A stretch of 64,000 nt of DNA from Phellopilus nigrolimitatus. Taxonomy: Eukaryota; Basidiomycota; Agaricomycetes; Hymenochaetales; Hymenochaetaceae. A model generated the notes under the pieces. The model was not told the origin of the DNA. It searched no databases and saw only the letters and a program-made list of their open reading frames with translations. The stretch is taken from NCBI GenBank assembly GCA_021029095.1, contig JAJOHG010000050.1, forward strand, positions 1 through 64,000. The letters run 5' to 3'. A program made the position numbers and the translations under genes. This document shows, piece after piece, positions 1 to 64,000 of this stretch. Position 1 is the stretch's first letter. Each line of letters begins with the position of its first letter.

Positions 1-3000
1 TGTTTCTGACGTTGTTGAATTCACAGCGCAATGAGCATTAGCCTCGTTAACTTGTCGATCTAAGGTGTAGAGGTTTACCATTCGAGGTCAGTATCAGTGT
101 AAACACAATTTTCGATTATTTTCTCTTCTATCTTCTCCTGGTCCCCGATGTAACACTGCATATCCCGGATACGGCGGTGATAGACAGTCTAACAAAAACA
201 AAATGCCAGTCTCGCGTAAAGAAGACTGAAATTAAGACATACTCGTCTACCAAAAAGACATCTTTCCTGATGCTCTTCCGCAGGACTCCAGTACTCAAAA
301 TCGTCATTGATTGGATTGCTTTGATCGAGAATGCCTAATTATTCATTAATCAGTAATCCAGAAGTATGAAATCAGAACCAACGTACATTGCTTTCTCGTC
401 AAGGATGAGAAGTCAAGATGGATTGCGACGGCCGAAGACATTGAGCGTGGGTAGTAGCCTAGAAGTATCACCCGTCGGCTCGTGTCCTTAGGCACGGTGA
501 CGATCGCATTAACGCGGACCTTATCTTGAGTTGCGAACGTGTATTCGTGCCAGATAATGCCCTCGTCAGTACTAAAGAGCACGCGGTCTGTGGGCTCCTT
601 GTCGCTCACTATAACAAGGATCGAGACCGAGTCGCCGAGCTCCCATAGATGCGCATCCTTGTGGATCTCCTGCCACGAGAAGCCGGTGTCGCGGCTAAGG
701 AAGGTGTCGCTCTCCGTGTACGGCGCGAGCGTCCCGCCGACATTTCCCACAGCCATGAGGAGGCCGGGGACGGAGTGAATTTGAAGGGAGCATGCCTAAC
801 TTCATTCGGCAGGTTTAGAGCAAATAGGAATATCGAAGCGGAAGACGGCTCACGGTTGATGTACACGCATACGGCTGTCCTAAGGCGTCCGTCTTTGGAG
901 GAGTAAGGGGCTTCCAGGACCCGCCTGACCTATAATGAGGTACGGTGGCTAGATGGAGAAATGAAAGGCTCACCATCATTATGTGTAATCCGACTCGAAA
1001 GCTCTTTCCTTCTTGTTATGGCAGTATTCTCGGTGTTCGTGATGACGTTGATGGGTGCGATCCCGTCTAAGCTGATCATCTTCTCGAAGTCAACGAAGCC
1101 GCGATCGTTGCGGTTGACGTTGTCTGCAAATGCCGAAATACGTGCCGTTCCCATTGGACTTCTTGATCACGCCCCAATATGGACTGGGGAACTCGGACGT
1201 AGTAAGATGCATGAAGACGGACTTAGTACTCGACTGGAGAATCGTATATGCCTGCGATTAGATGTTAGCATTATTATCGAACACTGGATCCCGGAGTGGA
1301 CTCACGTGCTTCTGAGGTCGGAGGATCGGAGGGAAGACGCCAGTGGCGAAGTTCTTGCCGTCGAGCGAAGCTTGAAGGTCAAGTGACTATCGCTCTTGGA
1401 GATACTATAGAAGTAAAGTTCAGCTGTGGAAGTCAATCCAAATAGCGGCGAGCCTCACCTCCGCGACAATTAAGAACTCCGAGAACTTCGCAAAACCGAT
1501 GACACGGTCAAAGAGCACTTTCTTACTGAAGAACTGCGCCCCGCCGACGAGCTGCAGTGGCTTCGTGTTAGCCTGGAATAGGCGCTGGTTGCCCTTCTCC
1601 TTGTACGACTCGCATATGATCTGCGTTGCGTCTATCTTGAGCTCCTCGTCGCGCGCCCACGCATAATTGCGGACCTACTCCTCGAGGAACCACCAGTTGC
1701 GCCCGTTGGCCGTGCAATATCGTGCCTCCGCGCGACATTTCTCGGCGCAGCCCTCGCAATCGGCATTCCCAGTCCAGATGAGATAGTCCGATATCAAATG
1801 GAAGTGCATGATGACCGCACCCAAGGTATTCGGTTAGAGGGGGACGTAAAGCGGGTTCCAGCTGCGCCCAACATCGGTCGTGTATTAGTACTTCTGCGAG
1901 CTAGTCAGGATGTAGGCGCGGTCGTTTGAGTAGGAGTGGAGGTAGAAGACGATGAAGCGCTCATCAGGGAAGAGCTGCATCCACGTGTAGCCCTCGTTGC
2001 TCGACTGCCAGATGGGACCGTCGTGCAAGCGGACCAGGATCGTTGTCGACTCTTTGAAGTATGCGTATTGCACGATCTCCGACGCGAACTCAAATGTCTG
2101 ATGCGTAACCTCGCCTTCTTCTGGATGCGCGAGGGAGCAGTCCTTCTGCACCTTAGCATCTTTGACAATGCCACGCGACTGGTTGCAGGTGTTTCCCGGG
2201 ATGAGACGGTAGCCAGACGAGCCCACGTAGGTACCCGATGCATCGCGACAAACGTCGGCAGGAATGGGCTCTGGCTCTGCGGGCAAGCACTGATCGCCGT
2301 TGCGGATGAAGTTATAGTCACTAGACCGGAATGCTCAGCTTAGAACGCGGAATAACGAGAAAGAGAGGCTAGCGGCTTACCACTCGCAGTCCTCGTTCGT
2401 GCACGGGCAATCCTCCTCGTGCTCAACCGGGTCGTCGAACTTGTGCCCCAAGTAGCAGTCCGCATCGAGCTTGCGTCGGCGGTACCACTGCTTATGCCCC
2501 ATAATGCACTCGTCTTGTCCCCACTGCGCGTGTACCACTTCTCGAAGTGGTTGTCCGTGCACTGCCAGGAACGTGTGCTCGCGAAGTCGAGGAAGATGAC
2601 GACAAGGCGGCCCGAACACATCTGGTCCTTGCGCGCGAGCTGGCGACGAACATGAACTTCTGCGACGTCGAATCTGGCACGGTCGTTAGAGCGCGGGCGC
2701 GAATTCGGTACTGGAGCTTGAGAGACTTCCTGGATGCGGATTCAGTGGTTCTACTGTAGATGGTGGGATGGAAGAATACGTACCATGTCCGCCCTGGATC
2801 ACTAGAGTAGCGCACCTCATCGACGCCGTCCTCGTCATTCACGAGCACCATTATACTGCCCTGATCCCCGAATTCGTACTTGTTGGTCTCCTTGCTGACC
2901 ATCGTCCAATGAAGTCCGGCGTCCGTGCGCAGGAAGGTATCGCATTCCTCGTATGTTTTGAAGTAGGGCCCGACGGAGCCCACAGCGAGCACGAGCCTCG

Positions 3001-3138
3001 GAGCAGGCGAGCTGAAGATACGCCCAAAGTTGTGTGGCGAGGTGACACTGTGTAGGTGGAGCGAGCAGGCTTCGGCATCGTTGGGGTCATACCCGATGTT
3101 CGACGCGTCGCACACGATGAGGATGGGCGCGCATGCAC
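1..3138 (-). pseudogene. VPS10: VPS10/sortilin-type sorting receptor, degenerate, open at the left edge
   Basis: VPS10 is a type I membrane receptor that sorts vacuolar hydrolases from the Golgi. Read on the minus strand, the order follows the family: a first beta-propeller part with Asp-box SSDPGRTW (about 2.83 kb), a cysteine-rich 10CC part with [20 protein letters not shown] (about 2.45 kb), the [17 protein letters not shown] block (about 2.2 kb), a second propeller with SSNEGYTW and STDEGIIW, and a second 10CC with ERCLFGRR and [14 protein letters not shown] (positions 90-270). CEFNNVRN follows at the left edge, so the copy continues outside the window. No reading frame runs through: pieces lie in different frames with several stops. 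Some introns with GT..AG borders survive, so this is a decayed genomic copy and not a retrocopy. The transmembrane and tail part lies outside. Family assignment is firm; loss of function is inferred from the broken frames. Confidence 0.85.
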
Positions 3139-3154
3139 CCGACCGATCGCGTGC

Positions 3155-3800
3155 CTACAGCACCTGGATTCGATCCAGCAGTGCCCGCTCTCCCGTCCGC
3201 ATCCGCTCTAAGGTTGCAATGCGTGCCTCGATATCCGCATCGAGCGTGGCGGCGTACCCTAACCCATCTTCCGATAGCCCTTCCTCCTCAGACATCCATA
3301 CCGCGGACAGGAAGCTGCGGATCGTTGTCTGTTCCTCCGCCGAGAACACGTTCAGGCCCGGCTTGGCAGGAGGAAAGGCGCTCGCTGGTGCAGGCGCAGT
3401 TGGGCGTGGAACCACATGATTCACTGGGAACGGTGCTGTCGTTATTGGATATGGGCCTGCAGCTGCTGCTGCTGCGCGTCGCCGCATGCTAATAGAAATC
3501 GTCATTCTCGTCGCTGGCAGACTGCCAAGAGTGTTTCCCGGGCCAAAGACGAGGTTACAGGGCTTGCTGGTGTGGTCGTATTTGAGCTGGCGCTGAAATT
3601 CATGTTAGTTCTTGCTGGAGACGGACAGATTTTGCGACGCACCTTTCGTCCTGAGTTCTCCGGACCTTTCTATGAAGCTAACCCGAGTGCATGCGCTGGC
3701 CAGCGCAAGACCGCCTCGATCGACCAATGCGACGGGGCCAAGTTGCCGCAGTTGCTGATGTCGTCGTCGTGTTGCTGCTGCTGCTGCTGCTGCCGAGACA
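3155..3800 (-). CDS. Gln-rich hypothetical protein, probably two or three exons
   Basis: I do not recognise the product. A start at 3800 gives MSRQQQQQQQ followed by an Asp/His stretch, then a stop near 3672. After an intron-like gap with an acceptor near 3600, an open frame runs to 3155. It begins QLKYDHTSKPCNLVFGPG, then has an Arg/Ala patch, a Pro/Ala-rich linker (PRPTAPAPASAFPPAKPG) and a helical, acidic C-terminus ending DRIQVL. The Gln-rich start and the DNA before it are similar to the gene starting at 17557 on the other strand, so the two loci are inverted duplicates at their 5' ends. Downstream, the stop lies about 17 bases from the VPS10 pseudogene. Exon joins are my inference; it may also be partly broken. 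Confidence 0.35.
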
Positions 3801-3819
3801 TGAACCTCGCATCTAGATA

Positions 3820-4060
3820 GATAGTTTATAGATTAGTACGCTAAGGGATTGAAGAAAGAGAAACAAGTTACGATTAGACAGCGGGACGCGGAGCGTAGTC
3901 AAGAAGTCGAGACGTCGAGACCTCAGACAAAGGAGCACGACGCCGGACAAGTGGTGACTGGGTGACATCACAGCCAGCGCGTGCCAGGTCTGTAACAAAG
4001 TAAGTGCAAATTTTTACTCTATTTTACAGCAGTGTCCTCTAACTTTCTTTTACAGTGTTT
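3820..4060. repeat. Inverted duplicate of the 17275-17550 promoter-like segment
   Basis: This non-coding stretch matches the reverse complement of about 17275-17550 in several blocks. One holds the AGTCGAGACGTCGAGAC region and one the GTGCAAATTTTTACTCTATT region. The blocks keep their order and spacing. Here it lies between the starts of two divergent genes (Gln-rich gene leftward, MFS pseudogene rightward), so it probably was a bidirectional promoter that was copied together with the first exon of its leftward gene. Confidence 0.7.
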
Positions 4061-4068
4061 TCGTTCAG

Positions 4069-5660
4069 TATGGATGTCTTCGCTCGTATGACCTGCTCTC
4101 GACCCAAAGCCGAAGCCCGCCGAAGAAACCCCGCTTTCCTGGGCGCAGTTCTCCATCGCCCGCCGAGCCCCTCTCCTCCCAGGTCATTTACCCGGTTGTG
4201 CCCCAGCTCGTCCGTGAAACTAGCATTACAAATGGAGACGAGACGAAGGTTGGGTACTATGTCGGCATGATGGTACGTGCGCGCGTCGCGTCTTCTCGAT
4301 GTGTTCAAATGTGCTAACGTCGGGCGCCCAGCAATCCATCTTCTTCGCGACTGAGACGCTTACCGTGTTGCACTGGTCGCGTGCCAGCGATCGCATCGGC
4401 CGCAAGCCCGTCATCCTCATCGGCTTGCTCTGTCTCTCCCCCAGCATGTACTGCTTCGGCCTCTCCCATTCGTTCTGGGGACTCGTCCTCTCCCGCTCGC
4501 TCAACGGCGCGTTCAACGGAAATATCGGCGTCATCAAGAGCATGATTGCTGAGATGACCGACGGAACGAACCTCGCGCACGCCTTCGCATATCAACCCAT
4601 CCCCTGGAGCACAGGCGCGACCTTCGGCCCGCTCATTGGCGGCGCGCTCTCGTGCCCGGCAGAGTGCTTCCCCGGCCTGTTTGGGAACTCAGACTTACTC
4701 AAGATGTACCCGTACTTCCTCCCTGGCGCTATCCCCGCGATGTCCTCCGTCCTCGCGTGGATCGTCACCTACATGTTTCTTAAGGAGATATGTTATTGTT
4801 TATATCTATATCGTTTACTAAAACCTTGTCTCTGATGCGCTTACAGATAAACATCACAGTCTTCTCCTTCTGCGCCCTCCTCCCTCGCTGGCGCTCGTGG
4901 TCTCTTTCTTCAAACCCACTCAAACTTGACCCGTCTTCTCTGTCTACACTCCCACCGCCGTCCCCACCCCTGCGCAGCCTCCTCACGCGGCCTGCTCTCC
5001 TCTCCATCAGCCCATACGCGCTTCTTTATCTCCTCGACATCGCGTACCGCGCGCTACAGCCCGTCCTTTACTCCAACCCACGCGCGCTCGGCGGGCTCGA
5101 CCTCGAGCCACACGCGATCGAAAACGCGCTCGCCATGCTCGGGCTCTCCAACGGCATCTTCCAGGCCTTCTGCTTCGCGTGCATGATCAAGGCCTGGGGC
5201 GTGCGCAAGACGTACCTTGCCGGCATCACGAGCGCCGCACCGATCTTCGCCTGCTTCCCCGCCATGAGTGCCGTCGTGTGCATAGAGGATCTCGCGACGC
5301 TGCAGACTCGCGAGGAGCCCGCGCTGAGCGTACCGCTGCTTGTTATGCTGGCATTCCAGCTCGCGCTTACGCTCCCCCTGAACACGTGCTACGGCTGCTG
5401 CTTCATGTACATCACCCCGCGCCGCCTCCGCGCCGCGTACCCGTCCTGCCCCTCAGCCTCCTATGTCGTCCTCGTCCGCAACGCTCGTCGCGTCCGCCGT
5501 TCCCTCAAGAGCATATTCGAAACAGGCGGCGAAGCCGGCGAGAGCGAAGAAGGGCGGGAAGAGCAGCACGCTCGGCGCCGTCAACGGGCTCACGCAGTGC
5601 ACCATGTCCGTGATGCGATACAGGCGATTCGCAGGCGATTGTCGGCGTGCTGCAGGACGA
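4069..5660 (+). pseudogene. MFS multidrug/zinc-facilitator-like transporter, degenerate
   Basis: Major facilitator proteins have 12 membrane helices and move small solutes. An N-terminal piece (VIYPVVPQLVRETSITNGDE) is followed by an intron ending near 4331. Then comes a clean block with the loop-2 motif SDRIGRKPVILIGLLCLS and the following helices (FWGLVLSRSLNGAFNGNIGV). After a second intron-like gap (about 4790-4845) the C-terminal half shows several hydrophobic helices (ALLYLLDIAYRAL, AFCFACMIKAWGV, LLVMLAFQLALTLPLNTC) and the conserved end GAVNGLTQCTMSVMR. Frame changes occur near 4150 and 5430. The end runs straight into an RPT2-like pseudogene with no spacer. The nearest relatives I know are fungal MFS proteins of the ZINC INDUCED FACILITATOR-like group; substrate unknown. 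Confidence 0.75.
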
Positions 5661-5678
5661 CACAGTCCCTGGTCAGCA

Positions 5679-6620
5679 TGATGAAGCTCGACAAAACGCT
5701 GATAGAGAGCTACACGGACGTCGTTGGCCTTGACCAGCATATCCAAGAGATAAAGGTGCACCGTGCGTATGTGGCGCCACAGAATGCTGCCCACGCACTC
5801 TGCAGGGAGCGGCTGAGCTCCTGCTTACGCTTCCCGAGCTCTGTATGAGGAGATGGGCATCATGCAACCCGATGGTGTCATGCTATATGGTGTCCCATGG
5901 AGGGGTAAGACGTTCTTCGTGAAGACAGATGTAAACCAGACGTCTGCAGCTTTCCTGCGTGTCGTCGGTTCTGAACCAATTCAAGGATACCTCGGTGATG
6001 GGCCAAAACTGGTGCGGGAGCCGTTCCGCTTGGCCGAGGACCATGCAGTGAGTAATGTTTTTATTGATGAAAATGACGCTATTGATACGGAACCGTGAGG
6101 AGATCACACAGTGTTTTACATACATGCCATTGAATGCTGAACTGCTCTGTGCAGCTACGAGCCGATAAAGCATGAACTCTAGCGTACCATGCTGGAGGCG
6201 CTGAATTAGCTGAACGGTTTCGGCATGTGTGGCGACGTCAAAGTCATCATGGCCACGAACAGAATCAAGTCTCTCAGCCTCGCGCTCATCTGTCCTGGCC
6301 GTAAGACCGGAAGATCGAGTTTCCTCTACCTGACGTGAAGTCAAAGCGATACATTTTCAAGCGCGTTCTTTCTCCAATCTGTATATCCGTTCGTATTATT
6401 GATGTTACCCGCTTCAGATTCTGCACATCGCGAATGAATCTCAGCAAGGACGTCGACGTGGAAGAGTTCGTGATGACGAAGGATGACCTTTCCGGTGCCG
6501 ACATCAAGGTCGTATGCACTGAGGCTGGTCTATTCGCGTTACGAAAATGGCGTATGCGGGTCACGAAGGTTGACTTCTCAAGTGCGAGGGAGAAGGTGCG
6601 AGAGCTATCCCGCCTCCTAC
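5679..6620 (+). pseudogene. RPT2: 26S proteasome ATPase subunit 4 (RPT2/PSMC1) copy, inactivated
   Basis: RPT2 is one of six AAA ATPases at the base of the 19S proteasome cap. Blocks in family order are [73 protein letters not shown] and [16 protein letters not shown] with [16 protein letters not shown]. The Walker A loop, normally GPPGTGKT, reads VPWRGKT (about 5892-5912), and Walker B DEIDA reads DENDA, so it could not work as an ATPase. The N-terminal 150 residues are missing, a foreign stretch follows IQEIKVHR, and frames change at least three times. It starts directly after the MFS pseudogene. Confidence 0.85.
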
Positions 6621-6639
6621 ACGCTTATAGCCGTGTTTC

Positions 6640-7550
6640 TGGCCGACAACAAGCGCTGGGCGCACCATGCCACCAACACGCTGCTTCCTACCTAGCCCGT
6701 GCTCAAGTAATCCCTCTTTGGAACCTCGTTTCTTCACATTTCTCTTATGCAGTCTTACGGTATTTTTAGATGTAGTAAAGTACGGTTCTTTACCTAATTT
6801 TATATACTTTACTATAATACGTATGTGCCCCTTGAGACGTGTCAAATGGCCTTCAGACACCTTCAGAACTGCTCAGAAAGTCGCCTTTATAAGCTTTCAG
6901 ATCCGCTAGATCATTCAATTCAGATGAACTTCAGAGGCTTTATTAATTATAAAGCGATTTTGCGTGTTACATTTTATTTCCCCCGAAATAACATGACGGA
7001 TTAATTCCATGGTTCAGCCGTTCATGGGATACACATGTACATAGGTAGCAAGTCTATCGTTGTATTGATATTACCCTTACTGGTAAGGAGTCTTTTAAGC
7101 GACTCATATCTTGGTTTGATTACCGTGCCATGACACAGGTGTTGCGATTGAGAAGACTTGATGGTGTGGACATCATGCTATGTGCACAGATCGACAAAGC
7201 TTGCTGATCGTGTCACTTTTGTCAAGTGGGAACCCTTTTGGAAGTGCAGGACAAAGTTAAATATGTTAAGATTCCAAATCAATAGCACGAAAGGGTCCCT
7301 GTAGCATCGAACTGAAGTCTGAAGGATGCATCCCACACCAGCTGCAGGTCTATTAACCTTTTTGAATGACATCCCTCGAATTTCGGCATCATTTACGAAG
7401 ATGGCATACGCCAGGCGTGCATATAGAGGCAAACGAGTCATCAAAATTCGTAGCAAAACGCTAAAAACCACATGCTATGCCCTAGACTACACCTTTTACA
7501 CCGCTCGAGACGGATGCTCCCTCAGAAGCGTATGGAGAACCCGGGCCTTC
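6640..7550. other. AT-rich spacer without recognisable gene
   Basis: I see no conserved coding block or splice pattern and no clear terminal repeats. Short open frames occur on both strands but have no family features. Confidence 0.5.
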
Positions 7551-7553
7551 GCT

Positions 7554-8520
7554 TTATGGCTCGCCAACGCCAGCTGGGCTGGCGGCTTCCTCCTGTTCCC
7601 CCACTGACATCCCATGTGAGCCTCCATCGTCACTTGTGTTAAAGTCCTCTCCCATGATCTCGCTATATTCGCCATCCGCCTCGGCAACCTCCCATACTCG
7701 GATCCCCAATGGCCTGAGTGCGAAGGCGATGGCTCTGACATGGCCCATTAAGACGTGACGAGAACGCTCGATTCGCTCGGTGACTTGGGCAACGACACCA
7801 CCTGCAAAAGCTAAGACTTCGTTGTTGTCTATACTGTACGAGCCGAGCCGTTCAAAGAGATTGGTCTGAATAATAAAAATGGGTTAAAAGGAAACACGAA
7901 CGGAGACTACGTACCTTTCTGATGGTGAGAGCTCTCATGTGCAGCTCCCAATCGGCCGGCAGAGGTGTCAGGAGGTTTTCAATATCCGTAATGTGCTCAA
8001 GCGCATTGATGACCTCGGCAATGGATATTATAACGGAACGGCTTGACCCTATTAATAGAGCATCCTCCGAAGAATGCGGCGAGGCCTGGATGTCTTCGTC
8101 GCCAGCGACCGCTAGATGTCCGACCGCTTGCATCCCGTGCGGCACTGCCTGGGTTGCCCCGAGCATCCATATTACTCGGCATCCATATAGGCTGAAAGAC
8201 CTATTGACGATGTCGAGGCTTGCGAGAATAACACCGATTTTGTGCTCGATCTGCTCTTTGGCTTGCTTAAGGAATATCGCAGCGAAACTCTTCGCCTGTG
8301 CGTTATCTTCTACACATGTATTATGTTTCTGACGGCATTCAATCTTAAGAAAGAAAGTGAGTTAGAAGGAAACACACGAACAGAGACTACGTACCTTTGC
8401 CAGCACTAGGGCTCTTAGATGGGAGTACCAGTCGGCCATGGAAAATAGGCCTTCATCCAGGCGCTCGAGGTCGCCAGCTACCTCAGCTGTGGCTATTATT
8501 AGTGAATAGGTCGACGACAT
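7554..8520 (-). CDS. Hypothetical helical protein, three exons, apparently intact (288 aa)
   Basis: Joining 8395-8520, 7915-8343 and 7554-7865 (minus strand) gives one open frame from ATG (8518-8520) to TAA (7554-7556). Introns are 51 and 49 bases, both starting GTACGTAGTCT and ending AG, both in phase 0. I do not recognise the family. Exon 1 (IIATAEVAGDLERLDEGL...DWYSHLRALVLAK) resembles the end of exon 2 (IISIAEVINALEHITDIE...DWELHMRALTIRK), including the first 30 bases of the intron behind each, so the gene grew by internal duplication of an exon with its splice site. The middle is amphipathic (FLKQAKEQIEHKIGVILASL). The C-terminus is acidic. It could be an N-terminal, STAND-like helical domain protein, but that is a guess. 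It is one of few intact genes here. Confidence 0.65.
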
Positions 8521-8689
8521 TTGTTGATAACGAGATCGAAGGACGAAATTGCTCGTGGTGAGACGAAGTTGCTCGTGGTTGATACGAAGTAGGCAAAAGG
8601 GAAGTTCCCGGATGTTGGCATCAAGCCGCCGGGACTTACCTCAGACAGCCAGGATCCCGACTTGTTGATCATAACGCGTAGTCCTTGTC

Positions 8690-9860
8690 CAGCGCAGTTC
8701 ATGGTCGTTGTCCAGCGCAGCGCGCGGGTGTAGCCGAGCTTACCTTGAACTCCCTACCGAATGCGTACATGTTTTTGATCGATTTCCTATTAAGGGTGTC
8801 TTTCCTATTCCTGGTTCGGAATGATGCTCAAAGCAGTCGCCAGCGTACATCGACAAATTTTTCGAACTTCTTCGATGGTCGTGTTTCGCATGATGAGTGC
8901 GGTTATGACACCGCCGGAGGCCTCGATACCGAGTGAGAGCGGGGCGATGTCAAGGAGAAGGAGGATTTGAGTCTTCTCGGGAGTGTCGCTAGTCAGGAAG
9001 GCGGCCTGGACTGACTGCAGCATTGTATTCGACGTCCTCTTTGGAGTTGACGCGCTTCGTAACGTTGGAGAAGCTCATGACCAGCTTTTCGGTAAAGCGG
9101 TATGAGCGAAACCACTGACGAGAACGATCTCATGGACACTCACCTTGTCGATCTTCGGGTCGCGAAGGACCTTCTCAACCGGCTCGAGCGTACTACAGAA
9201 GAGGTGCGGACAATATTCCTCAAAAGGTGCACGCGTGGGAAAGATGCAAAAATCAATGCCCTCGAATTCTAAGTTGATCTCAATGACGATTTGCACGACT
9301 GATAAAACTTGGCGCGCTCAAGCCGTGCGGAGACGAGGTAGAGCACGCCGGTTGATCGAGCGATCTAAGTAGTGCGCATAGTAGTCAGCTCCGGCGCCGT
9401 CTCGCATGCAGAAGAAATACGCTAGACGCACCTTCTTGTTCTTGCGCATGAACTTCTGGACGAAGTGGTCCACAAGACGGTTGTCAAAGTCCCACCCCAA
9501 GTGGGCGTCGCCGACGGTGGCCATGGCTTCGAGTATGCCCTCCTCGGCGGTCAAGAAAGTGCCGAGGTCGAAAATAAAAAAATTGCGCTCGCCCTGGACC
9601 TCTTATGGAGACCGAAGGCGACGGTAGGCTGTTGATGATTCGGAGGACGTTGAGGCCGGCGACCTTGGTTGCCAGGCGTTGGGAGTCGCTGAAGAACGCC
9701 GGGAAGGCATCCTTGAGCAGATAGCACCATGAAGCAGCTCGAATTGCATGCTGAGCCGCTGGCCACGTCGAGCGGAAAGCGCGCACAGAAGGCGCGTGAA
9801 TTGAGGATGGTGGTGAGCGCGGCGGCAGGTGCGCAGCGTGCTGGGAGGCAAAGTGAAAGG
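8690..9860 (-). pseudogene. Cytosolic HSP70 (SSA-type) chaperone, degenerate
   Basis: HSP70 binds unfolded peptides under ATP control. Minus-strand blocks run in family order from right to left: DAFPAFFSDSQRLATKVAGL with NVLRIINS (about 9650-9730), [20 protein letters not shown] (about 9480), [20 protein letters not shown] with [20 protein letters not shown] (about 9100-9270), and [19 protein letters not shown] with RNTTI (about 8860-8960). The nucleotide-binding N-terminus before the VPAYFNDSQR motif and the substrate-binding C-terminus after the SLGIE block are missing. Frames differ between blocks and the GGEDFDNR motif reads GWDFDNR. The upstream end meets the left end of a mobile element at 9926. 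Confidence 0.85.
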
Positions 9861-9925
9861 GACACCTTACCTTGAACGCTAACCATATCGGGCACCTTAC
9901 AAGTCACCTTGAAGTGAAGTATGTA

Positions 9926-11123
9926 CAGTCGAACTTCTGCTAATGCATACTCCTCATGCTGCATAACCTCCCAAAATGCATAGACTTCAGCTTCCACCGA
10001 GTCGGTAGTTAGAAAATACCTATAAGATAATGCATAAAATTCATAATGCATAATGCATACCTATATGCAGTAATTTTAATGGGGATATGCATTATGTGAG
10101 GTGTCTCGCCTGCACGAAAATTTTAACAACCCTATTTCGCGTTCTCACACATCTTCATGACAAGGTATTTTCACCTGCGGAGGAAGAATGGACCGACCAG
10201 GAAGTTGTAGAGCAAGCTCACATCAATATGTGGAAGCTGAAGGTGGCAAGGTCAATGGAGTAGACGATGAGCTGCCCTGCGAACCGTTAGTATTGCCAGG
10301 TGCAACGTGCCAGTCCGTAATACAGTAGGACCTCTCGTTAAGCTTACCTGTGGTTAAGCTTGTCAATAAGTTTGAGATTTTGTGTCCACGGACACGGTAG
10401 AACCGAAAAAGAAGCATGTTAAGCTTAAATGTGCAATACGCTTAACGCTTAGCCATATTTTTGAAAAATTAATTGGGAATAAGCTTAACGACAGGTTGCT
10501 TACATTAGTTTTTGGAGAGTCACTGTGGTTGATTTAGTACTGCAATTCTTGTCTTTTCCTAACATGTCTAAAGAGCTTGTTAGGCACTTGCAAAACTTGG
10601 TCGATTCTTTCAGTTCTGCCCCGGAGATAATTTTGCACAAAATCAGAAATGAGCTTCGCAGAGATATCAATGGATCTCTTGAGCAGACTGACATTAGGGA
10701 GTTTTTCTCGCAGTAAGTAGGAAAAATTTGCTATTTTTATGTAATTATGTAAGGCCGCGGATAAGCTTAACTTGCCGTTAAGCTTAGGCTCAGGGTCAAA
10801 CTTAACAAGAGGTCCTACTGTAGAGCTGGAGCGGCTCTGTGTGTGTTGCTCTGAGCCGATGTTTCAGCAGGCTTGCGGCCATCTTTGCAAGCTTGGGTTG
10901 CAACTACGGACTGAGCGGATAGGAGTAAGCACAAAACACAAATGAAAGACAAGTTCTATGTGGTAGAAAAACTGTTATCCAGCTGCTTCAATTTCCCTAT
11001 TATATGTCACCTATAGGCAAGTGTTTAAACGTATCAATTTGTGCATTTATCGTTGTGCATAACCTCTCGTAATGCATACAAATTCCTTTCACGGAGATCT
11101 ATGCATTAGCAGAAGTTTGACTG
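9926..11123. mobile_element. Pogo-like non-autonomous TIR element, copy 1 (contains a nested element)
   Basis: The left end CAGTCGAACTTCTGCTAATG and the right end (complement of CAGTCAAACTTCTGCTAATG) are terminal inverted repeats flanked by TA on both sides, the usual Tc1/mariner/pogo target duplication. Length is 1198 bases. Subterminal DNA is rich in ATGCAT. It carries no transposase. A second TIR element lies inside at 10323-10820. A near-identical inverted copy is at 43228-44428. I assign it to the pogo group from TIR start and TA target only. Confidence 0.75.
10323..10820. mobile_element. Nested pogo-like TIR element (498 bases), copy 1
   Basis: Ends CAGTAGGACCTCTCGTTAAG and its near complement (from CAGTAGGACCTCTTGTTAAG) are flanked by TA, and the subterminal DNA repeats TTAAGCTTA. 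It holds a 63-codon open frame at 10525-10716 (MVDLVLQFLSFPNMSKELVR and onward), kept identical in the second copy (43638-43829, minus). That frame has no motif I know; it may be a transposase remnant or chance. The element sits inside the larger one in the same position in both copies. Confidence 0.75.
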
Positions 11124-11267
11124 TACTGTAGTCACGCTGCCTATCTCGCGTTCAGGTCGGCAGTGCCGCTTAGTCATAATGTCCTTATTTGGGGATGAAA
11201 TCAAAATTTGAGGTCCTTTTTGCACCACACATAATAATGACAGTCAGCGATTTTTTTTTTCTCATCT

Positions 11268-11770
11268 CGCTCATCCACACCCGTGCGCCTTCAGGTTCTC
11301 GATGCTGTCCTTTGCCGTCGTCTTCTTATCGCGGGACTTAACCCCGAACACCGTTCTCGCCTTCGCGTTGTTGTACCAAAATCGTATTTGAAGCTCTTCC
11401 CTGAACCTGGCGTGCCAGCAGGTACGGTAACTCCTGGGAGCTTGAGCTCGTTCACGGCGTCGACTGTAAGCCAAATGTGTCAGTCAGAATTGTGAACGGT
11501 AAAAGCATGGTTAAACGAAGAAAACACGTACACCAGTCCTGCTAGATGAACGCGCCGACGGACAGAATGAAGCGCTACCCGCCTGCCGCGAGCACCTCGA
11601 GCGCACGCACGTGGCCGAGCGAGACGTCGCGCATGTCAATTCACGAGACCTACACCTTCTCGAGCTCCTCCTGCGTCTTCTTCTGTGTCAGGATCGCTTT
11701 GTAGAAGAGCGCGACGCTGCTCCTCCGCACGCACCGAGTCCGAGCTGTCGCCGTAGTACGACGAGCGCTG
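11268..11770 (-). pseudogene. GRE2/dihydroflavonol-reductase-like NAD(P) epimerase C-terminus
   Basis: This group reduces aldehydes and ketones with NADPH in the cytosol. Minus-strand pieces fit the C-terminal half of the family: ILTQKKTQEELEK (about 11680), MRDVSLGHVRALEVLAAGG (about 11590-11640), then after an intron (about 11465-11530) NELKLPGVTVPAGTPGSGKS and KARTVFGVKSRDKKTTAKDS. The Rossmann N-terminus with the GxxGxxG motif is absent. Stops interrupt it (a TAG follows EELEKV). A GATA-factor remnant lies just upstream on the same strand. Family assignment is from remembered motif patterns and is moderate. Confidence 0.5.
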
Positions 11771-11844
11771 TAACATTGAGTTAGGTCATCCAGGGCCGAG
11801 TCAGCAAAGACCATGGTGATATAGGATGATTATTCACCAGGCTC

Positions 11845-12600
11845 ACCCATCGAGTCGGTGCTATCATTGCGCGCATGGACTTGGGGCGCGGCCTTTTATG
11901 CTGCAAAAATAAAATAAATAAGAAATTTAATCACCACGCCAATTTTCAATTTGTACACACCAACTTGCAGTACAATCCGCACACGTCGCAGTTGAGTTCG
12001 TCGTTCAGCCCGCGCCTCTACAGCGGGGTGTGCATCGCGCCGCAGTTGCTGCACTCGGCCTTGACACCGCCAGGCGCCGCCGAGCTGATGCCCGAGAGGA
12101 TCACGCTCTATTCGATTGAACTCGCGGTCGCTGGCGGCCCGTTCGCGCGCGAGCATGCGCGGTCGGTCTTCATGGTCAACGCGGGTGCCGTGGCCGACGT
12201 CGAGACCTGCGCGGGGTGGATCGTCATCGGGAGCACCTCGCGCGCGCTGTGCGACCTCGGCTGGAGGCGCAGCCCGTTCTCCGTAGTCGCATTCCGTATC
12301 TCGACGTCATCCTGGTCATATGCGCCAGCGCCGACTCCGGAGCTGATGCTGTCGTCGCCGGAGCTCCACGCGCCGTGATCTCCCAGCGTCCATACGCCTG
12401 TCGTCTGGCGCCGGAGACGCGCTTGCAGGCGCCTCTGGAATAGAAAGCTCGACTTTCCCGATAGAAGCGCGATGATCAGACCTGGCACTGGAGCACCTTC
12501 GTCCACGGATGCTGAGCCCGATGAGCTAGCCATACCGAAGACACTCGCCATACATGCGATGGGTATTACGAAGACCGTCGAACCCAAGGAGGGCTGCAGC
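11845..12600 (-). pseudogene. GATA-type zinc-finger transcription factor, nonsense in the finger
   Basis: GATA factors bind WGATAR sites through one C-x2-C-x17/18-C-x2-C finger. On the minus strand near 12010-12070 the sequence reads CSNCGAMHTPL, a TAG stop at 12018-12020 where the family has Trp, then RRGLNDELNCDVCGLYCKL. A 64-base intron follows, and the next exon continues KRPRPKSM, the basic tail typical of these fingers. Upstream (12110-12600) are Ser/Asp-rich stretches such as SSGDDSISSGVGAGAYDQDD, consistent with the N-terminal part but lying in several frames. The four cysteines are intact; the single W-to-stop change removes DNA binding. Confidence 0.75.
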
Positions 12601-13170
12601 AGTACACGTCGATGTTGCCGAACATATCATCTGACCTACTGTACAACGACGAGTTCATGCCATCATGTGTTGCTCTAACAATGCTGGCTGGCGGACATCA
12701 TCAAGAGCATCGCGGACGCGAGACAAAAGGAACAGATGGAGCGACCGGCCTACAAATGCTGGGAAGCAGCATCGCGTCAAACGCAACGCCGAGGACGGCA
12801 GGGAGTGGCACAGGTACGAGGGTTATAGTGTGGGTATGACGAAGCGCCGTGTGGAGTAGATAAAGATGAGGCGGAAGCCAGGACCAAGGAAGAAAGGAGA
12901 GCCGTAGATATCTCTGAGAGCATATATACCCGCCTGGGCAGACAGAGATAATGAGCCCGAAGAACGAAGACGTGTCAGATAACATGATCGATAACGGCGG
13001 AACGAAAAAGAAAACTCACATCTCAGCATGTCATCGAAAAGCACCCTGACATCCTTCAAGATGAGGTCGATGTCGATGCGTTGGTGCTAGTGAGGAGGCG
13101 CACGCCCATACCAAATATGATGGTCGAGCTAACGTCCAGTTCGATGCTGCGGCCATTCCTAGGGCCTTCT
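12600..13170 (+). other. Coding-like remnant of unknown identity
   Basis: The plus strand has open pieces with protein-like composition (SMLPNISSDLLYNDEFMPSC near 12612; SIADARQKEQMERPAYKCW near 12710; EVDVDALVLVRRRTPIPNMM near 13060). They lie in different frames and I cannot place them in a family. They may be the 5' remains of whatever gene the following repeat belonged to. Confidence 0.3.
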
Positions 13171-14270
13171 CGATGCTGCGACTGTTTATGAGGCGCCTTT
13201 TCACGGTTGACTCGGCTCCTGCGGCTTCTTTGACGGTCCCTAAGCCTTCCTTGACTCTCCCTGAGACCCCCTCCGTCTTCGGCGACCCCTGGGACTTGTG
13301 CAACGCACTGGGCAGATTCACGGCGACCTCTGTGACTCGTTTGCGTCCATGGCAGCCTCTTCAGCGCATCCGGTGGGCTCTGCGACCTATCCACGTCTTC
13401 TGCAGCTCATGCAGCGTCTTCAGTGACTCCTGCGACACGTCTGCGGTCATCGGCGGTCCACGCAGCGTCCCTGGCAGCCCTCGCAGCGTCATCGGCGGCC
13501 TCGACGACCCATACACGCCATCAACAGTCCACGCAGCGTCCCTGACGGCCTCTGCGAGCTTCCTGCGTCGTCGGCGGCCTCGGTGACCCGTCTGCGTTTT
13601 CGGCGGTTCATGCAGCGTCATCAGAGACCTCTAAGGCTTCATCAGCAGCCTCTGTGAGCCATCCGCGTCTTCGATGGCCTCTGAATCTTCATTGCTGCCC
13701 ATCTGCAGCCCATCTGCAACTCTGGTGCCCCATTAAGCGGCGTCTTCTGCGACCCCTGTAGCGTCCGTGGTAGCTATTGCAGCGTCTTCGGCGGTCCTGC
13801 AGCGTCTTCGGCGGTCCACGCAGCACCATCGGTGGCTTCTTCGACCCGTCTGCTGCATCTACGATCTATTCGCGTCATCGAAAGCCCCCGAAACATATCT
13901 GGCAGCACCTGCAACACCCCTAGCAGCCTATGCAGCGTCGTCGGCGGCACCTGCAGCATTATCGATGGCCTCTGCGACCAGTCTGCGTCCCTAGTGGCCC
14001 TTTCAGCGTCTTCTGCGGTCCCTACGAGCTACCTGCGTACCTGGTAGCACCTTCAGCGTCTTCGGTGGCCTACGTAGCGTCCTCGGCGGCCCATGGAATG
14101 TCTTCAATGCAATGGTCTCTGCGACTTGCTTGCTTGTTCGGCGACCTATACGACGTATTTTGCGTCCTCGGGGAGCCCTACAGTGTCATCGACGGCCCAT
14201 GCAGCATCTTCTGCGACCTCGGCAGCTCGCATGGCGTCCATGGCGTCCATGGTGGCCTCTGCTCAGAAGG
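13170..14270. repeat. Degenerate GC-rich minisatellite
   Basis: About 1.1 kb made of diverged units with recurring blocks GCAGCGTCTTCGGCGGTC, GCCTCTGCGACC and CGTCTGCGTC. Units are roughly 18-45 bases, mostly in multiples of three. Both strands stay partly open because of the composition, giving Ala/Ser-rich or Arg/Pro-rich readings. It looks like a decayed coding minisatellite; no intact gene remains. Confidence 0.65.
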
Positions 14271-14410
14271 AACGACTCACTCATCACGTGCGATAATTAC
14301 AAATCAAATCATATACCTGATCGGGTAAGCATTCAGTACTACTACTCGAACGCGTCGAGACTGACACTTCGTCTGAATACCACCAACAACATCGTACTCT
14401 TGCAATCAAA

Positions 14411-14947
14411 CATGGATAATATTGAGACCTTTTTCGAAGCGATCCGGGACTCCGACGTCGTTATGGGGCAAGTAGACGAATGCCTCCCTCTAGGCGGCGA
14501 CGCCATGGTCGTCGACGACGCCGCGCCTACGCCCAAGGCGTTCGAAGACGCACACCTCCACAAGATGGAGATTTGTACTAGTTTGACACCCAAGGCGTGA
14601 GTACGGACGATCATTCAAACATGATAACTAATGACATTACTCTTCAGCGAATGTGACACTGACGCTGGAGAGGCCGACGTCGGCATCGAAGATGCAATGG
14701 AAATTGATGGAGGTAAGCAGCGATATTATCCTTCGATCCCTGTCCAGTTCTCAAGTACACGTTGCATACAGATGATGGTATTGACGAAAACATTGAGGAA
14801 CTTGGACGCGGAGGCTACCAACGTACGTCGAATTACCTCGAAGGCTTTCCTCTTGCAAGCTTACCATGTCTTGATATCTCAAAGCTTCCTTCTTCTTTTA
14901 TTTCGCTTTCTCTTTTTGGTTCTGAAATTTGTTGCGAGTTTTGCTAA
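14411..14947 (+). CDS. Small acidic hypothetical protein with three or four exons
   Basis: Start ATG 14411 gives MDNIETFFEAIRDSDVVMGQ and continues to 14596. Introns 14597-14647 and 14713-14771 have GTGAGT/GTAAGC donors and CAG acceptors, and keep phase, giving ECDTDAGEADVGIEDAMEID and DDGIDENIEELGRGGYQ. After 14822 the frame either runs on to TGC TAA at 14945-14947 or is spliced again at a GTACGT donor. The protein is strongly acidic with no hydrophobic segment at the start. I do not recognise it. Intact splice signals in a broken neighbourhood argue for a real gene, but it is short. Confidence 0.45.
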
Positions 14948-14949
14948 AG

Positions 14950-16395
14950 TCTCCTATAAAATGTAATGCTGTCTTCTCGCTTTCTTCGAAATTAAAATCT
15001 TGCTCTCCTCGTTAGCTTTATTGACAATAGAATACGCATAAATGTATATATAAAAGGGATATAATGACAATACACGTATACGCTCGCATAAGCAAAAACG
15101 GAAACAAAATTTAGCTGATGAAGTTGGACCACCGCGAAATTTGATCGGCGTATGATCGACGCCCACAACGCCCTGAGATCACGCGATAGAAGCAACATTA
15201 GCACGTGAAATATGACTTTCTATATTTAGGGCTTGGATTCCTATACGTATAAGGTTACTCTCTCTTTTTCTTTTTTAAAGAATTGCGTTGGATATGCAGT
15301 AGAATGGATAATTATCCCGGAACGAAAGTCAAACCACACGGCAGGCTCCCCAAAATCCGACGCTATCTTTAATTAAACTCGGAAAAGTGGGTCGCATTTT
15401 GTGTGCTCGGTTAGATTATTCCTTCATTAAGCTTTAAAGTTGGTCAGGCACCCTTCGTTAATTCTTCGATGCCGATCTACATGACGTATCATCCAGAGTA
15501 ATTCAATGCGACGGAAAGAATGGGCACAAATCCATGTTCTGAAAGCAGAAACGCTAAGACGACTGTTTCAAACGATTAACTAGCATAGTTAGATATATCT
15601 ACCATTATAACGCGATTTAGTACATAGTTCGCAGTAGTAAATGTACATACTTCAGAGCGGTATAGCAGGAAGTGCAACGCAACTTTTTTTAGGAGGCTAG
15701 GGACCAAGAGCACAAAAACAACAAAAATTAATGCAAAATAGGGAGATCGCATAGTGCGAAAGCAACAAAACAAGAAGTAACAGGGTCTCGAGACACGTCC
15801 CTCAAATATCAACCGGCTGGTAGACCTCCACCCATTTGTCTCCCCTCTGCCGTGACTTTGTCAGTCGCGAAGGCATCAGGATACGGAAATATAGGCACAG
15901 ACACGCACCAATATCAATTCCTTCTCCTTTTTCATCTACAGCTGTGCGTCCTTTGCCTTATTTATCATTGCGCTCTCTTACTTGTCACACTTTCAGACTG
16001 GGAAATTGGCATTCGCGAGTCAATTAGCCCTGAGATGGTTGCGTTCGGTGATCTTCTGGGTTAGTCTTCGTTCTCATTAGCGTTTCTTTCGCGGACGTGT
16101 GCGTGTACATACAGCTCGGTCCGGTATGTCCTGATGCGGTCTGAGTTCGGTTTGTGTTCTGGCGGGCTGCCGAGTGGGATCGAGTTTCGGCTGGGCTAAT
16201 ATCAAAATTTGTACCATGCGCGCTGCCCCAGCCGCGGGCGTGCGCTTTAAAAGTTGGGATATATATAATTTTGCCCGCTGTAGCTCTTTCGCTCCTTCGT
16301 TCAGCTGGTGATCTCCGAAAAGGAATAACAAGATAGTCGGATTATAGGTTGCAAGAAACGACAAGAACAAAATAAGAGCCCTAATCTTTATCTAC
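14950..16395. other. AT-rich intergenic DNA
   Basis: No conserved coding block is visible. Short frames at 15836-16027 (plus) and 16077-16370 (minus) have no family features. The stretch separates the acidic gene from the Dicer remnant. Confidence 0.5.
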
Positions 16396-17274
16396 AGGTT
16401 TTAGGACTCGTCAACTTCAATCCCGCCGTACTTGTCGAGTAAAATTTGAATGCCCTTTTCAGATACACGGAATCGCACGTCGTCTTCACTTGCTTTCCCA
16501 TTATACCGCTCCGTCGCCGATGTCAGCTTAATGCCTTCCACCACGAGTGCACATGATATATTACCGCCATCTCTGGTCACACGCCACTCTAGCTGTTCCA
16601 TTAGCTGACGATTCCCTGCCCACTCCATGACGCGCGACACCGGATGCCGCCCGTCCACTCCCTCATGCACGACGCGGCGCAACACGGACATCAACAACCG
16701 CTCCAGGATACCGCGTACCGCGTCCATGTCGCCGTTTCTATCGAGGTACACGGCACCCAGCAAACTCCCCACGATGTCGCTGAGGAACTTGGGCGCCTGC
16801 AACCGTGCGAGCGCCGCCCACGGGTTAGTATGCCCGCTCTTGAGTGCGCGTTCAATTTCTTCTTGCCCTCGCTGGAAACACACCAGAGCGTCGCGCTGCT
16901 CTTCCAGAAGCGCCCCGCTCGAGAGCAGCAGACAGCAGCAGACATTGCATGAGATGCGCCGTGTGATGCGTCGAAGAGCGCACTGCAAACGCGCGGGCAG
17001 CATCCCAGCACGGCATTACTGCGTCGACCAGGTCGTGTGCGCGCAGGCACACGAAAGCTAGGAATTGCATATTGACGAGTGCCGCTTTCTGTCCGTGCAT
17101 CTGCCCGCGAGTATATGTGTCTGAGCCTGCGACGGGCTTGCGTGCATGAGGGCCTATACAGGTAACAGCTTGTGAGATGGTCGAAAAGCTGAATGGACAT
17201 ACCTTTATGCGGCTCGAGCGCGAAGATGGTCGAGGTCCGTGTGAAGAGAGGAGACATCCGTACTGAACGAAAAC

Positions 17275-17550
17275 ACTGTAATCGAAAGTTAGAGGACACT
17301 GTTGTGAAATAGAGTAAAAAATTGCACACTTTGTTGGAATTGCTTGCAGACCTGGCACGCGCTGACTGTGGTCACCACTTGTTCTCTGTTCGGCACAGCC
17401 CGTGGACTGCGATGGCGATCTTCGTGCTTCATCTTCGTCTCGACGTCTCGACTTCTCGACTACGCTCCACGTACCGCTGTCTAATTGTAAGCTGTTTCTC
17501 TTTCTTCAGTCCCTTAGCGTACTAATCTGTAAGCTATGTGTCTAGGTGCG
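17275..17550. repeat. Inverted duplicate of the 3820-4060 promoter-like segment
   Basis: It matches the reverse complement of 3820-4060 in ordered blocks, ending just before the ATG at 17557. Similarity goes on into the Gln-rich first exon and SIKTILR (SIEAVLR in the other copy), so promoter and exon were copied together. Confidence 0.7.
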
Positions 17551-17556
17551 AAGATC

Positions 17557-17946
17557 ATGCAGCAGCAACAAATTCAACAGCAACAGCAACGACTTCAACG
17601 CAACCTGTCGCATGGGTCGATCAAGACCATCTTGCGTTCGCGAGCCCAGTCGCGTGGAAGCGCCGGAGAGGATAGGGTTAGAAAGACATAGGTACGTAGT
17701 GAAAACGTCTGATTGTGAGCACGATGCTGACGACAGCAGCTGCCCAGCACGCTCGTCCGCACGCGCACGGTCATCAACCAGTTGCAGACACCCCTTTACT
17801 GCAGCGAGGCGTGCCCCAAGAAGGACCTCGAATGGTCCTGGCCCATTCCGATGTCCAACGCGCGCGAGATCCTCGAGCACCGACCACCTGCAATCAACAG
17901 AGTCCGCGCAACTTGCTACAAAGACAAAATCTCGTTGGAAGGATAA
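17557..17946 (+). CDS. ECL1-like (life-span regulator family) protein, two exons, inside the Dicer remnant
   Basis: Exon 1 starts MQQQQIQQQQQRLQRNLSHG. A donor near 17677 and an acceptor at about 17740 join it in frame to exon 2 (QLPSTLVRTRTVINQL). This contains LYCSEACPKKDLEWSW, a C-x3-C signature like that of fungal ECL1-type small zinc proteins, then WPIPMSNAREILEH and a stop at 17944-17946. The usual first Cys pair of ECL1 proteins is not visible, so the family call is tentative. The frame is open over about 110 residues. It lies on the opposite strand between the RNase IIIa and IIIb parts of Dicer, so it arrived by insertion or rearrangement. Confidence 0.4.
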
Positions 17947-18889
17947 GCGCGTCAGCCTCGCCGCGCACCCTGCTCAGCTGAACCCAGCACACGTGTCTCC
18001 GCCTCCGCCTAGCCCCACTCTGCTTCCTGTCCTGCCCAACTCATGACGCGCGCCAAACTTGCGGGATCTTTGCGCGCTCGATCTGGGCGCGACCGCGCTC
18101 CCCCTCGCGCGCTCCAACTCGAGCACGAGCTCGAGCTCGAGCGCGATCGGCACACACGATGCTGCTGTCGAAACCGCCGCTCAGCTATGCGGCACCGACG
18201 AGCATGTCGACGACCCTTTCTCTGTATGAGGTTCTTTCTTCTCCCCCGGCTCATCGTCCTCGCTAGCAATCGTCTCCAGGTCCTCGCCAGCATCTGTAGT
18301 AGCGTTGTCGTCGACTAAGTCTGGTTCCGTTTCTACGACATGGTCCCTGTGTAAGTAATCCGGTTTCATTTCCTGACGCGAGAATCCCGACGAGTAATCC
18401 ATTTATAAAGCCGTTTTCCGATAGCGGACTGTGCGAGGTAGGCGTTCGATACAGCATGATCCTTGCGCTTAGTCAGGAAGCCTTCGGGCCAGTGTGGATG
18501 TTCCGCGAGCAAGTGCACGCTGGTGATGAACTTCAAGATCGCATCACCGAGCGTCTTGAGACGTTCATAGTTGAAATGAGCATTTGCAGCGGGTGCCATG
18601 AGCACCGTCTGGACGAGGTCTAACGGGACCTGCTGCAATGGTGAAGCACGACTGAGGATGGTACTCTGAAGGTTGAGGGCGGTCAGTTTGATGAATAAGG
18701 CGCGAAGGATGGAAGGAAGGAAATAGTACGAGCATATTCGATTTCATCATATTTAATTACAGTATTCAAGGCATGAAGAAAATATGTTGGCCCCGTTTGA
18801 CTCCGTCAAATATACTCTTCAGATGTGATTCCGTTCTTTCGATATCTGAATGTTCGTTCATCAATATAGCCTTTTCATGAAATCTTCGA

Positions 18890-19870
18890 TTCACGACTTA
18901 CAGCGTTTCTTTGAAGCCCATTGATCACCTTCGAATCCCGATCTTCGGGGGGCATGTTTGCCAGCGCTTCCGTTCGCTTTGCAAGGACCCGTGAGGTCTG
19001 CGTGGACGTCCCAAACCTTGTCCAGGTACCCGAACTCTTGCTCTTCAGCGTGCAATGCATGTCTCTACTCCCTCGCCATATATTTTAGACGGCGTTAGGG
19101 CACCTAGGACAGGTTTAATAAATAAATTGCATGATGAAAAGCGAGCACATACTTTTCGAAATCAATCCCGTATCCGTAGATCGCGAACAAAAACGCGCAT
19201 CCCTCAGTCTTTCTTACAGCGTCGGCAGTGAAGTGTGGTGTATATTCTTTGCTGTGGGCGTCCTTTTCTGCGTTCCACCATATACCAAAGGCATAGTCGG
19301 AGATATCCCCATCCCTGTGTAGAAGATTAGAGAAGTTATCGTACGTCACGGCAAACGGGAAGCTGCGTTACTTCCATTGTAGTTCGTCTGCCCCAAAGGA
19401 GGTACTCAGTGCCTAAACATATCCCATTCAGTGAAATACATGTAATGACTATATATAAAAACTTTTACTTTATTCCGATGGTGACGAAGTTGTGAAGGTA
19501 CATAGGACTGATGAGCGCGAGAGGGTAGGTGTAAAATTTCTCAATGAATTCCGCTTCCCCCAGCATCATCCATTCGTCGAGGCTTTGAGAAATAAGTATC
19601 AGAAGTCGAATCGTTAGTTTTGATCGGATAAAATACCTCCGCGCGGCAGTCATGGTGTCTATCGGTGCATAATGCACTACGATTTTGCCTTTTTCTTGGG
19701 ACGCATGGTGTCCCGCGGGTACTTTCATGACCCCCTCACTTTTTGTTTCGATGCCTTCTTTGTCCAGCCTCGATTGTGCGTGGGCCTAGTAAAAAAAAAA
19801 AAAGAGAAATGTATCAGGGAAAGGAAAGTTCTTTACAGCGTTCTTGGTGATCTTGGGCATCGCGGCGGAT
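18890..19870 (-). CDS. Unidentified multi-exon gene, possibly decayed
   Basis: Minus-strand pieces are linked by plausible introns. KVPAGHHASQEKGKIVVHYA and IDTMTAAR come first, then an intron at about 19587-19636 with an ACTAAC-like branch site, LDEWMMLGEAEFIEKFYTYP, and an intron at about 19413-19472. After that come LSTSFGADELQWK, DGDISDYAFGIWWNAEKDAH with AIYGYGIDFEK, and EEQEFGYLDKVWDVHADLTG (about 19000). No known motif stands out and I cannot name the family. The upstream end faces the TIR element at 19985, which may have cut the 5' part. Exon joins are inferred. Confidence 0.4.
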
Positions 19871-19984
19871 ATCTTCATGAGCTTAGTTAAACAATTTTGC
19901 ATAATGTCAGCGTCTTCCTTGAGCGAAAACTCAGGTCCGCTGTTCAATCGTGAAAAAGGATAAGGCAGATAAACAGAAACGAAG

Positions 19985-20875
19985 GCACTTCAGGCACCCC
20001 CCTACAGTAGACCTATTAGGCAGGACTGACCCATAAGAGGGTTCCACCTAATAGGTCCTGATTGGTTATGTGAATCCCATGGCTGATGGGCATGCCCAAC
20101 TTTGGGCGTGCCTAAAATTCCAAAAGATTTAATTTATGTCACCTGCATGAATTGATCAACTAATCTATTGCTTACCAAATAACATCACTCTTACCAACTG
20201 AGTCACAATGATTTCTTGTATTCCGTTATATCTATTTATATATAGGCTATTAACCCAATCAAGTTAGGGCTCAGATCAATTTGACTTAACCAGAATATCT
20301 GCTGTCATGGAGACTTGGGTCTTTTGTACCCTTTTTTCGGTTACGGAGTTAATCTAGTGCTCTCCAAGCTTGATTTGGTCTTGCATTATACAGAAACATG
20401 TGTCGAGATTGGTGTAATATGGGTAACACAAGAGGTAAACAGGTCATCAAAAAAACACCATTGCAGGTTTTGATGACCCATTTGATATACTTATACATTT
20501 TTTACACTGTTATTCATACAAGAAAGGCTTGTCAAAAGGGGTGCTTTGACAAAAATATGCCTTTGTTATGCCTTTTTTGTGTGAGCAAAGATAAAAAAGA
20601 AAGGTAAAGTGCCTATATATAAGCAAGTATAGGAGTAGTTAAAAATAGTGTGGTGTCTCAGTTGTTATAAGTGTTGATATTTGGTAAGTAAAAGGTTAGC
20701 AGTTCAATTCATGCTGGTGGTGTAAATTAAATCTTTTGAAAATTTGGGCATGCCCAAGCTTTTAGGCACGCCCAACAGTCATGGGATTCACATAACCAAT
20801 CAGGACCTATTAGGTGGAACCCTCTTATGGGTCGGTCCTACCTAATAAGTCCTTGGTAAGGGGGTGCCTGAAGTG
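19985..20875. mobile_element. Long-TIR element with tRNA-like sequence in both arms
   Basis: Ends GCACTTCAGGCACCCCC and its complement begin inverted arms of about 230 bases with moderate divergence. Inner parts of both arms carry a tRNA-like segment: GTGACTCAGTTGGTAAGAGT (reverse strand, about 20195-20215) with ATCAATTCATGC, and GTCTCAGTTG with GTTCAATTCATGC at about 20655-20725. The centre has no transposase. I see no target duplication. The right end lies inside a coding-like frame. Confidence 0.65.
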
Positions 20876-20876
20876 C

Positions 20877-21400
20877 AGTCCAGGCTCAGTCAGCCAGTCA
20901 AAGTCAGGAACCTCGTCGTCGACGCCCTTTCGTGAGAGAGGCGTTCTCGACTGTAATTCTTCTTCCTGGAGAAAGGCTATGATGTGGGGGCGTTCCTCCA
21001 CGATGTGCGGATACAGCGGCAGATCGGGCATGTCAGCCATGAACTGACTACGACAATACTGGATCATTTAAATTTCATCCGGAATCAGGAAAGGAGAAGA
21101 GACCAAGTCAAATAGGCGGCGTACAATAAGCAGAACACTGATTTTCTCCTCCTCTACCCGATTTTCCTCCCGCTTCCTGGCAAGCTCATTGGCACGCTCA
21201 TCTTCTTCACGACGCCGTTGATTCCTTCCCTTCGTGTTAGCGTTTCTCCTCCTTGTCTTGCTCGTGTCCTGCGGCGCAAATAAGCATGCGCTAGCCTTAG
21301 CTCTGGTAAATTTGACGTACTTTGGGGATAGGGTCATCCATGTCTTGAAGCAGCGTGGGGATAGGGTCATCCATGTCTAGTACCTGGAAGCCTGAAGATA
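20877..21400 (-). other. Coding-like remnant cut by the TIR element
   Basis: Two adjoining minus-strand frames are open: one with KTRRRNANTKGRNQRRREED, highly charged and probably helical, and one with DMPDLPLYPHIVEERPHII and DDEVPDFDWLTEPGL, where the TIR element interrupts. A stop separates them. No family is recognised. Confidence 0.35.
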
Positions 21401-21669
21401 TAGCTATATCTTCGCCTCGGGGTCAAATGCCCATTGCAAGGAGACATCGGATGGCCCTGTAACTTGGTAGGTGTGTGTGGGGACATGTCCCACACGGCCT
21501 GAAGCAGGTAGATCTCGGATTTGCTTGCGTCGTCGCCATTGGGAGGCCGATGTCAACAGGGTCATTTTAGAGCGGGGTCAACGAGCTACTCAGGTGTAGG
21601 AAGGGTGAATTCTCTCAATGTTTCTCATGGGGTCTGTCGGGGATAATGTTAGGGAAAGAATGTTGGTTA

Positions 21670-24545
21670 TTGTTGTTGGGTTTTGTGTCTTGCTCGCTGT
21701 GGAGGAGCATTTGACCCCGATTTGGGGCGTTTTGGGGGGTCAAATGGGGTCAAAGCCTTTGTATGCAGCTCGTTTCGTTCAATACTTTGCCAGAATGTGG
21801 GTATTAGTATCCCGGAAGGTTTGTATAAGGTGCGGAAGCCATCAGATCATTTTGTGATTTTGTGATCGCCGTTGACCCACGATGTCCAGCTTTTTGGGGG
21901 GTCAATTGGTGCCCACTGGCTCAAAACGATCCGGATTCCTCTGATAATTTGTACATATGCTGTGGACAGTAGTACACATTCTTCCATGAATTTTTTTCAG
22001 TTCCTGGGGATGTAGAAGCATCCATAATGAATTTATTTGAATTTATATTGGTTATCTATCAGGTCAAACAGTGGAATAATATGTAAAACTGTCTATTGCT
22101 ATTTCAGAGCTCTGTGGTGACAGATATAGGTGTTTCTCTATGTTAACAAGGTGTGGGGATGTGTAGTTGTGGTGCAGATGTCGAGCTAGAGGACGATGAA
22201 TGGATTTCTGGTCAAATTGGGAAGTGCTTTCCCAGGCAAAAAATGGCGCGCCATTTTTTCCCCCAGTTTGGCTTGAAATGCCCCGAAGGAATGAGTCCAT
22301 AATTCTGCAGGAAATGACCGTGACAACCTGTAATGTTGTAGGAATGTAGGGTAGCCTGTATTGTATGGTTCTCCTCAGGTAAATTTCAAATTAAGTTGCT
22401 TCCTCGTCGTCGCCGTGCCGTGGTCATGTGGGACTGTTACTTGTCTGGGTACATATCAAGTGAGAATGTTGTCGTTTTTTCACATGGGATATGTCGAGTA
22501 TAATATTATAGAAGTATTGTACATGTATGAGAAGGTGGATGGGTTTTGTGTCTTGTTCAGTGTGTAATGGCATTTGACCCCGATTTTGGGCTGTGTTGGT
22601 GGATTAAATGAGGTCAATGCCTCCGTATGCGGCTCGTTCGACCCGGGAGTTTTCCAGACTGTGGGAATTAGTGTCCTGGAAGGTTTTCATAAGGTACGGA
22701 AGCCATTGGATCATTTGGCAATTGTATGACCTCTGATGACCCACTGTGACCTGGTTTTTTGGGGGTCAAATGGGGTTAACTGGTTCCAATCAAGGCATAT
22801 CCTTTGGAGTTTTTGTACATATGTTCTGTATTGTGATATTCAAGTTTCTTAGAAGTTGCTTTATCCGTTAGTGAAGCAAGAGCATTAATTCAGGCTTTAT
22901 GTCGATTTTCTATCAGGTCAAACGGTGAAATAGATATGTAAAATTGTCTATTGTTGATGCAGAGGTCTGTAGTGACTGGAATAGGTGTGTCTGTATGTTA
23001 TCAAGCTGTGGTGATACATAGTTTGTGTCTTTGTAGTGTAGATGTCGAGCTAGAGGCCGGCGAATATATTTCTGGACATATCGGGAAGTGCTTTCCCAGG
23101 CAAAAAAATGGCGCCCCATTTTTTCCCTCGAGTATTACGTAATCTAAGGCTGTTCTTGGGCCAGTTCATACCAGCCGAGAGTCCCAGGCTTCGCCTGGGA
23201 CTCTCTGGGTTCATGGACTCTCTGGGGATGAACGACTCTCTGGGGTTGCTACTTATAATATTATGGGTAATTTTTGAAAGAGGAAGTGCTGTTTTTTCTC
23301 AAATACACAGGTGGCACCAAAAAGTGTTGAAGCACCATCCAAAAAAGGAAAGCAATTCGCATCTGCCATCCTGGGTGCTTTTCCTCCTTTGTTCCTTCAT
23401 ATATACAGCATGTTTGCTTGCTATATGCATGACACAGCTTTTCCAATGCTCAAGCATTTTTGTGGATGTATTTAGCATGTGTAACTGGATTGTGACAGTG
23501 CGTGTGTCTCGCAGGCGGATGTGAATTACCTTCCCTTTTTGGGAAACATCAACACTTTTTGGTGCCACCTGTAAGATAACAGTTTGAACATTTCAAGGTT
23601 AAATTGATGGATGAAGTTTACTTTGAAGCTGTAGATTATAAAGTGGATCAGTGGTGTGAGAGGCTGTTGAAAGTTCCAATGTTGTAGAATTGCCAGTTTA
23701 GGGAATTATCTGAGCAATAATGGCCGCTTTGAGCCTGTTTTTTATTTTATTTTTGCACTGTTGCCGCTTTGAGACTGTATTCTCGGGAGGGAGGAAAGGA
23801 ATTTGATGGATTTGATGGATGACTAAAATGCGCATTTTAGTACTAAATATGACTAACTCTGACTAACTCTGACTAATTCTGACCAATTCCGATCAATCCT
23901 GACAAAGAATTGATGTGGCTGTGTCTCAAGTGGCCGTTGCCTCTTTATGTTATGATGAGCCTGAGGACGTGGGAAGCCAGAATTTTCTCGATGTTTCTCT
24001 TCGGGTTTGTCTAGAATTGCACTATGGAAAGATTGTAGAAGAAGGTGGATGAACTTTGTGTCTTGCTCGCTGTGTAAGCGCATTTGACCTGTGTTGGGGA
24101 TTAAATGAGGTCAATGCCTTCGTATGCATCTCGTTCCACCCGTACCTTCTCTAGAATGTGGGACTTAGTGCGCAGGAAGGTTTTTTGAAGGTGTAGAAGC
24201 CACCGGGTCTCTTGGTGATCGTATGACCTCTGATGACCTGGTTTTCTCGGGGTCAAATGGGGTCACCAGGCTTAAATAAAGGCATATTCTTCTGATGTTT
24301 CGTATGTACACTCTGAATAATGATAGATATGTTTCTATAAAGCTGCTCTAGTCCTCAATAAAGCAGGATTATTAATTCTGAATTTATATCGGTTATCTAT
24401 CGGGTCAAACAGTGAAATAAATATGTAAAATTGTCTATTGTTGACGCGAAGCTCTGTGGCGTTTTAGGTAAGTATTTATTGGTGTATTCGTGGAGATGTA
24501 TAGTTTGGGACTGTAAATTAGATGACGAGCTAGCGGTAAATGATT
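21670..24545. repeat. Three diverged tandem copies of a non-coding repeat of about 0.5-0.6 kb
   Basis: Copies at about 21670-22260, 22545-23120 and 24050-24545 share ordered anchors: GTGTCTTGCTCGCTGTG, GAGGTCAATGCC(TT/TC)CGTATG, GGGGTCAAATGGGGT, GGTTATCTATC and ATATGTAAAATTGTCTATTG. The first two end in a palindromic GTGCTTTCCCAGGCAAAAA block with GGCGCGCC or GGCGCCCC. No coding capacity is seen. A small TIR element sits between copies two and three. Confidence 0.65.
23308..23571. mobile_element. Tc1/mariner-like MITE, copy 1
   Basis: Ends CAGGTGGCACCAAAAAGTGT and its complement, with TA at the right flank, enclose 264 bases. Inner blocks match the reverse complement of 26716-26995 (GAAAGCAATTCGCATC, GCATATAGCAAGCAAACATG-like, GTGTAACTGGA). 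No coding capacity. Confidence 0.7.
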
Positions 24546-24808
24546 TTTTTTTCACGTGACTGTGATGTTCCTTGACATGGTACTGTACAGTAGCAATCTT
24601 TCATAAGTCAGGGGAGAGCCAAAGCGAGATAACTTTAAGGCATTTGAGTTCGGATAGGAGCGTCTCGATTTTCTGAATGCATTCCAACCCGGAAATGGAC
24701 TCTATCCAACTCAGATGGACTAATGATCTGAATGGATGATCGAGAGCGATGCGAAGATGGCTAAGCTGTTATCTCTTTCCTTGTCCGACGCCCGAGCATA
24801 CGAACGTG

Positions 24809-25204
24809 TTAATATTCGGGAATTTCGACAAAGTCAATAGAAATCGCTGGTCGACAACGCGTTCGGTGATGACGGTTTGTAGACGGTGAAGACCCTCCAA
24901 CGTCCGCTTCTCGCATATCATGAATTCCTGGGGAGACCTTGCCATTTGTGACGCCTCCCTTCCTCCTTCCGCCCGCAGTTTGCCTTCCGTGAATATCCGA
25001 ATAATCGGTGTTGGAACGAATATGCTCCTCTGAAGTGCCAGCTTGGCCGACGGATACAATAGGCGACAAACCAGCATGAAGATTGTTTATAGCCGTCTCT
25101 CGTTCCGCTTTTAGGCGATAATCATCCGCCGTAATCTCCCTAAACTCGCGCACATTATATTTGTCCTCGCTTCGCATGCTGGTATTAAGCAGGATGCTTA
25201 CCAT
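24809..25204 (-). CDS. Unrecognised open frame, 131 codons
   Basis: Start at 25204 gives MVSILLNTSMRSEDKYNVRE and an evenly hydrophilic protein ending DFVEIPEY. A second frame over the same DNA (24769-25077) also looks protein-like (ARSPQEFMICEKRTLEGLHR), so a frameshift between the two is possible. No family is recognised. Confidence 0.25.
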   Translation of the reverse strand: MVSILLNTSMRSEDKYNVREFREITADDYRLKAERETAINNLHAGLSPIVSVGQAGTSEEHIRSNTDYSDIHGRQTAGGRRKGGVTNGKVSPGIHDMREADVGGSSPSTNRHHRTRCRPAISIDFVEIPEY

Positions 25205-25437
25205 CTATGCTGACCGTAATCACACGCATTGAGCTCGAAGTTTGCGAGAAAAATGTCACATAGTAAAGGTGTTTTAAAAACTTCGTTTGCGGCAGATTTG
25301 ATAGGAAACTGTACTGATGTTAATTCCGGCCTTTCCTGGATCCAAGAGATGGGTCGAGCTCGTAATAGAAGGTTCTCATAATGATGAAGAAGAACTAGTC
25401 GAATTGGAGGATCCCGAGATGGGTTTTGTCGGCGCAG

Positions 25438-25580
25438 GGGAAGAGGAAGAGGAAGAGGAAGAGGAAGAGGAAGAAGAAGAAGAAGAAGAAGAAGAAGAAG
25501 AAGAAGAAGAAGAAGAAGAAGAAGAAGAAGAAGAAGAAGAAGAGGAGGATGAGGAGGAGGAGGAGGAGGAGGAGGAGGAG
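25438..25580. repeat. GAA/GAG microsatellite
   Basis: An uninterrupted run of GAA and GAG triplets spans about 140 bases. On the plus strand it codes for poly-Glu inside a 105-codon acidic frame (25317-25634), on the minus strand for poly-Leu. I do not treat either as a gene on this evidence. Confidence 0.9.
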
Positions 25581-25681
25581 ACGGGCGATGAATTCGTGAC
25601 GGATGAAGAAGCAGAGCTGGATCTATGGCTTTGAGAAAAACAAGAATGTATAGGTGCGTTATATCAGATGGCTTGCTGGTA

Positions 25682-26283
25682 CAGTTGAAATTGTAATAAT
25701 GCATAACCTCATAATGCATAAATCTGATAATGCATAGGGTTAGGTCGTCTCCCGAGTTGGGAGGCGGGTAAATCGGCTGCATAACGCATATTGCATAATG
25801 CATAGACTTTTTAGGAAATTTTTGCATAATTTAGGGTAAGAGGCCATATTTTTGGTACTTACTTGAGGCTTGATTGTCGTGTCAAATGTCAAAATTGTGA
25901 TCCTTGTCTATGTATTCTCTCTACAGGATGGAATGGACCTTTGTGCGCAACTCGAATGCCTTTTCCTATCACACGCAGAAGCGAAGGGTAGTTTGGAACT
26001 GTCAAAAATGGTGAGAAAATTCCGCGGCTATCTCTTCTCCATTCATTTTGGAGCTTGGAAAGTCAAAATCATACTTTGAGTTGACTGTGTCATTTCCGAA
26101 CCAAATATCCTGCATTCGGTGTGGTTCAAGGTCTAATTGTAAAATAAATTTAAATAAATTTAAATAATAAAATAATATTAAATTAAATAAGAATTAATAT
26201 TGATTATTCTCGTACTGCATAAATCCCATAATGCATAGCCTTTGGGTGGGAACCGACGTTATGCGTTATGACAATTTCAACTG
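25682..26283. mobile_element. Pogo-like TIR element, ATGCAT-rich, 602 bases
   Basis: Ends CAGTTGAAATTGTAATAATG and the near complement CAGTTGAAATTGTCATAACG are flanked by TA. Subterminal ATGCATAA repeats link it to the elements at 9926, 43228 and 46457. The interior is AT-rich, with one short frame and no transposase. Confidence 0.7.
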
Positions 26284-26534
26284 TATTATTAAACTTCTAC
26301 CCATCTGACTATCTTACGTTTCCTTATATATTGCGGCATACTTTCACACGAGGTCGATGATCCCATTTGTTTCATATCGACGTTTTCCGACGTATTGACG
26401 TCTATTCTTGTCAGATTCAAATCATTTTTTGTTATAAACGAACTACAAGAAGGTTCTTTTATTCAAAGCGAGCAATTTGATAGACAACGAATTCACCGTG
26501 TTATCGCCAGGAGAATTACGAGATATGATGGTGT

Positions 26535-26556
26535 CAAACTGCGCATGCGCAGTTTG
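26535..26556. repeat. Perfect 22-base palindrome with core TGCGCATGCGCA
   Basis: Arms are exactly complementary over 11 bases each side. A related palindromic unit lies at 28199-28260 and both are followed by ATTACATAA. Confidence 0.85.
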
Positions 26557-26715
26557 GCATGGTATTACATAATCTGCTTATGATTGTCTTTTGTCTGTTG
26601 TTATGGCTTCTGTACGTTGACAACAGCAGTTGCTCGCCACATTATGTCGTGCTTTGTAATATAAGATGGGCGTTCTTGTGTCGCCGAGCCGGATATAATT
26701 TGAACCGTTTGAATA

Positions 26716-26995
26716 CAGGTGGCGCCAAAAAGTGTTTGCGCACCCCCAAAAAGGGAAGGTGATTCTCATCTGCCTGCGAGACGCGCGCGTCACGCTGTCG
26801 CTTGGCTGTCGCGTCCAGTTACACACGCTAAATACATCCACAGAAAACACTTGAGTGCCGGAAAAGTTGTGTTATGCATATAGCAAGAAAACATGTTGTA
26901 GATACGAAGGAACTAAGGAGAAAGAGTGCTCAGGATGGCGGATGCGAATCACTTTCCTTTTTTGGGGGTGCGCAAACACTTTTTGGCGCCACCTG
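26716..26995. mobile_element. Tc1/mariner-like MITE, copy 2, opposite orientation
   Basis: Ends CAGGTGGCGCCAAAAAGTGT and its exact complement enclose 280 bases flanked by TA on both sides. Inverted arms extend about 60 bases. It matches the reverse complement of 23308-23571. Confidence 0.8.
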
Positions 26996-26997
26996 TA

Positions 26998-28540
26998 GAA
27001 AGTGCGCCGATACTGTCACAAAAGCGGCAACGACCCACGTACAGCAACGACTCACCTTGTGCACAGACCAATCAAAACAGCACCGTTTCTCAAATAAATT
27101 TGCACATACTCTGATATACCTAATGGCATGCCGCACGTAAAATTTTAAGCTGATTGGTCTGGTGTATGCTCTACAAATGCTAAAATATATTCGAATTTTG
27201 GTACTTCTTCTCAAATTGGAAACTGCATCTGAGGATAGGCCAGAAGGACTTGTCTCGGACTCAGCAAAGAGTTCATATTTCTCTCTGAAAATTTGCATGG
27301 GATATTTAAGCATGCTATTCTTCTCTAGGGTAAAACTTGGTAGCCTATAGGTATCTCTGGAGCTCCTGGTCGTGCTATCATTGAAGCTCAATTGAGGATT
27401 TCTTCTAATTTCACAGAGCATTGAGTTGCAAGCACCGAGCATGATCAAGTACGAAGTACATCTTTAAACTTCACATACTAACTAATTATATACTACATAT
27501 CCTTTGTGAATTTTCTTGTATTTTAAATCGGCATCAACAGCTCAACAACCTGCATATATGCAACTAATGATGGCTGTTTCAACCTTTCTAAACCAGTTTT
27601 ATTAGGAGGCATTGGCAAATCATATTTCGATAAAAAATCAAATTCTCATTTCAAAACAATTCAATATTTGCTATGCAAATTTATAAAGCTGTAGAGATAC
27701 GCGTTGCTGAGATATGATACCAACTCTCTTTGATACCCTCGTGAGCAAGGTAAAAAGACAGCTCTGACAAATAAGGACAAACAGAGCTGTCTAAGTCTCG
27801 ATAAATATTGTTTGTTTTATCACTTTCGGTCTCAATTTTCAAAAACAATTTGTGGATATAAAATGCCTGTATGTTAGACCTAATATCTGTCTAATAAAAA
27901 ATCTGAGGGCTGTAGTAGTTTTGTGTCAAAAACCTTCAACGAGGCCGGGGCAATGTGGGTCGTTGCCGGTTATTTATCGGTTTCTGACTCGTCACAGAAC
28001 TATATTTCTCTCGCACGAAATGTATTCCGTAAAATCATAAAAACCATATATTCAGAGAGCCAAGACAATTCTCTTTGCAATGGTACAACAATGAAGAATT
28101 TCTGTCAAATATCCGTTGAGATACGAAGCTGGAAACACAGGATGAGTCGTTGCCGCATTTTTGACAGTAAGTTCTGGCGCGCCAGAAATTTGCCCGAGTG
28201 TTACGTAATTTGGGGCCATTCTGCGCATGCGCAGTTTGGCCCCGTCCATATTACATAACAGTGCTACACGTGATATTTCCTGATTTGTTATGTATGTTGG
28301 TCTCCTCCCTGTCTCTTCTCTCCTCCAACCACTTATATTTTCTTTTCGTTGCCAAGCCGCGTACTCTGAATTTGCGAGTCTTTGGTACAGGTCTGTCCCC
28401 GATCTAAATGACTTGTTCAGATTGCTTCCGGGTGTACACACCTGCTTTTTTTCTCTCCCTCTTCTTATCTACAATACCTATAACCACCGTGCACTGAAAG
28501 TGAATGCTCTGTGAAGGTACATTGGTGCGACCCATCATCT
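26998..28540. other. AT-rich DNA with short repeats, no gene seen
   Basis: Frames are short and without family features. The only structured item is the 62-base palindromic unit at 28199-28260 (ends TGTTACGTAAT and ATTACATAACA, core CTGCGCATGCGCAG). Confidence 0.45.
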
Positions 28541-28549
28541 TGCTATTCT

Positions 28550-29900
28550 CTATTGCTATCTGGAAACGACGTGTGCGACACAATGACACGCCGCTATCAC
28601 CGCCATCACCCATCGTCCGGCGCGGCAAAGCCTGGATCGTTCTGTGAATAGGTTGTACCACTTTCGTTGCAGCTTCTCACGAATCTCATCATGTACGCCA
28701 GGTGTCTTACAAGCTACGTCTGAGCTTCCATCAGACGACAGCGACGGGTAGTGCGGGTACGCCGTTGACATTAGCTACGGCTGTTGGAGCGAAGGCGCAT
28801 GGAATAGGACTGTTCGACGGCAAGTGCGCACTTGGTCGCGTCTGCGTCGGCGGATCTCAAGAAGGGCGGCTCCCTCAAGGCGCTGACCGGGCACGGCAAG
28901 GAGATTGAAAAATGTCATCGCGATCTCCTCTGGACTAAACCGCCATCGCTTACCTCTCCGTCGAGCATGGCATCGCCGCAAATGTCCATTGCGTTCTCGC
29001 TAGTCAGGCGCTTCACGTTTCACTCGAGCCCAACGGAGATTAGTCTGCCGACCTCGTCGCCTTTCTCGTCGCCATAAATTCATTATCGGGTAGGCGTAGT
29101 GTGTGTCCGAAGGACGAGAGCCGCAGTGGGATACGACGGTGTGCTACTGTACGTCTTCCTTATATCATTCCTTATATGTCTATTCACAAATGCTCTGTCC
29201 TATTCTACTGCTCTGTGGTAAATTGGGAACGGTCTCGCGAGAGTCCGCCAAACGCCGACGTTGCGGGGCGGGAAGGCGATATATTGCGGGAATGGATGTC
29301 AGTCGCGTGCATTGAGCAAGAGTTATAGGTTCTGGTGCAGTGCTCGTGAGGGTGGCGACATACTCCGGGGTGAGTCTCCATCGGACAAAGACAGAATGCT
29401 GAAGGCGACGGCGCCAGTGCGGGATAAGTTGTGGCCAGTGTCGGTATCAGCGGACGCGGCCCATGATGGTGCACGGTGTCGACATTCGTGTGTGACATGG
29501 TAGGTGCCGTTTGGCGTGGGGATACAGAGCCCCAGCGAAATGCCTTTGCAGCTGCTGCCAACCAGTTACACGCTTTTCGGAAGCTCGGAGTAAATCTACA
29601 ACGGCAAGTTAACGTTCAGTTAATCTCCATTGGAATCTCAGTGACTCGTTTCGCTTTCGAACGCAGACTGTTTCGGAGCTCGCAAGGTCGCGAGAAGCAC
29701 GCGGACACGGTCATGCTCGCGTCGTGGGTTTACGCATCGCCAACCGAACACGCGATCGCACCGGTAAACCACCCTCGTAACCTCTCATTCTTTGACTTTA
29801 TACACCTTCTGCGATCACCTTTACCTTTCCTCCCTGCTCATTCCTGTGTTGCGTCTATTCACTGTCATTTTGGGGGTTTTGGCGAGTACATATGACAGTG
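28550..29900. other. Coding-like composition, unidentified
   Basis: GC content rises and several frames look protein-like, for example DLKKGGSLKALTGHGKEIEK (about 28850-28910, plus) and IAYLSVEHGIAANVHCVLAS just behind it, plus a 139-codon frame at 29476-29895. The pieces do not join in one frame and I recognise no family. Probably another decayed gene. Confidence 0.3.
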
Positions 29901-29922
29901 ATTGTAATTATATATCAGCCTT

Positions 29923-30553
29923 TTAGCGGCTTAATTTTTCACCAAGTACGAGTAGGACGAATGCGATGATCGCCATGCGGGACAAAAGGTCAGTTATCAT
30001 CAGCACTGTTGCCGCCCATTTGCCCTCGGCTTCCTCTTCTTCTTCTTCCTCATCTTCGCTTTCCCGGTCATCGCCCTCATCCTCCCAGTCGCCCACGGCT
30101 TCCTCTTCTTCCTCTTCCTCGTCTTCGTTTTCCCATTCATCGTCCTCATCCTCCCAGTCGTCGTGAGGTGAGACGCGTCCTGTCTCGAGTAAAATCCGAG
30201 ACCAATTTTGTCTGAAAATATGATCTGTTTCGTTAAGTGGGCTTATTTCAATTTGTGATAACTCACTGCATTTTTCGGCATCTTAGTCGGTGTTGTAGCC
30301 ACGTTCTTAGGTTTACATGTATGTCTTTGCCCGAATAGATCTTCAGTTTCTTGCCGCATGGTACGCATCTAACCTTAATGTTGCTTATGAAGGCCGTGTC
30401 TTCGTCGTTCCGTAGACTGGCCAGTTTGGTGGCATTAGGAAAGGATTTTTTTCCGGTTGAAAAGACGTCGAGCGCAGACTTGTAAGTCTTAGAGGTTTCG
30501 ACGTCGTATATTCTGGAAATGTTGCCGCTGCCGTCACTATGATAGTGTCTCAT
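29923..30553 (-). CDS. Hypothetical protein with Cys/His motif, acidic repeats and hydrophobic tail (191 aa)
   Basis: Exon 1 (30267-30553) and exon 2 (29923-30211) join through a 55-base intron (GTGAGT..CAG) in phase 2 into one frame of 191 codons. The N-terminal half has RCVPCGKKLKIYSG and then LQHRLRCRK, a C-x2-C ... H-x3-C arrangement that could bind zinc. The second half has two tandem acidic units of about 22 residues (DDWEDEDDEWENEDEEEEEE and DWEDEGDDRESEDEEEEEEE). The last 30 residues are hydrophobic (MAIIAFVLLVLGEKLSR), like a tail anchor. I do not recognise the family. The frame and splice sites are intact, so I regard it as a likely live gene. Confidence 0.65.
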
Positions 30554-30599
30554 TCATACTATGAGTTGGCCGGTGATCGCAATCCAAGAACGATTATAC

Positions 30600-33500
30600 G
30601 TACAGAGTTTGAATTGCGCCATTTTTATTTTTGAGAATCCCCAACTTGCAGCTGTAAAATGATCGGTATACTGTCATTAAGGCGTGGCTTTAATAGCGTG
30701 TATGATTTACTTCACTGAGAGAATGTGTGGCATCGCGGCAGGATCGGTGTGCCCGTACGTGCGTGAGGGCGACATGGGGTGTCTGTCTGTCGGATGATTG
30801 ATCGTTAAGTATGTATTTTGAGGGCTGAAACGTGCCTATGCGTCTATGACGTTCTGCGCTTCTCTTGGTCGCAGATAGACTGGAATGAGGTACAAATAAA
30901 GAACAGATTTCTTAATAGTGAATGTATTGGGAGTACGACGCCGTGAATGTATGCCGGATCCCCGTCTAGTGACTTCTGGGTTAGCATTGTATTACTCCAA
31001 TCGTCCGGATCCTCTTCTCCGTTGAATGAGATTCACACGGATGTATTAGATTGTAGATGAGTGCCTAGTCCTACATGATGTCATTCAGATCGGGCGCGTT
31101 CCAGATCTACCCCAAACGAGGCATGGCTTGAATTGTGGGTTTGCGTCTGGATATGTTTGTGTTCCGCCCGCCTCCGCGAGCTCGCGTCTAGATATTTTGG
31201 GTCCCGCCCGCCTCCGCGAGCTTATTTCAACGAAATCTATTGCATGTATCTCCGTCTTACAATGCTTACGATCTCCTCGCTCCCTCGGATGTATGACGCT
31301 TCGTGTCCTAATTGTTTGACTTAGAATTGTACGGTCCTTTTCTACGCATCGGTAAAGCTGTCGTTATCATTCGCCATTGATCAGGTAGAAGCTTATAACT
31401 TAAAGTCTTCTTGATTCCTTCCGTTTTTCTTTTTTGCCTTTCTCTGAACCTTGTTTACCCTTACCTACTTCTTCCTTTGCGGCTCTTGATCTCGACCATG
31501 TGGATACGTACTTGAAATGCCTTCTGACTAAGCCTAACCCCAGTCATGATATTCGAGTCTTCTTTTTCCAGTACCTGACCAAGTTCCACGCGCTTTCTCG
31601 CGTGTCTGCGAGCTGTCTAGGTCGGCGCATTCTGTAAGACCGCATGAATATTACTGAATCTAAATACATTGCGGTGATCTTTTCGACGTCCGTATGGTCT
31701 CCGTGTGACGTCTCCGCAGTTCGGGGCTTATGCGAGGATGGGCTGACGGATTTTGACGTGGCCTGCTGCAAGTGAGGAATACAAGATTCGAAGCCTACTT
31801 TCCGTTTCCGAAAGTTTGTGGCTTATAGTGGATAAGATGCCTCTTTTAAATGCACAGATATTCTGCCTGTTGCTCGAGTTATTTCTTGTGCGGTCTATAT
31901 CTCATTCTCTGAAGTTTATGTTTTATTTTATTTTATTTATTTTTGCCTAGGCTCTATGTAATTGTTTTGGGGCATATGGTTCTTCTTGTGTTCCGGTTCA
32001 AAGGCCATGCGAGTACGGCTTCGAAATCGTGAGTTTCAGTTCTTCTTTTTCTTTTTCTTTTTCTTCTTCTCTCCTGACTCTTCCTAGTAAACTTCCTGTC
32101 ATGTCTAACCAATAAATTTTCTGCTTTTCCGCGACTCCCAACTTAGCGTAACGTGAGATGTTCCGAATAGGACATTTTTCGCGTTATATGAATCTTTGAC
32201 GGCTTCTTAACCTCCAAATTGCTCGTTTGTCGTTGACTCGGATAACGTTTGACGGTGATGCGACGTCGTCAGGTACATCCATGCAGCTCCTCGGATTTCC
32301 GGCTTCGTGTGCTCGACTTTCCTTCTTATCGATGCTCGTACTTTTCTTGGTTCTTTTTGCAAATCCTTTGCGTGATTGTGGCGTTCGCGATCTTCTTTTC
32401 ACAGTGACGAGGTAGCCCTGAGCATTCCTGCATTCTTTCTCAATGCCGTCTGCTCTTATTTCTATTATTTGATTATTTAGATTCGGAGGGGGGTATATAA
32501 GCACTGAATCCTGCTCGTAGTGTTTATCTTCTTCCGTCCACCGCATTTCTTCCTCCACGTCGTACGATTGGTCTGTTCGCTCTGCTCGCTCTCAATCTGC
32601 TGTAAGCCATTGGTTCAGTTCTCCCGATTCCACCACGTTCATCATGCGCTGTCTCTAGCCTGTCTGATCGTCCCTCCGATTCGTCGGCAGTCTCTTTGCT
32701 TTTTATCAAGGTACGTGCATTCTAGATACTCTTTTGGCTTGCGCACGGTTTGCTGAGCGGCGTTGCTGACGTCTGGGGGTTTAGTTTGCAGCCTTTCGTG
32801 GCGCGACCCTTTTCCTGTTCCCGTATTCACTTTTGCCCTTCGAAACCGGTACGCTGTTTCCTGTTTTCTTCATGATTTTTTGTGTAACGTTGACATGCAT
32901 TCTGTACTGCCTGGCCTGTTCGAATTACTTCATTCCATCCTTTTTCCGCACGTCCAGCTCAATATAAAGGTCCTTAACTTTTCTGTCGCTCCCTTGTAAC
33001 CCCTTTCCCTTCTACTCGAAATTTCTGTCCGTCCGGGTCTGTTGTACGGCGAGTGTCTATCTCGACTGAACGTATTTGAAAGGAAGAGACTCTGACGCTT
33101 TCAATTTGGTCCCTTAGGTTTTATAAGGACAGTACGTTCTTTTCTGTAGGGTACTTTCTACCGAGGGCCCTTCTGTTCCACCATTTCCCTGTTACTCTCG
33201 CCTCCCCCCCTCTCCCCCTTTTCTTGCTAGTCTTCTCGTCTCATAGACAAGAGCTAGTCGCAGTACGTGGAACCGACGTTGATCGCATCGATCGGCTGTA
33301 TCTGGCAACTCTTACTGTCAACAATCTATTCTGTTGGCGCCCTTCGCTTATCTCTAGAACTCGCTCGTCTCGATTTTTGTCTCATTGTAGTTATTCTCGT
33401 ACCCTTTTATTTTTGACAAGTACCCGACTTCGTATGTATCTCGCCTACTGCGTTTAATTGAAATTGATGTCGTTTATAGGATTTCGCGTTATTTTCTTTT
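30600..33500. other. Pyrimidine-rich non-coding stretch
   Basis: No conserved coding block. T- and C-rich tracts are frequent and the only promoter-like site is TATATAAG near 32494. It may be the long 5' region of the zinc-finger frame at 33506 or the remains of a transposon. A minus-strand frame at 32184-32558 is open for 124 codons but has no recognised features. Confidence 0.4.
32490..32505 (+). promoter_or_regulatory. TATA-box-like site
   Basis: GGGGGTATATAAGCACTG is a good TATA context in a long non-coding stretch. No annotated start lies within 1 kb downstream apart from the truncated C2H2 frame at 33506, so its role is unclear. Confidence 0.3.
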
Positions 33501-33505
33501 GACGA

Positions 33506-33661
33506 TGTCTACAGTCTGTTCAACCTGCGGAAAGGTCTTTGAAACCAAACCGAAGTGTAAAACTCATAAACGAATGGTGCATCAGAAAGCTGTTCAATTA
33601 TATATGGTTTTTTACCGGGGGGTCCTGGTTAGGGCAAGGCCTCTGGAGTTCAGTTAACTAA
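33506..33661 (+). CDS. Truncated C2H2 zinc-finger N-terminus
   Basis: ATG 33506 starts a frame with CSTCGKVFETKPKCKTHKR followed by MVH, a full C-x2-C-x12-H-x4-H finger. From about 33598 the DNA is the repeat that also occurs at 35004, so the true protein ends there and the last 20 codons are foreign. Single N-terminal fingers like this occur in some basidiomycete DNA transposon proteins, which I offer only as a possibility. Confidence 0.45.
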   Translation, partial: CLQSVQPAERSLKPNRSVKLINEWCIRKLFNYIWFFTGGSWLGQGLWSSVN

Positions 33662-33735
33662 AAGGGAAATATTCCCAGGGAAATATATAGACTGTTACAG
33701 TGACAAAAGCGGCTTTTTGTAACACATATGTGACT
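33598..33735 (+). repeat. Direct repeat, left copy (with 35004-35140)
   Basis: TTATATATGGTTTTTTACCG and about 130 following bases recur at 35004-35140 in the same orientation with few changes. The pair encloses the H+-ATPase and SEC24 fragments. Confidence 0.85.
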
Positions 33736-33849
33736 TTATTGGGAGCTAAGCTCCCTCTTACCGGGGTAGGGGCTCCCAAAAAGCTATCACGTGACGTTTG
33801 CGGAGTGGCTGTGTGCCCCCCGTGAGAATTGGCCCATTATGCAGGCTGT

Positions 33850-34200
33850 CTCCATCTCTGCTGACTGGATCGGTTGTGGAACATCGTCTGCTTCATCCCG
33901 CTCGACTGGATCAAGTTCGCGATGAAGGTGACCGTCATCAAGAAGCTGCGCACGCACAACACCGCCGCGCAGCTCGCGGAGGCGTCGTCGATCGGCGGCG
34001 TCCGCTCACGCGCATGTAGTCGCGCGCGGCGTCCATCCACGAGAGCCTGTACTCGAACCGCGTGAGCTTCATCCGCCGCGCGGCACGCAAGGTCGGCCTC
34101 AGTGGCAACATCCATATCAAGCCCATCGGCCGCTTCAGCTCGTTCCAAACCGTGCGAACCGGCCAGACCTGTCGCACACTGGCGGCCTAAGCGCGACGAC
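33850..34200 (+). pseudogene. PMA1: Plasma-membrane H+-ATPase (PMA1) C-terminal fragment
   Basis: PMA1 pumps protons out of the cell; its cytosolic tail controls activity. The fragment starts in the last membrane segment (WNIVCFIPLDWIKFAMKVTV) and continues, after a frame change near 33990, with the tail IHESLYSNRVSFIRRAARKV and IGRFSSFQTVRTGQTC, ending at a stop near 34190. All of the catalytic domain is absent. No intron is visible. It is joined to a SEC24 fragment and both lie between direct repeats. Confidence 0.8.
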
Positions 34201-34214
34201 GACGACGTTTTATG

Positions 34215-34750
34215 ACCACACTCGAGGAATGCCAGTTCGCGGGGCAACAGACTCAGCAGCGAGTCTTTCTAGCCCGCACCTGAATGCATTAATGCGCCCG
34301 GCTTTGGTAGCGGCGCACCCGTGCACTCACCCGTGCAGTCAGGATACCAACAGCAAATGGGCGTGGTGTCAGGCCAGTTCTCACAGATGGGGCTCGCAGG
34401 CGGGCAGAAACAACACGCGCTGTACACCGCAAACCTGCTGATGGCCCCGCCTGACCCGCGCGAGCTGTACGCGCTGCCTCCTGAGATGTGCTTGCTGTCA
34501 GATGCGTGCATTTCACCAACGCCGCACGTGAACGCGGACCCATCTTACCAGCGCTTCTCGATCAACGCGGTTCCGACGACCTCCGCGCTGCTCAACTTGG
34601 GCTTGTCCTCATGCCGTACCGCTCGCTCAAGGAGGGTGATAATCCGGTCCCACTCGTCACCGACACTGTCATTGCGCGCTGCCGCCGCTACAAGACGTAC
34701 ATCAACCCTTCATATAGTTGATTGATGGCGGCAACCAATGGCACTGCTAT
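34215..34750 (+). pseudogene. SEC24: COPII coat protein SEC24, N-terminal to zinc-finger fragment
   Basis: SEC24 picks cargo for COPII vesicles. The frame starting at 34321 reads through a Gln/Gly-rich part (GQFSQMGLAGGQKQHALYT) and [19 protein letters not shown]. After a frame change near 34605 it reads [20 protein letters not shown] and [13 protein letters not shown], then FIDGGN-like LIDGGNQW, where the family has its zinc-binding CXXC. The fragment stops there. The trunk and gelsolin domains are missing. Confidence 0.85.
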
Positions 34751-35003
34751 GTACATACCATACATGCACACAATATAAAAATGAATATACTGGTGCTATT
34801 CTGTCCTTGAAAACCTGTAAACTACCTTTGGGTATTGAAAAGTCACAAATTCTCGACCCGCGACAATCCGTTTCCCACGGATCTGCAGTCCGGTACCACG
34901 GTTTCGAGGACTCATGGTGAGCCCTATTGGGGCATAAAAGAGCTTAGTTACACAAGCTTCGCTCCCCCCCTAATATGTGGGCACCCCACATATAAATTCA
35001 TGT

Positions 35004-35140
35004 TTATATATGGTTTTTTACCGGGGGGTCCAGTTAGGGCGAGGCCTCTGGGGCACAGTTAGCTAAAAGGGAAATATTCCCAGGGAAGTATATTGTCTGT
35101 TACAGTGACGAAAAGCGGCTTTTTGTAACACATATTTGAC
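35004..35140 (+). repeat. Direct repeat, right copy
   Basis: Same sequence and orientation as 33598-33735; similarity ends abruptly at CACATAT on both sides of the enclosed fragments. Confidence 0.85.
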
Positions 35141-35500
35141 AAATATACTATTATATGTGTTTATGTAATTCTTTTAGTTACTTTGTAACAAGTCAGGTCA
35201 CGCTATGGTGACACATATGAATGCTAGACCAAGGACACGTTGAAATAATCATAGGTTGTGAGAAAAAACAGACATAGCCTCCTCAAGTGTTTCAAAGCGC
35301 TCCAGCGCATTGTGCTCTCGCCATGTGCTGCTCTGAAGCAATCCACATTGTCGTAAGCCTCGTTGTCAATTGAGCTGTGCGACTAGCACTCAGAACGCGT
35401 CGGTTGGAGGAGCATACCGCACTGCCAATGAATGGTGATCCACGCGCGATGATCTGCTTATCATCGTGGAGCACATGAAGCACACCTCACTTGACTATAA

Positions 35501-35597
35501 GCGCGATTTATGCAAGCGCGATTTCTCTAGGCGCGATTTTTCTGCAAGCGCGATTTTTACAAGGGCGATTTCTACAAGGGCGATTTCTAGCGCGAAT
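35501..35597. repeat. Tandem repeat of 15-17 bases, about seven units
   Basis: Units share GCGCGATTT followed by a short variable spacer (TCTGCAA, TACAA, CTCTAG). The last two start GGGCGATTT. Confidence 0.85.
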
Positions 35598-35800
35598 AAT
35601 GTTAATTAGTCAGCTTCATCGATTCCGATGAGTGCCATCAGCAAGCTATGTCGGTCTCAAGGTGATGATGCCCAGTTTAGAGCGATCAATTTATCCATGA
35701 GTCGGCCAAAGCTTGGGACAAGAACATGCAGAAGCAATCACTGTGAAGTCAGGTTGTGTGAGAGTAGATACCGAGTACTGACATAAATGCCGTGCTCTCC

Positions 35801-36119
35801 TTAGTCTGAAGAAAGGACCATCCGGTATGCAAGCGCGGTCTCATCATTAGGGACATATCCATTATCATAAAGCCAGGTTCCGCGTTGCTTGATGTCCTCA
35901 CTGATCTTTCGGAAGGCCATTTGAGAACCCTTCGCCCTCCTCACGGCACGGCGGACCTTACATGTGTCGATCATCGCCCATTTAGGGTGGTGTCCGCATT
36001 TAGTAAAGAGTTCCATTTTGGGTAAGGATTGCTACTTTGGGTAAGGAGTTCCTCATTGGGAAAACCGTACAAAAAACGAAAACGAAAACACACACTGACA
36101 AGCTTTTCCGGATGCCCTG
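35801..36119 (-). mobile_element. Fragment of a Tc1/IS630-like element with transposase N-terminus
   Basis: The right end (36119, TA flank) and about 130 bases inside match the TIR of the element at 60572-61044. The minus-strand frame (36016-35801) has KISEDIKQRGTWLYDNGYVP, similar to the first helix-turn-helix of basidiomycete Tc1/IS630-like transposases. No matching left end is seen, so this copy is truncated. Confidence 0.6.
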
Positions 36120-36129
36120 TAACCCTATC

Positions 36130-36800
36130 TAAGAGCGCTCCTTATTTAGGTCTATGGAGAACTCCAGCAATGATTAGCGATCCGTAAGCTCCAGGAAACA
36201 TCTTTACCGATCTACCTTCCGTGACTGAAATAGCTTGTTTCAGTGGAGTCAACGAAAGGACAAGTCGGCGAGGTAACACCTACAGTCCATCGTTGGCATA
36301 TCTGTACCTAACCGCCTGATCGTAGGATTCTACTAATCAGCTTCACGAGCAAATCGATCAGCGTGAGTTTAATATACATTTTTGTGCCGTCTGACCTTTC
36401 GATGAAAATTAAGTACGATAACAACTTTTCGAAACTGAGAAGACCCGCGACGTCTGTACGTACCCATCTTGCCGAATCATAAAACAGCTTCCATTGAATA
36501 TTGTATTCCGTGTTTTAGCTTTACTGGATGCCGAACAGCTCCGCACCGTGCGCATCTTTTTCTTCGTTCTGATGCCTTGACGTCCTGACGCGCTAACGGA
36601 CCGAAAAATTACGATTTTAGGTGCTGCACGAGGTGGAGGAAAATCGCGGCGCTTTTTCGTCTTGATTCTTTTCTTTTTCTGGAATTAAGATTGTCACTAT
36701 TATTATTTAGCGGTTACGGATACGCGAGAGGTGACCCAGGTTCGCTCATTCCATTCATTTAATATAAGGATAAGCTATCATGGAGTTATCATGGATTCAC
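36130..36800. other. Spacer upstream of the mini-exon gene
   Basis: No coding block is recognised. It should hold the start and promoter of the mini-exon gene, whose first exon I cannot fix; a possible ATG is at 36791 but in another frame. Confidence 0.4.
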
Positions 36801-36813
36801 ACATTGTCGCTAG

Positions 36814-39720
36814 GCGATCTCAAATGTGGAAGCTGGACGTTCAGAGGCCGAGAAAGCGCGCGATAATGGTGAGTGTGCATACCGCCTTATGAAGAGAGCG
36901 AAATGAAATCTCAGCGAAATTATCACAAATTTTCCGACTAGCCCTACTAGACAACGAGCAACTTAAGGCTGTAAGTTACTCTTTTTTTGGACAGTGCATC
37001 TGGATACTAATCGAATTTTTTTCTCTAGATTCTGAAAGAGAACGAGGAGAAGCAAACGGCTTGTCCGTTCCTTTCTCGATCCCAGATCAATAGTGCGTGC
37101 GATCCTGATGTAATCTTTTTTAGTGGTCACGGACGCGCAGAAGTCGAAACAGGTTAGTCCATCATTTCTCTGGAAACAAGGGAGTTGCCTACTTGCTTAA
37201 TATGTTCTTTTCAGGCCGCTGAGTCCCAGCTTGCACTTGGTTAATTCCCGCTCTGCTTTATCTGACAACAAAATGACGTTGACGATTTTAATATTAGCCC
37301 AGCGCAACTGCGACCAATTAGAAGCTGTACGTATCCTTGAAAACCTCTCACCTGTCGTAATCTTCCACTTACTGTTTGCGTGTGTAGGGTTTGAAGGGCG
37401 CGAAAAGTGAAGTTCAGGAATGTACGTATGCAATCACGCGATTGAGTAGTTCTTCGTGGCTTATATTTGGCAGTGACGGTATCGTTAATCCGCGAGCGAC
37501 AGGTCCGTCGAAGCATTCGGAATCGTTCGCGCAGCACACTCATCAATGTTGTATTCGAAACAGATTTCTGAAGAGGCCACTTCCCGTCAGTCCAGCTGTA
37601 AGTTCCCTTCTGAAGCTTGGCTTCGGATACCAGCAACTAAACGGGGTTTTCCAGTGGCAAATGAGTTGAACTCACTCAAAAATGTCTTTTCGGACCTTTA
37701 ATGTCCATCTGTCGTCTCTGATTCCTTATCTAGACCCACGTCGAGGAGCTGGATGCGAAGGATCGCACTCTCTCAGAAGGTCGGTATACCTGTGCATTCG
37801 CTGTTACTTTACTTACCGCCTTCATTATTTACTTAGCTGCCATGCGAACCGAAGAGTTGCGAGTTGTACGAGCTAATTTCTTTTAATACAACGAGCCCGG
37901 GGATAAATACATACTTTTCTAGTGCCTAGACGATACGAACCGGAAGGTGGAGGAAGCTTGTCGGAATCTCGCTGCAGCAAACGCGAAAATTGGATGACGT
38001 ATCTGCTCAGCTCGTAGAACGTGAGTGGCTTCTGCCTCGAGAAGACTGCAGTTACTAATTCTTCGTGTTATTTATTTACAGGCAACCAGGTACTATCCTT
38101 CTATGCTCAATACGAAAATGAACTACACTGACAAGTGGCGCTCAAGGAACGGGCTGAAGTAAAAACGCATAGAGATGAGTGTGAGTCTCCGTAAGACATC
38201 ACCCTTTGCTTCATGACTGATTATAGTTGAGTAGTTCAGGCTGAAGTGAATCAGTTAAGAACTACTTTGCAAGAACGCGCTATGGGTCAAAGCGAAGGTG
38301 CAGAGTCCTAGGCCACAACCACGAACATCAACTAACGGAGGGAATAACGGCGGTACAACTGGAACAGACCAGAATGCTCCTCAGAGAAACCGAAAAGGGA
38401 CATGCCAAAGGTGAGTTGTCGCTCCATACCCGATGACTTACGGGACTTTAAGATTGTTTTAGCGGATAGCCAGATAAGGCTTATGAAGGACACTTTGGAA
38501 GAAGCGCAAAAGGAGCGCGCAGAAGGTATGTCCGCTAGCTTTCCCATAGACCTGAAGAGGGATTTTGAACGCGTGCGATAGTTGATGTCCAGCTGAAGCA
38601 AACGGACGCTGCTCTCCAGGATGCCAGCAAAGGTCGAACTGAAGGTAAGGTCCGAACTTACCTCTCAAACAAGCAGCTTATCGCGCCAAATAGCGAAGGC
38701 ACAGCTGCAGCAAATGAAGGTTGCTGTACAAGAAGCAAAGGAAAGGCAAGCCGAAGGTAAAGAGAGAGCTTTTCATTTTTATACAGATTGGCGATTGACA
38801 AGTTCGCAGCGGAAGTCCAACTCAAACATTTGGAGAGTGCCGTGCAGGATGCAAACAGAGACCGAGAGCAAGGTGAGTTCTTCGCGGCATCTCTTATTAA
38901 TATTATAGAAAAATGATCGACTGCAACAGCAAATTACCAAGTAGGGCTGTTGAATAAGGCTTTGCAGGACAGTAATAAGCGACTACTCGAAGGTTCGTAA
39001 ACGATGATTATGTTAATGCCGCATCTCTAACAGCCGTGGCAGTTGAGGGCGATTTGAAGGAGTCGAAGATTGCTCAGCTAAACACTGTAAATGAGCATGT
39101 TCAACGTACGTTCTCCGTATGTGAATGACGATAAGTCCGCTCCTAACAAATTGAATAGGAAACTCTGAACTGCAGGAAACTTTTAAAGAAGCAGAGATGC
39201 AACATACTGAGGGTAAGCTGCGTTATTATTCTCAGCAAGCGATTCGATAAGGCACGTGTAATAGCAGAATCGCGATAAGCGAAAATGAAACCGTCTATGC
39301 AGGATGCCAGTAAGGACCAGGCTGAGGGTTTGTTTCGTTTTTTGACTTATGAATGATCAGTCTAATACTGTGTTATAGTCCGAGCTCAACTAGATCAGCT
39401 TGCGCAAATGAAAGAGGCTCTAATACAAGCAAAAAAAGGATGCACTGAAAGTGGGTTCTTCGAAATTTATATTAATCGTATAAGAACTCATTGGTATGTG
39501 GCGAAGCCCTTCGTGAGGCTGAGCGCGTCAGGCTACTGTTCGCAGAATTAGATTGCAATCACTCTGAAGGTAAAATATATTTGCTGAAGGCATCTATTCA
39601 TTACTTATCTATTTCCCCCTCAGCTGAGATGTTGAATGAAGACTTGGAGAAGGTACATTATACACGTCGTAACGTTCAAGACCAGAACTCTAAGCCTTAA
39701 TTCTACAGAAGATATCCGAA
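36814..39720 (+). CDS. Coiled-coil protein built from tandem mini-exons (possibly decaying)
   Basis: More than 20 tiny exons follow each other with 45-110 base introns. First half: exons of 55, 64, 25, 34, 34 and 46 bases alternate with exons of exactly 29 bases at 36942, 37124, 37298, 37474, 37655 and 37837 (for example ALLDNEQLKA, AQRNCDQLEA, LANELNSLKN). Second half: 63-base exons at 38235, 38463, 38582, 38694, 38810, 38930, 39043, 39265 and 39507, with variants of 54 (39159) and 72 bases (39379). All start in phase 1 and end in phase 1, most ending GAA-G. They encode units such as DSQIRLMKDTLEEAQKERAE and DVQLKQTDAALQDASKGRTE: 21 residues, three heptads, very rich in Glu, Lys, Gln and Leu. 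The product would be a long coiled coil; no family is recognised. Damage includes a one-base shift near 38000, an AA for AG acceptor at 38346-38347 and an in-frame TAA in the 39265 exon. True start and end are not fixed. Confidence 0.6.
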
Positions 39721-40039
39721 CTGCAGCATGAGGTGCAAAACTGTAGGAGCCCTCATTGAAGATGTTCTGATGAGACTTCGTCGCTCATGATTATATTAGT
39801 GAACGTTCAGCTAGCCGAGATGAGGGAGGTAAGATGACAATCTTGATTTCCATTCAAACTTGTCCGCCTAATTATTCAACGTCATAAAGCATCTGGGCGT
39901 CTCCGAGCGACAGAACGAAAGGCGTAAGCGAAGATCGCCCATTCTCACTCATGCCTTTCATCTTCTCTACGTTTTACAAGTTATAAACATAACAAACAAG
40001 GACAGAAAGGTACGTAAACAAATCATTTGTTTGTGTCAC

Positions 40040-40330
40040 ATCAGGAAATACCTACCCTGTAAAATCGCTTCAAATCGCTTCAAATCGCGTAAAATCCGTA
40101 AAATCCTTTCGAAATTTTAAGGATTTTACGATTTTACGATTTTACCTTTTGACGACCCCCCCCCCCCCCCCCCTGCCGATTTCACGGATTCTATGAATTT
40201 GAACTGATTTGATACGATTTGACAAGGATTTGATAGGATTTGAAGCAAAAGGACTGTTTTCAGTCGCGTTTGCACGCTTTTGATGCGGTTTGCGTGCTTT
40301 TTACAGTTTTTCACGTGCTTTTTACAGGGT
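40040..40330. repeat. GATTTGA/GATTTTAC-type simple repeat with an 18-C run
   Basis: Starts CATCAGGAAATACCTACCCT, then AAATCGCTTC and GATTTTAC units, a run of 18 C (about 40156-40173) and GATTTGA units on the far side. The same start block and repeats occur (other strand) at 44434-44600 and at 60420-60570. Confidence 0.75.
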
Positions 40331-40489
40331 TTTACAGGAATTTTAGCTCGCATCACACCGGCATTACAGTGAAGCATATAATATTTGAGGACCATTAAAA
40401 GAAACATAAAGTATACGAAGAGTAGGTACCTAAAAGCCAATAAGACTGTAATAAAGGGTCAATCGTGCAGTGAAGGAATGTCGCGAGTC

Positions 40490-42960
40490 ATATATACAGC
40501 TCGTCCAGAGCAAGTCTGGCAAAGTCACTCTTGATGTCTAGCAAGACGCCGCGAAGCACAACAATTGCCTCCGTACCATCTGTTCACTCATCAACAACGG
40601 GGTCCGTACTGCACCTGAATGAGAAGGTGAGTGGTGTCTGCGTTTGACTGTCGCGCATGCGGGGCCGCGAGTATTCACCGAGATAGGCGCGAGGACAGGC
40701 GCGAGGGTGCACACTCGGGGTGAACCCGAGCGGCGAACAGCGCTGCGTCGACGTCGCCGTTCATGCGGCACGTCCGAAGCTGTGTAGTCCTCCCAGTCGA
40801 GTGATTCAGCGTAGTTGTAGATCATGTTCTCCGGATCATCGGCGGGGCTTCAGACGCGCTCTAGTACTGGTCCCGCTGCATTGAGAAGTATATATTCGCA
40901 ATATCCGCATGCCCGCGGTCGATCGCGTCAAACGACGACGCAGGTTGCTGCTGCTGTTGCTGCTGTTGCGCACAAGATCTTCCGTAGCGAGCACCTCCAG
41001 GTGCGAGATTCCCTGCATACGCGCTTGCGGTGGGCTTGAGAGGCTTGCAGAGTTCGTCGCACCGTATAATGATTGCGACGCCTAATCCCCACGAGCAGCG
41101 GACCGAACGTTCGACAGGACAACCTCCCATCTTTCCGATGGATCATCTACGACGACGTTGGCCGTAGGGTGGTATGACTGGAACAGTGACGATGGTTGAG
41201 CAGGATACCGGTGTGCCGTACGGGGTTGATTCCAGGTAGCCAACCCTGCAGCAGCAAGTTCGGCCTGCTGTTGCACATATTCCAACTGCCGGTATGGTTG
41301 AGACGCAGCCGCCTTGCCCGCCTGACGTCTCTCCCACTCTTGCATGGTATCGTCCCGGTTGAGCACTGGCGTAAGAGCGTTCCGCCCGGAGATGACATCG
41401 TGGTTCATGTGCTGAAGACGAGCCAGTGCGGAGGGATGGCGTACATATTGTTCTTGTGTTTGCACGAGCTCAAGAGTTTGGGTAGTATGTACTCGAAGGC
41501 AAATTCGGCTGAGCGTTCAGATCTTTAAAGGTATTTTCCGATTTTTGCGACTCACTTCCAGGATTTTGATGGCCCATTGACGCATGATTACGAATGCTGC
41601 ATCTGCTGGGACGGTAGGTTGTAATGCTGCGCATCGTGCCGATGCGACTGTGACGCGGCCTGCGCCTGCTGTTGAGGCTGCTGCGGTGTGACATACGGGT
41701 TGCGATACGCGTTCGACGCGGCCTGCGACGCGGCTTGCCGCGAGCAGTGTAGGCCTGATGCTGCGCGGGATGCTGGTCGTACGACGCAGCGTCCTGATAC
41801 GCACACTGTCCTTTTGGCTGTTGCGGAACCAAACCCCTGTACGGCCACTTCGGGTCATTCGGTGGGGTAATAGACTGCGTAGCAGCGGCAGCAGCAGCGG
41901 CTGCTGCTGTCGCGGCGCTGTTTAAGTGACTCGGTGGCTGAAGACGAATTTAGCTCCGAAGCAAAATATAAAACAATAGGAGGAAGATAACATACTACAA
42001 AAGGCTTCATGTACTTCTCGCCTGTGATGAAAGGATGCATACGAGCTTGCTGTGGCGTCCAACGCTGAATAGGATCGAAATTCAGCAAGCCCTGGCAGAA
42101 GTCGATGAACGCCGCACGGTTATTAAGTTTTACTCCAGAAGGTACGAAGTCAGGCGACCACCGTCATCGTCATACGGCGATAAGCAAAGACAGACCTTTC
42201 TCCATTTCAGGACCAGGCAACAAAGTATCCGTCGGGTGATAATGGGTATAATTGGAAGACTTCTTTGGCCCGCAAACGGTGACCCCAGAGGCGAAGTACC
42301 CTTCGAGGACGCCTGCTGCTGGGCAACAGGCGGCTGATATGGTGGTGCGCTCGGCATTTCAGTCGGACTTGAGTTCTGATACACGGTTGAAGTGGGAAAG
42401 TCTGCAGTTGCAGCAGTCTGCGCTGACATCTGCTGAAGCTGAGAGTAAGGGTCGAGCAAAGGCGTAGTACCCAGTCCTGTCTGTCGTCGCGGACTCCTAG
42501 TTGCCGAAAAGCTCTCATCAAGCTTCTGCGCTGCAGTTGTGTGCCATCAAACATAGTCAGGAGTCCCAGAAAGATGATTGTCTTGATATGGGTCAGAGCA
42601 ATCGACAGGCTGGCCACGTTCGAATTGGCCCAATGGCCGGTCAGCTATGGCTGTTGAGGAGACGCATATGAGACACTGGGTGAGTAGAACGACTGAGAGA
42701 TATGCAAGCGGCCGATGTTACTGGACCCGGTCGGTTGTGTTCCCGTGCGCACTGTCGTTTCATAAACGACGCACTCCAAGTCGTCCGTTATACGATGTTG
42801 ATTTCGCCGCGATGAAAATCCACCACTGCCTAGCATCAACGACAGATCCACCCAGATACGCACAATGCGAAAGGTATGCCCGACCAGTCGATAAGTTCCG
42901 ATCGTGGACAAGAGTGAGGTCAATACGGAACAAGGGAATAACTTTTCGAGTGATGACGCG
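40490..42960 (-). pseudogene. YAK1: YAK1 (DYRK-family) protein kinase with the kinase core deleted
   Basis: YAK1 is a growth-inhibiting Ser/Thr kinase. Minus strand: N-terminal Gln/Pro/Ser-rich pieces (SQLQQMSAQTAATADFPTS, TSPLGSPFAGQRSLP at about 42240-42460) are followed directly, near 42090-42130, by the last kinase residues QGLLNFDPIQRWTPQQARMH with PFITGEKYMKPF. The catalytic part in between, normally some 300 residues with the HRD and DFG motifs, is missing. An intron-like gap follows (about 41940-42000), then the Gln- and Ala-rich C-terminal region (AYQDAASYDQHPAQHQ, EYVQQQAELAAAGLATW), in several frames, ending near 41082 or further left at about 40500. Repeats flank it on both sides. 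Confidence 0.7.
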
Positions 42961-43226
42961 GCCTTTGTCTAATTCAGGGCCGGCTTAAATGGACTTAAAG
43001 ACCTGGAGAACACTTTGAATACCTGTCCTTCGTATCTGTACACAATAATTTGGCCCTTTATAAAAGCATTATGGTGTAATGGTTATGATTTGGTTGTGCT
43101 TTGCTGCTAAGTTACATGTTCAATTCGCGTGATGTGTTTATTTTTTCAACTTAAATAAACACATCATTTGGACTTGTGCATAATTTCTGCATTGGAGAAT
43201 TTGACGGATTTGAAGAAAGTTACTGT
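42922..43226 (+). repeat. Interspersed repeat with tRNA-like promoter, copy 1
   Basis: It matches the reverse complement of about 61045-61400. At 43066-43125 it has a tRNA-like pair of boxes: ATGGTGTAATGGTTATG (A-box-like) and, about 33 bases on, ATGTTCAATTC (B-box-like, compare GGTTCRANTCC). The 3' end is AATTTGACGGATTTGAAGAA and the pogo-like element starts right behind it at 43228. It resembles a SINE, but the tRNA-like part lies in the middle and not at the 5' end. Confidence 0.6.
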
Positions 43227-43227
43227 A

Positions 43228-44428
43228 CAGTCAAACTTCTGCTAATGCGTAGATCTCCGTGAAAGGAATTTGTATGCATTACGAGAGGTTATGCACTACG
43301 ATAAATGCACAAATTGATACGTAATTTAAACACTTGCCTATAGGTGACATATAATAGGGAAATTGAAGCAGCTGGATAACAGTTTTTCTACCACATAGAA
43401 CTTGTCTTTCATTTGTGTTTTGTGCTTACTCCTATCCGCTCAGTCCGTAGTTGCAACCCAAGCTTGCAAAGATGGCCGCAAGCCTGCTGAAACATCGGCT
43501 CAGAGCAACACACACAGAGCCGCTCCAGCTCTACAGTAGGACCTCTTGTTAAGTTTGACCCTGAGCCTAAGCTTAACGGCAAGTTAAGCTTATCCGCGGC
43601 CTTACATAATTACATAAAAATAGCAAATTTTTCCTACTTACTGCGAGAAAAACTCCCTAATGTCAGTCTGCTCAAGAGATCCATTGATATCTCTGCGAAG
43701 CTCATTTCTGATTTTGTGCAAAATTATCTCCGGGGCAGAACTGAAAGAATCGACCAAGTTTTGCAAGTGCCTAACAAGCTCTTTAGACATGTTAGGAAAA
43801 GACAAGAATTGCAGTACTAAATCAACCACAGTGACTCTCCAAAAACTAATGTAAGCAACCTGTCGTTAAGCTTATTCCCAATTAATTTTTCAAAAATATG
43901 GCTAAGCGTTAAGCGTATTGCACATTTAAGCTTAACATGCTTCTTTTTCGGTTCTACCGTGTCCGTGGACACAAAATCTCAAACTTATTGACAAGCTTAA
44001 CCACAGGTAAGCTTAACGAGAGGTCCTACTGTATTACGGACTGGCACGTTGCACCTGGCAATACTAACGGTTCGCAGGGCAGCTCATCGTCTACTCCATT
44101 GACCTTGCCACCTTCAGCTTCCACATATTGATGTGAGCTTGCTCTACAACTTCCTGGTCGGTCCATTCTTCCTCCGCAGGTGAAAATACCTTGTCATGAA
44201 GATGTGTGAGAACGCGAAATAGGGTTGTTAAAATTTTCGTGCAGGCGAGACACCTCACATAATGCATATCCCCATTAAAATTACTGCATATAGGTATGCA
44301 TTATGCATTATGAATTTTATGCATTATCTTATAGGTATTTTCTAACTACCGACTCGGTGGAAGCTGAAGTCTATGCATTTTGGGAGGTTATGCAGCATGA
44401 GGAGTATGCATTAGCAGAAGTTCGACTG
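43228..44428. mobile_element. Pogo-like non-autonomous TIR element, copy 2 (inverted relative to 9926-11123)
   Basis: Ends CAGTCAAACTTCTGCTAATG and (complement of) CAGTCGAACTTCTGCTAATG, TA flanks at both ends, 1201 bases. Nearly identical to the reverse complement of 9926-11123 over its full length, and similarity ends exactly at the TA dinucleotides, so this is transposition and not segmental duplication. Confidence 0.85.
43534..44031. mobile_element. Nested pogo-like element, copy 2
   Basis: Same 498-base element as 10323-10820, at the same internal site and inverted with the host element. TIR CAGTAGGACCTCTTGTTAAG, TA flanks. The 63-codon frame is preserved (43638-43829, minus). Confidence 0.8.
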
Positions 44429-44433
44429 TACAT

Positions 44434-44600
44434 AAGAATTTGAAGGATTTGAAGAATCCAAAAACTTCGGCGCTTAAGAACCTGTAAAAAAAAAAAAGGT
44501 GAAAATTTGAAGGGATTTGAAGGGATTTGAAGGGATTTGAGCGATTTGACGCGATTTGACGCGATTTGACAGGGTAGTTTTCCTGATGCACTTGCAAATT
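44434..44600. repeat. GATTTGA-type simple repeat
   Basis: Repeats GAAGGGATTTGA and GACGCGATTTGA and ends in ACAGGGTAGTTTTCCTGATG, the complement of the start block of the 40040 and 60420 repeats. Confidence 0.75.
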
Positions 44601-44725
44601 GAAGCTCTTTAAACTATCTTTAAGCTAGAATCCAAAGTTGAGAAGTTGTCACTTGCTCACCAAAGGGTATGTAGGATATCCATATATCCATTTCTGGTCA
44701 GACCGAACTGAGACCCTCTTGTTAG

Positions 44726-45010
44726 ATGGCTGCGATATACTATTCACCAGTAGCCTCGCCTGACCGCCCTAATCCTCCGACCCGTTTGGGGAGTCTGACG
44801 TCACGGAGTACTCCATCCTCGTTTTCACCGACCGAGATGACTCTTCAAGAATCTGCAAGTTATGACCATATTGATCCACCAGGCGGAGCGCGAGAGAAGA
44901 AGCGTGCTGCAGACGACACTACGAATGCGAGTGCAAACACGAAGGCTGGGAAGGTGTCCCGCTTGAACTCGCCGCCATTGACGAAGGCGACAAGGAAGAG
45001 CCGCTCGTAA
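44726..45010 (+). CDS. Small hypothetical protein, 94 residues
   Basis: Single open frame MAAIYYSPVASPDRPNPPTR to a stop at 45008-45010. It is Ser/Thr/Pro-rich with a basic C-terminus (KAGKVSRLNSPPLTKATRKS), like a short nuclear or disordered protein. No family is recognised and no intron is needed. It could be a first exon of something larger: a GTAAGC follows the last codons. Confidence 0.35.
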   Translation: MAAIYYSPVASPDRPNPPTRLGSLTSRSTPSSFSPTEMTLQESASYDHIDPPGGAREKKRAADDTTNASANTKAGKVSRLNSPPLTKATRKSRS

Positions 45011-45229
45011 GCGCTGACTGTTTCCTTTCTCTGTTCATACTCGCCTCTATTATGAAGAGTACTTATACAAAATCGTTTTTCCTCTTATGTTGTTTCTGTA
45101 CATTCTGATTCAAGTTTTCTATCATAAGCTATATAGATAGTCCGCTCGATTGAATTGTCCTCCTATCTCCGTTTTGCCAACTGCTTGCCATGGCTGTGGA
45201 CTTGAGCTCAAATCAGCGGAGGATATAGG

Positions 45230-46395
45230 TATATTGGGCTCGGGGCAAAGGCGTGCTGGCTAGGTCTGCGCCGCGATCATAAACCAAATCTCAGATGTGC
45301 CGAAAGAAGGCGGCTTTGGAACATACCGTGTGCCCACGAGACGCCGCCCATGCAATTGGAAATGGAGAAGAACAGGGTAATGATGGGAAGGATCTCAAGA
45401 AGAGCAGCGGCGAAGTCGAAGGACCTATATTCCAACTCGCGCTCTTCCATGAAGACGTCATTTTCTTCGCCTCGAAGGACAACTTATCATTTAAATTGGG
45501 CAGTGAGATGGGAGTAAAACAGGTACTCACACGTCTATGGAAGCGACGCGCCGTGCCGATGGCCTGAAAGTATACGCGCTGACGGCCATGCCCACGAATG
45601 AGTAGAAACACTCAGCAGTAGTAGTGTGGCTTCGGAGTGCATAACATCAGATACCTTCATTCACACACAAAGCTTTCGCCCACTCACCCTCTTGTAGTAA
45701 GAAACCGCCCAAAGTACCCGCTGACTCAGCACTCCCAACGCCAGCCCTTGACGCACAGGGGGGCGGCGTACTCCTCCAGAGCCCCAAGATTCGGGCCCCT
45801 TACCGCATGAACGGGCGGTGTGCTCCCACGCGCGGTCGCACACGATGCGCATGTTCTTCAAGAGGAAGAAGCGCAGGATGACCGTAAGCTTGTTCGAGAG
45901 CAGGAGGGGCGTCGCGTCTGTCATGGTCAGAACGTCGGATGGTTCGGGACTTCAGTAATCATGGGAACAAAACTTGAGAACGAGTGGGAAGTGCCTACAT
46001 GTTGTAACAGTGTACGGAAGCTAGTAGCCGAAGACTGAGTCGTGGGCAAGGCCGGTGATGCGAAGAGAACTGTCCAGGCCGGTTGCCCAGCAAGGCCCAC
46101 CAAGAAAAAGACTGCGAGAAAAACACATTGCATAAGAAGAATCTCGAAAAACTTGAGCTGTATGTTGAATTATAGGGCAGTCTGAGGTGTAATGGAGGCA
46201 GAGGAATGGTTCATTCACAACGACGCAATAGATGACACAGACTGGACGTACCTATCCTATGCCGAGCGCCGCGGCGCGCAAGAATCCGTGCTTGCACTTC
46301 GCCAATGTCGGGACGTACAGCTTGTCGTTTGAGAGTAGTCGGTACGCGCCAACGGCGCTTCATGTTCTGTCGACATGTTTTGGAAGCTTCGCAGC
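45230..46395 (-). pseudogene. Unidentified multi-pass-membrane-like gene remnant
   Basis: Minus-strand pieces contain hydrophobic segments: LMQCVFLAVFFLVGLAGQPA with WTVLFASPALP (about 46030-46130), LLLSNKLTVILRFFLLKNMR (about 45860-45910), SFVGMAVSAYTFRPSARRVA (about 45570) and ILPIITLFFSISNCMGGVSW (about 45340-45400). GT..AG candidates lie between them. The order suggests one protein with several membrane helices, but frames are broken and I cannot name the family. Confidence 0.35.
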
Positions 46396-46456
46396 TTGAG
46401 CGTTGCGTGCGTGCTCAGCATGTGGGAAAGTTGTGTTGTCTACTACTTAGGGACTA

Positions 46457-47169
46457 CAGTCGACTATCTAATAATGCATAAGGTCCGTCCCCAGATTTCG
46501 TATGCATTAGTAGATCATATGCAGCAGTAGATGTCACTTTATTGTGACAATGTGTGACCTTGTAGTATGCTCTCGTCACGCCAGTTAGCTTTCCGAAGTG
46601 ATATAAATTACCGATATAATGAAAATAATTGAATTAAATAGCATCAAAAGATAAGGACAATAGCGAACCTGAGATGTGCTCATAGTACATGTATCTGAAA
46701 CTTGTACAGGAAAGAATGGATGGAGTGTAACTTGTTTATACCAGATGCAGAGACAGTTGATATAGCAGATGTCTCTGGTGGATTTATGTCTCTTGGCTTA
46801 CAAGTTTGAGGGTGGTATAGTGCTTGATTGGTGCGAGGCCTCCATTTTTCTTTGCTTACATAACAAAGTTTGTGTAGCAATTCGAAAGAGCATGGATTTC
46901 TCTTCTGTCCTTACTTTTTTCTGCATGCTGGCTGTCAGAAATATATTTAATGTCTTGCCGGGATCACCATCGGGATACAAGGTGCATCAAATCTTGACAA
47001 AAATTACCCAAAAAGGCATATTTAATAATGCATATGGCCAAATTTCGTATGCAGTATTCGATATTGGATTTTATGCATATCTTAGCGGGGACGAAGTCGG
47101 TTCCGCCATTTCGTATGCATTAGTAGCTCATATGCATTATCAGCTTATGCATTATTAGATAGTCGACTG
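46457..47169. mobile_element. Pogo-like TIR element, ATGCAT-rich, 713 bases
   Basis: Ends CAGTCGACTATCTAATAATG and its complement, TA on both flanks. Internal ATGCATTA repeats near both ends link it to the 9926 and 25682 elements. A 129-codon frame (46769-47158) runs into the right TIR and has no recognised motif. Confidence 0.75.
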
Positions 47170-47499
47170 TATATGCTGCTCCGTATATCTTTCTAATTCA
47201 TGTCTTCAAGCCAAATCCCGCCGAGAACAAACCTTTGCAGAAGTGGCTTTGAAGGATAAGATAGCAATGTATTTATTTCTATGTTTTAGACCATAATAAC
47301 GACAGTCGAACAGCGCAGTATGTAAATGTAGCACAGATTCTCATTTACGACAGTGTCGTTTGACTCCGTACTTCTGCTCATAACAATAGTCTCCGTCTGC
47401 TGGCGCAATTGTCTCCACCGATGCCGCTGTACCTGTACTTACTGTGCTCGCAACGGCATCACTAGCACAGCAGAACCCGTGTCTGCTCTCCAACCTTAG

Positions 47500-47785
47500 T
47501 CCGTCCGCGATGAGAAAAGCACATCCTTCAGCACCTGCACAATGAGTCCATGCTGAGCCTCCGCCGCGCGCTTCGTGCTGTCCTTCACGCTCTTCAACAG
47601 CTGACTGTCCTCCTTCTTATCCTCGTCCTGCGTAGTCGCTCGTGTAACAATAGTAGTTCCGAAGAGATAACCTGGAAAGAAACAGTTAGTTTCGACCTGT
47701 CTTCGTTGTTTAACTTATCGCATGAGCTTTACTCACCTAAAGGCTTCGTGCCCTGCCTGAATTGCGGGTTCAGACAGTAAGGAAG
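47500..47785 (-). CDS. C-terminal two exons of an unidentified protein
   Basis: Minus strand: CLNPQFRQGTKPL, a 65-base intron (GTGAGT..CAG, about 47670-47735), then YLFGTTIVTRATTQDEDKKE and DSQLLKSVKDSTKRAAEAQH ending KDVLFSSRTD with a stop near 47500. Frame and splice sites are clean. The upstream part is replaced by unrelated repeat DNA. I cannot name the family. Confidence 0.4.
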
Positions 47786-47869
47786 AGCGAGAAAGGACGG
47801 ACATGCAGATGCATTCACCGTGCACTAACGGGTTTTGGCAGCGATACCGGCTCATTTGTAAGCTAATTG

Positions 47870-47970
47870 TTACCATCCACGGATGATCTGCGCATCCGCA
47901 GATAGCTATCCGCGGACAACTCCACCCGTGGTACAGATACGGATTTACGCGGATGGATACCATGCTAGTC
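47870..47970. repeat. Cluster of short ATCCGCGGAT-type inverted motifs
   Basis: CATCCACGGATG, GCGCATCCGCAGA, TATCCGCGGA and ACGCGGATGGATACC follow within 100 bases. Such GC-rich subterminal motifs are seen near ends of hAT-like elements, as in the element at 54879. Confidence 0.45.
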
Positions 47971-47989
47971 CTTAGTACTACTGCTCTCG

Positions 47990-48757
47990 CGTCTTCGGAC
48001 TTGGCACGCTGAACGTGACGTTTCGTCGTGATGTCGGAAAGGAAGGGATTATTCAGCGGCGTTACATCTCGCTTGCCATTCCAAAATTGCACCAATCTAG
48101 CCTCAACCACTTTACTCCAGCTCTTGAAAATTAAGGACATTACTCCGAGATGTAGCATATACACATATAATGAGTTTCTGAGCTTAGAAGAAAATTATAG
48201 CATTGCCGAATCTAATAATGGTGGTTGAACCCTCTTAAGCAAACTGGTGCCATTTCCTGACTCTCTAATGCATGGACATGCTGAATGTAATCTGTGCAGT
48301 ACTTTATAGACATAAAAATATAGTATCAAAGAAGTAGTAATTACGAGTATGGCAAGTGTTCTTACAAGAAAATGTTATGTTATGTGCAAAGAGAGAAAAT
48401 ATGTTTTGCAAAAGGTGTCAGTTTACAAACTGATGTACATCTGGGAGCATCTGGAACACTCGGTAAGGTCACAAGCCTCTTAATATATGATATATGCTAA
48501 GATATATTTGCAAGTTATAGTGAGTTTGGATGGCAAAGAGTGCTGAGAAGACGCATATATGCACCATTGTCGCTGCCGCAGTGCAAGCGGCGGGAGTGTG
48601 ACCATATGTGACTCAGGGATATAAGCTGAATAATCCACACCTTTCTGGGTAGCCGACAGGAACGGAACGACGTTCCATTCCTATGTTGAACGTCCCTTCT
48701 CGCGTCTTCGGACTTGGCACGCTGAAACGTGACGACGTTTCGTCGTGATGTCGGAAA
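47990..48757. repeat. Pair of 65-base direct repeats 0.7 kb apart
   Basis: CGCGTCTTCGGACTTGGCAC and the following 45 bases occur at about 47990-48055 and 48692-48757, with small differences. The stretch between is AT-rich and shows no gene. Confidence 0.8.
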
Positions 48758-48799
48758 GGATCCAAAGCGTTCGTCCTCACAAAAAAATAAAAAAAGGAT

Positions 48800-51700
48800 C
48801 CCCCTCAACTTCGCTTCGACTTGCCTTTATCTCTCCCAGCCCCACCGAACTCGCGTTCGAGATCGCCGGCTGCTCACCCGAATACGAAGATCGTCCGCAG
48901 GTGCAGGTAAGCATGATCCCGCCCCATACGAGTACAGAGCCCGATATTTTCATCTACTGAATGTATGCTGCACAGTGCTCATGCCGACCTCGCTGTGTTG
49001 CTGTAGTCTCTCTGCGCACAGTTCACCGAGGTCGAACAGCACGCGTGCTCCCTCCGCTCCGCCGACGCGCTCGCACCGCTTTTGCACGCCCACGTGGCGA
49101 ACCCCAGTTACCCGACCGTCACCTCTTCCGAGAGCCCGCATTTCCAGCGTGAACAAATACATGCCCTTCCTCTGCCTCACGCCATCGGCGCCCCGTCCTC
49201 CGGAAGTAGCATGCTCACAGGACCAGGCGCTCATCCCGCGCCACCTGCTCATCCACTTCCCTGCGATACTCCCGCACCCAAACAAAGACACGGGCAAGGA
49301 TTGGGCTACCTATTGCAATGTCCGCTGCGGGCGTCATGCCCGTGAAACAGGAGCAGGAGCGGCCACGGGCCTGAGGAGCTGCTTAACGGCGAGTACGAGA
49401 AGGACTTCGATGAGAAGAGGCGCAGGGTCGGCGCGTAGGACATGGAGGTTGACTCCGTACGTTTTTTTTTCTCTCTTCGTTGATTCTCAGAACGATATGC
49501 TAGTTAGTTGTGTATCTACAGCCTTCGCTCTCCTCATCTCAGCATGTACAGGCGCATCCCACCAGCCTGCCGTACACTCATGTCCATGTGTCCCATCTCT
49601 TTCCGCACATTCAGCCGCGCGCCGCTTTCACACACGTCTTCTAGGACATACGACCCCCATCCAGTCGCCTGGACCGCGCACGCTGCGCCTCCCCCGCCTT
49701 TGGGCGGTGAGCCGACGCACGTTTCGCCGATCTATCCCCGTGACCGCGAGACCGTTAGCGCAGGGCCCATTTCCGTTTCCGCGCTGCCCGGCACGAACGG
49801 GATTAAGTATGCCAGCAGGTTCGATGTGAAATACGACAGCAACGCACATGCATACAGCGGCTCGCGCCGCCCAAGCTTCGCGCACATGGGATACGACGAT
49901 GCAGGTCGCGAACATATCAGGGTAGACGCGTGGGAGCCTGTGAGGGACGCGAAGGAGCGCGAATACGTCTCATCGCGGCAGCGCCACCACGCGCCAGACG
50001 TCGACTACTGCACAGAAGCCGCGCATCAGTGCCCCAATGTCAGCGCAGTCGCGCAAGCCCACTGCCCGTCGCGCTCTCGGGTGAACGGCGCGGGTGTACG
50101 TGGTGCCAGGCGGCGGAGCGTGAGCTGGAGCTCAGCCGGGAGCTCGTGGAATATCGACGAGAAGCTCCTTGAGACAACGAGGGACCGCGAGGGAGGGAGA
50201 AGGAGAGATGATAACGGTTGGTCTTCTTTTTTCCTCTTGAAATTGTGGGAGAAAATAAATCCTTGACGACCCGCTTCGATAACCCCTTCCTCATCCATTG
50301 CGTCGTCTTCCACCAGTACTGCTCACGAGCGCGCCTCTCGCTTACTCTCGGCGCAGGTCTGCTCTGCGAGCCGCCGACGGTCCATCAATTCCAGACGACC
50401 ATCTTAGCGCCGCCCATCACAGGTGTGCCTCCGGGTAAAGGGTCGTCGCAAACGTCATTGACACAATCGGCGAACGACGACGCCCGGGTCAACGGCCTGA
50501 GTCCAAATGTAACCGGGAAAGGGAATGCGTGGTGAATGTGAACGGCAAGCGCCTCAATGGCACAGGGATGGGGTCGGGTCATAGAGGAGGAGGCGCGAAG
50601 ACGTCGGTGTTTTCGAGATATTTGATTACGTTCCGATCGGACTTCCCAGCGCAGAACACGCAGAGCGAGCGCATCTGCCAGCAATGTGGTGTGTTCGGCT
50701 ACTACAAGAATGGCAAGTGCGTTGAGAAGTGGGGCCCTGGACCTGAGGGGCAGTATGCGACCGGTGCCGCAAGAGGATGAAGCGCCGTGGTATTTTAGAC
50801 GCCGTGAGCGCAAATCAGCAGGTGCAGATTCTCGCTCACCGCTCCTCGCATACCGCGCTCGCGCATTCGCAGTCCCAGTCCGCACTCGCACACTGCGTCT
50901 CAGAGCCAGCATGCGCTGGTCGACCACGCATGTGTGACTGCGCGCCAGGACACGCTTTGTTTGACCATCATACCGGGCGTGCACAGACACAATCACAGAT
51001 GCTGAGCCTAGGCCGGCCAGCCATTATCGGGAGCACAAACGCGACCAGGAACGTCGAGCAGGCTCGAGCCCCTCGTACTCCGGCTCCCCGGTGTCTGCGT
51101 ACGCCTCTGCAGTGGCGAGCAGGAGGCTGCATCCTTTGGCATCCGCGCATCTCAGTCAGGGCCAGGCGTATCCCTCGGCCGCCACAAACATGAACGCGAG
51201 TGGACTAGCAAGCCAGGCCACGCTCAGGCTCTCACCGACGCCGCCTTATATCAACTCTATTACTAGCGCGAGCAGTACGCAAACAGTTTTTCCTCGCGCG
51301 ACCTACCTACTCGACGGCGATGGGGACGGGGATGTCAGCGACGACGACGAGGAGGAGGAGGAGGAGGAGGAGGAGGAAAAGGACGCGAGGGCGACCTGGA
51401 CATCGACGTGGAGATCGTGCGCGCCGAAAACGGATCCTCGTCTTCGCTCTCCTCGCTCAAGAGGTCACCGAACCAGAGCCCGCTCAAAACCATGGCACTG
51501 AGCTACCCGGCCCTAAGCACATGGCGATATCCAACATGCACGTTCCCGGCATTAATTCTCTGGCTGGCGTAGCCGTGTCCGCGACGGAGGAATCGGGGAA
51601 GTACATACCGATACCGCTGCCCTCGCTTGCTATCATGGACGACGTGCACGCTGTTTTCTCGCGAGTACCACACATCGCGTGGGTGCGGGCGTGCCTCGCA

Positions 51701-51908
51701 AATGGATGGGCTCGAAGACGGGAGCGACAGGGACGCGGATGGGGACCTCCCTGAGAGCTGGTCGGGCGGCGGCGGGGACGCCAATGTCGATGGTGAGGAG
51801 GGTCAGGACGGCGCAGAGGGCTCCGGCGAGAGCTCCGGCGAGGGCGACGCCGACACGGGTTTCGAGATCATGGACACGGTAGACGCGACTATGAAGGTGG
51901 AGGACTGA
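48800..51908 (+). pseudogene. Zinc-finger transcription factor-like gene with frameshifts
   Basis: Plus-strand pieces in order: TELAFEIAGCSPEYEDRPQV (about 48860), NKYMPFLCLTPSAPRPPEVA (about 49155-49210), LPGTNGIKYASRFDVKYDS (about 49790). Then the finger: ICQQCGVFGYYKNGKCVEKW with GPGPEG, a frame change near 50755, then CDRCRKRMKRRGILDAV. This is a C-x2-C ... C-x2-C module with a loop longer than in GATA fingers. The C-terminus has a poly-Glu stretch (about 51340-51380) and an acidic end (GFEIMDTVDATMKVED) with a stop at 51906-51908. Several frames are needed, so the copy is probably dead. The first pieces may belong to another gene. Confidence 0.45.
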
Positions 51909-52210
51909 GTCCTCTTGACCTTCTGTGATTTCTTTTTGCTTCCTATTTGCTATTTTTCACTCCTTTCTGTCACCGCTCATTGACGCTGCTTACCGTGGTC
52001 CTCCTCTCCCCTTTTGAGACATTTCCGTCTTCCTCTTCCTTTATCTTGTTCTCGTCTGATTGTGTAGTCAAGGCTCTTGTCCATGTCCTCGTTTCTCTAG
52101 CTGTCGATAAGCAACCGCAATAAGAACTTTTATCAGATACCTAATCGTGTTTTGTTTGGTGTATTTTGTAGTTTCTACAATGCTAATTTCCTAGCTTGCT
52201 TATATATATA

Positions 52211-52233
52211 CGTGTGTGTGTGTGTGTGTGTGT
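52211..52233. repeat. GT microsatellite
   Basis: Eleven or so GT units in a row after TATATATATACGT. Confidence 0.95.
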
Positions 52234-52329
52234 GATCTGTCAGAGCAGTCTGCTCTTACTCTCGATGTATATCAAAGGTATTCCTTCCTTGGTTTCGGAA
52301 GGAGCGGAGGGCACACCCACATGTAACCT

Positions 52330-52695
52330 GATTAGAAGAACCTACCCGTTATACGACTCGTCAATGTCGCCGCTGCACCGCCGTACCTGTCGAGCAAATT
52401 TTCATGCCCTGTTCAGCTACATAGCGCACGACTCACCGCAATACGGACATCAACTCCAGCAGCTGCAGCACACCACTCACCGCGCCCATGTCGCCATCTC
52501 CATCATAGCACTCAGCGCCCAGCAAACTCTGAATGATCTCGCTGTTGAATTTCGGCGCCTGATCCGCGCGAGCGCCACCCCGGGAATGTAAGCCCGCTCC
52601 CGAGCGTGGTCGATTTCTGCGTGCACTCTCTGGAAACATGCTAGCACGTCGCACTGCTCGTCAAAAACGGCCCGTTCGAATGCAGCAGACACTGC
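52330..52695 (-). pseudogene. Second Dicer-like fragment (RNase IIIb end)
   Basis: Minus strand: FERAVFDEQCDVLACFQRVH, then PKFNSEIIQSLLGAECYDGD with GDMGAVSGVLQLLELMSVLR. This matches the RNase IIIb C-terminal half seen at 16.7-16.9 kb (PKFLSDIVGSLLGAVYLDRN, GDMDAVRGILERLLMSVLRR), but is clearly diverged. Two frames are needed. Confidence 0.75.
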
Positions 52696-52959
52696 ATGAG
52701 ATTAATTAAAGGGGGGTCGTAGGGAACAGAGGGAAGAGATTCTACTAAACGGCACGATTCTTGAAAGACGGTCACAACGAACAAAGTTTATTTGTTTCGG
52801 CACACGAGAAACTCGAGGTGTCTCTTCCATTTTGCGTTCGTGTTTCGATAGTGAGAACAGGACCAAGCCTGGTTTCTGACTCTGCAAACTATCATATTCA
52901 GATTCAATTAGATAACTATGAAGCAGCAACAAAGTAGAAAACGCACGCTCTTGCCGTCC

Positions 52960-54470
52960 TAGCCCTTTCATTGCATCACAGAGTCGGACTTGAAGTTATT
53001 GAGGTCATCAAAGTTTAGACCTTCGTACTTACTGTTCAGCTCGGCGGTTCTCTCTTCTCCACGCAGAATGATCTTTTCGATGCCATTGTCGACTGTCAAC
53101 CTATTTCACTCGTCAATTACTGCGATGACTAGGTAACGATAGTCATGTACGTCTCGGTCGAGTTGATAATCTTCTCTATGCCAATGGTGATCTTCTTAAG
53201 CAGCTCATCCTTGTTCGCAGCTAGATGACAATGAAACTTAGAGGATAAATAGCTAAGACGAAAGAAGCGGACTCACCTTTGTTGAGCTGCGTCCGCCCCT
53301 GCTGAATAACGAGTTGGTCAAGACGAAGCTTTGTGCCGCACGTTCAAGCATACGCTCCTTTACGCTGTTCTCCGTGATGAAGCGTAACACGTAGACCTGC
53401 TTCGTCTGACCGATACGGTGAGCATGATCCATCGCTTACACATCAGCTTGCGGATTCCTTGTGAAGTGCGACGTGAGAATTCAAGTATATCAATTAAGAA
53501 ATCTTCAAGAATACATACCAATTGCTGCTGTACGGAATGACGACAGCCACCGACGTCAAGTTGATGCCCAGGCCGCCTGCACACGTCGTGAACAAGATGA
53601 GCTTGTCTCTCCTAGGCCTGTCATGTCTTCGTATGCGGTACTACTATCGATACGACAGTAGTCTGCGAACACAGAAGGAAACATTAGTAATGTATAATCT
53701 ACTTAGAATAAGGACTGTCACGCACTATATCTCCTAAACAAACAATAGTCCTCAAGAATGTCCAAGGCATGGCTCATTTGGCTGAAAATGAGAGCGCGTG
53801 AGCCTTTCTCCTTCATCGGCTTCAACTGCTTGTCGAGAATGACCATCTTGCCGGCGATATTAGAATAAAGAGATAAACTATCTTCCTGCATGACGTACGG
53901 CGCCATCGAATAGGTAAGGATGTCAACAGACTTTCGCGCTTCATAAGTGTTATTACGGAAAGAGGCAGTGAATTCACCTTTATGAAGCTGGAAAACCAGT
54001 ATGAGTGTAGCTTTCACAAATTGGATAGGATCGCCAACTCACCTGCATCACAGTGTTCTGTTCATCAAGCGGGTCTCCTCGGTCAACCCGGCAAAAGAAC
54101 CAGTCAGAATATTTTGAGACGCTGACATAAAGTGTGCCTACCGTTAACAGCGTCAACATCCTTCGAGAGCACGGATTTGTATCACCTGTGCTGCATCTCC
54201 ATGAGACCGATATAGATGTTGATTTTTCTTCTCTATTCCGAGCAATGAGTGATGATTTAGATAATGCATCGGATCTACCTGCTGGGAAGAATGCTCTTTA
54301 CGTTCGACTTTACGCGACGCAGAAAAAACGGCGCAAAATATTTTGCAAGGCTTCAACGACCTTCGTATTCGCCTCATCATCATTGGTTGCTCTGGCATCG
54401 TCTTTGTGCATGAAGCTGTCCAAATCCGAGTAATCTAAGAAAAGTCTGGGGCAGATAAAGTTAAGCAGCA
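52960..54470 (-). pseudogene. ISWI chromatin-remodelling ATPase, middle and C-terminal helicase part
   Basis: ISWI slides nucleosomes using a SNF2-type ATPase. Minus strand, right to left: LFKELFVLLNFICPRLFLDY with DLDSFMHKDDARATNDDEAN (about 54370-54490), FFPAGRSD and SISVSWRCSTGD-like remains, [40 protein letters not shown] (about 53730-53860), [31 protein letters not shown] (about 53380-53440) and finally SKYEGLNFDDLNNFKSDSVM (about 52975-53030). Walker A and the DEAH box lie upstream and are missing; HAND-SANT-SLIDE is missing. Frames change often and stops occur (one replaces Gln before AMDHAHRIG). Confidence 0.85.
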
Positions 54471-55149
54471 CAAAGAGTTCCTTCAAATTATTTTGAGGTA
54501 AATGTATGAAAGGTGAGTTTGGCCTGTATTTACTTCCCGATATGAACTTACATGTAGGAACGTAGTCTACGGGTCTGTTTGGGGTTGTTTAGGCCCCTAC
54601 CTCTTAGTCTACTACCATCACCGTCACTGGCCCTGTATCTCTCTCGTCTCTCTCTCTATTTCCCTATAGATCTGGTTCAGCTCGGTTCCGGTGTGATTGT
54701 AGGCGGAGGTCCTACAGCGCAGGCTCGCGCTGAGCGCTGGCAGGAAGAAATCACGCTAGTCGTCGAGGAAATGCGTCGGATGCTCGTGTACTGTGACTGG
54801 AAAGCTGGGTGGTGGCGTGAACAAGCTACATCGCGTAGGATGTCGGAGGACCCTGCATTAGTTGCCGGACTTCAAGCATAGGGCATAGCACGGGTCATGT
54901 TTACCCGCGGATCCCCACGGGTAGACCCGTGACAATACCCACGGGTTCGGGTCACCCGTGCACGGGTCACCCGTTTCCCACGGATCAGTTGAGGGTCCGG
55001 GTCTGCTTTTTTGCCAATTTTTACATACCCGAGGGTACCCGCAGGTATTGAGGACCCGTAAGTAAATTAGACATAAGTAAATAGTTTTAACAAATTTCGA
55101 CATCTGCTTTATTTTTTGATGAGCTGAGCTCAATTGTTCTTTGTGCTAT

Positions 55150-55645
55150 CCAAATAAACTACTTTATTGGGCAAGACATGCGTGTCTCGTTCGACAATTT
55201 CCTCCGCCTCGACCGCGCACATCTCACTCAACGACGACAAGCACCTTACGACACTCCCCAAAGCCAGTTGTCGCCACCCAACAGCACTGGCTCTTGCCAC
55301 TTCACGATCATCAGCTACAACGTCAAAACACCGAATCGATCGAGCTTGATATTGACCAGCTTCCTGCGCCTGTGCTTATGAAGTTGTACAACTATGTTCT
55401 TCGTCCACTTCGTTCGGCACCGACCAAAAGGTCTCGTAACGGGTACGGGTACGGGTACTGGTGGATTGAAGCGGAAGAATATGGACGAGGATCTTGAGGC
55501 GGAAGAGATTCGGCAGTTGGAAGAACGCATGAAAATGTTCGACAAGCAGCACCCCACTGGGACGGGCATGGGTAAACGAGACGACGATAGTGAGCACTCT
55601 TCGGGCGACAGCTCCTCCGACAGTTCTGGAAACGATTCGGAGTAA
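55150..55645 (+). pseudogene. BET bromodomain factor C-terminus (NET domain), captured
   Basis: BET proteins read acetylated histones; the NET domain binds chromatin partners. ESIELDIDQLPAPVLMKLYN and YVLRPLRSAPTKRSR (about 55330-55435) match the end of a NET domain. After a frame change, LKRKNMDEDLEAEEIRQLEE with RMKMFDKQH and the Ser/Asp-rich tail HSSGDSSSDSSGNDSE end at a stop at 55643-55645. Bromodomains are absent. It lies inside the hAT-like element. Confidence 0.75.
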
Positions 55646-55769
55646 TTGATTCTCTTGATTCTCTTTTCTTTTCCGGGTGCTACGTATTGACTGCATCTTA
55701 ATTTTATTGCGTATGTCGCTTGTTCATTCGTTCCTCACTTCTCACAAATCTTCGTAGTCAAGATAAGTA

Positions 55770-56765
55770 TGCACAACAACAGCAGTAGCAGCATCCGCCG
55801 TATTCGACGCCCCACCAACTTAGCCTGGCGCTCACCCTCGACCTCGCACAGCTTAGGCCCACCGCAGTCGGGCCCAATCGCGTCCTGTCGTGTCGCCAGG
55901 CTCGCATCGTGCAGGCCTCCGCCGCCGCGCGATCGCGATCGCGACGTGCACATGCGCGACACAGAGCCGCCCCCACCCTTGCACTGGCAACAACAGCTGC
56001 ATCAACAGCAGCAAGGCCAGGAGGCGTACGCGCCGTACAACTAACCAAGCGCGCGCGCGCAGCCGCACGCTTGCGCTGTACACGGACGCGGGCGCGCTCC
56101 GGTGTCGGCGAGGGAGCACGTTTCAGGCGGAGCAGCACGCGGATGCGTGTCGCCCGTGTCACCCGTGGGGTCGTATGGAGGGCACGGCCAGCAGCAGCGC
56201 GAGAAGGCCGGCTAGGACTCGGGCGCGTCGCCCGGCTCGCCCTATAGTGCGTGCTCTTCGTCTGATGATGGACGACGCTCACACTTCTCTTCCGCAGCGA
56301 CGCACGTGTACCCGTCGCAGTCCTACGCATCCTCCACACATGGCTACCCCTCGCACGGTTCGTACACGACGCACACGCACGCGCAGGCGCCGCAGCAGAC
56401 GCGCATCGACCCGGACGCGCTGCCTCCGCCGATAGAGGCCGACAAGCTCATGCGCGTGCTCTTCGGGGAGTACTACTCGCACGCAGCAAGCATCCTCGAC
56501 CTCACAGGCAAGAACATGATCTACTTCGTGTTCTCGGACCTGTCCGTCAAGCTCGAGGGCCTGTTCCGGCCGCGGGTACCGGTTCTTCGACCTGTTCAGC
56601 CGCACGGTGGGCGCGGACGACGTGCCGGTGCTCGCGCAGTGCTTCGGCGGCGCGTTCGCGGTGTACAGCACAAAGGAGTTCCCCGGCCTGAAGGCGAGCA
56701 CGGAGCTCACGAAGCACCTCTCGCGCTGGGCGGAGTTGGAGTTTCTTTTTCGCGCGTCGGGTTAG
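55770..56765 (+). pseudogene. Velvet-domain regulator C-terminal fragment, captured
   Basis: Velvet factors (VosA/VelB type) control development and secondary metabolism. Gln/Pro-rich pieces come first (about 55770-56400). Then come DPDALPPPIEADKLMRVLFG, NMIYFVFSDLSVKLEGLFR and, after a frame change near 56575, RYFDLFSRTVGADDVPVLAQ, CFGGAFAVYSTKEFPGLKAS and TELTKHLSRWAELEF, which is the C-terminal half of the domain. It ends at 56763-56765. The N-terminal half of the domain is missing. It lies inside the hAT-like element, downstream of the BET fragment. Confidence 0.8.
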
Positions 56766-57527
56766 AGCGCGCACCCGCTGTCGAGCCCGCTAAGTTCAAT
56801 TTTATAAAATAAATAAGTTGTACTTAAACTAAAATAAATTGTAAGGTGACCCGCAGGTCACCCGTCATACCCACTCTGACCCGGACCCGTCATACCCGGA
56901 CCCGCAGGTCAAATACCTGCGGGTCCGGGGGTCATGCACGGGTCCGGGTATGAGTTTTGAAAATCTCATACCCGTGCAAACGGGTCCGGGTCTACCCACG
57001 GATCGACCCGTGCTATGCCCTATTCAAGCATGTGCAGAAAAGCAAGCCGTCATATGGGAGGGACTCGCGATGTCATTTGCGGCAAGGTGGTACAAGACAG
57101 TCACCGCTCGCGGGCACGCTATTAAATGGCCCCAGCGCTATCGCATCGTGGGCGAAGCAACTCGCTCGATAATGACTACAACAAAAATACGGACAACCCT
57201 CGTACTCGCGCGGATGCAAGTCGACGAAACCCAGCAGGAGCGAAGGGCGGCGAGTGAACTGGCAGACAAGAGCTGGAAGCAGAAGCAACGGAGGGATGCG
57301 ACGTCGCTATAATCGATGGGGGGGAGTGTATTTTTAGGTGGCCTGGGGAGTAGACTCGGACTGTTCGTCCACAATAGGCGTGAGCAGGAGAGCATGTAAA
57401 CTCTGGCCGCATGTACATAATATTTACATGTATGTATGCACTATACATAGACGGTTTAGGTTGAGAATTAAGGTTAGGTTCCGTCGCGCGAGGCTAAGGA
57501 AGCACGGTCACACTGGTGACTGTAGCT

Positions 57528-58305
57528 TTATTGCCGTTTTCATAATTGTTGGCGGAGTTCGAAATATCAACTTTTTTGGCCTCGAAGCTTCAAAAATATG
57601 CTGCTCACTCAATTCTTCACATTTTCCTTTCGTTCAAGCTGGTAAATAATTGTATATATTGTATCAATCATCTGATGTATAAAAATAATGTACTTTTGAT
57701 AATGGATGTGCCGATCTCTGAAATCAGGCAGTGCATACATGCTCTCAGAAGGTGTCCAAACATCTTGAATTTTTGCAGCTTCAGTTTTGAAGCTATTGAC
57801 ATGGTTGCTTTTGCAGAACACTTATATAACTGCCATTGAGTGGGTATAAGTCTTACTTTTTAAATGATGCATTGCAATAGCCTTCCATACATGAATTTAT
57901 CCGGTCTTTGTTTTTTGGATTTCTGCTGCCCAAATACTTGGTGAATTGCACCTTGTCATCAATTTTCTGCAAAAAAGTAGAGCTTATAATATATAAAGGG
58001 CATCTATCTAAATGCTCTGCAAAAGCAACCATGTCAATAGCTTCAAAACTGAAGCTGCAAAAATTCAAGATGTTTGGACACCTTCTGAGAGCATGTATGC
58101 ACTGCCTGATTTCAGAGATCGGCACATCCATTATCAAAAGTACATTATTTTTATACATCAGATGATTGATACAATATATACAATTATTTACCAGCTTGAA
58201 CGAAAGGAAAATGTGAAGAATTGAGTGAGCAGCATATTTTTGAAGCTTCGAGGCCAAAAAAGTTGATATTTCGAACTCCGCCAACAATTATGAAAACGGC
58301 AATAA
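57528..58305. mobile_element. Fold-back element: two 290-base inverted arms, 198-base spacer
   Basis: Arms 57528-57817 and 58016-58305 are reverse complements with no difference that I can find. The minus-strand frame through the right arm and spacer reads MLAEFEISTFLASKLQKYAA and continues for 144 codons to FTKYLGSRNPKNKDRINSCM with a stop at 57853; the left arm repeats its first 90 codons. The product is unknown. No clear target duplication. The right arm ends 58 bases before the ATG of the methyltransferase gene. Confidence 0.85.
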
Positions 58306-58363
58306 GGACTCGAGGCATCCCTTCGCCTTCCCCACAATCTCCTCCCCTCACTGTCTGCCCACC

Positions 58364-59877
58364 ATGCCGAAGCGGACCTACGACGACGTCGACGATGGCG
58401 CACCCGGGGAAGATGATGCGCGCTATGCCAGCGCAACCTATGGACTTGCTGGAGCGGCGGCAGCGGCGGGAACGAGCTTCTCAGTTGGCGGCGCGGGCGC
58501 TTCTGCTCCCGTCCCGATGCCAACGGCGTCGAGCGCGTCCGCATCCCCTGATGATGAAAGTTACACCTATATCGTGACACCCGAAATTGCGGAAACGCTG
58601 TTCCGAGAGGTGCATGGACGCCAGCTGAACACCATGCAGCCCGTCTACCAGCTTCCCGCCGATGCCGATGAAATTAAGGTGTGTCCATTATGTCAATAAT
58701 TAGTTAACGCTCCTCGCTTACGCCTTCAAACGCGATCAGCGCCAGGAGTACTTCCATAAGATGATGTACATGGTGATGGGCGACAAGAACCACGTCGGCC
58801 CAGTCGAGGATGTTCTTAACGTCCCATCGGATAGGAAGAAGCGGGTATTGGACATTGGCACTGGGAGCGGGCTCTGGTGAACTACTTGCTTCAGACAAAT
58901 CTGTAAGAATTCTAACCATTGTTATGTAGGGCAATCCAAATTGCGGACGAGTTCCCGGATGTCGAGGTCGTCGGAGTAGACCTTGCTCCCATACAACCAG
59001 AGTGCGTATATATCATGTCATTTTATTGTTCGCACTGACCAATTCTTATTTTCTATGCTAAGGATGGTGCCGCCGAACTGCGAGTAAGTACTCGCGTACT
59101 CGGTTTCATTCCTTGCTAACAGCTGTAATTCAAAGTTTCGAGCTCTTCGATGCCCAGCTCATCCCATACCCAAACGAATATTTCGACATCGTGCATGCGC
59201 GATGTGTGAACAATGGTGTAAGCACTGAATACCTTTTCTTCTTCGATGCTCTTCTAAGTGGCTTGATGTAGATGAAAAATTACCCCCTCTTCCTGGAAGA
59301 GGTCGCGCGCATCTTGCGTCCTGGCGGCCTCGTCATCCTCATCGAGAGCGAGATCAAGCCGCTCTCTGAAGGCAAGCAGCCCATTGAAGCGGGTCCTCGC
59401 GGCGGCGCGCCGGGGTGGCACGCTTTTTGGGAACAGTACCGGCGCTGTCTCGCTGGAAACCACATCGACACGACTGTCCCCACTCGCCTTGGCAGCCTCT
59501 TGCGCGCAACAGGCGCGTTCAACGACGTCGTCGCGCAGGAGGCGATCGTGCCGGTCGGATTCTGGCCTAAGGGTAAGTCCTGACGATTTTGCCATATGTA
59601 CGGTACCCCTTTCTTTGACCTAATGCCTGCATCAGACCAGGGACTTCTTACGGTGGCCCAGTTCGCCTGGATGGATCATGACTCGTTCATCCCTGCCGTC
59701 CGCCCGCTTTTCCTTTCCTACGGTCTATCGGAGTTCCGCGTAAAGATCCTCATCGAGGATGCGCAACAGGACCTCTACTACCCGCTGACGCGCCCGTACT
59801 CGTGTGTCCACGTCAGCCAGGCGCGCAAGGTCACTAACTGGACCGCCCCTCGTCGCCGCACCCGCCGCTTCCGCTAG
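58364..59877 (+). CDS. SAM-dependent methyltransferase (class I), seven exons, intact (389 aa)
   Basis: Exons 58364-58678, 58740-58876, 58930-59001, 59063-59083, 59136-59217, 59272-59572 and 59636-59877 join with consistent phases to one frame of 389 codons and stop; exon 4 has only 21 bases. The SAM-binding motif I is VLDIGTGSGLWAIQIADEFP (split by intron 2). VVGVDLAPIQPEMVPPNC holds the acidic residue at the end of strand 2, DIVHARCVNNG is the post-II region, and EVARILRPGGLVILIES is motif III. The C-terminus is helical and basic at the very end (RRRTRRFR). The first 80 residues are Ala/Ser-rich and probably disordered. This pattern is typical of large fungal families related to LaeA-like or UMTA methyltransferases; the substrate is unknown. 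The fold-back element ends just upstream, so promoter sequence must lie in it or be very short. Confidence 0.85.
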
Positions 59878-59889
59878 TCGTCAATCGGG

Positions 59890-60420
59890 TCTTTTTTTTT
59901 CTTGTGTTCTTTGTCGCCCACTGTTGCTGTCTTTGTTCTTGTCTCTGTCGCTGTCTCAAATGCTGTCTGCTTTCTTATATCTGATGTCTATGTCTTGTAC
60001 ATTTCCGGTACCTTACAAAATACATAGCTTGCTTTCGTGTTCACGCATTCATGACCAGTTGAAACGCCTGTAAACGTATCTAAAAGTCACAGAGAGGAAC
60101 GACCGCTGCTAAACATCATACACAATAACTAAAGCATGACACCGATGAGCGGTGGGCGCACATCAACGCGGGATGACAAGACAGACATAAACACCGACAA
60201 CATGGACTCTCTTTCAGACTACTATAAACGGGGCGTGACGCTGCTACCCTTCTGCTGCCCCTGCTCCAGCACCAAGATGATTGTCATCGGCAACGCCCCG
60301 CTGCGACTCCAAAGTCCCTATCACCGCGCTGGTCCGCGCTTCCTTCCTTAAGACGTTTCACACTCGCGTTGGACCAGCGGGCCCTCCAGTGCGTGCTTTC
60401 AGGGAGTGTCACGGGGGCAT
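59890..60420. other. Intergenic DNA
   Basis: Follows the methyltransferase stop. A 71-codon frame at 60136-60351 has no recognised feature; the stretch ends at the simple repeat at 60420. Confidence 0.4.
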
Positions 60421-60571
60421 CAGGAAAAGCCTACCCTGTCAAATCGCGTCAAATCGCTTCAAATCGCTTCAAATCGCTTCAAATTCTTTCAAATCCTTTC
60501 AAATTTTCACTTTTTTTTTACCAGTTTTTAAGCGCCGAGTTTTGAGATTCTTCAAATCCTTCAAATTATTA
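60420..60571. repeat. CAAATCGCTT-type simple repeat
   Basis: CATCAGGAAAAGCCTACCCT is followed by CAAATCGCTT units, a T run and AAGCGCCGAG. It matches the reverse complement of 44434-44600. Confidence 0.75.
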
Positions 60572-61044
60572 CAGCATATCCGGAAAACCTTGTCAGTGTG
60601 TGTTTTCATTTTCGTTTTTTGTACGGTTTTCCCAAAGAGGAATTCCTTACCCAAAGTAGCAATCCTTACCCAAAATGGAACTCCTTACTGAATGCGGCCA
60701 CTGCCATATCCGGGGATGATCGACACATGTAAGCCGTGTCGTGAGGAGGGCAAAGTACTCAGGGAGAACATCAAGCAACGCGGAATCTGGCTTTATAATA
60801 ATGGCTATGTCCCTAATGATATCTATACAATTCTTGAGTTAGCAAGTAAGATGGCACGACACAACGAGCACGCACAGTGTCGAACAACACGTCAATCATC
60901 GCCTGTTTAGGTAGGTGGCCGCATTCAGTAAGGAGTTCCATTTTGGGTAAGGATTGCTACTTTGGGTAAGGAATTCCTCTTTGGGAAAACCGTACAAAAA
61001 ACGAAAATGAAAACACACACTGACAAGGTTTTCCGGATATGCTG
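60572..61044 (+). mobile_element. Tc1/IS630-like TIR element with a transposase N-terminus, 473 bases
   Basis: Ends CAGCATATCCGGAAAACC and complement, TA on both flanks, arms of about 128 bases. Between them the plus frame 60692-60910 reads MIDTCKPCREEGKVLRENIK and QRGIWLYNNGYVPND, related to the minus frame at 36016-35801. Only the first DNA-binding helix region is kept, so the element is non-autonomous. Confidence 0.75.
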
Positions 61045-61400
61045 TAAATTCAGTAACTTTCTTCAAATCCGTCAATTCTGTCAAATCCGTCAAATCCGTC
61101 AAATCCGTCAATTCCGTCAAATCCTCGAATGCGGAAATTATGCACAAGTCCAAATGACGTATTTATTTAAGTTGAAAAAATAAGCACAACACAGGAATTG
61201 AACAGGCAACCTAGTCAAATATCATGACCAGTCTATAACCATTAAACCATAAGAACTTTATAAAGCATTGAATTATTGTATACAGGAGACGAAGGTCATG
61301 TATTCAAAGTGTTCTCCAGGTCTCCAAGTCCATATGAACCGGCCCTGAATTAGATGAAGGCCGCGTCATCACTCGAAAATTTGTTTTCTTGTTCCTATTC
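61045..61400 (-). repeat. Interspersed repeat with tRNA-like promoter, copy 2
   Basis: Reverse complement of 42922-43226. On the minus strand, ATGGTTTAATGGTTATAG and TGTTCAATTCC are the tRNA-like boxes (about 61185-61260). Its 3' tail is a run of GGATTTGAC-type units (61060-61130), interrupted at the end by the TIR element. Confidence 0.6.
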
Positions 61401-61429
61401 TTCACCCGCCTTCCACCACAGGCTCAGCG

Positions 61430-61908
61430 GCGTCGACCGGCTGCACGCCCTTGCCGTGCATCGCTGCCGCTTCGTCGACTTTACACCCGCTGCCATCAGC
61501 GCCATAACCTTTCCACTCCTCCCACTCCCCGCTGCTCACTCGAGCAAATTCAAGCCCGCAGGCAACTCAAAACGGCGCTTCGACACGCTCGCCATCGGGC
61601 GCGCGAACGGGAACATCGAGCCCTGCGAATGGTCCGACCCAGAGCACGGCGGACAGGCATCCCAAGCATGGGCCGTGTCGAAGGTGCGCCTCTTGGGTTT
61701 TCTTTCTTTGTGAGCTTGTTTTGACGGACGGAGTATGGATTTCCAGATTCTCTACGGCCCGAACCCGTCCAAGGTCGACTCGCTGGTGTTCACGCTGAAG
61801 CACCCGCACCTGCACGCACACAACGAGGTCCCCGCACTCTCCGACCTCCGGCTTTTCAGCGCCAGCAGCGAGCCGTACCAACCAATTCCGTACGTCAAGT
61901 CCCTGTAA
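61430..61908 (+). pseudogene. UTP4: UTP4/cirhin (U3 snoRNP WD40 protein) N-terminal fragment
   Basis: UTP4 is part of the small-subunit processome that makes 18S rRNA. LAVHRCRFVDFTPAAISAIT with FPLLPLP, then RFDTLAIGRANGNIEPCEW and QASQAWAVSK up to an intron (61684 to about 61745). Then QILYGPNPSKVDSLVFTLKH and EVPALSDLRLFSASSEPYQP. Similarity ends near 61905, after the first WD repeats; the rest of about 700 residues is absent. Frame and intron are nearly clean, so truncation is the main defect. Confidence 0.75.
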
Positions 61909-61909
61909 T

Positions 61910-61960
61910 TACAGGAGACTGGCAGTACTACAGTCTCCTGTAATTACAGGGGGGCCTGTG
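61910..61960. repeat. Perfect 21-base stem with 9-base loop
   Basis: Arms 61910-61930 and 61940-61960 are exact complements. Each arm itself contains the short palindrome CCTGTAATTACAGG. It lies exactly at the end of the UTP4 similarity. Confidence 0.85.
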
Positions 61961-62179
61961 CCTGCGCGTGACTGCAGCGTTAGCATTCCCCGGCATCTTT
62001 CGGTATTGTTGATGGTGTGCTAATGGTACTGTATTGGGTTTAGTGTTCTGATGTGCTGAATAAGCACTTTAATTCAAGGTATGTAGTGTAGTTTTGTCGA
62101 TTTTCCAGCACCATTTGACTTTCTACGTTGATTTAGTAATCGATTCTCACGACCATTTTTGATCTATTTTTTGTGTGGC

Positions 62180-62450
62180 CGTCTGGCCGACGGCACGCGT
62201 TGTCAGCGCGCTTTAACGGCATGAGTCGGCATCGTGATTGGGCCCCACGCGTCGGCCACGTGATTTGGCTACGCGCGTCGTCAGCACGCTTTGGCTACGC
62301 GCGTCAGTAGGGCGCTTCGGCCGCGTACTTTGGCGCCACGCGTTGGCAGCGGCCGCGCGATTGGGCCGCGCTGGGCCGCGTGCATCAGCCACACAATTGG
62401 GCCGTGTGCTCTGTCAGCGCGCTTTGGCGGCCCTTGTTGGTGGCGCGTGC
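62180..62450. repeat. GC-rich degenerate repeat
   Basis: Repeats of GGCTACGCGCGTC, CAGCGCGCTTTGG and GGCCGCG within an otherwise AT-rich surrounding. Both strands stay open but show no family motif. Confidence 0.5.
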
Positions 62451-62772
62451 AGATATATGGATTTAATTTATTTGAATATCCAATAAAAAATGTGTGCAAA
62501 GGCTGTAATTAAAAAAAAAAATGTTTACTACATTTTCGTTTGCTATCGGTATGAACGGCTGAGCGTGGTACGCGCTCCGAGAACGTATATGTTGATCAAA
62601 AGAACGAGCATCTTCACGGTCATCCCACCCTGCCTTGATCTTTGGTAGAATGGACCGTTTCACGACGCTATGGCAGCGATGTGCACCTTGCTCGGGCACG
62701 GCTCAGCGAAGACGTACTACCGTACGAGCGCAGAATGTAGAAAACAGAAAAGAAACATTATTAGATCATTCT

Positions 62773-63992
62773 TCATTGGCTGCCAGTCAGCTTGGACATT
62801 TCATCCATCACCCAGCAAACATCATCGAGTGCGAGGTCAAACTCGCGATTGCTGCCGTCCACGAGAGCGCTTGCCCACCAGCTAAGGCTGAGCACAACAA
62901 GAAAAATCCCGTTCCCTCCTCCCTTCCTCGTCTCGACCCATTGCTCGCCATCTCGCATTTCGCGAGATAGCGGGAGCGAATCTCCTCTCCGCCACTCCGG
63001 CTGCAGTGAGACCCACCATTTTATCCACTGGCGCGTGAGCGAAGCGAGCACGAACGGCGGGACAGCAAAGTAGTTCTTCTTCCTTTTTTGCCAGTAGTCG
63101 ATGCAGTCCGGACGGTGGGTTTTCTTCAATCGGTGAGACAGGTCCTGGGATTGGTCAGAGAATGTGATGCACGGAGAATTTAAAGGTACGTACCTTCGAC
63201 TCGGGAAAACACAGTTGCTTCTCGAGAACTAACCACGATTTGATCAGACGGCGGTTGTCGCCAGCAAGGAACGACCAGAGGCCAGGGACCGCTTTCGTGA
63301 TCCACTCGCGCTGCGCTTGCAGTTCGGGCTCGATGGCGTCGCCTAGCAGTTGTTCTAACAGCGAGTATTATGTGTATCCAGGAGCAGGGGCTGATGAGTT
63401 AGAATCGGCAGAAACGCCGCGATCAGTTGCGACACGAGCAGATGCGAACGGCGATACAGCAAGAATGAGAGAGGACGCGATGCCATCGGTCCCATCCTCA
63501 TCATGGCGCGCGTCGCATTCTCTTGCTTCTGGTTGAGCGGTTGTTGGAAGCGATACCAGAGATTTATCAGTTTGGCATTGAGAAGCCTCCCTAGTTGACA
63601 CTGGTGGGCCTTGGACAGCTGGTGATATCGAGGTAATTAGCGGCGTCGAGTCCGGTTGATCCAGCTCCATCGCGTCAAGAGAACCGGCAGTTTCGTGTTG
63701 AGAGGCCTGCCTAGTTGACGCTGGTGGGCCTTGGACAGCTGGTGACATCGAGGTAATTAGCGGCGTCGAGTCAGGTTGATCCAGTTCCATCGTGTCAAGA
63801 GAATTGGAGGTGAGAGTTCTGAAATAGACTTAGCAGACGAGCCGCAGACAATAAGGCACGTGCCACTTACCGGGAGCTTTTTCTGGTCGAACGTCGTACC
63901 GGTGCTTTTTCACTTGTTTTGCCTGCCCTTTTCTTAGCTGTTTCTGCCTTTTTCGCCCTTTCCTTAGATTTCCCGGAAACTATGCCTTGCAT
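62773..63992 (-). CDS. Basidiomycete protein of unknown function, near-intact, start at or beyond the right edge
   Basis: Exon 1 (63871 to at least 63992) gives the basic stretch MQGIVSGKSKERAKKAETAK with RRSTRKSSR. A 52-base intron (GTAAGT..CAG, 63819-63870) leads in phase to exon 2. This has a 40-residue tandem duplication starting MELDQPDSTPLITS, then QLLGDAIEPELQAQREW and SWLVLEKQLCFPESK. A 49-base intron ends at 63145, and exon 3 (62773-63144) has RPDCIDYWQKRKKNYFAVPP and GGGNGIFLVVLSLSWWASAL to a stop at 62773. In exon 2 an in-frame TAA lies at 63368-63370. Either it is a nonsense mutation, or it lies in an intron that ends at TGTTAG just behind it and has CTAAC as branch site. The C-terminal pattern (W-W at about 30 residue spacing, GGPNG-like GGGNG) recurs in uncharacterised Agaricomycete proteins, from memory. 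Confidence 0.6.
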
Positions 63993-64000
63993 AGCTGCAG

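Follow-up and report, generated by a model that had tools for sequence, protein, structure and literature searches.

What kind of gene is built from a run of short exons that each begin and end in the same phase and encode exactly three heptads of a predicted coiled coil? This question is raised by a 64,000-nt stretch of the Phellopilus nigrolimitatus genome (contig JAJOHG010000050.1, positions 1 to 64,000; hereafter, the window), in which an original prediction, made from the sequence alone, placed a tandem array of such exons at 38235..39569. We consider it probable, at about 0.85, that the array forms the core of a conserved gene of Hymenochaetaceae, which encodes a long alpha-helical coiled-coil protein in mini-exons consisting mostly of whole heptads, and that the window holds a pseudogene copy of this gene.

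Exon anatomy of the array and of the complete gene

The array consists of the following features:

38235..39569, plus strand: 12 unit exons in unsplit form, 63 nt long in ten cases and 54 and 72 nt in one case each
38235, 38348, 38463, 38582, 38694, 38810, 38930, 39043, 39159, 39265, 39379 and 39507, plus strand: starts of the array exons
39159-39212, plus strand: 54-nt array exon
39379-39450, plus strand: 72-nt array exon

An exon-by-exon check bore out all twelve predicted starts and their spacing of 106-128 nt. The introns, put at about 50 bases, measured 49-57 nt, and each of the 12 exons is in phase 1 at both ends in the family frame, as had been claimed; the 63-nt size held as well, but for ten exons rather than nine. 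The donor GT is present in 12 of 12 cases and the acceptor AG in 11 of 12, the exception preceding the exon at 38348, and the exon at 39265 carries an in-frame stop.

When the genome itself was searched with positions 38200-39600, five further places were found, with 82-93% identity (the window copy is denoted A):

C625:190050: array match, copy B2
C625:132280, minus strand: array match, copy B1
C625:468002: array match, copy C
C311:16184: array match
C46:32148: array match in two pieces, copy D

The C311 sequence and copy C are 99.9% alike over 9.8 kb and are probably two haplotypes; B1 and B2 are 99.2% alike over 2.3 kb and are both damaged in exons 39 and 41. The array exon lengths are identical in B1, B2 and C, except for the final exon, which is 59 nt in B1 and B2, and copy D is without three of the 12 array exons.

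Mechanical chaining of exons of the form AG, an open 63-nt phase-1 stretch and GT gave a chain of 7 for the window and one of 10 for copy C, each count including one link in which the 54-nt exon is read by chance as 63 nt, and the copy C chain reached 12 when 54 and 72 nt were also permitted. In 2,000 sequences simulated with a Markov model, the longest chain was 4 (63 nt only) or 5 (54, 63 or 72 nt), and among the chains listed for window stretches away from the array (both strands, steps of 360) the longest was 3. The 115-base periodicity that the original prediction offered as a check gave no clear signal at the DNA level, with weak autocorrelation at lag 115 (0.292) and lag 119 (0.297), although the highest lags (695, 683, 335 and 348) are near multiples of 115. 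Tandem Repeats Finder listed no array at 38235..39569. The repeat is diverged and resides in the exons.

The design is not confined to 38235..39569, as had been proposed, and continues far past both ends in another form. An additional intron, placed after residue 10, divides the module on either side of the array into an exon of 29 nt (phase 1 to 0) and one of 34 nt (phase 0 to 1). The anatomy of the whole gene was derived from an alignment of the genomic copies, and copy A contains the following parts of it outside the array:

36150..38180, plus strand: upstream exons, mostly 29/34-nt split units, checked against B1 and C for length and splice sites
36150-36183, 36244-36272, 36326-36362, 36414-36455 (42 nt), 36519-36547 and 36621-36654, plus strand: upstream exons
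36711-36739, 36814-36868, 36942-36970, 37029-37062, 37124-37152 and 37215-37239, plus strand: upstream exons
37298-37326, 37388-37421, 37474-37502, 37564-37597 and 37655-37683, plus strand: upstream exons
37734-37779, 37837-37865, 37923-38020, 38082-38089 and 38147-38180, plus strand: upstream exons
39624-39652, 39709-39742, 39800-39828, 39890-39923 and 39981-40009, plus strand: downstream split units (29/34/29/34/29 nt)
44625..44666, plus strand: next exon, on the far side of a 4.5-kb insertion, modelled with 42 nt (copy C, 54 nt)
44726..45010, plus strand: final reading frame, 94 codons and a stop, with a tail unlike that of copy C

The best-preserved copy, C (contig C625, 464730-471064), is modelled with 51 exons in one frame, with 1,168 codons to the stop. 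Fifteen exons are 29 nt long, nine 34 nt and ten 63 nt, and the others range from 8 to 515 nt; 30 of the 51 do not exceed 51 nt. The introns of 38-74 nt (median 56) have AG at 49 of 50 acceptors and GT at 49 of 50 donors; because one exon is without an AG acceptor and one donor is GC, copy C may not be spliced exactly as modelled. The 29- and 34-nt exons are symmetric only pairwise, as are the small exons outside the array in general, except for one of 42 nt. From one phase-1 border to the next, 22 of 28 rod segments encode whole heptads (14, 21, 28 or 42 residues), and the other six encode 26, 22, 18, 25, 18 and 24 residues. Thus, as in the collagens, exon length follows the structural repeat and the modules are symmetric, here in 22 of 28 segments. 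In the predicted protein, a conserved N-terminal region is followed by the rod, then by a Ser-Pro-rich basic stretch (PPAKR) and finally by two C-x2-C...H-C-x3-H motifs.

Decay of the window copy and coding-type substitution between copies

The gene reading of the window holds for the family design but not for the window copy itself, which is a decayed duplicate and no working gene. Copy A is a partial, transposon-interrupted pseudogene, given that its 5' end is missing, stops have arisen, splice sites have been lost and a 4.5-kb insertion separates its parts. In addition to the stop at 39265, in-frame stops occur in the exons at 36150 and 36414; GT is absent after 36654, as is the AG before 38348, and the exon at 37923 has 98 nt, compared with 97 in B1 and C. 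The 5' exons are lacking, and the copy starts beside a dispersed repeat at 36120. At the other end, A, B1 and D have a common 3' tail that differs from that of copy C. The two sequences that delimit and interrupt copy A are:

35843..36120, no strand assigned: end of the dispersed repeat beside the copy A start, from genome matches
40037..44588, no strand assigned: insertion bounded by inverted ends (ATCAGGAAA... / ...TTTCCTGAT) and flanked on each side by CAC

Most of the genome matches to 35000-36120 (68 of 73) fall in the last 280 bases, with many ending at 36113-36120, and the homology of the gene copies begins at 36120/36121. The repeat (35843-36120; 60578-61038), with 68 genome matches, often occurs in facing pairs. 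Past the other end of copy A, after its tail, positions 44930-45800 have 14 other genome matches, one of which adjoins copy D.

The CAC flanking the inserted element is a probable 3-nt target duplication, and the element matches four other places with 88-89% identity over about 3.2 kb. Its minus-strand reading frames look kinase-like, and presumably resemble a kinase of the DYRK/Yak1 type. A 1.2-kb sequence nested in the element has three occurrences on the contig, all at 100% identity (43221-44434, 9920-11130; also C446:96800-98004), which marks it as a very recent insertion.

Comparison of the copies shows substitution of the coding type. Indels are fewer in exons than in introns between B1 and C (2/2090 versus 21/2580; Fisher p 4e-4) and between A and C (1/1686 versus 18/2288; Fisher p 6e-4), and the corresponding counts between A and B1 are 2/1682 and 11/2298 (p 0.05). 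With codons containing stops or gaps dropped and one 42-nt exon left out of the counts, dN/dS is 0.50 for B1-C (chi-square p 4e-5) and 0.47 for A-C (p 8e-4). For the pairs involving D, the ratio is 0.49-0.58 over array exons one to seven and 0.87-1.13 over the exons that follow. Between A and B1 no selection was seen (dN/dS 1.03, p 1.0), as expected for duplicates past selection. The overall rate of substitution in exons is not below that in introns, either for B1-C (0.098 versus 0.077) or for the D pairs (0.16-0.18 versus 0.11-0.13).

Relatives and rod length between species

Protein searches identified relatives in six other species of Hymenochaetaceae, known here solely as predicted proteins, with the same order of features as copy C; in the searches for the Coniferiporia weirii and Pyrrhoderma noxium proteins, only candidates sharing most words were scored. 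The C. weirii protein (P0001; 1,011 residues) is 39% identical over 97% in a search whose query lacked a 42-nt exon, and shares 526 of 980 aligned residues with the fuller model of copy C. The four Sanghuangporus proteins (P0003-P0006) are, like P0001, collinear with copy C, but their second Cys-His motif is cut short; P0003 is identical to copy C at 417 of 978 aligned residues. The family was looked up for one of the Sanghuangporus species. In the P. noxium protein (P0007, named kinesin K39), the same feature order was recognized by reading. Within P. nigrolimitatus, 16 exon translations were compared with the database protein derived from copy D (P0002), which contains 14 of them whole. In its database model, copy D is fused to a start that resembles a helicase (DEAD, 15.8 bits against a cut-off of 26) and may be of Dicer-like origin.

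Despite the name of P0007, a kinesin identity is not supported, with no kinesin domain detected by Pfam in P0007, P0003, P0001 or the copy C reading; nor is an intermediate filament protein supported, as P0001 scored 18.9 bits with Pfam Filament against a cut-off of 40. The same four sequences had no Pfam match above the cut-offs, and no match was found among the sequences of solved structures. In an AlphaFold model of P0001, built from five sequences, helices cover residues 66-739 with short breaks, at a mean pLDDT of only 52.7.

In the alignment with copy C, P0001 is without a block of 63 residues that corresponds to three array exons:

38582-38644, 38694-38756 and 38810-38872, plus strand: exons absent from P0001

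Both ends of this gap lie 0.3 residue from exon borders, although, the relatives being gene predictions, an exon-sized gap could also be an annotation omission. The claim that the symmetric exons could be added or skipped in frame is supported, and as aligned the two species differ by exactly three of these exons; the Phellopilus lineage probably acquired three modules. Elsewhere in the rod, P0001 is without two stretches, of 11 and 36 residues, which sum to 47, equal four exons in length and make a single gap by reading. It is also without 3 residues and without 24 (by reading, a 21-residue exon pair plus 3), and it is 7 residues longer at the 8-nt exon of copy C, 0.7 residue from an exon border. 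All ends lie within 1 residue of an exon border in only 2 of the 6 P0001 rod gaps of at least 3 residues and in 4 of the 19 P0003 gaps of at least 5 residues. Reading of the alignments puts the C. weirii counterparts of the 54- and 72-nt exons at 18 and 24 residues. At the three exons absent from P0001, the Sanghuangporus proteins are gapped in the multiple alignment but ungapped in the pairwise alignment, which is a reserve on the proposed gain.

Unit relatedness, proposed module exchange and rival explanations

The claim that the 21-residue unit represents three heptads agrees with the ten 63-nt units of copy C, in which 41 of 60 core positions (1, 5, 8, 12, 15 and 19) are hydrophobic, compared with 35 of 150 other positions. 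Position 19 is hydrophobic in one of the ten units, and positions 10, 11 and 20 are often hydrophobic in the array. The hydrophobic period of 3.5 residues was reached in none of 2,000 shuffles. Of 21 rotations of the split units against the array profile, the one in register gives the best fit (0.40; next best, 0.01).

A likeness of this kind might have arisen without any exon duplication, through convergence under heptad constraint together with a bias in intron positions. In favor of such convergence, the ten 63-nt exons of copy C share only 25-62% nucleotide identity, the array introns are unlike one another and the split units show hardly any mutual likeness (0.04). However, the BLOSUM similarity of seven array units is 1.36-1.70 at lags 21, 42, 63 and 84, whereas the remaining heptad lags examined give -0.03 to 0.21, and the 21-residue excess was reached by none of 5,000 shuffles of heptad order, so that heptads alone are rejected as the source and convergence is very improbable. 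Relatedness by duplication is thus evident within the array but weak among the split units on its flanks, and the 21-residue signal is also weak along the entire rod (0.28 at lag 21 and -0.01 at lag 42). The exons at 38582, 38694 and 38810 share 59-62% nucleotide identity in copy C. That the duplicating unit is exon plus intron, as originally supposed, cannot be shown: the array exons of copy C are alike (mean z 2.79, with a fraction of 0.44 of pairs above 3) and the introns are not (mean z 0.50, 0.02 of 66 pairs). Given such introns, the duplications look old.

The basic module of 63 nt, encoding 21 residues or three heptads, exists either as a single exon or as a 29+34-nt pair. In the mechanism that we propose, whole three-heptad modules would be added when phase-1 introns take part in unequal exchange or bound a tandem duplication and, because the module borders are phase-1 introns, modules could be duplicated or lost without a frame shift. 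The heptad register would also be kept if the module is three heptads long. The rod, presumably dimeric, would accordingly change its length in three-heptad steps through whole-exon duplication. The Ser-Pro-rich basic stretch and the two Cys-His motifs, together with the rod and the conserved N-terminus, suggest a nuclear rod-like scaffold, which is a guess from composition. Tentatively, and with the odds somewhat against it, the heptad-phased symmetric exons might serve as interchangeable modules that set the length of a nuclear coiled-coil rod across species, and perhaps among isoforms, by gain, loss or skipping of whole exons.

Exon-matched structural repeats are known for collagens. Fibrillar collagen genes derive from an ancestral 54-bp exon and grew by duplication (PMC8871609), and a coiled-coil rod gene would be the counterpart of these 54-bp exons. 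By analogy of design, both encode rod proteins in short exons that match the structural repeat; however, collagen forms a triple helix in which every third residue is glycine and the unit has 18 residues, whereas an alpha-helical coiled coil with a 21-residue unit is predicted here. Synaptonemal complex proteins are described as coiled coils that diverge fast and conserve their length (PMC8598163); the predicted coiled coil studied here likewise diverges fast, but varies in length. No fungal gene family of heptad exons and no fungal coiled-coil counterpart were found in the open-access literature, with few subscription journals covered. Two questions become testable with this gene, namely, whether coiled-coil rods can, by virtue of exon symmetry, grow or shrink with the register kept, and how faithfully fungi splice 50 short introns between exons as small as 8-34 nt.

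The module exchange proposed above has to be weighed against two other explanations. The gene could be a micro-exon gene for isoform diversity, in which modules are skipped by alternative splicing to yield rods of varied length. The schistosome micro-exon genes (MEGs), whose coding region consists mostly of very small symmetric exons (PMC4350168), provide the design, and the symmetry of all the array exons, the high share of exons of at most 51 nt in copy C and the position of its acceptor without AG, in a symmetric and hence skippable pair, fit this explanation. We nevertheless regard it as unlikely. Heptads are followed in 22 of 28 segments, which an isoform generator would not need, and the small exons outside the array are, with the 42-nt exception, symmetric only as pairs. 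MEG products are described as occurring in secretions, and heptad phasing and, for many, merely pairwise symmetry set the present exons apart from those of MEGs.

Less probable still is that the array is spread by a mobile or repeat-associated family comprising A, B1, B2 and D, which would then not be passive duplicates. Partial copies do lie on three contigs, the 3' tail common to A, B1 and D is unlike that of C, and the sequence just past this tail (44930-45800) recurs at the 14 places mentioned above. An unsystematic look, however, revealed no shared ends or target duplications; the copies end at differing points, and only five other places in the genome carry the array.
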